A stretch of 43,045 nucleotides of DNA. Source: Candidatus Mediterraneibacter intestinigallinarum. GTDB taxonomy: Bacteria; Bacillota; Clostridia; Lachnospirales; Lachnospiraceae. Where the stretch lies: NCBI GenBank assembly GCA_019119265.1, contig DWXI01000105.1:1-43045 (forward strand). The letters run 5' to 3'. Below, piece by piece: positions 1-43,045 of this stretch; position 1 is the stretch's first letter, and each line of letters starts with the position of its first letter. Position numbers and translations under genes: made by a program. The notes beneath the pieces were generated by a model. The model saw only the letters and a program-made list of their open reading frames with translations, ran no database searches and was not told the DNA's origin.

Positions 1-97
1 GGACAATATCCAGTAGCCTTTTGAAAAATGCTTCATAAATACCTTTTACTTTATGTTTTTGAACCGCTGTTTTTTCATAAACTTTATTACTATCCAT
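1..97 (-). CDS. Initiating sugar transferase, N-terminal part only (cut by window edge)
   Basis: This is a partial gene too short for the ORF track. On the minus strand an ATG at 97 is preceded by GAGGATACAAA, a good ribosome binding site, and opens a frame of 32 codons with no stop before the edge. The peptide ends in YEAFFKRLLDIV, which matches the start of bacterial sugar transferases of the PglC/WcaJ type, where a membrane hairpin follows this basic stretch. These enzymes move a phospho-sugar onto undecaprenyl phosphate and start repeat-unit synthesis. It is the last visible gene of the polysaccharide operon, 78 bp after the ATP-grasp gene. With PglF- and PglE-like genes upstream, a diamino-sugar substrate is a fair inference. 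The catalytic part lies outside the window. Confidence 0.72.
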   Translation of the reverse strand, partial: MDSNKVYEKTAVQKHKVKGIYEAFFKRLLDIV

Positions 98-175
98 TTT
101 GTATCCTCTCGTCATAGTCATTCCATATACAGGGGGTGCTGCATACGGTTTATCTATCGCAAAAGACGGGAATTT

Positions 176-1360
176 TTACTCCTGGCTTTCCATATAAGCC
201 TTATACAGCAATCTGCTGTCAAAATTAAACAGCCCTTTCTTTTCAAAAAACTCTTTCACCTTTTCACGGGCTAACACCGGACCGCACATAATCTGCTCGT
301 AATCAATGGCCGGATGGGAATTAATCTCACATAACTTCATCCCATCCTCTGTGATGATGATATCCAACCCAAGATAATCCAGGGATGAGATATGTTGACA
401 AATATCATTGATTTTTTTCTTCACATAACTCCAGTTTGGAAGTCCAAGTTTTTTCCAAACTGCATCTGTATCAGGATGCTTTTCTAACATCCATTTACCA
501 TCCGGGGTAAACCTTTTATACCGAATGCAGAAATCCTTATATTTTCCTGTTTCAAAATCAAATCCAACCCCAACACCGCCTGATGACAGGTTACTAGCGC
601 CACCATTTACAGATGTTCCAAATCTTGCGTAAGAAACAGCACATGACCAAGTTGTCGGTGCATACCTGTCCTCTGTAGGATTCTTGCACATAATTACACG
701 TAAGGTGCATTCGCTGTCCGGCCATACTGCGGCAAGCTCATGGTGTTGATGCGCATATTCCGTTATAATGTAATTGCGCATTGAGTCCTGAATCTCATTG
801 AATCGTTTGATGTCAATCGGTTTGTTATTCTCCTTAATCTCTCCCTCAACAAGTTCCAGCTTAATAAATCCAAGACCTCCCGACGTACCAGAATTAGGTT
901 TCATCGCAAGTATTCCCTTCTCCTTTAAGAGGTTCATAAGGAAATTCTCATCTTTTTTAATATCATCCGGGCAATCCATCAGATAAGTGAACCTGCCACC
1001 GCACTGCTCGTTCTCCACATATACATAATACTCCGGCATCACATCTTCACATCCGTTGCTATTAAGGACATATTTCAACGTGGTCTTATCCAGCCATTTC
1101 AAAAAATGATTGTTCATCGGATGCAGCATGAAGTACTGGTAATCTGGAATATAATCGAGGTAATTATCCTCCGTCAGACCGTAAAGCTCAATACGACCAG
1201 GATAAAATCCTCTTTCCAAAGCCCACTTCTTTTTCTCTTCGTCTTCCACCGGGAAGGCATTTTCGTCATCGCGCAGTTTTTTTACAAACATTTTGGACCA
1301 TTTATAATCCATTCCCAACTCACGCACTTTTTCTAACAACTTTTCATAATTTGTAGCCAT
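176..1360 (-). CDS. ATP-grasp enzyme of the sugar-transfer-associated type
   Basis: This 394-aa cytoplasmic protein starts at an ATG with AGGAGG five bases upstream. It reads like the ATP-grasp family associated with polysaccharide sugar transfer (Pfam ATPgrasp_ST). There is a helical N-terminal third, then a nucleotide-binding region with a lysine in LAMKPNSGTSGG. A C-terminal metal-binding part contains LGLDIIITEDGMKLCEINSHPAID, with the glutamate and asparagine typical of ATP-grasp magnesium ligands. Such enzymes join a carboxylate to an amine through an acyl phosphate. The likely job is to add an amino acid or similar group to an amino sugar made by the adjacent aminotransferase. That substrate is inferred from context only. 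It lies 31 bp after the aminotransferase and before the sugar transferase. Confidence 0.75.
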   Translation of the reverse strand: MATNYEKLLEKVRELGMDYKWSKMFVKKLRDDENAFPVEDEEKKKWALERGFYPGRIELYGLTEDNYLDYIPDYQYFMLHPMNNHFLKWLDKTTLKYVLNSNGCEDVMPEYYVYVENEQCGGRFTYLMDCPDDIKKDENFLMNLLKEKGILAMKPNSGTSGGLGFIKLELVEGEIKENNKPIDIKRFNEIQDSMRNYIITEYAHQHHELAAVWPDSECTLRVIMCKNPTEDRYAPTTWSCAVSYARFGTSVNGGASNLSSGGVGVGFDFETGKYKDFCIRYKRFTPDGKWMLEKHPDTDAVWKKLGLPNWSYVKKKINDICQHISSLDYLGLDIIITEDGMKLCEINSHPAIDYEQIMCGPVLAREKVKEFFEKKGLFNFDSRLLYKAYMESQE

Positions 1361-1391
1361 TTTGTCCTCCTAACTTTATCTATAGAATTTA

Positions 1392-2651
1392 TTACTCAAA
1401 ACATCCCTTCACAATCTCTATCACTTTCTCCTGCTCCTCCACCGTCATCTTATTATCACTCGGCAGACACAGCCCTCTCTGGAAGATATCCATCCCCACA
1501 TCCAGCGGTTTCCCATCTTTCCCGACAGCTCCGCCTTCTATATAAGCATTAGTCTTCGCCCTGCCATTCCCTTCCCGGGTCACAAACCCGTTCATCCTGT
1601 AGATCGGCTGCATATGCATCGGTTTCCAGATTGGCCTTCCCTCAGCATTATATTTTGCGAGTGTCTCCAGGATTTCTGTCGGACAGCTCTTGCCAGGTTC
1701 GCTGATATATAACGCTTCCTGTTCGCCTCTCACCTGGCGGCACATCGCCTCCGGCTCGATCAGCAGACAGCTCAGCCAGAAATTAGGCTCGCTGTTTTTT
1801 TCATTATATGGATTCATCGATACGGGAAGATCTTTGAAACCTTCTTTGTATCGCTCATAAATTGCTTTCTTCTGAGCAATATGTTCCTCCAGATATGGGA
1901 ACTGCCCTCGGACAACTCCTGCGATCACATTGCTCATCCTGTAGTTATATCCCAGCTCCTCATGCTGGTACCATGGCGCGTTTTCCCTCGACTGGGTGGA
2001 CCATTTCCTTACTTTCTCCGCTGCATCTTCATCATCTGTCAGCAGCATCCCACCTGATGATCCGGTGATGATCTTATTCCCATTGAAAGAAATACAGTTG
2101 TAAGCTCCAAAAGTACCTGTCTGTATCCCCTTATATGAAGCACCCAGAGATTCCGCCGCATCCTCTATAATCACTGCTCCGTGTCTGTCACAGATTTCTT
2201 TGATCTCATCTATTTTTCCCGGTGTTCCATACAGATGGGCAACAACAACTGTCTTCACTTCCGGATACAGTTCAAAAGCTTTCTCCAAAGCTGTCGGATC
2301 CATATTCCAGGTATCATACTCTGTGTCAATAAATACAGGTTCGCCACCCTCATACACCACCGGATTTACCGTGGCGTCAAATGTCATATCCGAACAGAAT
2401 ACTTTTTCTCCCGGTTTCACGCCTGCCAGCTTCACCGCCATATGTAATGCAGCCGTTCCTGCTGATAGGGCAACCGCATATCTGCACCCGATCTTTTCAC
2501 ATGCCAGTCTTTCAGCTTCATTGATATTTTCACCTACAGTAGACATCCAGTTTGTCTCGTAGGCCTGTTTCACATATTCCAGCTCCGGTCCATGCATTGT
2601 CGGACTGGACAGCCACACTTTATTCTGAAAAGGCATAATCTGTTTTTCCAT
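1392..2651 (-). CDS. PLP-dependent sugar aminotransferase, DegT/DnrJ/EryC1/StrS family (PglE-like)
   Basis: At 419 aa this is a normal-length sugar aminotransferase. It shows the family's cofactor pocket residues in ALSAGTAALHMA, the aspartate in IEDAAESLGASYKG, and the internal-aldimine lysine in FNGNKIITGSSGGM near residue 190. The family converts a 4-keto sugar nucleotide to the 4-amino sugar. The expected substrate is the UDP-4-keto-6-deoxy sugar made by the PglF-like dehydratase encoded about 1 kb upstream in the operon. Together they resemble the bacillosamine branch. The gene follows an intrinsic terminator placed after loaP, so its expression probably depends on readthrough. The ribosome binding site is weak (GAAAGAG about 11 bases away), and a second in-frame ATG lies five codons in. 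Confidence 0.88.
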   Translation of the reverse strand: MEKQIMPFQNKVWLSSPTMHGPELEYVKQAYETNWMSTVGENINEAERLACEKIGCRYAVALSAGTAALHMAVKLAGVKPGEKVFCSDMTFDATVNPVVYEGGEPVFIDTEYDTWNMDPTALEKAFELYPEVKTVVVAHLYGTPGKIDEIKEICDRHGAVIIEDAAESLGASYKGIQTGTFGAYNCISFNGNKIITGSSGGMLLTDDEDAAEKVRKWSTQSRENAPWYQHEELGYNYRMSNVIAGVVRGQFPYLEEHIAQKKAIYERYKEGFKDLPVSMNPYNEKNSEPNFWLSCLLIEPEAMCRQVRGEQEALYISEPGKSCPTEILETLAKYNAEGRPIWKPMHMQPIYRMNGFVTREGNGRAKTNAYIEGGAVGKDGKPLDVGMDIFQRGLCLPSDNKMTVEEQEKVIEIVKGCFE

Positions 2652-2685
2652 AGTTTACACACTCTTTCGTCAAATATTTCCCCAC

Positions 2686-2713
2686 AAAAATAAGAGCCCT
2701 CTTTCAGGCTCTT
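2686..2713 (-). terminator. Intrinsic terminator between loaP and the aminotransferase gene
   Basis: On the minus strand AAGAGCC pairs with GGCTCTT around a seven-base loop, followed by ATTTTTG. It sits inside the operon directly downstream of loaP. It is therefore a likely target of LoaP processive antitermination rather than a true operon end. Confidence 0.75.
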
Positions 2714-2749
2714 CTTCTGCATTCTCTTATTCTTATTTTTCTTTATTTC

Positions 2750-3259
2750 TTAAACTCTCTTCTCCACAATCTCCAGCCCGACCACAACCTCCTGCATTCT
2801 CCCGAACATCTCCAGCTCCAGCCTTGCCTTCCTCTTGTGTCTGTCTACTTTCTTTATATATCCTTCCTTTCCCATCAGAGGCCCCTGGGTCACGATGATC
2901 TTCGTGCCCTCTATGATACCCTCGGACATCTTCACCACCTGCTCCTCTCCGCCGAAACCAAGCAGGAAATCTTTCTCTTCCTCTGTTAAAGGAACGATTT
3001 CTTTTCCCGTACCGATCAGCTTCGTAAGGCCGATCACGGTTTTCAACGAATCATAGAGATGATTCAGATCTTCAGTTACGACAAAAACATATCCGGGGAA
3101 CAGGACTTTTTTCTGGATCGTCCATTCTCCCCGGATACGCTTTTTCTCTTCATAGTATGGGATGAAGCAGCGCTCTAACACTGCTTCCGGTATGTTGCTC
3201 CGGCACTGCAGCCGGATGCTCTCCTCAGTGCCCGTCCGCACCTGCAGAACGTACCACAT
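2750..3259 (-). CDS. loaP: NusG paralogue, LoaP-type transcription antiterminator
   Basis: This 169-aa protein begins MWYVLQVRTGTEE, the usual opening of a NusG N-terminal (NGN) domain. It has the conserved LFPGYVFV block near residue 52. It ends with a KOW-like segment near residues 120-150 that includes VTQGPLMGKEGYIKKV. Housekeeping NusG sits next to secE and rplK; this copy is in a polysaccharide operon, as LoaP and UpxY paralogues are. LoaP proteins bind an RNA leader and RNA polymerase and let polymerase read through terminators in long operons. The start has GGAGG nine bases upstream. Its RNA target could lie in the 400-bp leader just upstream, but I could not identify the published hairpin. 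The intrinsic terminator just after the gene fits the role. Confidence 0.85.
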   Translation of the reverse strand: MWYVLQVRTGTEESIRLQCRSNIPEAVLERCFIPYYEEKKRIRGEWTIQKKVLFPGYVFVVTEDLNHLYDSLKTVIGLTKLIGTGKEIVPLTEEEKDFLLGFGGEEQVVKMSEGIIEGTKIIVTQGPLMGKEGYIKKVDRHKRKARLELEMFGRMQEVVVGLEIVEKRV

Positions 3260-3426
3260 ATTCGACAGCCTCCATCTTAGAATAACTGTTCCTGATTTTG
3301 GGTATGCTTCGCCATTCCATCCGGCTCAAAAAAATTAAAACCGCATGAAACGGAAGTTACCCATGATGACCACCTTACCATACAAACGCGACAAAGCGAC
3401 GATTTGATCCGGTTTAGATCTTTTCT
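3260..3426 (-). other. Leader region upstream of loaP
   Basis: This is non-coding sequence between the MITE copy and loaP. On the minus strand it contains a small CCG/CGG hairpin followed by TTTTAATTTTTTT, which would make a pause or a weak terminator about 85 nt before the loaP start. I see no convincing promoter. It may carry the LoaP recognition RNA, which is a guess from gene order. Confidence 0.35.
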
Positions 3427-3591
3427 GTAACAGTTCAGCCATCTGACATCAGAAGACGGATCTATGCTTGCATAAGAATCCGGCTGCTGATGTTCAGATG
3501 TTCTGAGCGCCCGTCAATGAGTAAAACGGTGGCGTTAGCCACGATAAGCACGAAGTGCGGTTTTACGAATGGCGCGAGCTGAACTGCTTAC
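3427..3591 (-). mobile_element. 165-bp palindromic MITE-like repeat, copy A
   Basis: The left end GTAACAGTTCAGCC matches the inverted right end AGCTGAACTGCTTAC, which has one extra base. Inside is a long hairpin (CATCTGACATCAG against CTGATGTTCAGATG, with a GGATCTATGC / GCATAAGAATCC inner stem). A second hairpin block is bounded by GTAAAAC and GTTTTAC. It aligns over its whole length with the reverse complement of copy B at 25362-25526. Flanks show only a partial duplication (TCTTTTCT against TCTTTATG). It lies inside the capsule operon between the dehydratase and loaP. Confidence 0.8.
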
Positions 3592-3603
3592 TCTTTATGT
3601 TTA

Positions 3604-3631
3604 GCCATACAGGAAAAGCCCTCTGTATGGC
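3604..3631 (-). other. Hairpin after the dehydratase gene
   Basis: CCATACAG and CTGTATGG form an eight-base-pair stem with a ten-base loop, about 35 bp after the dehydratase stop. No T run follows on either strand, so it is not a standard terminator. It could be a processing or stability element. Confidence 0.4.
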
Positions 3632-3663
3632 ATGGCCTGTACTCTTCAAACCAATTGTACTGC

Positions 3664-5541
3664 TTACTGATTATGTTCCAGATCCGGATGATACGTTGGC
3701 ACGATCTCTGCCACGATCTCCTTGATCTTGTCAGATTCAGCCCGACTTTCTTTGTCAAGTAATTCCAGTTTATGCTTAAAGTCTTCATCATCCATCTCAA
3801 TCGGTTTCCCGATAAAGATAAGTTCGTTTTCTGTCTCCTGCATGCCTTCTTCGTCCATGAGGAGTTCTTCGTAAAGCTTTTCGCCAGGTCTCAGACCTGT
3901 GTATACGATCTTAATGTCGTCATCCGGCACGAATCCTGACAGTCTGATCAGATTTCTCGCCAGATCGTCGATCTTGACCGGCTCGCCCATATCCAGGACG
4001 AAGATCTCGCCTCCGTGCGCGTAATAAGACGCCTGGAGCACGAGGGAAACTGCTTCCGGTATTGTCATAAAGTAGCGGATGATCCGCTTATCTGTCACGG
4101 TCACCGGACCGCCTTCCGCGATCTGCTTCTTAAAGAGCGGAATCACGCTTCCGTTACTTCCCAGCACGTTTCCGAAACGGACAGCTACGAAGTCGGTATC
4201 GGACTGGCGGTTCATCATCTGTACCACCATCTCGCAGAGACGTTTGGACGCTCCCATGATATTCGTCGGGTTTACCGCCTTATCCGTTGAGATAAGGACG
4301 AACTTCTTTACGCCCCAGCGTGCTGCTGACTGTGCCACTTTATAAGTACCCTCAACATTATTCTTAATCGCCTCATTCGGGCTGTCCTCCATAAGCGGCA
4401 CGTGTTTGTGTGCTGCTGCATGGAAAATTACCTCAGGCCGGTACTTCTCGATGATACTGTCTACACGCCGTGTATTCCGGACGGAACCGATCAGGGTGAT
4501 CAGATTGAGTTCCGGATGTTTTCTCTTTAATTCCTGCTGGATCGTATATGCATTATTTTCGTAAATGTCAAAGATGATCAGTGCTGCCGGTTCGGACCGC
4601 GCGATCTGACGGCACAGCTCGCTTCCGATGGATCCGCCTCCGCCTGTCACCATGATGACCTTGCCTTTCAGAGACTTGAGGATCTCGGAATTGTTCACCT
4701 TCACCTGGGCTCGCCCGAGGAGATCCGTGATTTCCACATCTCTCAGCTTGGTAACGCTGACTTCTTCGTTCAGAAGCTGATATACGCCCGGAACCGTCTG
4801 CATCTTGCATCCCGTATTCTTGCAGATGTTAAGGATCGCTTTCCGGTTGGCTCCCGTAGTTGCCGGTATCGCGTAAATGATTCTCGTTATACCATATTCT
4901 TTTACTTTTTCTTCTATATCATACCTGTTTCCTACGATCGGCACTCCCTCCAGAAGTCTGCCCTTCTTGTTGGGATTGTCGTCGATCACGCAGCAGACCT
5001 TGCTGTGAAGGTGACTGCTTGTCTGTAATTCCCTGATCAGCACCTGTCCTGCCTGACCGCCGCCGATGATCATAACACGCTCAACTGCCGTGCTACCGTC
5101 ATTTTCCATATTTTTCGTAACGGACCGGATCAGGCGGTAAGCAAATCTGAGAGCTGTAGTCATCAGTATGCTGAACACATATCCGATAAAAAAGTATGAT
5201 CTCGGCATACGAAGATCCATGGCAAATATCCCTGCTGTATATAGGAATATAAGCGCGATATAAGACCATATGATACGCTTTGCTTCATCCAGCCCTGCAA
5301 ACCGCCAGATACTGTGATACAGACGGAACCCGTAGAATACCACGACTGTTATAACGGTCCAGTAGGGCATAGACCAGAAATATCCTTCCAGATACTCCCT
5401 GGGGATATTGGAAAATATAAAATCAAATCTCAGCAGCAGCGCTGCCAGGTATGAAACTAATATTGAAACTATATCCAGGAACAACAGCAGGATTGCCCGT
5501 TTCATCCATATGTAGTCGCCCCTCTTCTTTTGTCCACACAT
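3664..5541 (-). CDS. Membrane-anchored UDP-sugar 4,6-dehydratase (PglF/CapD/WbpM family)
   Basis: This 625-aa enzyme has the full two-part family layout. About four membrane helices occupy residues 10-125. A first Rossmann-like domain follows near 145-270. The catalytic SDR domain begins at GGGGSIGSELCRQ near residue 300. The active-site region reads TDKAVNPTNIMGASKR, with methionine in place of the usual tyrosine of the YxxxK motif, as is typical of PglF/WbpM. It should dehydrate UDP-GlcNAc to the 4-keto-6-deoxy sugar used by the aminotransferase. It follows the 40-aa membrane ORF. Two starts are possible: the listed ATG with AAGGA upstream, and an internal ATG 12 codons later with GAGGGG upstream. 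Confidence 0.9.
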   Translation of the reverse strand: MCGQKKRGDYIWMKRAILLLFLDIVSILVSYLAALLLRFDFIFSNIPREYLEGYFWSMPYWTVITVVVFYGFRLYHSIWRFAGLDEAKRIIWSYIALIFLYTAGIFAMDLRMPRSYFFIGYVFSILMTTALRFAYRLIRSVTKNMENDGSTAVERVMIIGGGQAGQVLIRELQTSSHLHSKVCCVIDDNPNKKGRLLEGVPIVGNRYDIEEKVKEYGITRIIYAIPATTGANRKAILNICKNTGCKMQTVPGVYQLLNEEVSVTKLRDVEITDLLGRAQVKVNNSEILKSLKGKVIMVTGGGGSIGSELCRQIARSEPAALIIFDIYENNAYTIQQELKRKHPELNLITLIGSVRNTRRVDSIIEKYRPEVIFHAAAHKHVPLMEDSPNEAIKNNVEGTYKVAQSAARWGVKKFVLISTDKAVNPTNIMGASKRLCEMVVQMMNRQSDTDFVAVRFGNVLGSNGSVIPLFKKQIAEGGPVTVTDKRIIRYFMTIPEAVSLVLQASYYAHGGEIFVLDMGEPVKIDDLARNLIRLSGFVPDDDIKIVYTGLRPGEKLYEELLMDEEGMQETENELIFIGKPIEMDDEDFKHKLELLDKESRAESDKIKEIVAEIVPTYHPDLEHNQ

Positions 5542-5559
5542 TTCTTCAACTATCCTTTA

Positions 5560-5682
5560 TTATCCTTGCTGTTTTGTTGAGAAGGAACTTTTCTTGTTCC
5601 AGTTTCTCCTGATAAAAATCACGATCCCTGCTACGGCTGCCAAGGCTGTAGATACGATCGCCATAGTCTGATCTACATTCAT
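5560..5682 (-). CDS. Small single-span membrane protein, 40 aa (not in ORF track)
   Basis: I found this by reading the gap between the LCP and dehydratase genes. ATG at 5682 has GAGGGTG nine bases upstream, and the frame runs 40 codons to a TAA just before the dehydratase ribosome binding site. The peptide has a hydrophilic start (MNVDQT), a hydrophobic segment of about 18 residues (AIVSTALAAVAGIVIFI), then a basic tail beginning RRNWNKK. That is a typical small bitopic membrane protein with the positive end inside. It is in the capsule operon, so a modulator of polymerisation, export or the LCP enzyme is possible. I do not recognise a family. Confidence 0.6.
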   Translation of the reverse strand: MNVDQTMAIVSTALAAVAGIVIFIRRNWNKKSSFSTKQQG

Positions 5683-5749
5683 CTTCTTCACCCTCTTCTT
5701 TCCCGGTCCTGTCCGGAACCTGTTATACTGCTACTTTACTCCCTGTTCC

Positions 5750-7225
5750 TTATTCACCGTTTAACACCTGCTGCATCTTTGCACTGATCTCAGATACAGA
5801 TGCATCGTCAGGCCACATGACATACAGAAGCTGTGATCCGGATGAATAACATGCCTGATTGTCTCCTGTTCCTACTGCAGCTGTGGATTCGATATCCCAG
5901 CTGCTCGCCTCTGATAACTGTTTATTAATAAATCCGGCCATCTCTGTCCGTGTCATGTTCGTCTCAACACTGTCGCTCACGCTTGTGATAAGCTGGCTCG
6001 CATTCACGAGCATTGCCGGCGACATTGCTTTCTGGAGGATTGCAGTCAGAACCGCCTCCTGGTTCTTACCTCTCTGGTTGTCTCCGCTTGCGAAACTGTA
6101 TCTCTCCCTTGAGAACGCGAGCGCCTGCTCGCCGTTCAGATGGTTTGTTCCTTCTGTAAACTGATATCCGCCTGCTTCGAAGCTGTACTCCGAGTTGACG
6201 TCTACACCTCCCAGGGCATCTACAATCTTGATCAGCGAAGTAAAGTTTACTCTCGCATAGTATGTGATGTCAATCCCGTAAAGGTTTTCCAGCGTGGCCA
6301 TAGACACATCCACACCGTAGATTCCGGCGTGGGTCAGCTTATCGCGCTGTTCCCCGGAAATGCCTGGTATCGTCACGTAATAATCTCTCGGCGTTGTCGA
6401 CAGCAGGATCTTATGTGTATTCGGATTTACCGTCATAATAATGTTTACATCGCTTCGGCTGTTCGTCGTGATCGGTCCGGACACGTCGATTCCGCTGATA
6501 TAGATATTGAACGGCTCATCGACGCTGACCTCTGTCTCCTCCTGCTCGATCTCTGTCTCGATACCATACTGGTACAGGATGCGCACCTGGTCGGAATATC
6601 CCTCGATTGCTTCCTCAATAATGCTTGTGAAAGCTTCGTTATAGACGCCTGCTCCGATTTCTCCGTCCAGCAGGGCCTGTCCTACTTCCTGAACAGACTC
6701 AAACTCTTCCAGATCCGGCGCCTGCCCGATCACTTTCTCTATATCGTCCAGCATAAGCTGATTGTTCTCCTGATCCAGAGTTGTCTGTGTGCCGAACTTA
6801 TAATCTTTTGCATCCAGTATATTCTCTGCGTCGTCATCTTTCCTCACGACAACGATCATGTTGTCAGTCTTATAAGTCGCCCCTCCTACGTCGGCAAGCA
6901 TCCGATCGGCGCGGTATATATAGTAAGTTGCAACACCGAGCGCTATACTGATCAGTACGCTCAGAACTATCCCCAGGATAAACAGTTTATTTTTGACAAA
7001 CTGAAGCCCGAACATAACGCCGAAGAGAACTAACAGCACCACAAAAAGTACCGCAATATATGTTCCCGGCACCATTCCGCTGTTCCAGATGACCGCGGTA
7101 AAGACCACCGTCAGCAGAAGCTGCAGCAGTACGATGAGTTTACCTGCCAGATTCTTCTCCAGTACATTTGCTTTGGCAATATACCGCTTGCCTTTGTACT
7201 TATTGGAATGTCTGTGTGTACTCAT
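5750..7225 (-). CDS. LytR-CpsA-Psr (LCP) family glycopolymer ligase
   Basis: At 491 aa this is a CpsA-like LCP protein. The basic N-terminus is followed by three or four membrane helices within residues 25-115. An accessory extracellular domain spans roughly 130-235, and the LCP domain starts at YISGIDVSGPI near residue 245. Conserved family pieces include RSDVNIIM, the arginine in TTPRDYYV, and the FSRERY block, whose charged residues bind the pyrophosphate of the lipid-linked substrate. LCP enzymes transfer undecaprenyl-linked polymers to peptidoglycan outside the membrane. The gene is the fourth of the operon, after the BY-kinase gene, with GGAG upstream of the ATG. Confidence 0.9.
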   Translation of the reverse strand: MSTHRHSNKYKGKRYIAKANVLEKNLAGKLIVLLQLLLTVVFTAVIWNSGMVPGTYIAVLFVVLLVLFGVMFGLQFVKNKLFILGIVLSVLISIALGVATYYIYRADRMLADVGGATYKTDNMIVVVRKDDDAENILDAKDYKFGTQTTLDQENNQLMLDDIEKVIGQAPDLEEFESVQEVGQALLDGEIGAGVYNEAFTSIIEEAIEGYSDQVRILYQYGIETEIEQEETEVSVDEPFNIYISGIDVSGPITTNSRSDVNIIMTVNPNTHKILLSTTPRDYYVTIPGISGEQRDKLTHAGIYGVDVSMATLENLYGIDITYYARVNFTSLIKIVDALGGVDVNSEYSFEAGGYQFTEGTNHLNGEQALAFSRERYSFASGDNQRGKNQEAVLTAILQKAMSPAMLVNASQLITSVSDSVETNMTRTEMAGFINKQLSEASSWDIESTAAVGTGDNQACYSSGSQLLYVMWPDDASVSEISAKMQQVLNGE

Positions 7226-7271
7226 TTGTATCTGTCTCCTTTTTCACAGCACTGCATGAACTGTGCCGTAT

Positions 7272-7955
7272 TTATTTATTCCCGTTTCCGTAGTAATTGC
7301 CGTAATATTTTTCGTAGTACTTATTCTGCTTCATATCCACTTTGTTGAGGACTACACCGAGGATCGGGCATCCTGTCTTCTCCAGCTGCTCCTTTACCGT
7401 ACGGACGAATTTATAACTTACCGACTTGGCCGCAACGACGAGTACGGATGCATCGCAGACTTTTGAGATGACGGCTGCATCGATCACGCTTCCCAGCGGC
7501 GGCGCATCTATGATCACATAATCATAATTGGCTTTCGCATTTTCAATCAGATGCGCGAAGCGCTTCTGACCGAGGAGCTCTGACGGGTTTGGCGGAACGA
7601 CTCCGGCAAAGATCACAAACAGCCCCGCCTCCTGAGTCCTGCATATGACGTCGTTTAAGTCTGCCTGTCCGGACAGATAGTGGCTCAGCCCCTTTACTTC
7701 TTCCGTTACTCTGTGTCTTCCTACCAGAACGGACTTACGCAGATCGGCGTCGACAAAGAGAACTCTCTTCCCGCTTTCCACCAGCGCCAACGCCAGTCCG
7801 ATAGACACAGTACTTTTTCCTTCGTTCGGCGTGCTGCTTGTCAGCACGATCGCTTTATTATCTGAACCGGAGAACTCCAGATTCGTACGAAGCGTCTTGT
7901 ATGCTTCGTTGCTCCGGTAATCTTTTGCAATATTTTTTAACGTAACTGTCTGCAT
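7272..7955 (-). CDS. cpsD: BY-family tyrosine kinase (CpsD/CapB) controlling polysaccharide synthesis
   Basis: This 227-aa cytoplasmic P-loop kinase has Walker A STPNEGKST at residues 41-49, Walker A' VLFVDADLR near 69-77, and Walker B YVIIDAPP near 147. The C-terminal tail is rich in tyrosine (YYEKYYGNYYG), the autophosphorylation cluster of these enzymes. In Firmicutes the kinase is a separate chain activated by the cytoplasmic end of CpsC, encoded directly upstream with a 13-bp gap. Phosphorylation of the tail, reversed by the CpsB-type phosphatase, tunes chain length and export. Confidence 0.93.
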   Translation of the reverse strand: MQTVTLKNIAKDYRSNEAYKTLRTNLEFSGSDNKAIVLTSSTPNEGKSTVSIGLALALVESGKRVLFVDADLRKSVLVGRHRVTEEVKGLSHYLSGQADLNDVICRTQEAGLFVIFAGVVPPNPSELLGQKRFAHLIENAKANYDYVIIDAPPLGSVIDAAVISKVCDASVLVVAAKSVSYKFVRTVKEQLEKTGCPILGVVLNKVDMKQNKYYEKYYGNYYGNGNK

Positions 7956-7968
7956 CGGTATCTCCCTC

Positions 7969-8742
7969 CTAATGCTTCATTCTCTTTGCCATTTTACGTG
8001 TTGAACGCCGTTTCGTCCTTTTGACTTTCTGCGGCGCGCCCTCCTGGATCGGAATGGAAGTCAGCACATTCAGGCCCAGATAATTTTCCACATCATCCGG
8101 AGTTTTGATCGTGTCATCCAGTATATAGATCAGTACAAGTATACCGACCGCCAGCACAATACCAAGCATTCCGCCAATGGCCGTGTTCCTCATCACAGAC
8201 GGGGAAGACGGGCTCTGCGGCAGGTTTGCCTCTTCAATCGTGTTTACCGCTTCGATATCCATGATTTCCTTGATCTTGGTACTTGCTGATTCCCTCAGGG
8301 CGTCGGCTATTTCCCGCGCCAATTCGGGATCTTCGTTTTCTACCTGTATCGTCAGGATACGGGTATTCTCTGTATTTGTTGTGGTAATCATACCGCTGAG
8401 ATCGTCGGTGGTCATTTCCAGATTAAGCACCGATATAACTTCTTCAAGCACAGTACGGCTCTTGATGAGCTCCATGTAATCCTGTGTCAGCTGAGTTCCT
8501 GTCTGCAGATCGCTTGACGTCACGCCTGCAGTTCCGTCTGACCTGTTCAAGACATACATACTGGTCGATGATGTGTACTTAGGAGTAATAAACAGCTGGG
8601 TTCCTGCAAAAGCCGCCAGGGCTGTGAGGATTCCCACCAGTATGATGATGTGTATCTTGCCTAACAGCACGCTGAACAGTTCTGTCAGATCAATAGTTAT
8701 TTCATCATTTTCAAAATCACGTGTTGCTCTGTCCTGATTCAT
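7969..8742 (-). CDS. cpsC: Wzz/CpsC chain-length determinant and kinase activator
   Basis: This 257-aa membrane protein has two transmembrane helices, at about residues 33-53 and 185-210, enclosing an extracellular domain. The second helix is preceded by the proline-rich PQSPSSPS typical of Wzz proteins. A basic cytoplasmic tail (KRTKRRSTRKMAKRMK) follows, which in CpsC homologues contacts and activates the BY-kinase. Its start overlaps the end of the phosphatase gene by 26 bp, suggesting translational coupling. Confidence 0.92.
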   Translation of the reverse strand: MNQDRATRDFENDEITIDLTELFSVLLGKIHIIILVGILTALAAFAGTQLFITPKYTSSTSMYVLNRSDGTAGVTSSDLQTGTQLTQDYMELIKSRTVLEEVISVLNLEMTTDDLSGMITTTNTENTRILTIQVENEDPELAREIADALRESASTKIKEIMDIEAVNTIEEANLPQSPSSPSVMRNTAIGGMLGIVLAVGILVLIYILDDTIKTPDDVENYLGLNVLTSIPIQEGAPQKVKRTKRRSTRKMAKRMKH

Positions 8743-9466
8743 CTTTCTTCTTTTTCCTCAGCATGATTCTCGCATTGCTGAAGAATATCCTCCTCGCATA
8801 TTCTTCTCCATATTTTTTTTCTACATATTCGGCTGCCTTGCGCATACGCGGCGGGCGGCCTTTTGGACTATGAGCATCTGTTCCTACACAGAACACCAGC
8901 CGGTGTTCCAAAAGCTGCTTTACGAATCGCTTCATCTTCCAACCGTTTTCTCCGGTAATGCTGTCTGCATTTACCTGGATCCGAACTCCCATGTGCTTGA
9001 GATGTTCAGCATTGCCGATATCCTTGTACATACACGGATATCTCTCGATATGCGCCAGTATCACTTCGTACCCTTTCATCTGTATCTGCTGGATACACTG
9101 ACAGATATAATCAAAAGTGTCCGAATGAGAGAATTCTACCAGCACAAATCTCGTTTTGTTCATTGTAAGTATCTTGCCTGCCCGGAGTCTGTCCGGGATG
9201 TCTTGTCCGAAATATATCTCTGTTCCGAGATATACTCTGAGCTTGTCGCTGATCTTTGCCGCTTCTTCGCGGGCGACCTTCAATTGCTTTCTCAGCTCAC
9301 GCGGGGGTTTTCTCCCTCGCTGCGGGTGGTGATGGGGAGTTGCTATTATATAGCGGATCCCTTCATCATATGCCATCTGGAGCATCTGCCTCATATCGTC
9401 TATGCTCTGCGCTCCGTCATCCACATCGGCGAGCACGTGGCAATGTGTGTCAACAATTCGTTCCAT
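8717..9466 (-). CDS. cpsB: PHP-family protein tyrosine phosphatase (CpsB/CapC/YwqE type)
   Basis: This 249-aa protein starts with the PHP metal-binding motif DTHCHVLADVDDG and keeps further metal ligands in ATPHHHPQ, AHIERYP and GTDAHSPKGRPP. The family is a manganese-dependent phosphatase that removes phosphate from the tyrosine cluster of the partner BY-kinase. It is the first gene of the capsule operon. The ATG has AGGAG seven bases upstream and lies about 90 nt downstream of a consensus promoter. The C-terminus is lysine-rich (RKKKKDES). Confidence 0.93.
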   Translation of the reverse strand: MERIVDTHCHVLADVDDGAQSIDDMRQMLQMAYDEGIRYIIATPHHHPQRGRKPPRELRKQLKVAREEAAKISDKLRVYLGTEIYFGQDIPDRLRAGKILTMNKTRFVLVEFSHSDTFDYICQCIQQIQMKGYEVILAHIERYPCMYKDIGNAEHLKHMGVRIQVNADSITGENGWKMKRFVKQLLEHRLVFCVGTDAHSPKGRPPRMRKAAEYVEKKYGEEYARRIFFSNARIMLRKKKKDESGQSNT

Positions 9467-9560
9467 TCACATTCTCCTGACATTTATATAAATCGTTCCA
9501 TCGGTATAGATTACACGATTTTTCAAACTTTTTCAAGCTATATATGCATTCTCCTTTAAT

Positions 9561-9589
9561 AATATACGCTGAGATATTACATTTGTCAA
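9561..9589 (-). promoter_or_regulatory. Sigma-70 promoter of the capsule operon
   Basis: On the minus strand TTGACA (9589-9584) is separated by exactly 17 bases from TATATT (9566-9561). It predicts a leader of about 90 nt before cpsB. An 11-base G run lies nine bases upstream of the -35 box. Confidence 0.8.
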
Positions 9590-9598
9590 CAATTTTTA

Positions 9599-9609
9599 CC
9601 CCCCCCCCC
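9599..9609 (-). repeat. Homopolymeric G run (11 G) at the capsule promoter
   Basis: The plus strand shows eleven consecutive C, read as G on the operon strand, at roughly -45 to -55 relative to the predicted start. Such runs are prone to slipped-strand length change. No other homopolymer of this length was noticed in the window. Confidence 0.85.
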
Positions 9610-9656
9610 GGTATATTGGGAATATGTTACATAACTGGATAAACAGCCTTATTTTC

Positions 9657-10820
9657 TCATAATCTGGATTTAAAATCTTCATATCCGAACGTACGTATGA
9701 TCTCACATGTTCCATCTTCCCGCTCCAATGCTATATCCGGGAGCCGCATTCCGTTAAATGTGTTGTTTTTTACCATCGTATAAATGGCCATATCCTGGAA
9801 CTCCAGCCGCTCTTTGTATACCAGGGGATGGTCGAAGGCATAGTCGCCGATCACGTCTCCCGCCAGGCATGTAGGCCCGGCCAGCCGGTATGTATACGGG
9901 AGCGCCCTGCTGCCCGGTTCCCCTGCATTTTTCAGTGGCGGACGGTAAGGCATCTCCAGCACATCCGGCATATGGCAGGCGGCGGATGCGTCCAGGATTG
10001 CTGTTTTCATTTTATTATCCACAATCTCCAGTACTTCCGTGATCAATTCTCCTGCGTTAAGGGCTACAGCTTCGCCCGGTTCCAGATAAACTTCCACGCC
10101 ATATGTCTCCGACACATGGCGGATACATTTCTTCAGCAGTTCCAGATCGTATCCTTCCCTGGTGACATGGTGCCCTCCTCCGAAGTTCACCCATTTCATC
10201 TGCGACAGCCACCGGCCAAACTTTTCCTCAACGACCTTCAAAGTCGTTTCCAGCGCATCTGCATCCTGCTCGCAAAGAGTATGGAAATGCAGTCCGTCCA
10301 GATCCAGGATCTCATCCTCTGCCAGATCCTGCTCGAATCTCTCCAGAGTAGTTCCCAGCCGGGAATACGGCGCGCAGGGATCATAGATAGCATGTCCTTC
10401 CTGAGTGGAACACTCTGGATTGATGCGCAGACCCATGCCCTTTTCACATCCGGTTTCAGCTGCATACTCCCTGACCTGATCCTTATACCTGCGGAACTGG
10501 GCCGGGGAATTAAAAATGATGTGATCGCACATTCGCAGGATTTCAGGCATCTCTTCCTCTTTATATGCAGGTGAGAAAATATGGTTCTCCTTCCCCATCT
10601 CCTCATATCCCAGCCTCGCCTCATACAGCCCGCTGGCTGTCGTTCCGTCCAGATATTCCCCGATCAGAGGATACACCCTGTACATGGAGAATGCCTTCTG
10701 GGCCAGCAGGATATGACATCCCGTCTCCTCCCGGAGATTTTTTAATATCTCAAGATTCTCCCTTAACTTTCTCTCCCGTATTACATAACAGGGAGTTCTC
10801 AGATCATTTCTCCTGAGCAC
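9657..10820 (-). CDS. nspC: Carboxynorspermidine/carboxyspermidine decarboxylase
   Basis: This 387-aa PLP enzyme is of the alanine-racemase fold (fold type III). The cofactor lysine is in LLAQKAFS (about residue 42), and the C-terminal half has LEPGEAVALNAGE, with the phosphate-binding glycines. It decarboxylates carboxyspermidine to spermidine, or carboxynorspermidine to norspermidine. The start appears to be GTG with GGAG upstream. It is the last gene of the polyamine operon, 13 bp after its partner dehydrogenase. I see no terminator between its stop and the capsule promoter, so some polyamine transcription could enter the capsule operon. Confidence 0.92.
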   Translation of the reverse strand: MLRRNDLRTPCYVIRERKLRENLEILKNLREETGCHILLAQKAFSMYRVYPLIGEYLDGTTASGLYEARLGYEEMGKENHIFSPAYKEEEMPEILRMCDHIIFNSPAQFRRYKDQVREYAAETGCEKGMGLRINPECSTQEGHAIYDPCAPYSRLGTTLERFEQDLAEDEILDLDGLHFHTLCEQDADALETTLKVVEEKFGRWLSQMKWVNFGGGHHVTREGYDLELLKKCIRHVSETYGVEVYLEPGEAVALNAGELITEVLEIVDNKMKTAILDASAACHMPDVLEMPYRPPLKNAGEPGSRALPYTYRLAGPTCLAGDVIGDYAFDHPLVYKERLEFQDMAIYTMVKNNTFNGMRLPDIALEREDGTCEIIRTFGYEDFKSRL

Positions 10821-10833
10821 CTCTGTCTCCTTT

Positions 10834-12036
10834 CTACTCTACCAGTTCCGGGTCTTCACTGATCTTCCACGGCAGCCCCCATTTATTCAGGGCGTCCATA
10901 AACGGATCCGGATCGAATTCTTCCATATTATATACGCCAGGTTTCTTCCATGTTCCGGTCATCACCATCATAGCTCCGATCATCGCGGGAACTCCTGTCG
11001 TATAAGCAACAGCCTGAGATCCTACTTCCCTGTAGCACTCCTGATGGTCGCATGTATTATATATGTAGAGTTTCTTTTCCTGTCCGTCTTTCTTTCCTAT
11101 GAAAATGCATCCGATATTTGTCTTTCCCTTTGTTCTCGGGCCAAGCGACGACGGATCCGGCAGCACTGCTTTGAGGAACTGCAGCGGCACGATTTCACGT
11201 CCTTCATACATGATCGGTTCTATAGAAGTCATCCCCACGTCTTCCAGACAGCGCAGGTGGGTAAGATAACTCTCTCCGAATGTCATGAAGAAACGGATCC
11301 GTTTTATCCCCGGGATATTGAGCGCCAGAGACTCAATCTCCTCATGGTGGAGCAGGTACATGTCTTTTTCTCCGATCTCCGGGAAATTATAGACCCGCTT
11401 GATCTCCATGGGCTCTGTTTCCACCCAGTGTCCGTCTTCCCAGTAGGATCCTTTGGCGGAGACTTCCCGGATATTGATCTCCGGGTTGAAATTTGTCGCA
11501 AAAGGATAGCCGTGGTCTCCTGCATTGCAGTCCAGGATATCGATATAATTTATCTCATCAAAGTAGTGCTTCAGGGCATAAGCAGAAAACACGCTCGTAA
11601 CTCCCGGATCGAAGCCGCTTCCCAGCAGCGCCGTAAGACCGGCTTTTTCATATTTTTCTCTGTAGGCCCACTGCCATTTGTACTCAAACTTGGCCGTATC
11701 CTCCGGCTCATAATTAGCCGTATCTATATAATGTACTCCTGCCTCCAGACAGGCATCCATAATTGTCAGATCCTGATAGGGCAGCGCCAGATTCAGGACT
11801 ACCTCCGGCTTCTCCTTTCTGATCAGTGCTGTCAGTTCGTCTACATGATCTGCATCTACCTGCGCGGTGGTGATCTTCGTCTTTGTCGTATCCTGCAGTT
11901 TCTCTTTCAGCGCGTCGCACTTTGAGACAGTCCTGCTGGCAATGCACAGCTCTGAAAACACCTCGCTGTTCTGACAGATTTTATGAATTGCTACACTGGC
12001 CACGCCTCCGCAGCCGATTACCATTACTTTTCCCAT
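10834..12036 (-). CDS. Carboxynorspermidine/carboxyspermidine dehydrogenase (saccharopine dehydrogenase family)
   Basis: This 400-aa enzyme has an N-terminal Rossmann fold (VMVIGCGGVASVAIHK) and the family's NLALPYQD and GFDPGVTSVF segments. It condenses aspartate semialdehyde with a diamine (putrescine or 1,3-diaminopropane) and reduces the imine with NADPH to the carboxy-polyamine. Its product feeds the decarboxylase encoded immediately downstream. It follows speB with a 22-bp gap and has AAAGGAGC upstream of the ATG. Confidence 0.9.
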   Translation of the reverse strand: MGKVMVIGCGGVASVAIHKICQNSEVFSELCIASRTVSKCDALKEKLQDTTKTKITTAQVDADHVDELTALIRKEKPEVVLNLALPYQDLTIMDACLEAGVHYIDTANYEPEDTAKFEYKWQWAYREKYEKAGLTALLGSGFDPGVTSVFSAYALKHYFDEINYIDILDCNAGDHGYPFATNFNPEINIREVSAKGSYWEDGHWVETEPMEIKRVYNFPEIGEKDMYLLHHEEIESLALNIPGIKRIRFFMTFGESYLTHLRCLEDVGMTSIEPIMYEGREIVPLQFLKAVLPDPSSLGPRTKGKTNIGCIFIGKKDGQEKKLYIYNTCDHQECYREVGSQAVAYTTGVPAMIGAMMVMTGTWKKPGVYNMEEFDPDPFMDALNKWGLPWKISEDPELVE

Positions 12037-12058
12037 GATGAAAGCTCCTTTCTTTTGT

Positions 12059-12946
12059 TTACTTGTTTATACGACTGGCTATTGCGATCAGCATCTCCCT
12101 GATGATCTTGCATGCCACTGCCGTTGACGCCCCTGTCGGATCGCAGGGCGGGCATAATTCATTGACGTCGCACCCGATAAGATTTACCTTCTCACATACC
12201 TTCGTCACACTTCTCATAACCGTCAGAAAATCTGTTCCCCCCGGTTCCGGCGTTCCTGTTCCCGGAAATACAGAAGGATCCATCACATCCAGATCCACTG
12301 TAAAATACACCGGCGCATCCCCGATCTTCTCAATTGTGTCCTCCAGGCCATCCAATGTAAACGGGTGAAAATCTGTATGTCCTGCCCGCGCCCACTGAAA
12401 TTCCTCCTTTTCACCAGAACGGATACCGAACTGGTGGATCCTGCCGTCCGCTTTATTTCCGGACTCTTCCAGCACTTCCCAGCAGCGGCGGATCACGCAG
12501 GCGTGTGAAAGCCGAACGCCAAGATAATCCTGCCTCAGATCAGTATGCGCGTCAAAATGTATGATATGAAGATCCGGATACTTTTCTGCGACTGCCCGCA
12601 GGCTGCCCAGCGTCACCAGATGTTCCCCTCCGATCATAAACGGAATCTTTCCGTCCTGAACGATCTCTGCGACGCACGACTCGATCTGATCCAGCGCCAT
12701 CTCCGGGCTTCCGACGGCCATTTCAAGGTCGCCGCAGTCATATATGATATTCTCCGGCAGCTCTTTGTCCTGATAAGGACTGTATATCTCCAGCCCGTAA
12801 GAATCATTTCTCACTGCCTGTCCTGCGAACCTGGTTCCCGGACGAAAGGATGTGGTGGAGTCAAAGGGAGCTCCGAATAAGACAACTTGAGCCTCCTCAT
12901 ACTCAGCATCACATCCGATAAAGTTTACTGTATTCTTCCACATCAT
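12059..12946 (-). CDS. speB: Agmatinase (ureohydrolase family)
   Basis: I shortened the track ORF. The first 35 residues of the listed frame overlap speE, and the better start is the ATG at 12946, giving ATGA coupling with the speE stop and GGAG just upstream. The resulting 295-aa protein has the arginase/agmatinase metal sites GGEH, HFDAHTD and TVDLDVMDPSVFPGTG. It hydrolyses agmatine to putrescine and urea, following arginine decarboxylation by the first enzyme of the operon. An aminopropylagmatine ureohydrolase role is a real alternative, because an aminopropyltransferase is encoded immediately upstream. Confidence 0.88.
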   Translation of the reverse strand: MMWKNTVNFIGCDAEYEEAQVVLFGAPFDSTTSFRPGTRFAGQAVRNDSYGLEIYSPYQDKELPENIIYDCGDLEMAVGSPEMALDQIESCVAEIVQDGKIPFMIGGEHLVTLGSLRAVAEKYPDLHIIHFDAHTDLRQDYLGVRLSHACVIRRCWEVLEESGNKADGRIHQFGIRSGEKEEFQWARAGHTDFHPFTLDGLEDTIEKIGDAPVYFTVDLDVMDPSVFPGTGTPEPGGTDFLTVMRSVTKVCEKVNLIGCDVNELCPPCDPTGASTAVACKIIREMLIAIASRINK

Positions 12947-13797
12947 CTCTCCACATCCTCCAGCAAAGCCTCCACGTAAGCCGGCAGCGCAAATACTCCG
13001 GCGTGGAGCCTGGGCTCGTAATATTTTGTATGTATCCCTTTCAGCTTCCATCCCACTTTGTCCAGATCATCCAGCGGGTGATATTTCTTCGAGGCGAACC
13101 CGAACAGCCAGTGGCCCGACGGATAGGAAGGAATATGCGCCTGGTAAACCCGGCAGATCGGGAATGTTTCCAGAATCCTTTTGTGCATCCGCTGGCACTG
13201 AAAGGCTTCTTCCGTATAGAACGGACTTTCATTCTGATTGATCATAATACCGTCCTCGTGAAGCGCGTTATAGCAATTCCCGTAAAATTCTTTTGTAAAC
13301 AAGCCCTCGCCCGCGCCAAAAGGATTGGGAGAGTCTATAATAATCAGATCGTAGGCGTCTCCCTTGGACCGGATAAACCTGAGTCCGTCCTCGTGGAAAA
13401 TATTGACTCTGTCATCTGTAAGGCTGTTGGCGATCTCCGGGATGTATTTCCGGCACACCTCTACAAGAAGGGGATCCGGCTCCACCACGTCGATCGTTTC
13501 TATCGTGTCATATTTAATCAGCTCTCTGACGACTCCTCCGTCGCCTCCTCCTACCACCAGCACCCTCTTCACATCAGGATGGACAGCCATGGGCACGTGG
13601 GTGATCATCTCGTGATAGATAAATTCATCCCGTTCCGTGAGCATCAGGTCCCCATCCACCACAAGAATCTTCCCGAAGTCTTTCGACTCAAGTACGTCAA
13701 TCCTCTGGATATCGCTCTGGGCACTGAAGAGCTGTTCTTCAATGCGGATGGACAACTTCACACCGTCCGTATGTATATCCGAAAACCACATTTCCAT
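12943..13797 (-). CDS. speE: Spermidine synthase-like aminopropyltransferase
   Basis: This 284-aa protein has a small N-terminal beta domain and a Rossmann methyltransferase-like core. The nucleotide site reads VVGGGDGGVVRELIKY, with the acidic VVEPDPLL strand. The usual catalytic block DSSDP-GPAEGLF appears here as DSPNPFGAGEGLF. The first aspartate is kept but the second acidic residue is asparagine. The family transfers an aminopropyl group from decarboxylated S-adenosylmethionine to an amine. No speD is in this window. It sits between speA and speB, with GGAGGG upstream and ATGA coupling downstream, so the acceptor may be putrescine or agmatine. Confidence 0.87.
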   Translation of the reverse strand: MEMWFSDIHTDGVKLSIRIEEQLFSAQSDIQRIDVLESKDFGKILVVDGDLMLTERDEFIYHEMITHVPMAVHPDVKRVLVVGGGDGGVVRELIKYDTIETIDVVEPDPLLVEVCRKYIPEIANSLTDDRVNIFHEDGLRFIRSKGDAYDLIIIDSPNPFGAGEGLFTKEFYGNCYNALHEDGIMINQNESPFYTEEAFQCQRMHKRILETFPICRVYQAHIPSYPSGHWLFGFASKKYHPLDDLDKVGWKLKGIHTKYYEPRLHAGVFALPAYVEALLEDVER

Positions 13798-13854
13798 ACG
13801 GTTTCTCCCTCCTTTTTCACAAATGTATGATTTCTCTTCAAATGTATTTCCTCT

Positions 13855-15309
13855 CTATCTTTCCGTCAGTACGTTCAGCCGCTCGATCCGCTCATCTTCC
13901 GGTCCGGTCATGGAGCATCCTTTTTCTTTCGCATAGACAATATAATTGATGATCTCATCCGTGATCTCCTCTCCCGGAGCCAGTACCGGTATTCCCGGCG
14001 GATAGCACATGACGAATTCGGAGCAGATCCTGCCTCTCGTCTCCTCCAGCGGCAGCGATTCTTTCTCCGCGTAAAAGGAATCCTGCGGCGTCATGACGAC
14101 TTTCGGTGCAATGTATTCCTGAGAGAGCATTCCTGTCTTGTCTTTCTTATATCTCCGCTTCAGATCCGCAAGGGCAGTCACCAGACGTTCCACTTCCCGC
14201 TTCCTGTCCCCGATTGAAAGGTAGGCCAGTATATTTCCAAGATCTCCAAACTCAATCTGAATATCATACTCGTCTCTCAGGATGTCGTAGACCTCGATTC
14301 CTGCCAGCCCGATATCCAATGTATGGATTGAAAGCTTCGTCGGGTCGAAATCGAAAATACTGTCGCTGTTGACCATTTCTCTGCCAAATGCGTAGTAATC
14401 CCCGATCTGGTTGATCTCTTTTCTCGCGTATTCCGCCAGTTCCGTTACCGCCGCAAACGCCGCCTCGCCCCTGAGCGCCAGATTTCTCCTGGAAATATCC
14501 AGACTGGATAAGAGCAGGTAGGATCCGCTGGTCGTCTGTGTCAGGTTGATGATCTGACGGATATATCCGGGATGCATCCCTTCCCCGATCAGAAGAAAAG
14601 AACTCTGGGTCAGGCTTCCGCCGGACTTGTGCATACTGACAGAGGCAATATCCGCTCCCGCTTCCATAGCAGAGACAGGAAGGTCCTTTCCGAAATAAAA
14701 GTGTGTTCCATGAGCCTCATCCGCCAGAACTTTCATGCCCTTTTCATGCGCCATCTTCACGATTTCTTTCAGATCAGAACAGACTCCGTAATAGGTCGGA
14801 TTGTTGACGAACACCGCAACTGCATCCGGATTCTCCTCAATGGCACGCTCCACGTCAGCACGCTTCATCCCCAGTGAGATTCCCAGCCGCTGATCCACAT
14901 CCGGATTTACATAAATCGGCTTCGCACCGCAGAGCACCATGGCATTGATCGCGCTTCTGTGTACATTTCTCGGAAGGATTATCTTATCCCCTTTCTTGCA
15001 GCAGGAAAGGATCATCGTCTGCACTGCCGACGTCGTTCCTCCCACCATCAGAAATGCGTGTTCCGCTCCGAAAGCATCGGCAGCCAGCTCCTCGGCCTCC
15101 TTGATCACGGATACCGGGTGGCATAGATTGTCCAGGGGTTTCATAGAATTCACATCAATACTGACACATCGTTCTCCAAGGAGCTCCACCAGCTCCGGAT
15201 TTCCTCTCCCATGTTTATGCCCCGGCACGTCAAAAGGAACGACCCTGTTCCGCCGGAAACGTTCCAGCGCCTCGTAAATAGGCGCTCTCTTCTGTGATGA
15301 TCTCTCCAT
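13855..15309 (-). CDS. speA: Arginine (Orn/Lys/Arg) decarboxylase, fold type I
   Basis: I use the ATG at 15309, which has GGAGGT seven bases upstream. The twelve extra codons in the track lie in the leader. The 484-aa protein has a core starting FDVPGHKHGRGNP, the PLP aspartate in VLADEAHGTHFYF and the cofactor lysine in SMHKSGGSLTQ near residue 229. The C-terminal domain includes CYPPGIPVLAPGE. It lacks the N-terminal wing of enterobacterial inducible enzymes, like B. subtilis SpeA. Agmatinase downstream argues for arginine as substrate. It is the first gene of the operon. Confidence 0.9.
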   Translation of the reverse strand: MERSSQKRAPIYEALERFRRNRVVPFDVPGHKHGRGNPELVELLGERCVSIDVNSMKPLDNLCHPVSVIKEAEELAADAFGAEHAFLMVGGTTSAVQTMILSCCKKGDKIILPRNVHRSAINAMVLCGAKPIYVNPDVDQRLGISLGMKRADVERAIEENPDAVAVFVNNPTYYGVCSDLKEIVKMAHEKGMKVLADEAHGTHFYFGKDLPVSAMEAGADIASVSMHKSGGSLTQSSFLLIGEGMHPGYIRQIINLTQTTSGSYLLLSSLDISRRNLALRGEAAFAAVTELAEYARKEINQIGDYYAFGREMVNSDSIFDFDPTKLSIHTLDIGLAGIEVYDILRDEYDIQIEFGDLGNILAYLSIGDRKREVERLVTALADLKRRYKKDKTGMLSQEYIAPKVVMTPQDSFYAEKESLPLEETRGRICSEFVMCYPPGIPVLAPGEEITDEIINYIVYAKEKGCSMTGPEDERIERLNVLTER

Positions 15310-15339
15310 CTTAAACCTCCGCTTGTATAATTGCGGCGT

Positions 15340-15446
15340 GTGCATCCGGCTGCCATATTAATGAAAAAATAATAGTTCAGCACGCGCCATTCGCAAAGCC
15401 GCACTATTGCAACAAAACAGGCCGGATGCACGTTGCACCCAGCCTG
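15340..15446 (-). promoter_or_regulatory. speA leader with terminator-like hairpin and competing downstream segment
   Basis: On the minus strand CAGGCTGGGTGCA pairs with TGCATCCGGCCTG and is followed by TTTTGTT (15446-15411), a credible attenuator about 100 nt before speA. The 3' arm contains GTGCATCCGGC. Its exact 11-base complement GCCGGATGCAC recurs at 15350-15340, just upstream of the speA ribosome binding site. The two pairings exclude each other, as in attenuation or riboswitch leaders. I do not recognise a known riboswitch class. Confidence 0.5.
15369..15406 (+). repeat. Degenerate fragment of the 165-bp repeat, copy C
   Basis: AGTTCAGCACGCGCCATTCG and the following AAAGCCGCACT match the left arm of copy B with few changes. 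The rest of the element is missing. It lies within the speA leader, between the two pairing segments. Confidence 0.6.
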
Positions 15447-15624
15447 TGTGATATCGCGTTATGATCCTGTGCCTCCCGTCAGAGAGGTTATTTTGATTTA
15501 CAGATATAACAGATATTGGACGTAGAGTCTATATAGCAAATATTTTTACTTTTACTACTCTTATTGACCGTTTCACAAGTTGTGTATGCAGATCGTGCAC
15601 ACCGCGGTTATAAAGTAACCAACT

Positions 15625-15653
15625 TATAAAATTTGAGCTTCTAACTCAATCAA
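15625..15653 (-). promoter_or_regulatory. Candidate speA-operon promoter
   Basis: On the minus strand TTGATT (15653-15648), a 17-base spacer and TTTATA (15630-15625) form a moderate sigma-70 match. It would give a leader of about 300 nt, in keeping with the structured leader. The remaining sequence from 15447 to 15769 shows no gene, only a CCATAC/GTATGG hairpin at 15712-15727. Confidence 0.4.
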
Positions 15654-15769
15654 TAATGCAGCTTTCCGCCGCGTAAAATATTTGCATGGAGAACGTACCA
15701 TATATCTGCTTTCCATACAAAGGTATGGTAACACAGAATAATAGTGAATTCAAGAAATTTCTTTTTCAT

Positions 15770-16966
15770 TTACAGCCCGCTGCTGTACTCCTCAATCCTT
15801 CCCCGCACCCGTTCTGCTTCGTCGCCTTCCAACGGCGTCGGCTGATAATTGTTATATCCCGATTCTGACGACACAGAGCACGGGATGATATTCGTCACGT
15901 TATCAGCAGTCAGTTCACCGTTTTCCACCGTAAATGTCTGCTGGAAGATCATCGTATCCTTATCTGACGGGTTGCTGTTTCCGCCGAAACAGAAATTGCC
16001 CAGACTGTATACGATATTTTTACCGTTGTATACCTCGATTCCTTCCAGCACATGAGGATGATGTCCGAGAACAAGATCCGCGCCGTTATCAATCGCAGAG
16101 TGCGCAAGATTCACCTGATTCTCCGTCGGATAGTTTTCTCTCTCAAGCCCCCAATGGAAACTGACAATAACGATCTGCGCGCCTTGTTCTTCTACTGCCT
16201 TGATGTTTGCGATCATCTCATCCTCGCATCCCATCCCGTCTGCCAGCTCGTATGTTCCGACCAGACCGACTTTTATTCCATTTACATCCATAACGGCGGT
16301 TCTGTCATACCCGAAAGAAACGATGCCTGCCGCTTCTATCGTCTCGATCGTGTCCGTATAACTTTTATCCCCGTAATCATGGCTGTGGTTATTTGCCAGG
16401 TTTGCCGCTTCCACTCCGCCTGATGTCAATATCTGCGCATACTCCGCGGGGCCTTTGAAAGCATATGTCTTATCCTGCCTTGCGGTCTCCTCGGTGAGAG
16501 TTCCTTCCATATTAACGATGGTCAGATCGTCTGCGTCAAATATGGATTTTACATTCTGGAAGAAATATTCCGGGCCATTACTGTCATAATATGCATTCAG
16601 ACTGGTGCTTGGATCAAAATATTCATCCGTTCCAAGCGTACAGTCGCCGGCCGCACTGATCGTGATGGAGACAGGTTCTGTCTCTGCTTCTTTCTCAGCC
16701 TCCTGCTCTTCGATCGTAAGATCCGACGCCTGCCCGCTGTCCTTTCCGCCGCTGTCATTGTTCCCGGTAAAATGACGCACCAGCGCCACGATCCCCGCGA
16801 TGATCAGGATAAGGATCACCAGCGCTGCGCACATCATCGCGATCAGTATCCTCCGCCTTCTCTTCAGTCTTTCCCGTTTTCGCCGCATCCGCTCTTCGCG
16901 GCTCACAGGTCTGCGCTCCTGCGTTCTCTGCGTTTTTTTCTCTTTTGACTCTTCCCCCTTGTTCAT
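15770..16966 (-). CDS. CapA/PgsA-family metallophosphatase-like surface protein
   Basis: This 398-aa protein opens with a very basic stretch, then one membrane helix (about residues 41-64) and an acidic linker. The CapA domain begins at ISAAGDCTLGTDEYF. Metal-site signatures follow: NMEGTLT, NLANNHSHDYG, VSFHWGLERE and LGHHPHVLEGIEVY. The family, with the calcineurin fold, takes part in poly-gamma-glutamate or capsule biosynthesis, though many members sit outside such operons. No pgsB or pgsC is nearby, so the substrate is unknown. The start has GAGGTG eight bases upstream. Confidence 0.85.
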   Translation of the reverse strand: MNKGEESKEKKTQRTQERRPVSREERMRRKRERLKRRRRILIAMMCAALVILILIIAGIVALVRHFTGNNDSGGKDSGQASDLTIEEQEAEKEAETEPVSITISAAGDCTLGTDEYFDPSTSLNAYYDSNGPEYFFQNVKSIFDADDLTIVNMEGTLTEETARQDKTYAFKGPAEYAQILTSGGVEAANLANNHSHDYGDKSYTDTIETIEAAGIVSFGYDRTAVMDVNGIKVGLVGTYELADGMGCEDEMIANIKAVEEQGAQIVIVSFHWGLERENYPTENQVNLAHSAIDNGADLVLGHHPHVLEGIEVYNGKNIVYSLGNFCFGGNSNPSDKDTMIFQQTFTVENGELTADNVTNIIPCSVSSESGYNNYQPTPLEGDEAERVRGRIEEYSSGL

Positions 16967-17109
16967 CTTCTGTCACCTCTCAAATCATCTGTTTCTCTTG
17001 TGGCTTCTAATCCTTTCTCAAGATCTGATAATCTGATTTCATCGTATCATCCTGAACATATTTTTGCAATGACAGAATAACTCTCAGCTCACCCTTTTCC
17101 TCTCTTATT

Positions 17110-19698
17110 TCAGCGTACTCTTGCGAACCGGATATTCACCCGGAACAGGTCTCCGTCAAGATACAGTTCAAACTCACCGCCCTGCATTGTCGTAAGACTC
17201 TTCGCAATAGAAAGCCCCAGTCCGCTTCCTTCTGTGCTTCTTGAGATATCCCCCCGGATAAATCTCTCCGTCAGTTCATCGGCCGATATATTAAGCTGCT
17301 GTTCGGATACATTTTTCAGAGAAAAATTTACCTTATCTTCTGTTACGATAATATCTGCGTACACTCTTGTTCCCGGCATAGCATACTTCGCTGCGTTCCC
17401 GAAAACATTCTCCAGAACCCGCCACATTCGTCTGCCGTCCACATGGATAACAGCCGGCTCCTCTGAAATATTCAGCACCATAGTCAGATTGCGCGCCGCA
17501 AATTTCTCGGCCATCTCTCCCTCTGTCTGCTGTACCAGTTCCCGAAGATCCATGTCCATATATTCCAGTGTGATATTGCCGCTGCTCACCTTAGACGCTT
17601 CGACCACATCTTCCGTCAGCGTCTTCAGGCGCTGAGCCTTTGCCTCAAGAATATCCAGATATCCGCGTATCTTTTCATCTGTAATGTTCGACCGCTTCAG
17701 GATATCTACATAATTGATGATAGAAGTCAGCGGCGTCTTGATGTCGTGAGAAACATTCGTGATAAGATCTGTTTTCAGCCGTTCATTCCGCATTGCTTCG
17801 TCCACGGCTTTATTGAGGCCGCTTCCTATATTATTAATTTTTTCTGCAATATCACGTTCCTCTCCGCGCAGCCATTTCAGATCGATCCGGTATTCCAGAT
17901 TGCCTCCGGCAATCTCTTCGATACCCTTTCTGATCCTGCTTTTCGCGATCGCACCGCTGAGCACGATCCAGATCACGATAAGGTCAGCTGCAAAGGCCAG
18001 CAATACAAACGGAAAATCCCTGATCAGAATCGCCAGCCACTGGACGAACAGAAATCCTATTACGGCTATACCGGCTTTTAAAGTGACCGCCCGGGTTTTC
18101 CACACCTGTCCGGCTGCCGAAATCAGTGCATAGAACAAACTTCCTTTCCACAGTATTTTGGCCTTGATCCTTCGAGTCAGGCTCACATAGCCTGCGAAGA
18201 AACATGCGAAGCTAAACAGTCCGTAGAAAAACAGTCCTGCCAGATCCGCCAGATTTATCGCCGCCGTAAACAATGTCGAATATACTACCGGTATCGTATC
18301 GGCGCCATAATATTCCACTGCTGTCGGTATATCCGAAAAGCTGCCGAATGTGGTGCCTGCAGCAATAACGGCACATGTAACAAACACCCACAATCCTATT
18401 ACCAGCGCGGCAGAGATTTCCGTTTTCCAGTGATCAAATACGGTCAGATGGAGTTCCTCATCAGCCGGTTTTTTCCCTGCTGTTATCGCCAGCCACACAG
18501 CAGATACAAGAAAGAGTATGCCGCCCGCTATAAATAAGAGCAATGTTCCTCTCAGAAACGGTATATTCTGGTTATAATTTCTGCTCCCCTCGTAAAACTG
18601 ATCCTGTATCGGATAGGAAGTATCCACTGAGACGGCCAGAATATTTTCAGAATCTCTGGACGTTTCATAAGATCTTACCATATCCCATTCTCCGGATGCA
18701 GTCAGATTCATATTTGTCTCAAAATCTTTCAGTCGGGGATTAACGATCATATATTTTACAGAATCGCCCGCCTTTATCTCCTCGATATGTTTCTCCGCAT
18801 CCTGATAGCTTTCATACTCAGTCTTATTCGTATATACCTGTTTTTTCTCCCGGTCAACGTAGAGATAAGTAAAGTTCGTATTTCCTTCTTCCAGATATTC
18901 CCACCCGGACTGATAAGTCGTATAATCATCAAACATCGCATTCAGGGCAAAAGTAAGATGATCATATATCTCCGACAGATTTCCGTTCAATTCCGGCGTA
19001 TCGTTTACAATCTGGAGAAGATTTCCCCCGCCTGCAGGGGTATACTCTTCCCTCAATGCCGATCCAAAGTTCCAGCAGTCCGTGTAGATTTCGTTTCCGT
19101 CGGAATCTACGATCCTCAGTCTGCCGTTATAGCCGCCTTCTGCATTTTCATCAGAAAGGTCGTTTAAGAATTGCGTCTGTGTATTGTATTCATCATCAAA
19201 CTCGGCAGTAAGTTCCCCTCTCTCAAACAACGCAAGAAAATCATCAAAATAATAATAAAAATAGCTTCCGTCTGTTTTTCGGCATACAATCACATTTTCA
19301 TTGTACAACTCATCGCTGGATGAAGTATAATCTTCACTCCAGTTAATCAAGTCTCCCAGCCTGTATACCAGACTTGCTCCCCTGTTGTTGCCAATGCTCC
19401 CGGAATCACCGTAAGCCATGATATCGATCTCTTTGTCCGGGTCGTATGTTCCGTCTGTCTCAAGCACATTTTTCACCCTGAACATTCCAAATGTTTCGAA
19501 CATGGCGCCTTCTACGGCAGAATTAAAATCCGGCGAATCCTCATAAGACTCGTTTACCAGGCTCATAATCTGAGACGGATCGATCGTTCCCGCATATGTT
19601 GCAGCTACTCCCAACGAGGTAACAAACGCCGCGCCGCTTATAATGCCCACCAGCAGAACGATTACTTTCGCCAGGGTTCGTCTGTACCATTGCTTCAT
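17110..19698 (-). CDS. Membrane sensor histidine kinase with large extracellular domain
   Basis: The track start is a TTG inside the response-regulator gene. The ATG at 19698 is better and leaves a 7-bp gap. The 862-aa protein has a first helix near residues 10-35 and a long extracellular region to about 380. A cluster of membrane helices runs from about 385 to 590, followed by a HAMP-like linker. The kinase H-box is VSHDIKTPLTS near 653. The ATPase domain has NVFGNAAKYA and GSGLGLSIAKS. The stimulus cannot be read from sequence. The extracellular part contains many aspartate and tyrosine residues and no recognised sensor fold. It is paired with the regulator encoded directly upstream. Confidence 0.9.
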   Translation of the reverse strand: MKQWYRRTLAKVIVLLVGIISGAAFVTSLGVAATYAGTIDPSQIMSLVNESYEDSPDFNSAVEGAMFETFGMFRVKNVLETDGTYDPDKEIDIMAYGDSGSIGNNRGASLVYRLGDLINWSEDYTSSSDELYNENVIVCRKTDGSYFYYYFDDFLALFERGELTAEFDDEYNTQTQFLNDLSDENAEGGYNGRLRIVDSDGNEIYTDCWNFGSALREEYTPAGGGNLLQIVNDTPELNGNLSEIYDHLTFALNAMFDDYTTYQSGWEYLEEGNTNFTYLYVDREKKQVYTNKTEYESYQDAEKHIEEIKAGDSVKYMIVNPRLKDFETNMNLTASGEWDMVRSYETSRDSENILAVSVDTSYPIQDQFYEGSRNYNQNIPFLRGTLLLFIAGGILFLVSAVWLAITAGKKPADEELHLTVFDHWKTEISAALVIGLWVFVTCAVIAAGTTFGSFSDIPTAVEYYGADTIPVVYSTLFTAAINLADLAGLFFYGLFSFACFFAGYVSLTRRIKAKILWKGSLFYALISAAGQVWKTRAVTLKAGIAVIGFLFVQWLAILIRDFPFVLLAFAADLIVIWIVLSGAIAKSRIRKGIEEIAGGNLEYRIDLKWLRGEERDIAEKINNIGSGLNKAVDEAMRNERLKTDLITNVSHDIKTPLTSIINYVDILKRSNITDEKIRGYLDILEAKAQRLKTLTEDVVEASKVSSGNITLEYMDMDLRELVQQTEGEMAEKFAARNLTMVLNISEEPAVIHVDGRRMWRVLENVFGNAAKYAMPGTRVYADIIVTEDKVNFSLKNVSEQQLNISADELTERFIRGDISRSTEGSGLGLSIAKSLTTMQGGEFELYLDGDLFRVNIRFARVR

Positions 19699-19705
19699 AT
19701 ATCTT

Positions 19706-20404
19706 CTACATTCCTTTCTCAATTTTGTAGCCGACTCCCCATACCACTTTCAGATATCTGGGATCTTTCGGATTGATTTCAATCTTCTCTCTAATATGGC
19801 GGATATGTACGGCAACAGTATTGTCCGCTCCTATAGCCTCTTCGTTCCAGATTGATTCGTAGATCTGACTGATAGAAAATACTCTCCCCTGATTCTTCAT
19901 AAGCAGCAGAAGAATATTATATTCGATGGGAGTAAGCTTCACCGGCTCTCCATCCACTGTTACCTCTTTCAGGTCATCGTTGATCTTCAGGCCGCCGACT
20001 TCGTATATCCGCTCCTGTTCTTCTTTTACCGAACCTCCGAGCTGGTTATATCTGCGAAGCTGGGATTTTACCCTTGCCACCAGTTCCAGAGGGCTGAATG
20101 GTTTCGTCACATAATCGTCAGCCCCCACATTCAGTCCCAGTATCTTATCCGCATCCTCAGACTTGGCCGAAAGAATGATAATCGGAATGCTGTTCTTCTC
20201 CCTGATCTTAAGCGTCGCCCGTATTCCGTCCAGCCGCGGCATCATCACGTCAATGATCAGAAGATTTATCTTCTCCTTTTCCAGAATAGCAAGAGCTTCG
20301 ATCCCGTCGTATGCCTTCAGGATCCGATAGCCTTCCTGAGACAGATATATTTCAATTGCTTCTACGATTTCCCTGTCGTCGTCACATACAAGTATATTGT
20401 ACAT
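19706..20404 (-). CDS. OmpR/PhoB-family response regulator
   Basis: This 232-aa regulator has a receiver domain (VCDDDREI, phosphoacceptor aspartate in LLIIDVMMPRLDG, SAKSEDADK, YVTKPFSP) and a winged-helix DNA-binding domain. The latter shows LTPIEYNILLLLMKN and AVHIRHIREKIE. I prefer the ATG at 20404, with AAGGGG eight bases upstream, over the GTG three codons earlier. It is first in a two-gene operon with the large kinase. A TATACT box lies about 75 bp upstream without a clear -35 partner. Confidence 0.93.
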   Translation of the reverse strand: MYNILVCDDDREIVEAIEIYLSQEGYRILKAYDGIEALAILEKEKINLLIIDVMMPRLDGIRATLKIREKNSIPIIILSAKSEDADKILGLNVGADDYVTKPFSPLELVARVKSQLRRYNQLGGSVKEEQERIYEVGGLKINDDLKEVTVDGEPVKLTPIEYNILLLLMKNQGRVFSISQIYESIWNEEAIGADNTVAVHIRHIREKIEINPKDPRYLKVVWGVGYKIEKGM

Positions 20405-20551
20405 TATGGTCACCCCTTTGCCTCTCTTAATGATTTGATTCCTTTTTCTCTCTACTATTGTCGAGGAGAGATTCCATCTATAGTATACATGATATGATTG
20501 ATTTTTTAAGAGGGAGAAATAAAAATCTTATGATTTCCTTAATAAAGCAGA

Positions 20552-20766
20552 TCATATTTCCTTATCCAGATTACAATTTCCTCCTATATGCACAAAATAG
20601 CAGGCGGGATCACAGACGGAGCGCATCATTTCCACCGGCAGCCCTTCCAGTACCGATGCCTTCGGCGCCAGTTTGCGTATGGTCTGATAAGCGCCGCCAT
20701 CCCCGGAACCCATATGGGTATTGAAGGGAATGATTGTCTTTCCGCTGAAATAATACTGGTCAAAAC
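20552..20766 (-). pseudogene. Flavodoxin C-terminal remnant
   Basis: Reading the gap downstream of lysS on the minus strand gives a peptide with FSGKTIIPFNTHMGSGDGG, then YQTIRKLAPKASVLEGL, ending in a TGA at 20554-20552. This is the C-terminal third of a flavodoxin of the Flavodoxin_4 type (SGK-IIPF-THGGSG pattern). Its frame meets a stop in the terminator hairpin just upstream and there is no start codon or N-terminal FMN-binding half. It is a decayed gene, probably cut by a deletion ending near the lysS terminator. Confidence 0.78.
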
Positions 20767-20808
20767 TTCAGGGGAAGATGCAACTCATATGAGAAACACC
20801 TTCCCCTG
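20761..20808 (-). terminator. Intrinsic terminator of greA-lysS
   Basis: On the minus strand CAGGGGAAGGTG pairs with CATCTTCCCCTG around a 16-base partly paired loop (CTCATATGAG), then GAAGTTTTG. It lies 47 bp after the lysS stop. Confidence 0.75.
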
Positions 20809-20854
20809 TTTAGAACTATCTATTTGTTTTCAATTCTGAATGTTATTTCGACTA

Positions 20855-22774
20855 TTAGTACAGCTTCGCTCCTGCCGGAATACTATCATCCAGCATCAGC
20901 AGATTCAGTCCTTCGTGTCCGTCGTACTCGTACACCGCACTGATCAGCATACCTTCGGAATCGATACCCATCATCTTCCTCGGCGGCAGATTTGTGATTG
21001 CCACACAGGTCTTTCCGACCAGCTCTTCCGGCTCGTAATACTCGTGAATTCCGCTTAAAATCATGCGTTTCCGGTCTGTTCCATCGTTCAGTGTGAATTT
21101 CAGGAGCTTCTTACTCTTCGGAACTGCCTCGCATGCCTCCACCTTTACAACCCGGAAATCGGACTTGCTGAAGGTGTCAAAATCAACGGCATCTTCAAAC
21201 AGCGGCTCGACTTTCACCTTGGAAAGATCGATCTTCACAGCCGGTTCGGACTCTTCTTTCTTGTCCGTTTTCTTACCTTCGGCTCCGCCGATGCTCTTCA
21301 TTGTCGGGAAAAGCAGCACATCACGGATAGCTGCGCTGTCCGTGAGCAGCATACACATCCTGTCGATGCCGAATCCGATACCACCTGTCGGCGGCATACC
21401 GATCTCCAGCGCATTCAGGAAGTCTTCATCTGTCGTATTCGCTTCCTCGTCGCCCTGTGCGAGCTGTTCTTCCTGCGCTTTAAAGCGCTCTCTCTGATCG
21501 ATCGGATCATTGAGCTCGGAGTAAGCGTTCGCCATCTCCCAGCCGTTCATGAAGAACTCGAAACGCTCTACATAGTCCGGATTCTCCGGTTTCTTCTTGG
21601 TCAACGGCGAGATCTCGATCGGGTGATCCATAACAAATGTCGGCTGTACCAGATGCTCTTCTACATATTCCTCGAAGAACAGATTCAGTATATCACCCTT
21701 CTTATGTCTCTCCTCAAACTCAATGTTATGCTCTTTCGCAAGCTCTCTTGCCTGCTCCAGATTCTCTACTTCATTCCAGTCCACGCCTGCATATTTCTTC
21801 ACAGCGTCCACCATCGTAATGCGCTCGAAAGGTTTTCCAAGATTCATCTCGATACCGTTATAAACAATCGTTGTCGTTCCGAGCACCTCCTGCGCCACAT
21901 GACGATACAGATTCTCTGTCAGATCCATCATTCCGTTATAATCTGTATATGCCTGATAGAGCTCCATCAGAGTAAATTCCGGATTGTGTCTCGTGTCAAG
22001 ACCCTCGTTACGGAATACACGGCCGATCTCATATACTTTCTCAAGTCCGCCCACAATCAGTCTCTTCAGGTAGAGTTCCAGGGAAATACGAAGCTTCAGA
22101 TCTTCATTGAGCGCGTTAAAATGTGTCTCGAACGGTCTTGCAGCAGCGCCGCCGGCATTTGCCACCAGCATTGGCGTCTCAACCTCCATGAAACCCTGTC
22201 CGTCAAGGTACTTACGGATTGCGCTGATGATTCTGGAACGTTTGATAAACGTATCCTTTACTTCAGGATTCATGATCAGATCCACATATCTCTGACGGTA
22301 ACGCGTATCCGTATTCGTCAGTCCGTGAAACTTCTCCGGAAGAATCTGAAGACTCTTGGAGAGAAGTGTCACACGGGAAGCATGAATAGACATCTCACCG
22401 GTCTTTGTCTTAAACACCTCGCCCTCAATGCCGATCACATCGCCTACGTCAAGTTTCTTGAACTCTTTATAGTTCTCCTCCCCGACGCTGTCTCTCGCCA
22501 CATAGGACTGGATATTTCCTGTCAGATCCTGCACATTGCAGAAAGATGCTTTTCCCATTACACGCTTGGACATCATACGTCCTGCGATGGATACTGTCTT
22601 GCCCTCTAGTTCATCAAAGCTGTCTTTGATCTCCTGACTGTGATGTGTCTGGTCATATTTGGTGATGACGAACGGGTCTTTTCCGTTCTGCTGCAGCTCC
22701 GCAAGTTTCTCGCGGCGCACCTTTCTCAACTGATTCAGATCTGGTTCCTGTCCATTTTTCTGCTGCTGTGCCAA
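20855..22774 (-). CDS. lysS: Lysyl-tRNA synthetase (class II) with C-terminal tRNA-binding domain
   Basis: This 639-aa protein is about 130 residues longer than a standard LysRS. An N-terminal OB-fold anticodon domain is followed by the class II core, with motif 2 [15 protein letters not shown] and motif 3 [16 protein letters not shown] charged linker near residue 510 leads to an added domain with [15 protein letters not shown] and [17 protein letters not shown]. That is the EMAP II/Trbp111-type tRNA-binding OB fold also found at the end of MetRS. The domain should raise tRNA affinity. The start codon is TTG, with AGGAG eight bases upstream and no alternative ATG nearby. It follows greA. Confidence 0.95.
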
Positions 22775-22823
22775 TGTCTTTTCTCCTTCCTTTCTTCAGC
22801 CCAAACCGGGCCATATGCGAATT

Positions 22824-22856
22824 CAGACCTCTTAAATCGTATCATTAAGAGGTCTG
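22824..22856 (-). other. Perfect 12-bp palindrome between greA and lysS
   Basis: CAGACCTCTTAA and TTAAGAGGTCTG enclose a nine-base loop. There is no T run, so it is unlikely to terminate strongly. It may be a processing or stability hairpin separating greA from lysS on a shared transcript. Confidence 0.5.
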
Positions 22857-22871
22857 TGTCATGTCATATGT

Positions 22872-23357
22872 TTACTTTGAGCGGCTGATCTCAAGCACTT
22901 TGTACTGAATGTCTCCGGCCTGTGTTTCCACGTTGACCGTCTCGCCGACTTTCTTTCCCATCAATGCCTGACCCACTGGTGATTCATTGGAAATCTTTCC
23001 TTCGAGACTGTTTGCCTCTGTAGAGCCGACAATCTTGAATTCCATTTCTTCATCATATGTGATGTCATATACCTTTACAGTACATCCCACATTGATCTTG
23101 TCAAAGTCAACTTCATCCTCGACAACTACCTCTGCGTTTTTCAGGATTCCTTCAAGTTCCTCGATGCGTGCTTCAATGTCTCTCTGCTCGTCCTTTGCAG
23201 CGTCATACTCCGCATTCTCGGAGAGGTCGCCCTGCTCTCTCGCCTCTTTGATCTTGGCTGCGACTTCTTTTCTCTTCACCACTTTAAGATCTTCAAGTTC
23301 ATCCTCAAGTGCCTTCAATCCGGCATAAGTAAGTAATCTTTTCTTTGCCTCTGCCAT
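22872..23357 (-). CDS. greA: Transcription elongation factor GreA
   Basis: This 161-aa protein has the normal GreA length and layout. The N-terminal coiled coil carries the acidic tip with [20 protein letters not shown], the signature that inserts into the RNA polymerase secondary channel. A C-terminal FKBP-like domain ends in [18 protein letters not shown]. It stimulates transcript cleavage in backtracked complexes. It is first in greA-lysS, driven by a perfect consensus promoter at the end of dusB. Confidence 0.97.
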
Positions 23358-23463
23358 TGGTTACGCTTCCTTTCTGTCTCTTCAGATTTTCATTTTTCGA
23401 TTTTATTTCGCAGGACCGCATGTCCTGTAATGCTGTCATTTAAGTCTATTTCGCAATTTCAAT

Positions 23464-23492
23464 ATTATAACCAAACTCTATAATGATGTCAA
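23464..23492 (-). promoter_or_regulatory. Perfect consensus promoter for greA-lysS
   Basis: On the minus strand TTGACA (23492-23487), exactly 17 bases, then TATAAT (23469-23464). The -35 box is made from the last codons of dusB (TTG ACA) and the dusB stop lies in the spacer. Confidence 0.88.
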
Positions 23493-24437
23493 GAGATTTT
23501 CCAGTTCTTCAAGGCTCTCTACAGCATTCACTTTTTCCCTCAAACGTGCGGCTCCCTTCAGGCCTTTCGTATACCACGCCACATGTTTTCTCATCTCCCG
23601 GATACCGGAAAACTCACCTTTATATTCAAGCTGCAGACGGGCGTGTCTGAGCATCATTTTCCTTATCTCATCCTTATCAGGTCTGAGCGGAAGCTCACCT
23701 GTCTCTTCCCATTGTGTCAACTCCGAGAATATCCACGGATTCCCCTGCGCCCCTCTGGCGATCATGACGCCGTCACACCCGGTCTGCCGCACCAGTTCGT
23801 CCGCTTTCTGAGGCGAGGTCACGTCTCCGTTTCCTATAACGGGAATAGATACCGACTCTTTTACCTGCCGGATAATGTTCCAGTCCGCCTTTCCACTGTA
23901 ATACTGTTCTCTCGTCCGCCCGTGCACCGCCACAGCCGCCGCGCCCGCCTCCTCGATGATCTTCGCAATCTCCACCGCATTGACATGATCGTCGTCAAAG
24001 CCTTTCCTGATCTTCACCGTCACCGGCTTGTCGATGGCTTTTACAAGCGCGCTCACAATCTCATAAACGAGCTTCGGGTTCTTCATAAGCGCGGAGCCCT
24101 CGCCGTTTTTGACCACTTTGGGCACCGGGCATCCCATATTAACGTCGAGAATAGCAAAAGGTCTCTCTTCAATACGTTTTGCCATCTCACTCATGATCTT
24201 CGGATCGGATCCGAAAAGCTGCAAAGACACTGGCCTCTCATCCGGATGTATCTCCAACAGGCTCTCTGTATTTCTGTTATTATAATAAATTGCTTTCGCA
24301 CTCACCATCTCCATACAGAGAAGCCCCGCCCCCTGCTCACGGCAGAGCAGACGAAATGGCAGGTCAGTGACGCCTGCCATGGGGCCCAGGATATATCGGT
24401 TTTCAAGTTCTATATTTCCTATCTTTAAATGTTTCAT
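23478..24437 (-). CDS. dusB: tRNA-dihydrouridine synthase
   Basis: This 319-aa flavoenzyme of the Dus family has the FMN TIM barrel start LGPMAGVTDLPFR, the catalytic cysteine in DVNMGCPVPKVVKNGEGSAL, KIRKGFD, and VAVHGRTREQYYSG. It ends with a helical tRNA-binding domain. It reduces uridines in the tRNA D-loop with NADPH. The ATG overlaps the coaX stop (ATGA), so the two are translationally coupled. The last codons double as the greA -35 box. Confidence 0.94.
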   Translation of the reverse strand: MKHLKIGNIELENRYILGPMAGVTDLPFRLLCREQGAGLLCMEMVSAKAIYYNNRNTESLLEIHPDERPVSLQLFGSDPKIMSEMAKRIEERPFAILDVNMGCPVPKVVKNGEGSALMKNPKLVYEIVSALVKAIDKPVTVKIRKGFDDDHVNAVEIAKIIEEAGAAAVAVHGRTREQYYSGKADWNIIRQVKESVSIPVIGNGDVTSPQKADELVRQTGCDGVMIARGAQGNPWIFSELTQWEETGELPLRPDKDEIRKMMLRHARLQLEYKGEFSGIREMRKHVAWYTKGLKGAARLREKVNAVESLEELENLLTSL

Positions 24438-25237
24438 AGTTCCGTAACTCTGCTTTTCTTTACTCCTTCTGTCTTCATCCTCTCATAGATCAACCGCAGT
24501 CCGTTCAACGTAAGCTGCGGATCATACAGATCAATGCAATCTGTCTCATTTGCAATAATCTTTCCCAACCCGCCTGTCGCTATCACATATGCATCCGCAT
24601 ATCCTGATTCTTCTTTCATCCGTCTGACAATGTATTCCGTCTGTCCTATAGCTCCGAATACGAGACCGCCCTGCATTCCTGTCACAGTATCCCGCGCAAG
24701 CGCAGTTTCCGGCATCTGGATCTGTATCGCAGGCAGCATCGCCGCTCCGCCCCATAAGGAGCGTCCGGCCGTCTCAATACCGGGCGCAATGATACATGAT
24801 TCCAGCGTGCCGTCCGGACCGATCAGGTCATAGGTAGTAGCCGTACCAAAATCAACAACGATTGCCGGTCCTTTTGATATTGCATATCCTGCCACTGCAT
24901 TGACAATCCTGTCCGGACCCGTCCTGGACGGATTGTCCGTATTTACACGAATGCCGGTATCGGAATCCGCCGAAACGATCACCGGCGTCGTATGCAGATA
25001 TTTGATGACTCCGCTGGTCAGGGAATGCATAATATCAGGCACGACTGAGGCAATAATGACGTCCTCTATTGCTTTCGGATCGATAGATCTGTGTTCCAGT
25101 ATACCACAGATCGTAAATCCATATTCATCAGATGTCCGCGGACGCTTTGTCGTCATGCGGAACATCCCCGTCAGAAACTCTTCTGCGAACACTCCCATTG
25201 TAATATTGGTATTTCCCACGTCGATCGTAAGCAGCAT
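24434..25237 (-). CDS. coaX: Type III pantothenate kinase
   Basis: I shortened the track ORF to the ATG at 25237, which has GAGGTG eight bases upstream. The earlier in-frame ATGs lie before or inside that site. The 267-aa protein shows the ASKHA-fold motifs of CoaX: LLTIDVGNTNITMG at the start, PSRTGPDRIVNAVA, and VVDFGTATTYDLIG. It catalyses the first step of coenzyme A synthesis and is not inhibited by CoA in characterised members. It leads a two-gene operon with dusB. Confidence 0.95.
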   Translation of the reverse strand: MLLTIDVGNTNITMGVFAEEFLTGMFRMTTKRPRTSDEYGFTICGILEHRSIDPKAIEDVIIASVVPDIMHSLTSGVIKYLHTTPVIVSADSDTGIRVNTDNPSRTGPDRIVNAVAGYAISKGPAIVVDFGTATTYDLIGPDGTLESCIIAPGIETAGRSLWGGAAMLPAIQIQMPETALARDTVTGMQGGLVFGAIGQTEYIVRRMKEESGYADAYVIATGGLGKIIANETDCIDLYDPQLTLNGLRLIYERMKTEGVKKSRVTEL

Positions 25238-25353
25238 GCACATCCCACCTCTCATTTTGCCTGCCTGTAACATATACATTATCGTTTATTCTATGGACTA
25301 TATCTTACCAAGCCCCATTCGTTCCCGTCAAGTGCCCCCTTCCATTGCCTTCT

Positions 25354-25534
25354 GCAAGTTCGTAACAGTTCAGCCCGCGCCATTCGCAAAACCGCACTGC
25401 GTGCTTACTGCGGCTACCGCCGCTGTTTTGCTCATATACTGGCGCTCAGCTCATCTGATTGTCAGGAGCCGGATTCTTATGCAAGCATAAATCCGTCTCC
25501 TGACAATCAGATGGCTGAACTGTTACGCAAGTTC
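25354..25534 (+). mobile_element. 165-bp MITE-like repeat, copy B, with 8-bp target duplication
   Basis: The element proper (25362-25526) has perfect 14-bp terminal inverted repeats, GTAACAGTTCAGCC and GGCTGAACTGTTAC. It is flanked on each side by the identical octamer GCAAGTTC (25354-25361 and 25527-25534). Inside is a perfect 17-bp stem, CTCCTGACAATCAGATG against CATCTGATTGTCAGGAG in the opposite arm. A second structured block is bounded by GCAAAAC and GTTTTGC. No coding capacity is present. GTAA ends plus 8-bp duplications fit an IS66-type transposase acting in trans, which is an inference. Confidence 0.88.
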
Positions 25535-25614
25535 ATGTGCAGCATCCGCTATCCTGATTTTCCCCAAAAAGACTAACAACTTTAAATATTAATATGAATC
25601 TGAAAAACGAGTCA

Positions 25615-25643
25615 TTGTAAAACGACTTTACTTTCGCTAAATT
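25615..25643 (+). promoter_or_regulatory. Candidate promoter of the amylase gene
   Basis: TTGTAA (25615-25620), a 17-base spacer and TAAATT (25638-25643) give a leader of about 65 nt ending in AAAGGAGG. I saw no good catabolite-responsive element by eye. Confidence 0.5.
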
Positions 25644-25713
25644 TATCAAAGAATTGAAAACTGACAGAGCACATCAACATCAGTTCAATTACTAAAGGAA
25701 AAGGAGGTCTTAT

Positions 25714-28700
25714 ATGAAAAGACAGAGGCAATTGACAGCCTTATCACTAAGCGCTGTCATCACTGCAACCACTCTGGGCGGCTTCTGCGCACCCCTGCGC
25801 ACAGTTGAAGCAGCCGATATCACTCAGGGTGAAGCAACGACAACCGCCAGCTCTTCAGGTGTTATCTATGCGGACAGCCGGACAGATTTTCGTGATGAAT
25901 CTATTTATTTTGTGATCACGACAAGATTCTACGACGGAGATCCAAGCAATAACGAGCACTGCTCAGAAGACGCCAAGGCGAACAATCCGGACTCAGATCC
26001 CGCATGGAGAGGGGATTTCAAGGGTCTGATCGACAAACTGGACTACATTAAAGCCCTCGGCTTTACTGCAATCTGGATCACGCCGGTCGTAGAAAATGAT
26101 TCCGGATACGACTATCACGGCTACCATGCATATGATTTCAGTGCCGTGGATAACCGGTATGAGTCAAACGGCATCACGTACCAGAATCTGATCGACGCCT
26201 GCCACGAAAAGGGTATCAAAGTAATTCAGGACGTTGTGCTGAACCACACATGCAACTGGGGAGAAAAGAATCTCCTGCAGCTGACAAGCGACGTTTATAC
26301 GGAACGCAACCAGACAGTTATGAACGGCGCAAATGATCCGGACAACATCTATCATCACAACGGCTTCTGCGGAGGAGGCGACTTCGATACGTATGACGCC
26401 CAGATCAAGACGATCGCAGACGACTGTTTTGATCTTGAAACCGAAAACCCCCAGGTTTACAATTATCTGATAGACTGCTATACCAAGTATATCGATATGG
26501 GTGTGGACGCATTCCGTGTGGATACCACAAAGCATCTTTCCCGCCTTACACTGAACTCAACTTTTCTTCCGGCATTTAAAGAGGCCGGTGGAGACGACTT
26601 CTATATGTTCGGAGAAGTGTGCACCAAGGGATACGACGTCTGGTACAGGGATGCTCCGCCGATTTCAACCTGCTTTTATACCTGGGCAGATGATGAAAGC
26701 TGGACTGACCGCTGGAGCAATGATCTGGCTTCGAACGAAGCGCTTGTAAAAGAACATTATGACGAACATATGGATACGGGCAAACAGCCTGTAAGCGACA
26801 ACGCATTCCTGGAGGGGAACGAATACCACACCCCGGACTATTCTGAAAGTTCCGGTCTTAATGTGATTGACTTCCAGATGCACTGGAGCTTCAACAATGC
26901 AAACAATGCCTTCCATACTGCTCTTAATGAAGACAAATATTTCAATGATCCCACATGGAATGTCGTCTATGTAGACTCTCATGATTACGCTCCGGATCAG
27001 TGCCAGACAGTCCGCTATAACGGCGGCACAGATGCATGGGCCGAAAACCTTTCTCTCATGTTCACATTCAGGGGAATTCCGTGTATCTACTACGGCAGCG
27101 AGATAGAATTCCAGGCAGGCAAACCCATTGACGTGGGCCCGAATGCTCCTTTAAGCGAAACAGGCCGTGCTTATTTCGGAGATCATATCGAAGGAGATGT
27201 GGTAACCGGGGATTTCGGAGAATATTTCGGCGCAACCGGTGAAATGGAGGAAACACTGAACTATCCGCTGGCGCGCCACATCCAGCGCCTGAACCAAATC
27301 CGACAGGCTGTACCGGCCCTCAGAAAAGGACAGTACTCCACAGAAGATATCAGCGGAAATGATATGGCATACAAGAGACGTTATACCGACAATACTACCG
27401 ACAGTTTTGCCCTGATCACAGTAAGTGGATCCGCAACATTTAACAACATACCGAACGGCACCTATGTAGACTGTATCACCGGTGATACAAAAAATGTAAC
27501 AAACGGCTCACTTACCGCTGACTGTTCGGGAAAAGGGAATCTCCGCGTATACGTCCTTGACACAGATAAAACTCCCGCTCCCGGAAAGATTAGCCAGGAC
27601 GGAACCTATCTGTACGCAGACGCTCCTGTAGAGAGCACTTCCCGCCAGTGCATTTACTTTAAAAATGACACAGGCTGGGATAATGTAACCGCAAATCTGT
27701 TTAAAAACGGTGAGCTGATCGAAAGCATTCCTATGACGCATGTAGAAGGTCAGGACTATGCATGTGCATATACCGGAAACGAGACCGGACTGACTGTCAT
27801 CTTCACCGACGGCTCTTCCACAAGTACAGCCGCCGATTTTAAAGACGGCGGATATTATGGAAACAACGGCAGCCTGGGTGAATATCAGATCGGCGAAGAC
27901 ACTGTTGAAGTATCTTCTGTAGAACTTTCAACTGACAGACTTGATCTTAAGCTGGGTGATACCGCACAGCTTACCGCCACCGTCCTTCCGGAAAACGCTG
28001 ATAACAAAGCGCTTACATGGGAATCTTCCAACACAGACGTAGCCACAGTTAACAATAAAGGAGTCGTAACTCCTCAGGGGGAAGGAACTGCTGTAATCAC
28101 AGCAAAGGCAAAAAACGGCGTCTCTGACAAGGCAACTGTCACCGTCACTATACCTCCTTACAACTACGAGGCCGTACCGGAAGGTAAAACAGCCATCTAT
28201 TTTGAAAAACCGTCAGACTGGGGTAATAATATCAACTGTTACCTGTACTACGGGAACGCCACTACCATCGCCGGCGCATGGCCCGGAGCGTCAATGGAAC
28301 GTCTGCCCAACGGCGTCTACCGATATGTCTTTGACACGCCTGCCACCGATGATACGATAAAAGTACTTTTCAACGATGGAAACAGACAGGCTCCCGCAAG
28401 TATAGGCTACGATGTCGCTGCTTACGGAAAATATAATACCGACGGACTGAACGAGATCATAAAGCCCTCAGAAGGATCTGACGAGACAGAGAAACCGGAG
28501 ATCACGAATTTTACTGCAGCAAAGGAATCTCCACAACCTCAGGGCACTTCAATCAGACTGTCTGTGACGGCTACAGGAGGCACCGGAGAACTCCAGTACC
28601 GTTTTTACCGCATCAAGGACGGCGTAACGACTGTATTCCGGGATTATGACAACAGCCATATAGCATACAGCAATCCGCCCGAAGCCGGAGACTATATACT

Positions 28701-29052
28701 CTATGTGGATGTAAAGGATGAAGCCGGGAACATTGCCACACAAGAATTGAAATATACATGGAGTGATTCATCAAAGGATCTTAAAATCCAATCACTGACA
28801 ACATCCAAAGCTTCTCCTCAATCAAAGGGAACTTCTATTCAGCTTGTGGCCATGGCTTCTGGCGGTACAGGAGAACTGCAGTACCGCTTCTATCGTTCAA
28901 TAAACGGCAAGACAACAGTGTTCCGCGACTTTTCGCCAGACAGGGCCGCCTATTGTAATCCGCCTGAGCCGGGAAAGTATACTATTCTTGTTGATGTAAA
29001 AGATGAATCCGGCAATATCGTAACCGAGCATATTTCCTACGAATGGAAATAA
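25714..29052 (+). CDS. Secreted multidomain GH13 alpha-amylase with starch-binding modules
   Basis: This 1112-aa protein has a signal peptide (residues 1-33, cleavage likely after VEA). The GH13 barrel has WITPVV, the nucleophile aspartate in DAFRVDTTKHL near 268, the acid/base glutamate in YMFGEVC near 299, and VDSHD near 421, where most relatives have VDNHD. After the barrel come a CBM26-like module (about 640-716), a bacterial Ig-like group 2 domain (about 730-812), and a second CBM26-type module with AGAWPGASMERLPNG (about 820-912). Two tandem copies of an 88-residue domain (LQYRFYR, FRD, AGNI) close the protein. No sortase motif or membrane anchor is visible, so the enzyme is probably released or held by the modules. 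AAAGGAGG precedes the ATG. Confidence 0.93.
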   Translation: MKRQRQLTALSLSAVITATTLGGFCAPLRTVEAADITQGEATTTASSSGVIYADSRTDFRDESIYFVITTRFYDGDPSNNEHCSEDAKANNPDSDPAWRGDFKGLIDKLDYIKALGFTAIWITPVVENDSGYDYHGYHAYDFSAVDNRYESNGITYQNLIDACHEKGIKVIQDVVLNHTCNWGEKNLLQLTSDVYTERNQTVMNGANDPDNIYHHNGFCGGGDFDTYDAQIKTIADDCFDLETENPQVYNYLIDCYTKYIDMGVDAFRVDTTKHLSRLTLNSTFLPAFKEAGGDDFYMFGEVCTKGYDVWYRDAPPISTCFYTWADDESWTDRWSNDLASNEALVKEHYDEHMDTGKQPVSDNAFLEGNEYHTPDYSESSGLNVIDFQMHWSFNNANNAFHTALNEDKYFNDPTWNVVYVDSHDYAPDQCQTVRYNGGTDAWAENLSLMFTFRGIPCIYYGSEIEFQAGKPIDVGPNAPLSETGRAYFGDHIEGDVVTGDFGEYFGATGEMEETLNYPLARHIQRLNQIRQAVPALRKGQYSTEDISGNDMAYKRRYTDNTTDSFALITVSGSATFNNIPNGTYVDCITGDTKNVTNGSLTADCSGKGNLRVYVLDTDKTPAPGKISQDGTYLYADAPVESTSRQCIYFKNDTGWDNVTANLFKNGELIESIPMTHVEGQDYACAYTGNETGLTVIFTDGSSTSTAADFKDGGYYGNNGSLGEYQIGEDTVEVSSVELSTDRLDLKLGDTAQLTATVLPENADNKALTWESSNTDVATVNNKGVVTPQGEGTAVITAKAKNGVSDKATVTVTIPPYNYEAVPEGKTAIYFEKPSDWGNNINCYLYYGNATTIAGAWPGASMERLPNGVYRYVFDTPATDDTIKVLFNDGNRQAPASIGYDVAAYGKYNTDGLNEIIKPSEGSDETEKPEITNFTAAKESPQPQGTSIRLSVTATGGTGELQYRFYRIKDGVTTVFRDYDNSHIAYSNPPEAGDYILYVDVKDEAGNIATQELKYTWSDSSKDLKIQSLTTSKASPQSKGTSIQLVAMASGGTGELQYRFYRSINGKTTVFRDFSPDRAAYCNPPEPGKYTILVDVKDESGNIVTEHISYEWK

Positions 29053-29070
29053 TGTAACATAATCCGGTAA

Positions 29071-29122
29071 CATATATAAGGAGCAGCCACACCTGTTAGC
29101 GAAGCTGCTCCTTACATATATT
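29071..29122. terminator. Terminator after the amylase gene (bidirectional stem)
   Basis: TAAGGAGCAGC pairs with GCTGCTCCTTA around a 16-base loop and is followed by ACATATATTTTC on the plus strand. It sits between the convergent amylase and lipoprotein genes. Confidence 0.75.
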
Positions 29123-29153
29123 TTCTGTAAAAATCTTATTCAGAAATTTGCTT

Positions 29154-29786
29154 CTACGGTCTCTCTTCACTCCAGCTTAATATCTCCCCGGTATCAGCGT
29201 CAATCTCAAATTCATACTCCATTTGTTCGTAGATGATATTACCTTCGTATGTCATTCTTCCATCGTCACGTTCCAGTTCGATCCTGATATCGTTCTCCGT
29301 AGCTCCGGGCACCTTTGCAAGTGCTGTTGCAATTGCATCTTCCCTGCTTACAGCTGCTCCGGAATTGTCTGTGTTCTGCCCTCCGCCGTTATTCTGCTCT
29401 ACATCAGATCCCAGGATCTGTCCGTCAGATGCAAGAATCTCATAATCATATTCCTTCTGCCCCACATCGAACCTCACATCATATGTCAGTCTGCCGTCAT
29501 CCCTGTCCTGTGATACCTGAAGCCGTGAGATGTCAGATTCGCTGACGCCGGCCGCATCCAACGCCGCCTGCAAAGCTGCGTCCTCTCCAATATCCTGATT
29601 GCCCCCATTGTTATTCTGTGCTGTGTTCTGGGTATCATTTTGAGCATTACTCTGTGCGCCGCTTTCCTGGCCGCTCTGAGAAGACTGGTTTTCCACCGGC
29701 GTCGTCTGAGATCCTGCACTGCCGCATCCTGTAAATACTCCTGCTGCCATCACTGCGATAATTGCTGCTATTGTTAATCTTTTCAT
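29154..29786 (-). CDS. PepSY-domain lipoprotein
   Basis: The ATG at 29786, with AAGGGG eight bases upstream, gives a 210-aa protein, nine residues shorter than the track. A lipoprotein signal peptide ends at GVFTGC. A low-complexity linker rich in Q, N and S follows, then two PepSY repeats (about residues 75-135 and 145-208). The first contains DDGRLTYDVRF and the second DDGRMTYEGNI. Such proteins act outside the membrane and often accompany two-component systems as signal modifiers or targets. The HK/RR pair is encoded directly upstream on the same strand, and this gene has its own promoter with a direct-repeat operator. Confidence 0.87.
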   Translation of the reverse strand: MKRLTIAAIIAVMAAGVFTGCGSAGSQTTPVENQSSQSGQESGAQSNAQNDTQNTAQNNNGGNQDIGEDAALQAALDAAGVSESDISRLQVSQDRDDGRLTYDVRFDVGQKEYDYEILASDGQILGSDVEQNNGGGQNTDNSGAAVSREDAIATALAKVPGATENDIRIELERDDGRMTYEGNIIYEQMEYEFEIDADTGEILSWSEERP

Positions 29787-29845
29787 TTTTCTTTCCCCTT
29801 TCTTATAGTGCAATTATTTTTTACTTTATTTGTTTTGTTGATACC

Positions 29846-29878
29846 ACTATAACGTGGAAAGATTAAAACAACATTAAA
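29846..29878 (-). promoter_or_regulatory. Direct-repeat response-regulator operator and promoter of the PepSY gene
   Basis: On the minus strand TTTAAT-N5-TTTAAT (29878-29862) has the 11-bp repeat spacing used by OmpR/PhoB-family regulators, and resembles the CiaR box TTTAAG-N5-TTTAAG. TATAGT (29851-29846) lies downstream. The repeats occupy the place of the -35 box, which is poor, so activation by the neighbouring regulator is likely. Confidence 0.6.
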
Positions 29879-29898
29879 GCATCTCATTTTTTGCTTAA

Positions 29899-31290
29899 TT
29901 ATTCAGGCATTGATTTGTATTCCCCCGTTGGGATACAAAAAGTAAACACACTTCCCTCTCCCTCTTTGCTTTCTGCTGAAACCCATCCTCCGTGCGCCTC
30001 CGCGATCCATTTCACCATAGACAAGCCAAGCCCTGAATGACTTCCGTCCGTCCTGGATGAATCAGCCCGGTAAAATCGTTCCCACATATGCGGGAGTGCT
30101 TCTGCAGAAATTCCTTCCCCGTGATCGCGCACACTTCCTACGACATCACCGTTTCTTTTTTCCAGCGTCACCTCTACCGTTCCGTTTTCCCTGCTGTGTC
30201 TCACGGCATTGGACAGCAGATTTACGATCATCCTTATATAAAATGTTTCATCCGCATCCGCCCATATGTCCGGAGTGATATTATTAACCACACGGATTCC
30301 CCGGCCTTCGCCGTCTGCAAGCATCTGCTGTTCTTCGGCCGCCATCTCCGTAAGTTCACTTAAATCAATCCACTCCCTGTTCAGCGGCTGCCGGCCCTGA
30401 TCCGCCCTGGATAAGAAAAGCAGCTGAGAAATCATATCAGCCATGCCTTTCGCTTTCCTGCGGATCAGGCTGATCTGAATCTTCTGTTCTTCTGTCAGTT
30501 CTTCATTGTCTAACATCGCATCACACTGGGCAAGGATTACGCTCACAGGAGTCCTGAGCTCATGTGATACGTCTGAAGTAAACCTTTGTTCCCTGCGAAA
30601 TACCTCCTCAAGTTCCGCCAGCATATCATCAAATGTTCCCGCCAGAACATAAATCTCATCCCGTTCTTTCCCACCGGTATCTGCTATGCCGATCCGTCGT
30701 GAAATGTCTGCATCCGCCCGGATTTTACGCACTGTATCCGTAATGCGTCGCACCGGAGCAAGAGTCCGACATGTAAAACGGTAGCCGATAATGGCTGTCG
30801 CCAGCACCATCAACGGAAGTATAATAAGGGCAAACCGCACAGTGACAGTAAAGCTTTCCTCCGCATCCGTCACTGATGTGATTCCCCGGACGTATACCGT
30901 CTGATCCCCGGACAGGCGATAAGACATATCATATACATACCACTCTCTGTTTCCGTCGCGGATCGTCCGCAACTCCCCGTCAGACAGTTCCGGCTGCCCG
31001 GCAAACCCATGCGGAAGTCTGCCATACAAAAAATACATATCCCTGTCATATAAAGACAGATATATATCCCTCTCTACAGAATAAAAATCCGAATCTATCC
31101 TGATCTCCCCGCCTCGGAGAGTTATGTTTTCCACACTCTCCTGCACACGATTCTCCAGCCTTGACTGAGCGGAAGAAAGGACTTCACGGCTACTGAGCGA
31201 AAACAGGATCGCCAGAGCCGCGCAGGTAAGGAGCGCCATAAAAACTGTATATAATAATGTAAGTTTTAATTTCAGCGATAATTTTCTCAT
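29899..31290 (-). CDS. HAMP sensor histidine kinase
   Basis: This 463-aa kinase has two membrane helices (about residues 10-30 and 150-172) around a periplasm-side sensor domain of about 120 residues. A HAMP domain follows, then H-box SDVSHELRTPVSV near 240, N-box NLLSNAVRHS and SGLGLSMVKWIAEAHGG. The layout resembles CiaH/BaeS-type envelope-stress kinases. It follows its regulator by 24 bp. The PepSY lipoprotein gene downstream is a plausible target or accessory sensor. Confidence 0.93.
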   Translation of the reverse strand: MRKLSLKLKLTLLYTVFMALLTCAALAILFSLSSREVLSSAQSRLENRVQESVENITLRGGEIRIDSDFYSVERDIYLSLYDRDMYFLYGRLPHGFAGQPELSDGELRTIRDGNREWYVYDMSYRLSGDQTVYVRGITSVTDAEESFTVTVRFALIILPLMVLATAIIGYRFTCRTLAPVRRITDTVRKIRADADISRRIGIADTGGKERDEIYVLAGTFDDMLAELEEVFRREQRFTSDVSHELRTPVSVILAQCDAMLDNEELTEEQKIQISLIRRKAKGMADMISQLLFLSRADQGRQPLNREWIDLSELTEMAAEEQQMLADGEGRGIRVVNNITPDIWADADETFYIRMIVNLLSNAVRHSRENGTVEVTLEKRNGDVVGSVRDHGEGISAEALPHMWERFYRADSSRTDGSHSGLGLSMVKWIAEAHGGWVSAESKEGEGSVFTFCIPTGEYKSMPE

Positions 31291-31314
31291 GCTTCTGCCC
31301 CTGCAATCTGTCTT

Positions 31315-31989
31315 TTATTTTTCGGCCTTCAATACATATCCAGCGCCGCGCACCGTATGAATCAGCTTCTGTTCATGCCCCTCATCGATCTTCTTGCGCA
31401 GGTAACGGATATAGACGTCGATCACATTGGATCCCCCTGCATAGTCAAAATTCCACAAATGCTGCTCCAGCCGGTCTCTTGAGAGCACGATTCCTTCGTT
31501 CTGGATCATATACCGGAGCAGAGCGAACTCCTTGCCCGAGAGCCTGATCTCCTGCCCGCCCCGCTTCACCTGCTGTGTGTCCATATGCACCTCAAGATCC
31601 GCCACCTTATAGCATGTCTTAGGCGCTTCTGCCGGCTTGCGCAGAAGCACACGTATCCGTGCCAGCAGTTCCTCAAAAGCGAAAGGCTTCACCAGATAAT
31701 CATTTGCCCCTGCATCCAGCCCGGACACCCGGTCCTCAATGCTGTCCTTTGCCGTCAGCAGGATCACCGGGGTACTGTCATTTCTGCGTCTCATCTTTTT
31801 CAATACACTGAGGCCGTCCATTACAGGCATCATGATATCAAGTACCGCAGCGTCATAGTCCGCGCTCTCAAGATACTCCAGCGCCTCCCGGCCGTCAAAA
31901 CAAGAGTCCACACTGTAATGTTCCGCTTTCAGACGACTTGTTATAAGGCGGTTCAGATCTTTCTCGTCTTCTGCTATCAATATTCTCAT
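31315..31989 (-). CDS. OmpR/PhoB-family response regulator (CiaR-like)
   Basis: This 224-aa regulator has the receiver motifs IAEDEKDLN, VLDIMMPVMDG (phosphoacceptor near residue 52), LLTAKDS and YLVKPFAFEELLAR. The winged helix has LSGKEFALLRYMI and DVYIRYLRKKID. GGAG precedes the ATG. A TTTACA-17-TATACT promoter lies upstream, back to back with the promoter of the divergent oxidoreductase gene. The TTTAAT direct repeat upstream of the PepSY gene is the best candidate operator in the window. Confidence 0.94.
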   Translation of the reverse strand: MRILIAEDEKDLNRLITSRLKAEHYSVDSCFDGREALEYLESADYDAAVLDIMMPVMDGLSVLKKMRRRNDSTPVILLTAKDSIEDRVSGLDAGANDYLVKPFAFEELLARIRVLLRKPAEAPKTCYKVADLEVHMDTQQVKRGGQEIRLSGKEFALLRYMIQNEGIVLSRDRLEQHLWNFDYAGGSNVIDVYIRYLRKKIDEGHEQKLIHTVRGAGYVLKAEK

Positions 31990-32013
31990 ACGACCATCTC
32001 CTTTATGGTTCCC

Positions 32014-32042
32014 AGTATACGCAAACTGCCGGGGATTGTAAA
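32014..32042 (-). promoter_or_regulatory. Promoter of the response regulator/kinase operon
   Basis: On the minus strand TTTACA (32042-32037), 17 bases, TATACT (32019-32014), about 25 bp before the regulator start. The -35 box overlaps the left half of a dyad shared with the divergent promoter. Confidence 0.75.
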
Positions 32043-32065
32043 GCTGTCACTTGACAATGCCCGGC
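32028..32065. promoter_or_regulatory. Dyad operator between the divergent promoters
   Basis: GCCGGGGATTGT (32028-32039) and ACAATGCCCGGC (32054-32065) are inverted repeats matching at 11 of 12 positions, with a 14-base centre. Each half covers the -35 box or spacer of one divergent promoter, so one bound regulator could control both. Confidence 0.5.
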
Positions 32066-32079
32066 ACAGATTATATTCT
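32051..32079 (+). promoter_or_regulatory. Promoter of the oxidoreductase-aminopeptidase operon
   Basis: TTGACA (32051-32056), 17 bases, TATTCT (32074-32079), giving a leader of about 60 nt before the oxidoreductase gene. Confidence 0.75.
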
Positions 32080-32148
32080 GAAAATATCGGGAACAGACAT
32101 TGCCAGACGTCGGTATGTCGGGATAAGAATGTAAGGCGGTGAAACAAA

Positions 32149-33138
32149 ATGGAAATCAAAATAGGGATCATTGGAACAAACTTTATCAGCGACGACTTCT
32201 GCAACGCTGCGGTAAAGGTGCCGGGCGCCGTACTTCGGGCGGTATATTCAAGGAAGGAAGAAACAGGAGCTGCATTTGCAGAGCGCCACTCCATCCCCGA
32301 AGTATTTACAGACTATAAAAAATTCCTCTCATCGGATATTGACGCGGTCTATGTAGCCTCTCCCAATTTTATCCACTGCAGTCAGACGATCATGGCGCTG
32401 GAACACAAGAAACATGTCCTGTGCGAAAAGGTCATGGCGGTCAATGAAGCGGAAGTCCGATCCATGATCGACTGCGCCCGCCGTAATCAGGTCGTACTGC
32501 TTGAGGCAATGCGTCCGGACTTCGATCCGGCGTTTGATATCGTAGAACAGAATCTGAACCGCATCGGCCGACTGCGCAGGGCGACATTTGAATTCTGCCA
32601 GTATTCCAGCCGCTACGACAAGTTCCGCGAGGGCATTGTCATGAATGCCTTTGACCCCACGCTGGGGAATGCGGCTGTCATGGATATCGGTGTATACTGC
32701 ATCCACTCTCTCGTCCGCCTTTTCGGAATGCCGCAGGAGATACAAGCATTCTCCACAAAGCTTTCCAATGATTTCGACGGCAGCGGCATCGTACTTATGA
32801 AATATGAAACAATGATCGCAGAAGCTGTGTACTCCAAAATCTCCGTCTCGGTCAATCCCAGTGTGATCCAGGGCGAGGACGGATCCATCCTGATCGACTA
32901 TATCAGCAAGCCCGAAAAGATCTGCCTTCAGCTCAGGGAAGGCGCCCGCGACACACTGGAAGGCGCCGGCCGGGAGATACTGCCGTTCATTCCCGCAGAT
33001 AATAATATGATCTATGAAATACAGGAATTTATAAAACTTATCAGCGAAAACAATATCGCTCATAAATACCTGCAGTATTCACTGGATACGATCCGCGTCA
33101 TAGACGAGGTAAGACGACAGACATGTATAGACATATGA
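32149..33138 (+). CDS. Gfo/Idh/MocA-family NAD(P)-dependent oxidoreductase
   Basis: This 329-aa protein has an N-terminal Rossmann fold (IKIGIIGTNFIS), the family's YVASPNFIH strand and a lysine in HVLCEKVMAVN, where EKP is usual. The C-terminal alpha/beta domain contains DIGVYCIHSLVRLFG. Members oxidise or reduce sugars, inositols and related polyols; the exact substrate cannot be read here. It has its own promoter and is followed 26 bp later by the M18 peptidase gene. No sugar transporter is nearby. Confidence 0.9.
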   Translation: MEIKIGIIGTNFISDDFCNAAVKVPGAVLRAVYSRKEETGAAFAERHSIPEVFTDYKKFLSSDIDAVYVASPNFIHCSQTIMALEHKKHVLCEKVMAVNEAEVRSMIDCARRNQVVLLEAMRPDFDPAFDIVEQNLNRIGRLRRATFEFCQYSSRYDKFREGIVMNAFDPTLGNAAVMDIGVYCIHSLVRLFGMPQEIQAFSTKLSNDFDGSGIVLMKYETMIAEAVYSKISVSVNPSVIQGEDGSILIDYISKPEKICLQLREGARDTLEGAGREILPFIPADNNMIYEIQEFIKLISENNIAHKYLQYSLDTIRVIDEVRRQTCIDI

Positions 33139-33164
33139 TTCAAACGAAAGGAGCGACCAGTCAA

Positions 33165-34439
33165 ATGGACCAGGTAATTTCTAAAGAACTGGCAAAGTTT
33201 CTGGAAAACAGTCCTTCTGTTTTCCATGCAGTTGATAATATGGAGAACATTCTCACCAGGGAAAAGTTTACGCGCCTGTATGAAAACCAGAGATGGGCGC
33301 TCAGCCCCGGCGGCAGATACTTTGTCGCAAGAAACGGTTCTTCCCTGATTGCATTCACAATCCCCGATCATGATTTCAAAGGCTTGCGGATCATGGCAAG
33401 TCACAGTGATTCTCCTACATTCAAGATCAAGGAGAATCCTGAGCTGGAGACAGACGGACATTACATCCGCCTTAATGTAGAGCGTTACGGCGGTATGCTA
33501 TGCGCTCCCTGGTTCGACCGTCCGCTCTCCGTGGCCGGTCGTGTGATCGTGAAAGATCCCGTTTCCGGATCTTTCCTCACAAAGCTGGTAAATATCGACC
33601 GGGATCTGGTTCTCATCCCCAACCTTGCCATTCATATGAATCGGGAAGCCAACAATAGTTACAAATACAATGCCCAGAAGGATATGCTTCCCTTATACGG
33701 CGACCTGTCAGCGAAAGATACATTTATAAAGACCGTCGCAGACGCCGCCGGGGTACGCGAATCTGACATTCTCGGTCATGACCTCTTTCTCTACAACAGA
33801 GAAAAGGCAAGTATATGGGGAGCTTCCGGTGAATTTATCTCCTGCGGGCGACTGGACGACCTGCAGTGTACATTTGCATCACTGAAAGGTTTCCTTGCCG
33901 GGAAGAAACAGGAATACATGGCGCTTCACTGTGTCTTTGACAATGAAGAGACCGGAAGCGGCACAAAACAGGGCGCGGCATCCACTTTCCTGTATGATAC
34001 ACTGACACGGATCCATGACAGCCTTGGTCTTACCCGTGAAGATTATCTGATCCATCTTGCAGACAGTCTGATGATCTCCGCTGACAACGCCCACGCAGTT
34101 CATCCGAACTACACGGACAAAGCCGATCCGTCCAACCGACCGTATCTAAACAGCGGCATCGTGATCAAATTCAATGCGAACCAGAAATACTGCACTGACG
34201 GGATATCAGCCGCCATGTTCCGTGACATCTGTCGAACCGCAGATGTTCCGGTCCAGACTTTTACCAACCGTTCAGATATGGCCGGCGGTTCTACACTGGG
34301 AAATATCTCCAATACACAAGTTGCGCTCAATACTGTGGATATCGGTCTTCCGCAGCTCGCCATGCATTCTCCTTACGAAACTGCGGGCGTAAAAGACACT
34401 GGATATCTTATACGGGCGGCAGAAGAGTTTTTCAGATAG
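33165..34439 (+). CDS. M18-family aminopeptidase (aspartyl aminopeptidase type)
   Basis: I prefer the ATG at 33165, with AAAGGAG upstream, rather than the track start inside the oxidoreductase gene. The 424-aa enzyme shows the co-catalytic zinc-peptidase motifs MASHSDSPTFK, the catalytic pair in FDNEETGSGTKQGA, SADNAHAVHPN and a C-terminal histidine in LAMHSPYETAG. The family removes N-terminal residues, often acidic ones, in the cytoplasm. Length is normal. It is co-transcribed with the oxidoreductase. Confidence 0.93.
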   Translation: MDQVISKELAKFLENSPSVFHAVDNMENILTREKFTRLYENQRWALSPGGRYFVARNGSSLIAFTIPDHDFKGLRIMASHSDSPTFKIKENPELETDGHYIRLNVERYGGMLCAPWFDRPLSVAGRVIVKDPVSGSFLTKLVNIDRDLVLIPNLAIHMNREANNSYKYNAQKDMLPLYGDLSAKDTFIKTVADAAGVRESDILGHDLFLYNREKASIWGASGEFISCGRLDDLQCTFASLKGFLAGKKQEYMALHCVFDNEETGSGTKQGAASTFLYDTLTRIHDSLGLTREDYLIHLADSLMISADNAHAVHPNYTDKADPSNRPYLNSGIVIKFNANQKYCTDGISAAMFRDICRTADVPVQTFTNRSDMAGGSTLGNISNTQVALNTVDIGLPQLAMHSPYETAGVKDTGYLIRAAEEFFR

Positions 34440-34495
34440 AAAAATTCTTTCGAATACAAACCATTTGCACACTGACGATTTATTGAGGATACACT

Positions 34496-35587
34496 ATGAG
34501 AGATCAAAAGGATTCAATATATAAAATACTCCGGCTTGCCAGCTCTGTAGATCCGGCGCTTTTCGGCGCGCTTCTGATCATCCGCCATGTGTCACCCGGA
34601 TTCATCCCAACATACAGGCAGCTGACGTTAGAAGATATGCAAGATTCCCGAATACCAGAGAATGATTGCGACTGTACTCCTTGGCAGATTGTCGCTGATG
34701 CCCCAAAGGGCAAGGTGATATCTTCTGCTATAGCAGCTCTTTCTGCCATCCGTTCCCACAGCCCATTGTTTGACTGCCTGACGGAAAAGCTAAAATACGC
34801 TCCACCGACCGAAACCAATGAATTAATAGATCTAATCCATATCCTGTCGCATATTTCAACCGGAAATCACGCACTTGCCGAAATATATGAAGTTTTTTTG
34901 TCTTCATGGTTTCCGTCAGACACACAACTGCACGCCGCAAAATCCTCAGGCGATATCTATACACCCCGCGATGTTTCCACCCTTATTTGGGAACTTTTGG
35001 ATTTAAACGGAAAAACTTTCTACGATCCCTGCTGCGGGAGCGGTTCCCTTCTGGCCCGCGCCTTTTTATCCCTGCCTCTAAAAAAAGAGGTACGGTTATT
35101 CGGACAGACAAACGATCTTCTTTCATACTGTATCTGTCAGACTTACTTTTTCCTTCTGGACATTCCTGTTGATTTAGCCGGCATGTCCGGTAACACTCTT
35201 GTCAAAGATTTGCATGCCGAAAAGCAGTTTGACCGTATCGCGACGAATCCGCCCTTTAATCAGGCCCGCTGGTGCGATAGCGGCTACATTTATGACAGGC
35301 GCTGGCAGTATGGCATTCCGCCTCGTTCCAACGCAAACTTTGCATGGCTCCAGCATGTCATCAGCCATCTTTCAGATCAGGGCAGAGCCGCCGTCATCTT
35401 GTCAAACGGCTCTTTAAGCGCTCAGAATCATGCAGAACATGAAATACGACGCAGGATTCTGGACGATGGTTTAATCGAAGCAATCATCGCCCTGCCTCCA
35501 AAATTGTTTTTTAATACAAAAGTTCCCTGTTGTATCTGGCTTCTGCGAAAGCCTAAGGTACCGGGGGGCCCCCATCCTCATGATTGA
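34496..35587 (+). CDS. N6-adenine DNA methylase (HsdM-like), truncated by frameshift
   Basis: This 363-aa protein has a helical N-terminal half and a gamma-class adenine methylase core. SAM motif I is FYDPCCGSGSLLAR near residue 180 and catalytic motif IV is IATNPPFNQARW near 248. SGDIYTPRDVSTLIWELL precedes it, as in HsdM. The frame ends in an unlikely tail (KPKVPGGPHPHD) directly after a G6C5 run. Removing one base there continues as GGPILMIDARYAGFSD, the normal HsdM sequence, into the next ORF. The intact gene would encode about 680 aa, a methylase fused to a specificity domain. GAGG precedes the ATG. Confidence 0.88.
   Translation: MRDQKDSIYKILRLASSVDPALFGALLIIRHVSPGFIPTYRQLTLEDMQDSRIPENDCDCTPWQIVADAPKGKVISSAIAALSAIRSHSPLFDCLTEKLKYAPPTETNELIDLIHILSHISTGNHALAEIYEVFLSSWFPSDTQLHAAKSSGDIYTPRDVSTLIWELLDLNGKTFYDPCCGSGSLLARAFLSLPLKKEVRLFGQTNDLLSYCICQTYFFLLDIPVDLAGMSGNTLVKDLHAEKQFDRIATNPPFNQARWCDSGYIYDRRWQYGIPPRSNANFAWLQHVISHLSDQGRAAVILSNGSLSAQNHAEHEIRRRILDDGLIEAIIALPPKLFFNTKVPCCIWLLRKPKVPGGPHPHD
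35563..35573 (+). repeat. G6C5 run at the methylase frameshift
   Basis: GGGGGGCCCCC lies exactly where the methylase frame is lost. One base fewer restores a continuous reading frame through 36533. It could be a phase-variable switch, a recent mutation or a sequencing error. Confidence 0.8.
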
Positions 35588-36533
35588 CGCCAGATATGCC
35601 GGATTTTCAGATAAGAACGGAATTTCGCCCAAAACTGGTCCCAAACTGGTCGACACTGTTCTGAGACATCGAAGCGGAGCGCTTGAGGGGAAATGCAGCT
35701 GGTATGCCGTAGTTTCTCCGAACGACATCGCACGGGAACACTATATACTCAGTCCGAATCTTTACACAAAGCCCGTTTCGATTTCACCGGCCTCTCTGAT
35801 AATCCACCGCCCGGCTTTTCTAAAGCTGATTGACAAATTGAGTACGTTTCCAGAATGTCGCCCAATTTTACCCTGCATCCAGCTATGGAGGCATGCTAAA
35901 TACTCATCACACTGGAAAAATTTTCTTTGGACGGATCTATATCAAGTCTCCGGCGGACTGGCAAAAAAGAGAGAATTTTTCGGACACGGTGTTCCCATGG
36001 CGGATGTAAAAACTGTAATCCGCCATACCTTTCTTCCCGACGCTCTGTCTTCTTCCGTTGAACTTTCAGAAGCAGAGTTTGAAAAATATCGTATCAAAGC
36101 CGGAGATATCCTGATCAACAGAACGAGTGAAACCATTGCAGAACTTGCCTGCTGTTGTATCGCAGCACATGATTACAATGCAGTCTATGGCGGTTATCTG
36201 AAACGACTCCGCCCGCTGCCCGACTCACCGGTCTCCCCTTTTTATATGGCCGCCTATCTCAACAGCCATATTTACCGGCTGGAAGTCGAAAACAACATTC
36301 CCGCCTGCACGACCAGAGCAAACATCAGCACAGAAAGACTTTCACGGATACATATTTATTATCCCGAATCAGACATGCAGAAAATACTCGGAGATACCAT
36401 ATTCTCTGTCAGACAATTTCAGAAAGAGTGTCAGGATTCCAGATTATCCGACCTGTTGAACCGGTTTATTCGGCTGTTGATTGAACAGTTTATCACATAT
36501 CCCATACTTCAGACACAGCAAAAGGAGGAATAA
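35580..36533 (+). CDS. Methylase C-terminus plus HsdS-like target-recognition domain (frameshifted half)
   Basis: This 317-aa frame overlaps the methylase stop (ATGATTGA), so coupled translation is possible, with the G run acting as a poor ribosome binding site. Residues 1-65 continue the HsdM C-terminus (MIDARYAG, YILSPNLYT). From about residue 110 it reads as one HsdS half. LYQVSGGLAKKREFFGHGVPMADV is followed by YRIKAGDILINRTSET and then a long C-terminal helix after PESDMQKILGD. A single recognition domain fused to a methylase recalls type IIG/ISP-like and other M-S fusion systems. Target sequence unknown. Confidence 0.8.
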   Translation: MIDARYAGFSDKNGISPKTGPKLVDTVLRHRSGALEGKCSWYAVVSPNDIAREHYILSPNLYTKPVSISPASLIIHRPAFLKLIDKLSTFPECRPILPCIQLWRHAKYSSHWKNFLWTDLYQVSGGLAKKREFFGHGVPMADVKTVIRHTFLPDALSSSVELSEAEFEKYRIKAGDILINRTSETIAELACCCIAAHDYNAVYGGYLKRLRPLPDSPVSPFYMAAYLNSHIYRLEVENNIPACTTRANISTERLSRIHIYYPESDMQKILGDTIFSVRQFQKECQDSRLSDLLNRFIRLLIEQFITYPILQTQQKEE

Positions 36534-36536
36534 AAG

Positions 36537-37424
36537 ATGACGCAACGAGACCAGAAATGGCTGGTATTGCTTTATTGCCTCGCCGAACTCAGAGGCGGCG
36601 CACAGCGCAATCTTGTATTACAGCACATACAAGATCAGGGTTACTGGTACAAAAACGACCAGAATGATACCTATCGCACCACACGCAGGGAAAGTGTATG
36701 GAGAAATGATTTTTCTTATGAGCGCCAGCATTTGGTAGAGGAAGGCTACATGAAAAGCGGAATTCCCGGCAGATGGGAAATAACGCAAACGGGCAGGGCG
36801 CTCCTTGCCCGTCTGATAAACAAGGCGCTAAACCGGCCTGCAGATGAAAATCTCTGCTATACCCCTGTATTCTTCCAAGAATTAATACAGGAGCAGGAAG
36901 ATGATCAATATCCAACGAGCGGACAGCCCGGATCCAATGCGAATGCAACTCCCGGGAATACAGCCCGGCCGAATGTTCCGAAGCCTCCAATGTCGAACAA
37001 GCCTCGGGCTCCAAGATCACCTTCTATATCATCTTCCGGCAAGCGTATTTACCCGCGCTCCGCAGCTGTTTCCCTGAACGCTCTCAATCTGGCCGGAAAT
37101 GTATGCGCTGTCAATCCGGATCACCCCTCTTTTCTCCGAAGAGACCGGAGTGCTATGTATATGGAGCCCCATCACCTGATTCCAATGTCTCTGACAGATT
37201 ATTTTAATGTCGATCTGGACAGGGAACAGAATATATTTTCTCTGTGCAGTAATTGTCATAATCGAATACATTACGGAACAAAGGAAGATGTAAAAATCTT
37301 GATCACCAAACTTTTCTCATCCAGAGAAGATGATATCTGCTCTATTCTCGGGAAAAAAATCACCATAGACGAACTCTGCCGAATCTATGACACGATGGCA
37401 AAGAAAAAACGCCATAGGCACTGA
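36537..37424 (+). CDS. HNH endonuclease with N-terminal winged-helix domain
   Basis: This 295-aa protein starts three bases after the specificity half. Residues 1-100 look like a Mrr_N-type winged helix (WRNDFSYERQHLVEEGYM, GRWEITQTGRALL). A proline- and serine-rich linker spans about 120-170. The C-terminal HNH nuclease has MEPHHLIPMS, NIFSLCSNCHNRIHYG and an upstream cysteine in NVCAVNPDH that may complete a zinc site. It is the obvious restriction partner of the methylase, and the winged helix may help bind DNA. No HsdR-type translocase is encoded next to it. Confidence 0.88.
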   Translation: MTQRDQKWLVLLYCLAELRGGAQRNLVLQHIQDQGYWYKNDQNDTYRTTRRESVWRNDFSYERQHLVEEGYMKSGIPGRWEITQTGRALLARLINKALNRPADENLCYTPVFFQELIQEQEDDQYPTSGQPGSNANATPGNTARPNVPKPPMSNKPRAPRSPSISSSGKRIYPRSAAVSLNALNLAGNVCAVNPDHPSFLRRDRSAMYMEPHHLIPMSLTDYFNVDLDREQNIFSLCSNCHNRIHYGTKEDVKILITKLFSSREDDICSILGKKITIDELCRIYDTMAKKKRHRH

Positions 37425-37449
37425 GTGATATACAATACAACAGTTACAG

Positions 37450-37492
37450 AAAAGCTCCGCCTGCATCTTAAATCTCTGCAGACGGAGCTTTC
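37450..37492. terminator. Bidirectional terminator between the HNH and aldolase genes
   Basis: AAAAGCTCCG and CGGAGCTTT, extended by CTGCA/TGCAG, form a strong stem between the convergent genes. A T-containing tail follows (TTTCCGCTTATTTT on plus, AAAGC with TTTTC on minus). Confidence 0.8.
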
Positions 37493-37511
37493 CGCTTATT
37501 TTATCGTTGTT

Positions 37512-38192
37512 TTAATATCCCCCGTTATTCTTATCGGGCGTCTTCACCTGACCGTATGACTGGAACCGGGTCATAACGTCAGCCATCTCCTGATCTGTAA
37601 GGACAACGCCTCTGTTTTGCCCTGCGGACTCGCACATCCACTGCATCTCTGCGCAGAATTCACAGCTCACAGCAAGATTAAACGCCTTTGCAAGACTGAC
37701 CCCGCATGTCACGAGACCATGATTGGCAAGCAGAACCGCGCGGCTCTCGCCGATCGCTCCTTCTACTTTCTCAGCCAGCTCATGTGTTCCGAAAGTCGCA
37801 TACTCCGCGCACGGAACCTCCGCTGTGCCTGCCGAAGCGATCACATAATGAACTGCTTTCAGCGGCTCCCGCATACATGCCAGCGCCGTACAGTATTTTG
37901 AATGTGTATGTACCACGCCGCGCGCCTCCGGTTTGATCTTATAAATGATCGAATGAAGTTCATGTTCGCTGGACGGCTTTCTGTTTCCTTCCACAATCTC
38001 TCCATCCAGAGTCATAACTACCACATCCTCGGGCAGCGTCTCAAAATATCCGATTCCCGACGGACTGATCGCCATGTATCCTGTCTCCGGATCAAAAATG
38101 CTGATATTGCCGGCAGTTCCCTTTGCCAGCCCTGCTGAACTCATCTTTTTTCCATACTCTACGATCTGTTTTCTTGCTTCTTCCATTAACAT
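37512..38192 (-). CDS. Class II aldolase (fuculose-phosphate / 5-deoxyribulose-phosphate aldolase type)
   Basis: This 226-aa zinc aldolase has KGTAGNISIFD, the catalytic glutamate in PSSEHELHSIIY, zinc histidines in VVHTHSKYC and the later LLANHGLVTCG. Class II family members cleave L-fuculose-1-P, L-rhamnulose-1-P or 5-deoxy-pentulose-1-P to dihydroxyacetone phosphate and an aldehyde. The MtnA-like isomerase gene 12 bp upstream points to the 5-deoxyribose/methylthioadenosine salvage route (DHAP shunt), where this aldolase is the last step. It appears intact, with AGGAG nine bases before the ATG, although its upstream partner is broken. Confidence 0.88.
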   Translation of the reverse strand: MLMEEARKQIVEYGKKMSSAGLAKGTAGNISIFDPETGYMAISPSGIGYFETLPEDVVVMTLDGEIVEGNRKPSSEHELHSIIYKIKPEARGVVHTHSKYCTALACMREPLKAVHYVIASAGTAEVPCAEYATFGTHELAEKVEGAIGESRAVLLANHGLVTCGVSLAKAFNLAVSCEFCAEMQWMCESAGQNRGVVLTDQEMADVMTRFQSYGQVKTPDKNNGGY

Positions 38193-38204
38193 AATCTTTT
38201 TCTC

Positions 38205-38974
38205 CTAATCCTGAAAATATCTTTTTATATCGTACGGTGAATAGATTCCCTTGTTGGTGACAATTCCATTACACAAATATGGGGGTGTAATATCAAATGC
38301 CGGGTACCATCCTTTTACCCCTTCCTTAGCCGTGCGTACCCCCATTGCCTCAAGCACCTGATTTCCATCTCTGTATTCAATTTTAACAGAATCTATCGTC
38401 GGATGCTTTTCATCCGGTGCTCCCGTAACATAATAAGGGATTCCGTAATGTTTGCAGACAATTGCAATCTGCAGGGTTCCCACTTTATTCACAATATGCC
38501 CGTCACAGGATATTGCATCCGCTGCTGACGTAAACACATCTACCAGTCCGTTCTGCATTGCAAATGCCGGCATATTATCTGTAATAACCGTTACGTCAAA
38601 CCCCTGATCATAAGCTACGCTGGCTGTCAGTCGGGCTCCCTGAAAATACGGTCTTGTTTCCGCACAGACAACTTTCATATCCTTTCCGCGTTCCCTGATT
38701 TCCTTTAACATAAGTCCTACAATTGTTTCACCGAAACACTGTGTCATAACAGACCCTTTGTCCGGGAATAGATCAACCAGGTATTTTGCCGTCTTCCCAA
38801 TCCGGATATACTTATTATTAACTTCTTCTACGGAGTGTTCAAAAACAGCCTTGTCTGCCGGTTTGCCTTCTGCAAGCGCTTCTTTCGCGGTATCTATACA
38901 TTTCTGTGTGATTGCTTCCATTCGCACAGTAGTCGTCGGACGCGCATGTGATAATGTATAGGAAGCTCCGTATC
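38205..38974 (-). pseudogene. MtnA-like 5-deoxyribose/methylthioribose-1-phosphate isomerase, N-terminus deleted
   Basis: From about SHARPTTTVRMEAIT onward the frame reads as the C-terminal two thirds of an MtnA/aIF2B-alpha-type isomerase. The pieces are QCFGETIVG, CAETRPYFQGARLTA, FTSAADAISCDGHIVNKVGT and YVTGAPDEKHPT. The first 37 residues of the track ORF are unrelated, because they are the antisense of a DeoR gene. About 100 N-terminal residues are missing. Translation could begin at the ATG at 38921, but the product would lack part of the substrate site. Confidence 0.8.
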
Positions 38975-39367
38975 TGTATTCTGTGCGACTCCGCCAAAAA
39001 CAGCAAGATAACCCTCGTATGTGCAGGCGGACAGCTCCGGGCAAAAACCAGTTCTTTTGTAGGGTACAGGACAACCGACATGATCAGCAGTAATTTTGCC
39101 AATATAGCTTTCCTCAGCAATCCTGCCGTCAACATAACATACGGTTTGACCGACAACAACCTGAACGAGGCAAACGTTCGGAAATGTATGCTGGAACACT
39201 CCAAACAGCACATCTTCCTGATGGATCATACAAAATTTTCAAAAACAAGCAGCAATATATTCGGACAGCTTTCCGATATAGATGTACTGATCACAGACAA
39301 AAAACTGAGCAGAGACTGGGAAACATCACTCAGGACAAAAGGAGTGGCGTTTCATTATACAGCATGA
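38960..39367 (+). pseudogene. DeoR-family regulator, N-terminal DNA-binding part deleted
   Basis: The frame (track start 38948) matches the C-terminal sugar-phosphate-sensing domain of DeoR repressors. Evidence is LVCAGGQLRAKTSSFVGY, the GLTDNNLNEANVRKCML segment, and IFLMDHTKFSKTS with DIDVLITD. The helix-turn-helix and the start of the sensor domain are absent. The break coincides with the break in the MtnA-like gene on the other strand. One deletion therefore removed the divergent promoter region and both 5' ends. Confidence 0.82.
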
Positions 39368-39417
39368 AGTAATACTGCCAGTAAATATGTCATCATAATC
39401 ATAACAGGGAGGCAATT

Positions 39418-40701
39418 ATGTTCTTTTTCTTCGAAGATCTCTACTATACTAACGAGGATATCTGCCAGGCTTTTAAAAAAATATGTCTTGATAAGATGCT
39501 TGCTGACGGCTATTTTGACATGAGCACTTACATTTTCGGGCGTATCAGAAAAGAGGATATGTACGCCAGCCTGACCGCCCACAGATCAAAATACGCAGCC
39601 CTCTATCGCGGCGCCTACCCCAAAAAGGATACCATCGCCTCCGAATGGAAACAACGGCTTGCAAACACTGAACAGCAGGATGGACCAGATCAGACCGAAC
39701 TCACCTATGAAGAATCCGGCGCAATTGTAAACTGGATATACAGAGCATTAAAAAATTCCCAGGAAAGGGAGAAATTTACTGAATATATCTTTAAATCCTT
39801 AAAAGACTTACATCACATCCAGAATAATATCCGTTTCTCAAAAGGAGTCGTTTACAATGCCGCTAAAGTAAATCTTCATTTTCTTTCTTCTGTTTCAGGA
39901 GTCAACACTTTTCTTTCAACTCTGAAAAAGAAAGGAAACACTCTGTTTTTCCGCGGGCACGCAGATGCCAATTATATTCTGCGGCCTTCCATCATGCGTT
40001 CGACTCAACTCATGCAGAATGAAAGCCGTTTATATCACGAACTGCTGATCAACTGTCCTGAAGACTTCGAAAAATGCCATACGCACCTGGAGAAACTTGT
40101 TAAAATGCAACACTATGGTCTTCCCACACGGCTGCTCGACATCACCCGGAACCCGCTTGTAGCCCTGTACTTTGCCTGTGAAAGCCGCCCTGAGTCTTAC
40201 GGGGAACTGATCTTGATCTCTGCGGAAAATCATGAAATCAAATACCCGCAAAGCGATACCGTATCTGTTCTAGCAAGCCTTCCTGTGTTTTCTTATGAAA
40301 AGCAGCAGGAATTCTTAACACTGGCCCTTACTCCGGGCATATCCTCCCGGGAGTTCAATAAAAAGGCTGCCCGACTGATCCATGAAGTCCGCCTGGAAAA
40401 GCCGGCTTTCCAGGCGGAAGTAAACAGCGCTGATATTCTGAATAATTATATCGTTTATGCTCTAAAGAATAATAATAGAATCATAAAACAAGACGGCGCA
40501 TTTATTCTCTGCGGACTTTCCGCGGAAGCCGACTCTCTGGATCAATTCCGCTATAAAGAGCGCGGCAGAAAAACCGTCGTACTTATAGAGAAGAAAAAAA
40601 GAATCCTGGAACAGTTAGAAACTTTTTCGATCAACAGAGCATCTCTGTTTCCCGAAATAGAATGTGTCGCTGAATATCTGAAGAATAAGTTTGACCGGTA
40701 G
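39418..40701 (+). CDS. FRG-domain protein
   Basis: This 427-aa cytoplasmic protein contains an FRG domain (about residues 165-290) with the name-giving LFFRGHADANYILRPSIMR and the downstream MQHYGLPTRLLDITRNPLVALYFAC. The first 160 residues are charged and helical and match nothing I recognise. The C-terminal third has an aromatic and basic pattern (RYKERGRKTVVLIEKKKRIL). The biochemical role of FRG domains is not established to my knowledge. They occur often in accessory and defence-type regions. GGGAGG lies six bases before the ATG. Its neighbours are broken metabolic genes, a restriction-modification cluster and a toxin gene. Confidence 0.87.
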   Translation: MFFFFEDLYYTNEDICQAFKKICLDKMLADGYFDMSTYIFGRIRKEDMYASLTAHRSKYAALYRGAYPKKDTIASEWKQRLANTEQQDGPDQTELTYEESGAIVNWIYRALKNSQEREKFTEYIFKSLKDLHHIQNNIRFSKGVVYNAAKVNLHFLSSVSGVNTFLSTLKKKGNTLFFRGHADANYILRPSIMRSTQLMQNESRLYHELLINCPEDFEKCHTHLEKLVKMQHYGLPTRLLDITRNPLVALYFACESRPESYGELILISAENHEIKYPQSDTVSVLASLPVFSYEKQQEFLTLALTPGISSREFNKKAARLIHEVRLEKPAFQAEVNSADILNNYIVYALKNNNRIIKQDGAFILCGLSAEADSLDQFRYKERGRKTVVLIEKKKRILEQLETFSINRASLFPEIECVAEYLKNKFDR

Positions 40702-40729
40702 ACATTACCTATAATATATTTGTTCTTCC

Positions 40730-41200
40730 TTATTGTCTTGAACATTTTTCGGCATCAATCGCCAGTGTAAACATCAGCACATGCAGTGCATCTCCCGGAT
40801 TCACGATATCCAGTACATAGGTATCTGTCATATGAAAAAGCTCCTTCGATATGACCGCTAGCGTTCTCCCTGCGCCATCCGTAATGGAATAATTCCATTC
40901 CGTCCAGTCTCCTTCAATATGCCATCCGTTAAAATCAATATCATAGCGCGGCTTCAGGAAAGTAAGCTCTTTGCTGATAGAGCCGATCCTCTGCTCCCCT
41001 TCATACACCTCGAACTTCGGAAGAAACGTAAGCACTCGTTCCTTCACCATTCCCAGTTCCCGGTCACGGGAATCAAATATCTTGAGGCAATGTCCCCATG
41101 ACAGCTGCCCTTTTACCACATAAACCGTATTTTCATATTCATCATAAATGTCATAGCTGTCCAGCCATGAAAAAAATCTCTGTTTAAATAGTAATTTCAT
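40730..41200 (-). CDS. LURP-one-related (YxjI-type) protein
   Basis: I use the ATG at 41200, with AGAGGAG six bases upstream, giving 156 aa. The 41 extra track residues come from overlap with the truncated gene upstream. The protein has the beta-barrel pattern of the LOR/scramblase-like family: a start MKLLFKQRFFSW, then YVVKGQLSWGHCLKIFD, and paired strands ending in LAVISKELFHMTDTYVLDI. The molecular function is unknown; a tubby-like membrane-lipid or ligand-binding barrel is the usual proposal. Nothing in the context narrows it. Confidence 0.72.
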   Translation of the reverse strand: MKLLFKQRFFSWLDSYDIYDEYENTVYVVKGQLSWGHCLKIFDSRDRELGMVKERVLTFLPKFEVYEGEQRIGSISKELTFLKPRYDIDFNGWHIEGDWTEWNYSITDGAGRTLAVISKELFHMTDTYVLDIVNPGDALHVLMFTLAIDAEKCSRQ

Positions 41201-41261
41201 GCACTTCTCCTCTCTGATATAAAACTGCCACATCCACTTCTCCAAAACTTCTGCAGGGAAC

Positions 41262-41915
41262 TCATAGCAGCATTTCCACCAGTTCTCTGTGCACACATGA
41301 CATATCTGCCTGATAAATATCAATACAGTTCAATAGCGCACCACCTTTTGCATATGACGGAAAAATGAATCCGCACTCCGGACTTCCCGCCTTGTAATCC
41401 CCGGTAACCGGACAAACCGCGCAGATCAGATATTCGAACATCTCCTCCGACTCTCCCAGCCTGACATGATCCGCTGCCTTGGACGGAATATCATACCGGT
41501 CATGAAACATAAAGATGCCGTACTCATGATCTGAACGATATCTCTCCCCTGTCTTCTCATAAAAAATCTCAAGCAGTGCATCGTTCTCCAGGCCCGAACT
41601 TCGGATTCCCATCAGGAGCTGATACATGCTCTCCTTGCCTCTGGAGTTTTCTGGAATCACATAACGCTTCAGATTGCCATTCGTCTGCGCAAAGGGAATC
41701 GACTTTGCAATCTCCAGATTTTTCGCCCGGTCCGATCCTGACAGCTTAAGGAATCGGGTGTTGAATGTTCCGTCAATAAATCCGTCCGGATCCATATATG
41801 CCCCTGCGATCCGAGTCACAGAAGTCCGCTTCACTGTCATGCGGCGGGTAATGGCAAGCATATCCTCACGGTCAATCTGAAGAGACCGCAAAGAGGTGTT
41901 ATATTCTGTGTTCAT
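41262..41915 (-). pseudogene. DUF4317-family gene, C-terminally truncated
   Basis: The 217-aa frame matches the N-terminal half of DUF4317 proteins, which are usually near 400 aa. It starts with IDREDMLAITRRMTVKRTSVTRIAGAYMD and includes SSGLENDALLEIFYEKT. It stops at ELVEMLL, where the family continues. A short stretch in another frame (YEFPAEVLEKW) may be residual sequence, so a frameshift followed by a deletion is likely. The start has AAGGAGAAAG upstream. It may still yield a truncated protein. Confidence 0.6.
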
Positions 41916-42492
41916 GGTTCTTTCTCCTTATTAAGCCAGATTTACAGCCATTGCTGCGCCGGAATTTACACCTGCTTTTCCATAATATCATAACATAAAA
42001 ATCATTCTTTTCTGTGGATATTATATTAAATTCCTTATCTCTATATCCTCTTCTGAGATATGTCTTTTTCCAATATCAGAAACTTCCAGCGAATGACCCA
42101 GCGAATGAGTCAGTCATGTACGCACATAATCATTTTCGTGAATGATGCCATTTTTCGAATCTCCGTAAAAATGTCTTTCTGATAATAATTCACTCCCTAT
42201 CATATTACCATCTCCCTCAAACGGATTTATATTTGCAAGTATGAATCGAAAAAGCCGAATGCATTTGACCGCATTCGGCTTTTCCTGATTCTATATAGCT
42301 TGACTTTCATATAACCGCTTTTTGATATTTTCTGCTTTGGATTATCCGTGTTTTACTCAAACTCCTCAGCGGATAAATTGAACTGGCTACTTTTCTATGA
42401 TTTTTGTTGATTTTATTATTCTTATTTCTTATAACTTCTTCTCATATTCGTGCCGGTTCAAATTTTTAGAGCCAAAATAGAGCCAGTTAGAA
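41916..42492. other. Non-coding stretch of 577 bp, AT-rich
   Basis: No gene is supported. It contains a short tandem-like repeat (CAGCGAATGAC / CAGCGAATGAG near 42090-42115), a strong terminator at 42248-42283 and, near 42460-42485, the direct repeat TTAGAGCC-AAAA-TAGAGCC. Confidence 0.5.
42248..42283. terminator. Strong intrinsic terminator, bidirectional
   Basis: AAAAAGCCGAATGC and GCATTCGGCTTTT form a near-perfect stem with a short loop and A/T tails on both sides. It probably ends the toxin transcript coming from the right, about 210 bp after its stop. Confidence 0.8.
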
Positions 42493-42966
42493 TCACTGGC
42501 TGCGCCCCTTCAGTTTCTTCAGTATCGCCATAACATCTGGCTGCGTTGGAGTAAACTTAACGCCACGTTTCAACATCCCCATAACTTTTCTCGCTTTTCG
42601 CTCAATCTCTCTGGCGGTATGCTCACTGGTCAACATCAAATGGTTTCCGGCAATCGTGTATTCCCGTTCTATGTATTCTTCTGTTATCGGAAACATATCC
42701 TGTATCAGAAATGCGCTTTCCCGGCTGTCATCCAGTTTAACAATATGGATAATATCGCAAGGTTCCCCTGCTTTTTCCTTCCTCTCCATAATTCGTCTGT
42801 ATTTGTCAATACGGCTGGACAGTGGTATCATCCAGTATATTCCTATACTTGTATCCTCAAAGCAGTAATAATGTGGTCTGTTTCCCGCCTTATTTCCTTT
42901 AAGATACGGGTCTGGCATATCTTCAAAAAAGTTATCTTTGATAATATAAAATCCTGTTTTTCTCAT
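42493..42966 (-). CDS. cptN: CptIN/ToxN-AbiQ-family type III toxin (endoribonuclease)
   Basis: This 157-aa protein matches the CptIN branch of type III toxins. The start GFYIIKDNFFEDMPDPYL is followed by the family core IYWMIPLSSRIDKYRRI, whose serine/lysine region forms the RNase active site in ToxN. HIVKLDDSRESAFLIQDMFPIT and FTPTQPDVMAILKKL follow. These toxins cut RNA and are held by a repetitive antitoxin RNA transcribed just upstream. A GNRA-capped intrinsic terminator lies 20 bp before the ATG, which is the normal layout (RNA repeats, terminator, toxin). The repeat array itself lies beyond the window edge. Confidence 0.85.
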   Translation of the reverse strand: MRKTGFYIIKDNFFEDMPDPYLKGNKAGNRPHYYCFEDTSIGIYWMIPLSSRIDKYRRIMERKEKAGEPCDIIHIVKLDDSRESAFLIQDMFPITEEYIEREYTIAGNHLMLTSEHTAREIERKARKVMGMLKRGVKFTPTQPDVMAILKKLKGRSQ

Positions 42967-42985
42967 TTACCTGTCCTCATTATGG

Positions 42986-43014
42986 AAAAAGTCCCTCGCC
43001 TTGCGGCGAAGGAC
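42986..43014 (-). terminator. Terminator between the antitoxin RNA and the toxin gene
   Basis: On the minus strand GTCCTTCGCC-GCAA-GGCGAGGGAC is followed by TTTTT. It forms ten base pairs with one G-U and a GCAA tetraloop. In type III systems such a terminator keeps antitoxin RNA in excess over toxin mRNA. Confidence 0.85.
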
Positions 43015-43045
43015 TATACTTTCGACCCAACCACTTATATACCGC
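43015..43045 (-). ncRNA. Probable 3' end of the CptI-type antitoxin RNA (partial)
   Basis: The 31 bases upstream of the terminator should be the last, partial antitoxin repeat, given the toxin gene and terminator. Only one repeat unit at most is visible, so the periodicity cannot be confirmed from this window. Confidence 0.45.

Follow-up and report, generated by a model that had tools for sequence, protein, structure and literature searches.

The 43,045-bp window analysed here, which is a whole contig, contains a compact cassette that we read, with confidence a little better than even, as a Type II-like restriction–modification (R-M) unit in which slippage by one base has recently disrupted the methylase. 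The break falls within an HsdM-type N6-adenine methylase frame (ORF1), which is continued in another frame by ORF2 and followed by the gene for a winged-helix–HNH (wH-HNH) nuclease. If intact, the first two frames would encode a single methylase–specificity (M~S) chain, and the system as a whole would be of Type II-like design; its dimeric state, target and mode of cleavage are predicted from the analysis below, which also identified an unbroken relative.

Table 1. Positions of the cassette and its component features in the window
Feature	Position	Strand	Basis or comment
Cassette holding all three ORFs	34441..37450	+	blastn of window against G004
ORF1: helical N-terminal domain, then the greater part of the N6-adenine methylase domain; final ~6 codons out of frame	34496..35587	+	PF02384, E 1.8e-63
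SAM-binding motif DPCCGSG	35024..35044	+	Translation; kept in homologue
Catalytic motif NPPF of gamma-class N6-adenine methylases	35246..35257	+	Translation; kept in homologue
G6C5 run GGGGGGCCCCC, point of frame break; +1 shift needed to continue	35563..35573	+	
ORF2: end of methylase domain, one recognition domain, C-terminal helix	35580..36533	+	Frame open from 35475
Single target-recognition domain (HsdS type)	35916..36407	+	PADLOC Specificity_I over ORF2 residues 113-276; alignment to homologue
wH-HNH nuclease gene	36537..37424	+	PF14338 Mrr_N 33.5 bits, PF01844 HNH 22.7 bits, both above cut-off
Mrr_N winged-helix domain, nuclease residues 11-91	36567..36809	+	Pfam
HNH core, nuclease residues 206-245, MEPHH...LCSNCHN..HYG	37152..37271	+	Pfam, McrA similarity

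ORF1 codes for 363 amino acids and contains the motifs of gamma-class adenine methylases, the SAM-binding motif preceding the catalytic one. As the original prediction had noted, the frame ends in a nonsense tail directly after the run GGGGGGCCCCC, about six residues (GPHPHD) being out of frame. The further claim that one base fewer would restore the methylase and lead straight into a single HsdS-type domain was also borne out. Against ORF1 alone, the Pfam N6_Mtase profile matched over positions 3-234 of 311 (215 bits), whereas against the chain obtained by reading over one base of the run it matched over positions 3-306 (233 bits). This +1 read-through chain of ~679 residues joins ORF1, without a gap, to the methylase remainder, the HsdS-type domain and a C-terminal helix. 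The split between ORF1 and ORF2 (317 residues, from a first ATG at 35580 to a stop ending at 36533) thus falls within the methylase domain and not between M and S. PADLOC Specificity_I models matched ORF2 with E values down to 6e-18; Pfam Methylase_S stayed below threshold in the window (18.6 versus 22 bits), but exceeded it in the homologue (38.7 bits). The cassette has one target-recognition domain (TRD) in all. AlphaFold2 models made from two-sequence alignments were too poor to use (mean pLDDT 44.6 for the nuclease and 35.0 for the read-through chain).

The opening of the second frame and the end of ORF1 confine the frame break to positions 35475-35587, and homology places it on the G6C5 run. 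Runs of at least five G or C make up 119 of the 43,045 bases of the contig (0.3%), and the break sits on its only G run of six; GGGGGGCCCCC itself occurs once in the window, against 0.01 copies expected from dinucleotide-preserving shuffles. That the break falls on so rare a run points to homopolymer slippage, whether biological or technical, as its cause. The gap-free alignment favours the gain of one base, although the loss of two also fits if loop length varies.

The nuclease gene begins three bases past the M~S stop, carries its own strong ribosome-binding site (AGGAGG) and encodes a protein of 295 residues. The expectation that an HNH nuclease with a winged helix would follow the methylase was confirmed, with both the Mrr_N and HNH matches over their cut-offs. 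The HNH domain is similar in sequence to that of EcoKMcrA (PDB 6ghc; E 3e-8), PADLOC mREase_IV matches the nuclease, and the combination of HNH and Mrr_N domains resembles Type IV enzymes. A winged helix of the DpnI type gave no Pfam match in the nuclease at E 1 or less; Mrr_N was found instead.

Comparison with G004, the closest genome of the same genus, provided good evidence that the three ORFs form one unit that was acquired horizontally (unless the relative has lost it). By blastn, window position 34440 meets L124:4411 and position 37451 meets L124:4425, such that flanks separated by 3.0 kb in the window lie 13 bp apart in G004. This empty site has on one side the stop of the M18 aminopeptidase gene and on the other the aldolase gene, facing it with its terminator side, and the cassette is likewise flanked by genes for the M18 peptidase and a class II aldolase. 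The aminopeptidases of the two genomes are 93% identical, and the flanks 87% identical in DNA. Such a clean empty site indicates that the three ORFs are one cassette. It measures ~3.0 kb, contains just these ORFs, without HsdR or an ATP-dependent translocase, and is similar in G+C content to the contig (46.5% and 47.2%, respectively).

The DNA to the right of the cassette contains further disrupted genes. An mtnA-like (IF-2B family) gene at 38205-39074 is truncated: its homology with G004 stops at 38966, whereas this intact relative codes for 345 amino acids. The DNA past this point (38967-40725) holds an FRG-domain gene (39418-40701) that PADLOC scored as a PDC-S15 defence candidate (E 1e-85). 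There is thus a second defence-like insertion at a distance of at most 2 kb from the R-M cassette. A DUF4317 gene (41262-41915), which covers profile positions 3-159 of 370 and abuts a LURP-one-related gene (40730-41323), also looks truncated.

The original prediction had called for a search for homologues with a continuous M~S frame next to an HNH gene. Among 391 genomes of the class we found one full-length relative, in an Oscillospiraceae MAG (WRAG01000011.1; L021/L054), in which methylase and recognition domain lie in one continuous M~S frame of 563 codons, beside a gene for the same kind of nuclease (288 residues) that overlaps the M~S end by 4 bp. This continuity led us to reject the idea that homologues always carry the same split. 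The two systems share their two-gene order; the read-through chain is 36% identical to the homologous M~S protein, with no gap at the break (WLLRKPKVPGAPILMIDAR in the window versus WILSRKKARKGNILFIDAR in the homologue), and the nucleases share 38% identity from end to end, which includes the winged helix. Homology to ORF1 stops at residue 235 of the homologue, and the second frame aligns through the residues after it (IL-IDAR). The methylase and single TRD are therefore on one polypeptide in the homologue; in the source genome this would hold only if the break is bypassed or erroneous. The homologous system differs in its continuous frame, in the absence of a G/C run from the DNA of the M~S junction, in a shorter N-terminus and in having a serine recombinase as neighbour. 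We rejected loss of the HsdM N-terminal domain from the homologue by frameshift, as there is no trace of it upstream and a good ribosome-binding site stands at the start of the gene. The neighbouring gene (L054:7187-8797) encodes a large serine recombinase with Resolvase/Recombinase domains, and a gene for a TraG/TrwB-like coupling protein lies ~2 kb away on the other side of the homologous cassette; together they suggest that the latter is mobile.

The pairing of an M~S protein with an Mrr_N-HNH nuclease appears from these searches to be rare: it was seen in two genomes only, in samples taken at the ranks of genus, family, order, class and phylum. No other fetched locus had the winged-helix half of the nuclease, and its confinement to these two loci indicates that M~S and wH-HNH nuclease go together in both genomes. 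Its HNH module, on the other hand, is widely shuffled: an McrA-like module of ~130 amino acids is C-terminal in many unrelated Clostridia proteins with varied N-terminal domains (L055:1507-3264, L058, L166:1231-2019). The one scan of genome contigs, which used narrow peptide patterns, returned the known homologue alone. Relatives of the system were found neither in viral contigs (four scans) nor in phages, and matches in the plasmid search were to the HNH module alone or to ordinary HsdM. A more distant methylase with a TRD (L093) was left out of the comparison.

The domains, the frame break, the intact homologue and the empty site were observed directly, and are consistent with the following model. 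In the intact system, a single M~S chain would combine a gamma-class N6-adenine methylase with one recognition domain and a helix for dimerisation. In line with what has been proposed for M.DrdI and M.XcmI, two of these chains may form a head-to-head pair that binds an interrupted palindrome and modifies one adenine in each strand, and the wH-HNH protein from the gene directly downstream would cut unmethylated sites. Slippage in G6C5, by gain of one base or loss of two, at what is likely to be the turn joining two strands late in the methylase fold, would then cause ORF1 to end after six wrong residues and cut the recognition domain off from the catalytic domain. Methylation in the sequenced genome is thus probably off or very low. 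As neither frame shows other damage and the nuclease is intact, the change must be recent or else confined to part of the population. One point against the model is that a single homologous system was found, at 36-38% identity, and the two may differ in target or mechanism.

A difficulty for this model is the nuclease. The danger foreseen in the original prediction presumes an enzyme that acts independently and that methylation blocks; for such an enzyme, loss of the methylase should harm the cell, yet the nuclease frame is intact and has its own ribosome-binding site. There are three ways out: the break may be erroneous or unfixed, the nuclease may require M~S, or its cutting may be limited to methylated DNA. 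An assembly or sequencing error in G6C5, leaving the real gene continuous and active, seems to us unlikely without being far-fetched. The genome is a draft (258 contigs, 88.5% complete), the break coincides exactly with a pair of G/C homopolymers, its surroundings are intact throughout and the related system is continuous. However, the coding DNA flanking the cassette has no net frame-breaking indels relative to G004 at 87% identity, a sign that the local assembly is sound, and homopolymers elsewhere in ORF1 (T7 and A7) are in frame. Alternatively, reversible slippage in G6C5 could let cells turn the methylase on or off. The proposal that the specificity is phase-variable in this way survives as a possible but weakly supported one, which we consider improbable. 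Both frames are fully open either side of the break, G/C homopolymers within methylase genes are a known type of switch, and in one meningococcal gene a C5/C6 tract varied between strains (PMC5084427). Yet G6 and C5 fall short of the usual threshold, since a survey of phase-variable genes used a cut-off of 9 or more for poly-G/C, G7 being known in one gene (PMC5953494); the run is absent from the homologue; and a cell that switched its methylase off while the nuclease next to it stayed intact would pay a price, unless M~S is required for cutting. Moreover, long G/C tracts in this genome are mostly intergenic, four of the six places with runs of at least 8 lying in no ORF of at least 90 aa. A C11 run at 9599-9609 lies between two minus-strand ORFs, and similar G/C runs of 11 outside ORFs occur elsewhere in the genome (C176, C245); these intergenic runs are possible promoter-spacing switches.

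The broken state would be harmless if the nuclease depended either on 6mA or on M~S. For the former, the nuclease would be a modification-dependent, Type IV-like reader of 6mA, and the adenine methylase beside it would be tolerated only in its broken form. Enzymes of the wH-HNH type, of 224-283 aa, that cut only 6mA DNA are known, and frameshifted adenine or cytosine methylases occur beside some methyl-dependent PD-(D/E)XK-wH nucleases (PMC11037411); the Type IV-like features found by PADLOC and in the comparison with EcoKMcrA point the same way. We nevertheless doubt this explanation, as both genes are intact in the homologue and overlap there by 4 bp, as expected of a partner pair, and as the winged helix belongs to Mrr_N and not to the DpnI type. 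For the latter, a nuclease with no target of its own might cut only when recruited by M~S or when reading its 6mA, and slippage would then silence modification and restriction together, as a safe on/off switch; we regard this as very improbable. Finally, translation might rescue the methylase, either by a +1 slip at CCC-C or by restart at the ATG at 35580, which overlaps the end of ORF1 by 8 bases next to its TGA stop (ATGATTGA), giving a low level of M~S or two pieces that reassemble. The direction does fit +1 slippage at GGC CCC CAT, and in E. coli slippage at CCC-C can reach about 1% where a start codon is adjacent (PMC4519876). But the slip site has no stop, 35580 is not preceded by a standard ribosome-binding site and the homologue lacks any such arrangement, and no stable RNA structure was found downstream (z = +1.5). 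Lacking a stimulatory structure, a programmed frameshift was judged unlikely, and rescue by either route has in our view a very slight chance of being correct. Our preferred reading is still a Type II-like R-M cassette with a recently broken methylase.

A genuine break would make the locus a natural experiment on how a genome tolerates an intact restriction nuclease when the methylase next to it is disabled; an assembly error would leave simply an uncharacterised Type II-like R-M system. The locus also adds a small family, of which two members were found, in which a fused one-TRD methylase is paired with a winged-helix HNH nuclease; the design, a compact R-M cassette, is of a known kind.

We excluded Type I R-M as a class for the cassette, which has no HsdR and a single TRD in place of the two of HsdS. 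The likeness of the nuclease to EcoKMcrA lies in the sequence of the HNH domain; the N-terminal domain is a different one, and reading of modified cytosine belongs to EcoKMcrA, the comparison here extending to HNH sequence only. SruGXI and HspR68I, which are 6mA-dependent (PMC11037411), are of similar size and also join a winged helix to HNH, but the helix in our nuclease is Mrr_N. Furthermore, most of the winged-helix fusion nucleases in that study have no methylase next to them, whereas the cassette's nuclease gene adjoins one and that of the homologue overlaps one. AhdI, a Type IIH ('Type 1 1/2') system with 2M+2S composition, similarly combines an HsdM-type methylase and a single-TRD half-S with a separate nuclease (PMC4081073, PMC2878638); its M and S are separate subunits, whereas they are fused in the homologue and in the read-through chain. 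Among the closest parallels are M.DrdI, M.XcmI and M.XmnI, in which one chain likewise runs from an N6-adenine methylase through one Type I-like recognition domain to a C-terminal helix, the nuclease is a separate protein and a translocase is absent. They differ in that the cassette's nuclease is of the wH-HNH type and its methylase frame is broken in the source genome. All three are listed with this M~S organisation (PMC3874165, Table 3), and in most Type II systems with bipartite sites modification is likely to be carried out by homodimeric M~S gamma-methylases that have one recognition domain and act on interrupted palindromes (PMC3874165). The combination of M~S with a separate nuclease and no translocase, which had been called unusual, is thus the usual organisation of bipartite palindromic Type II systems, and the absence of a translocase from the cassette is to be expected.
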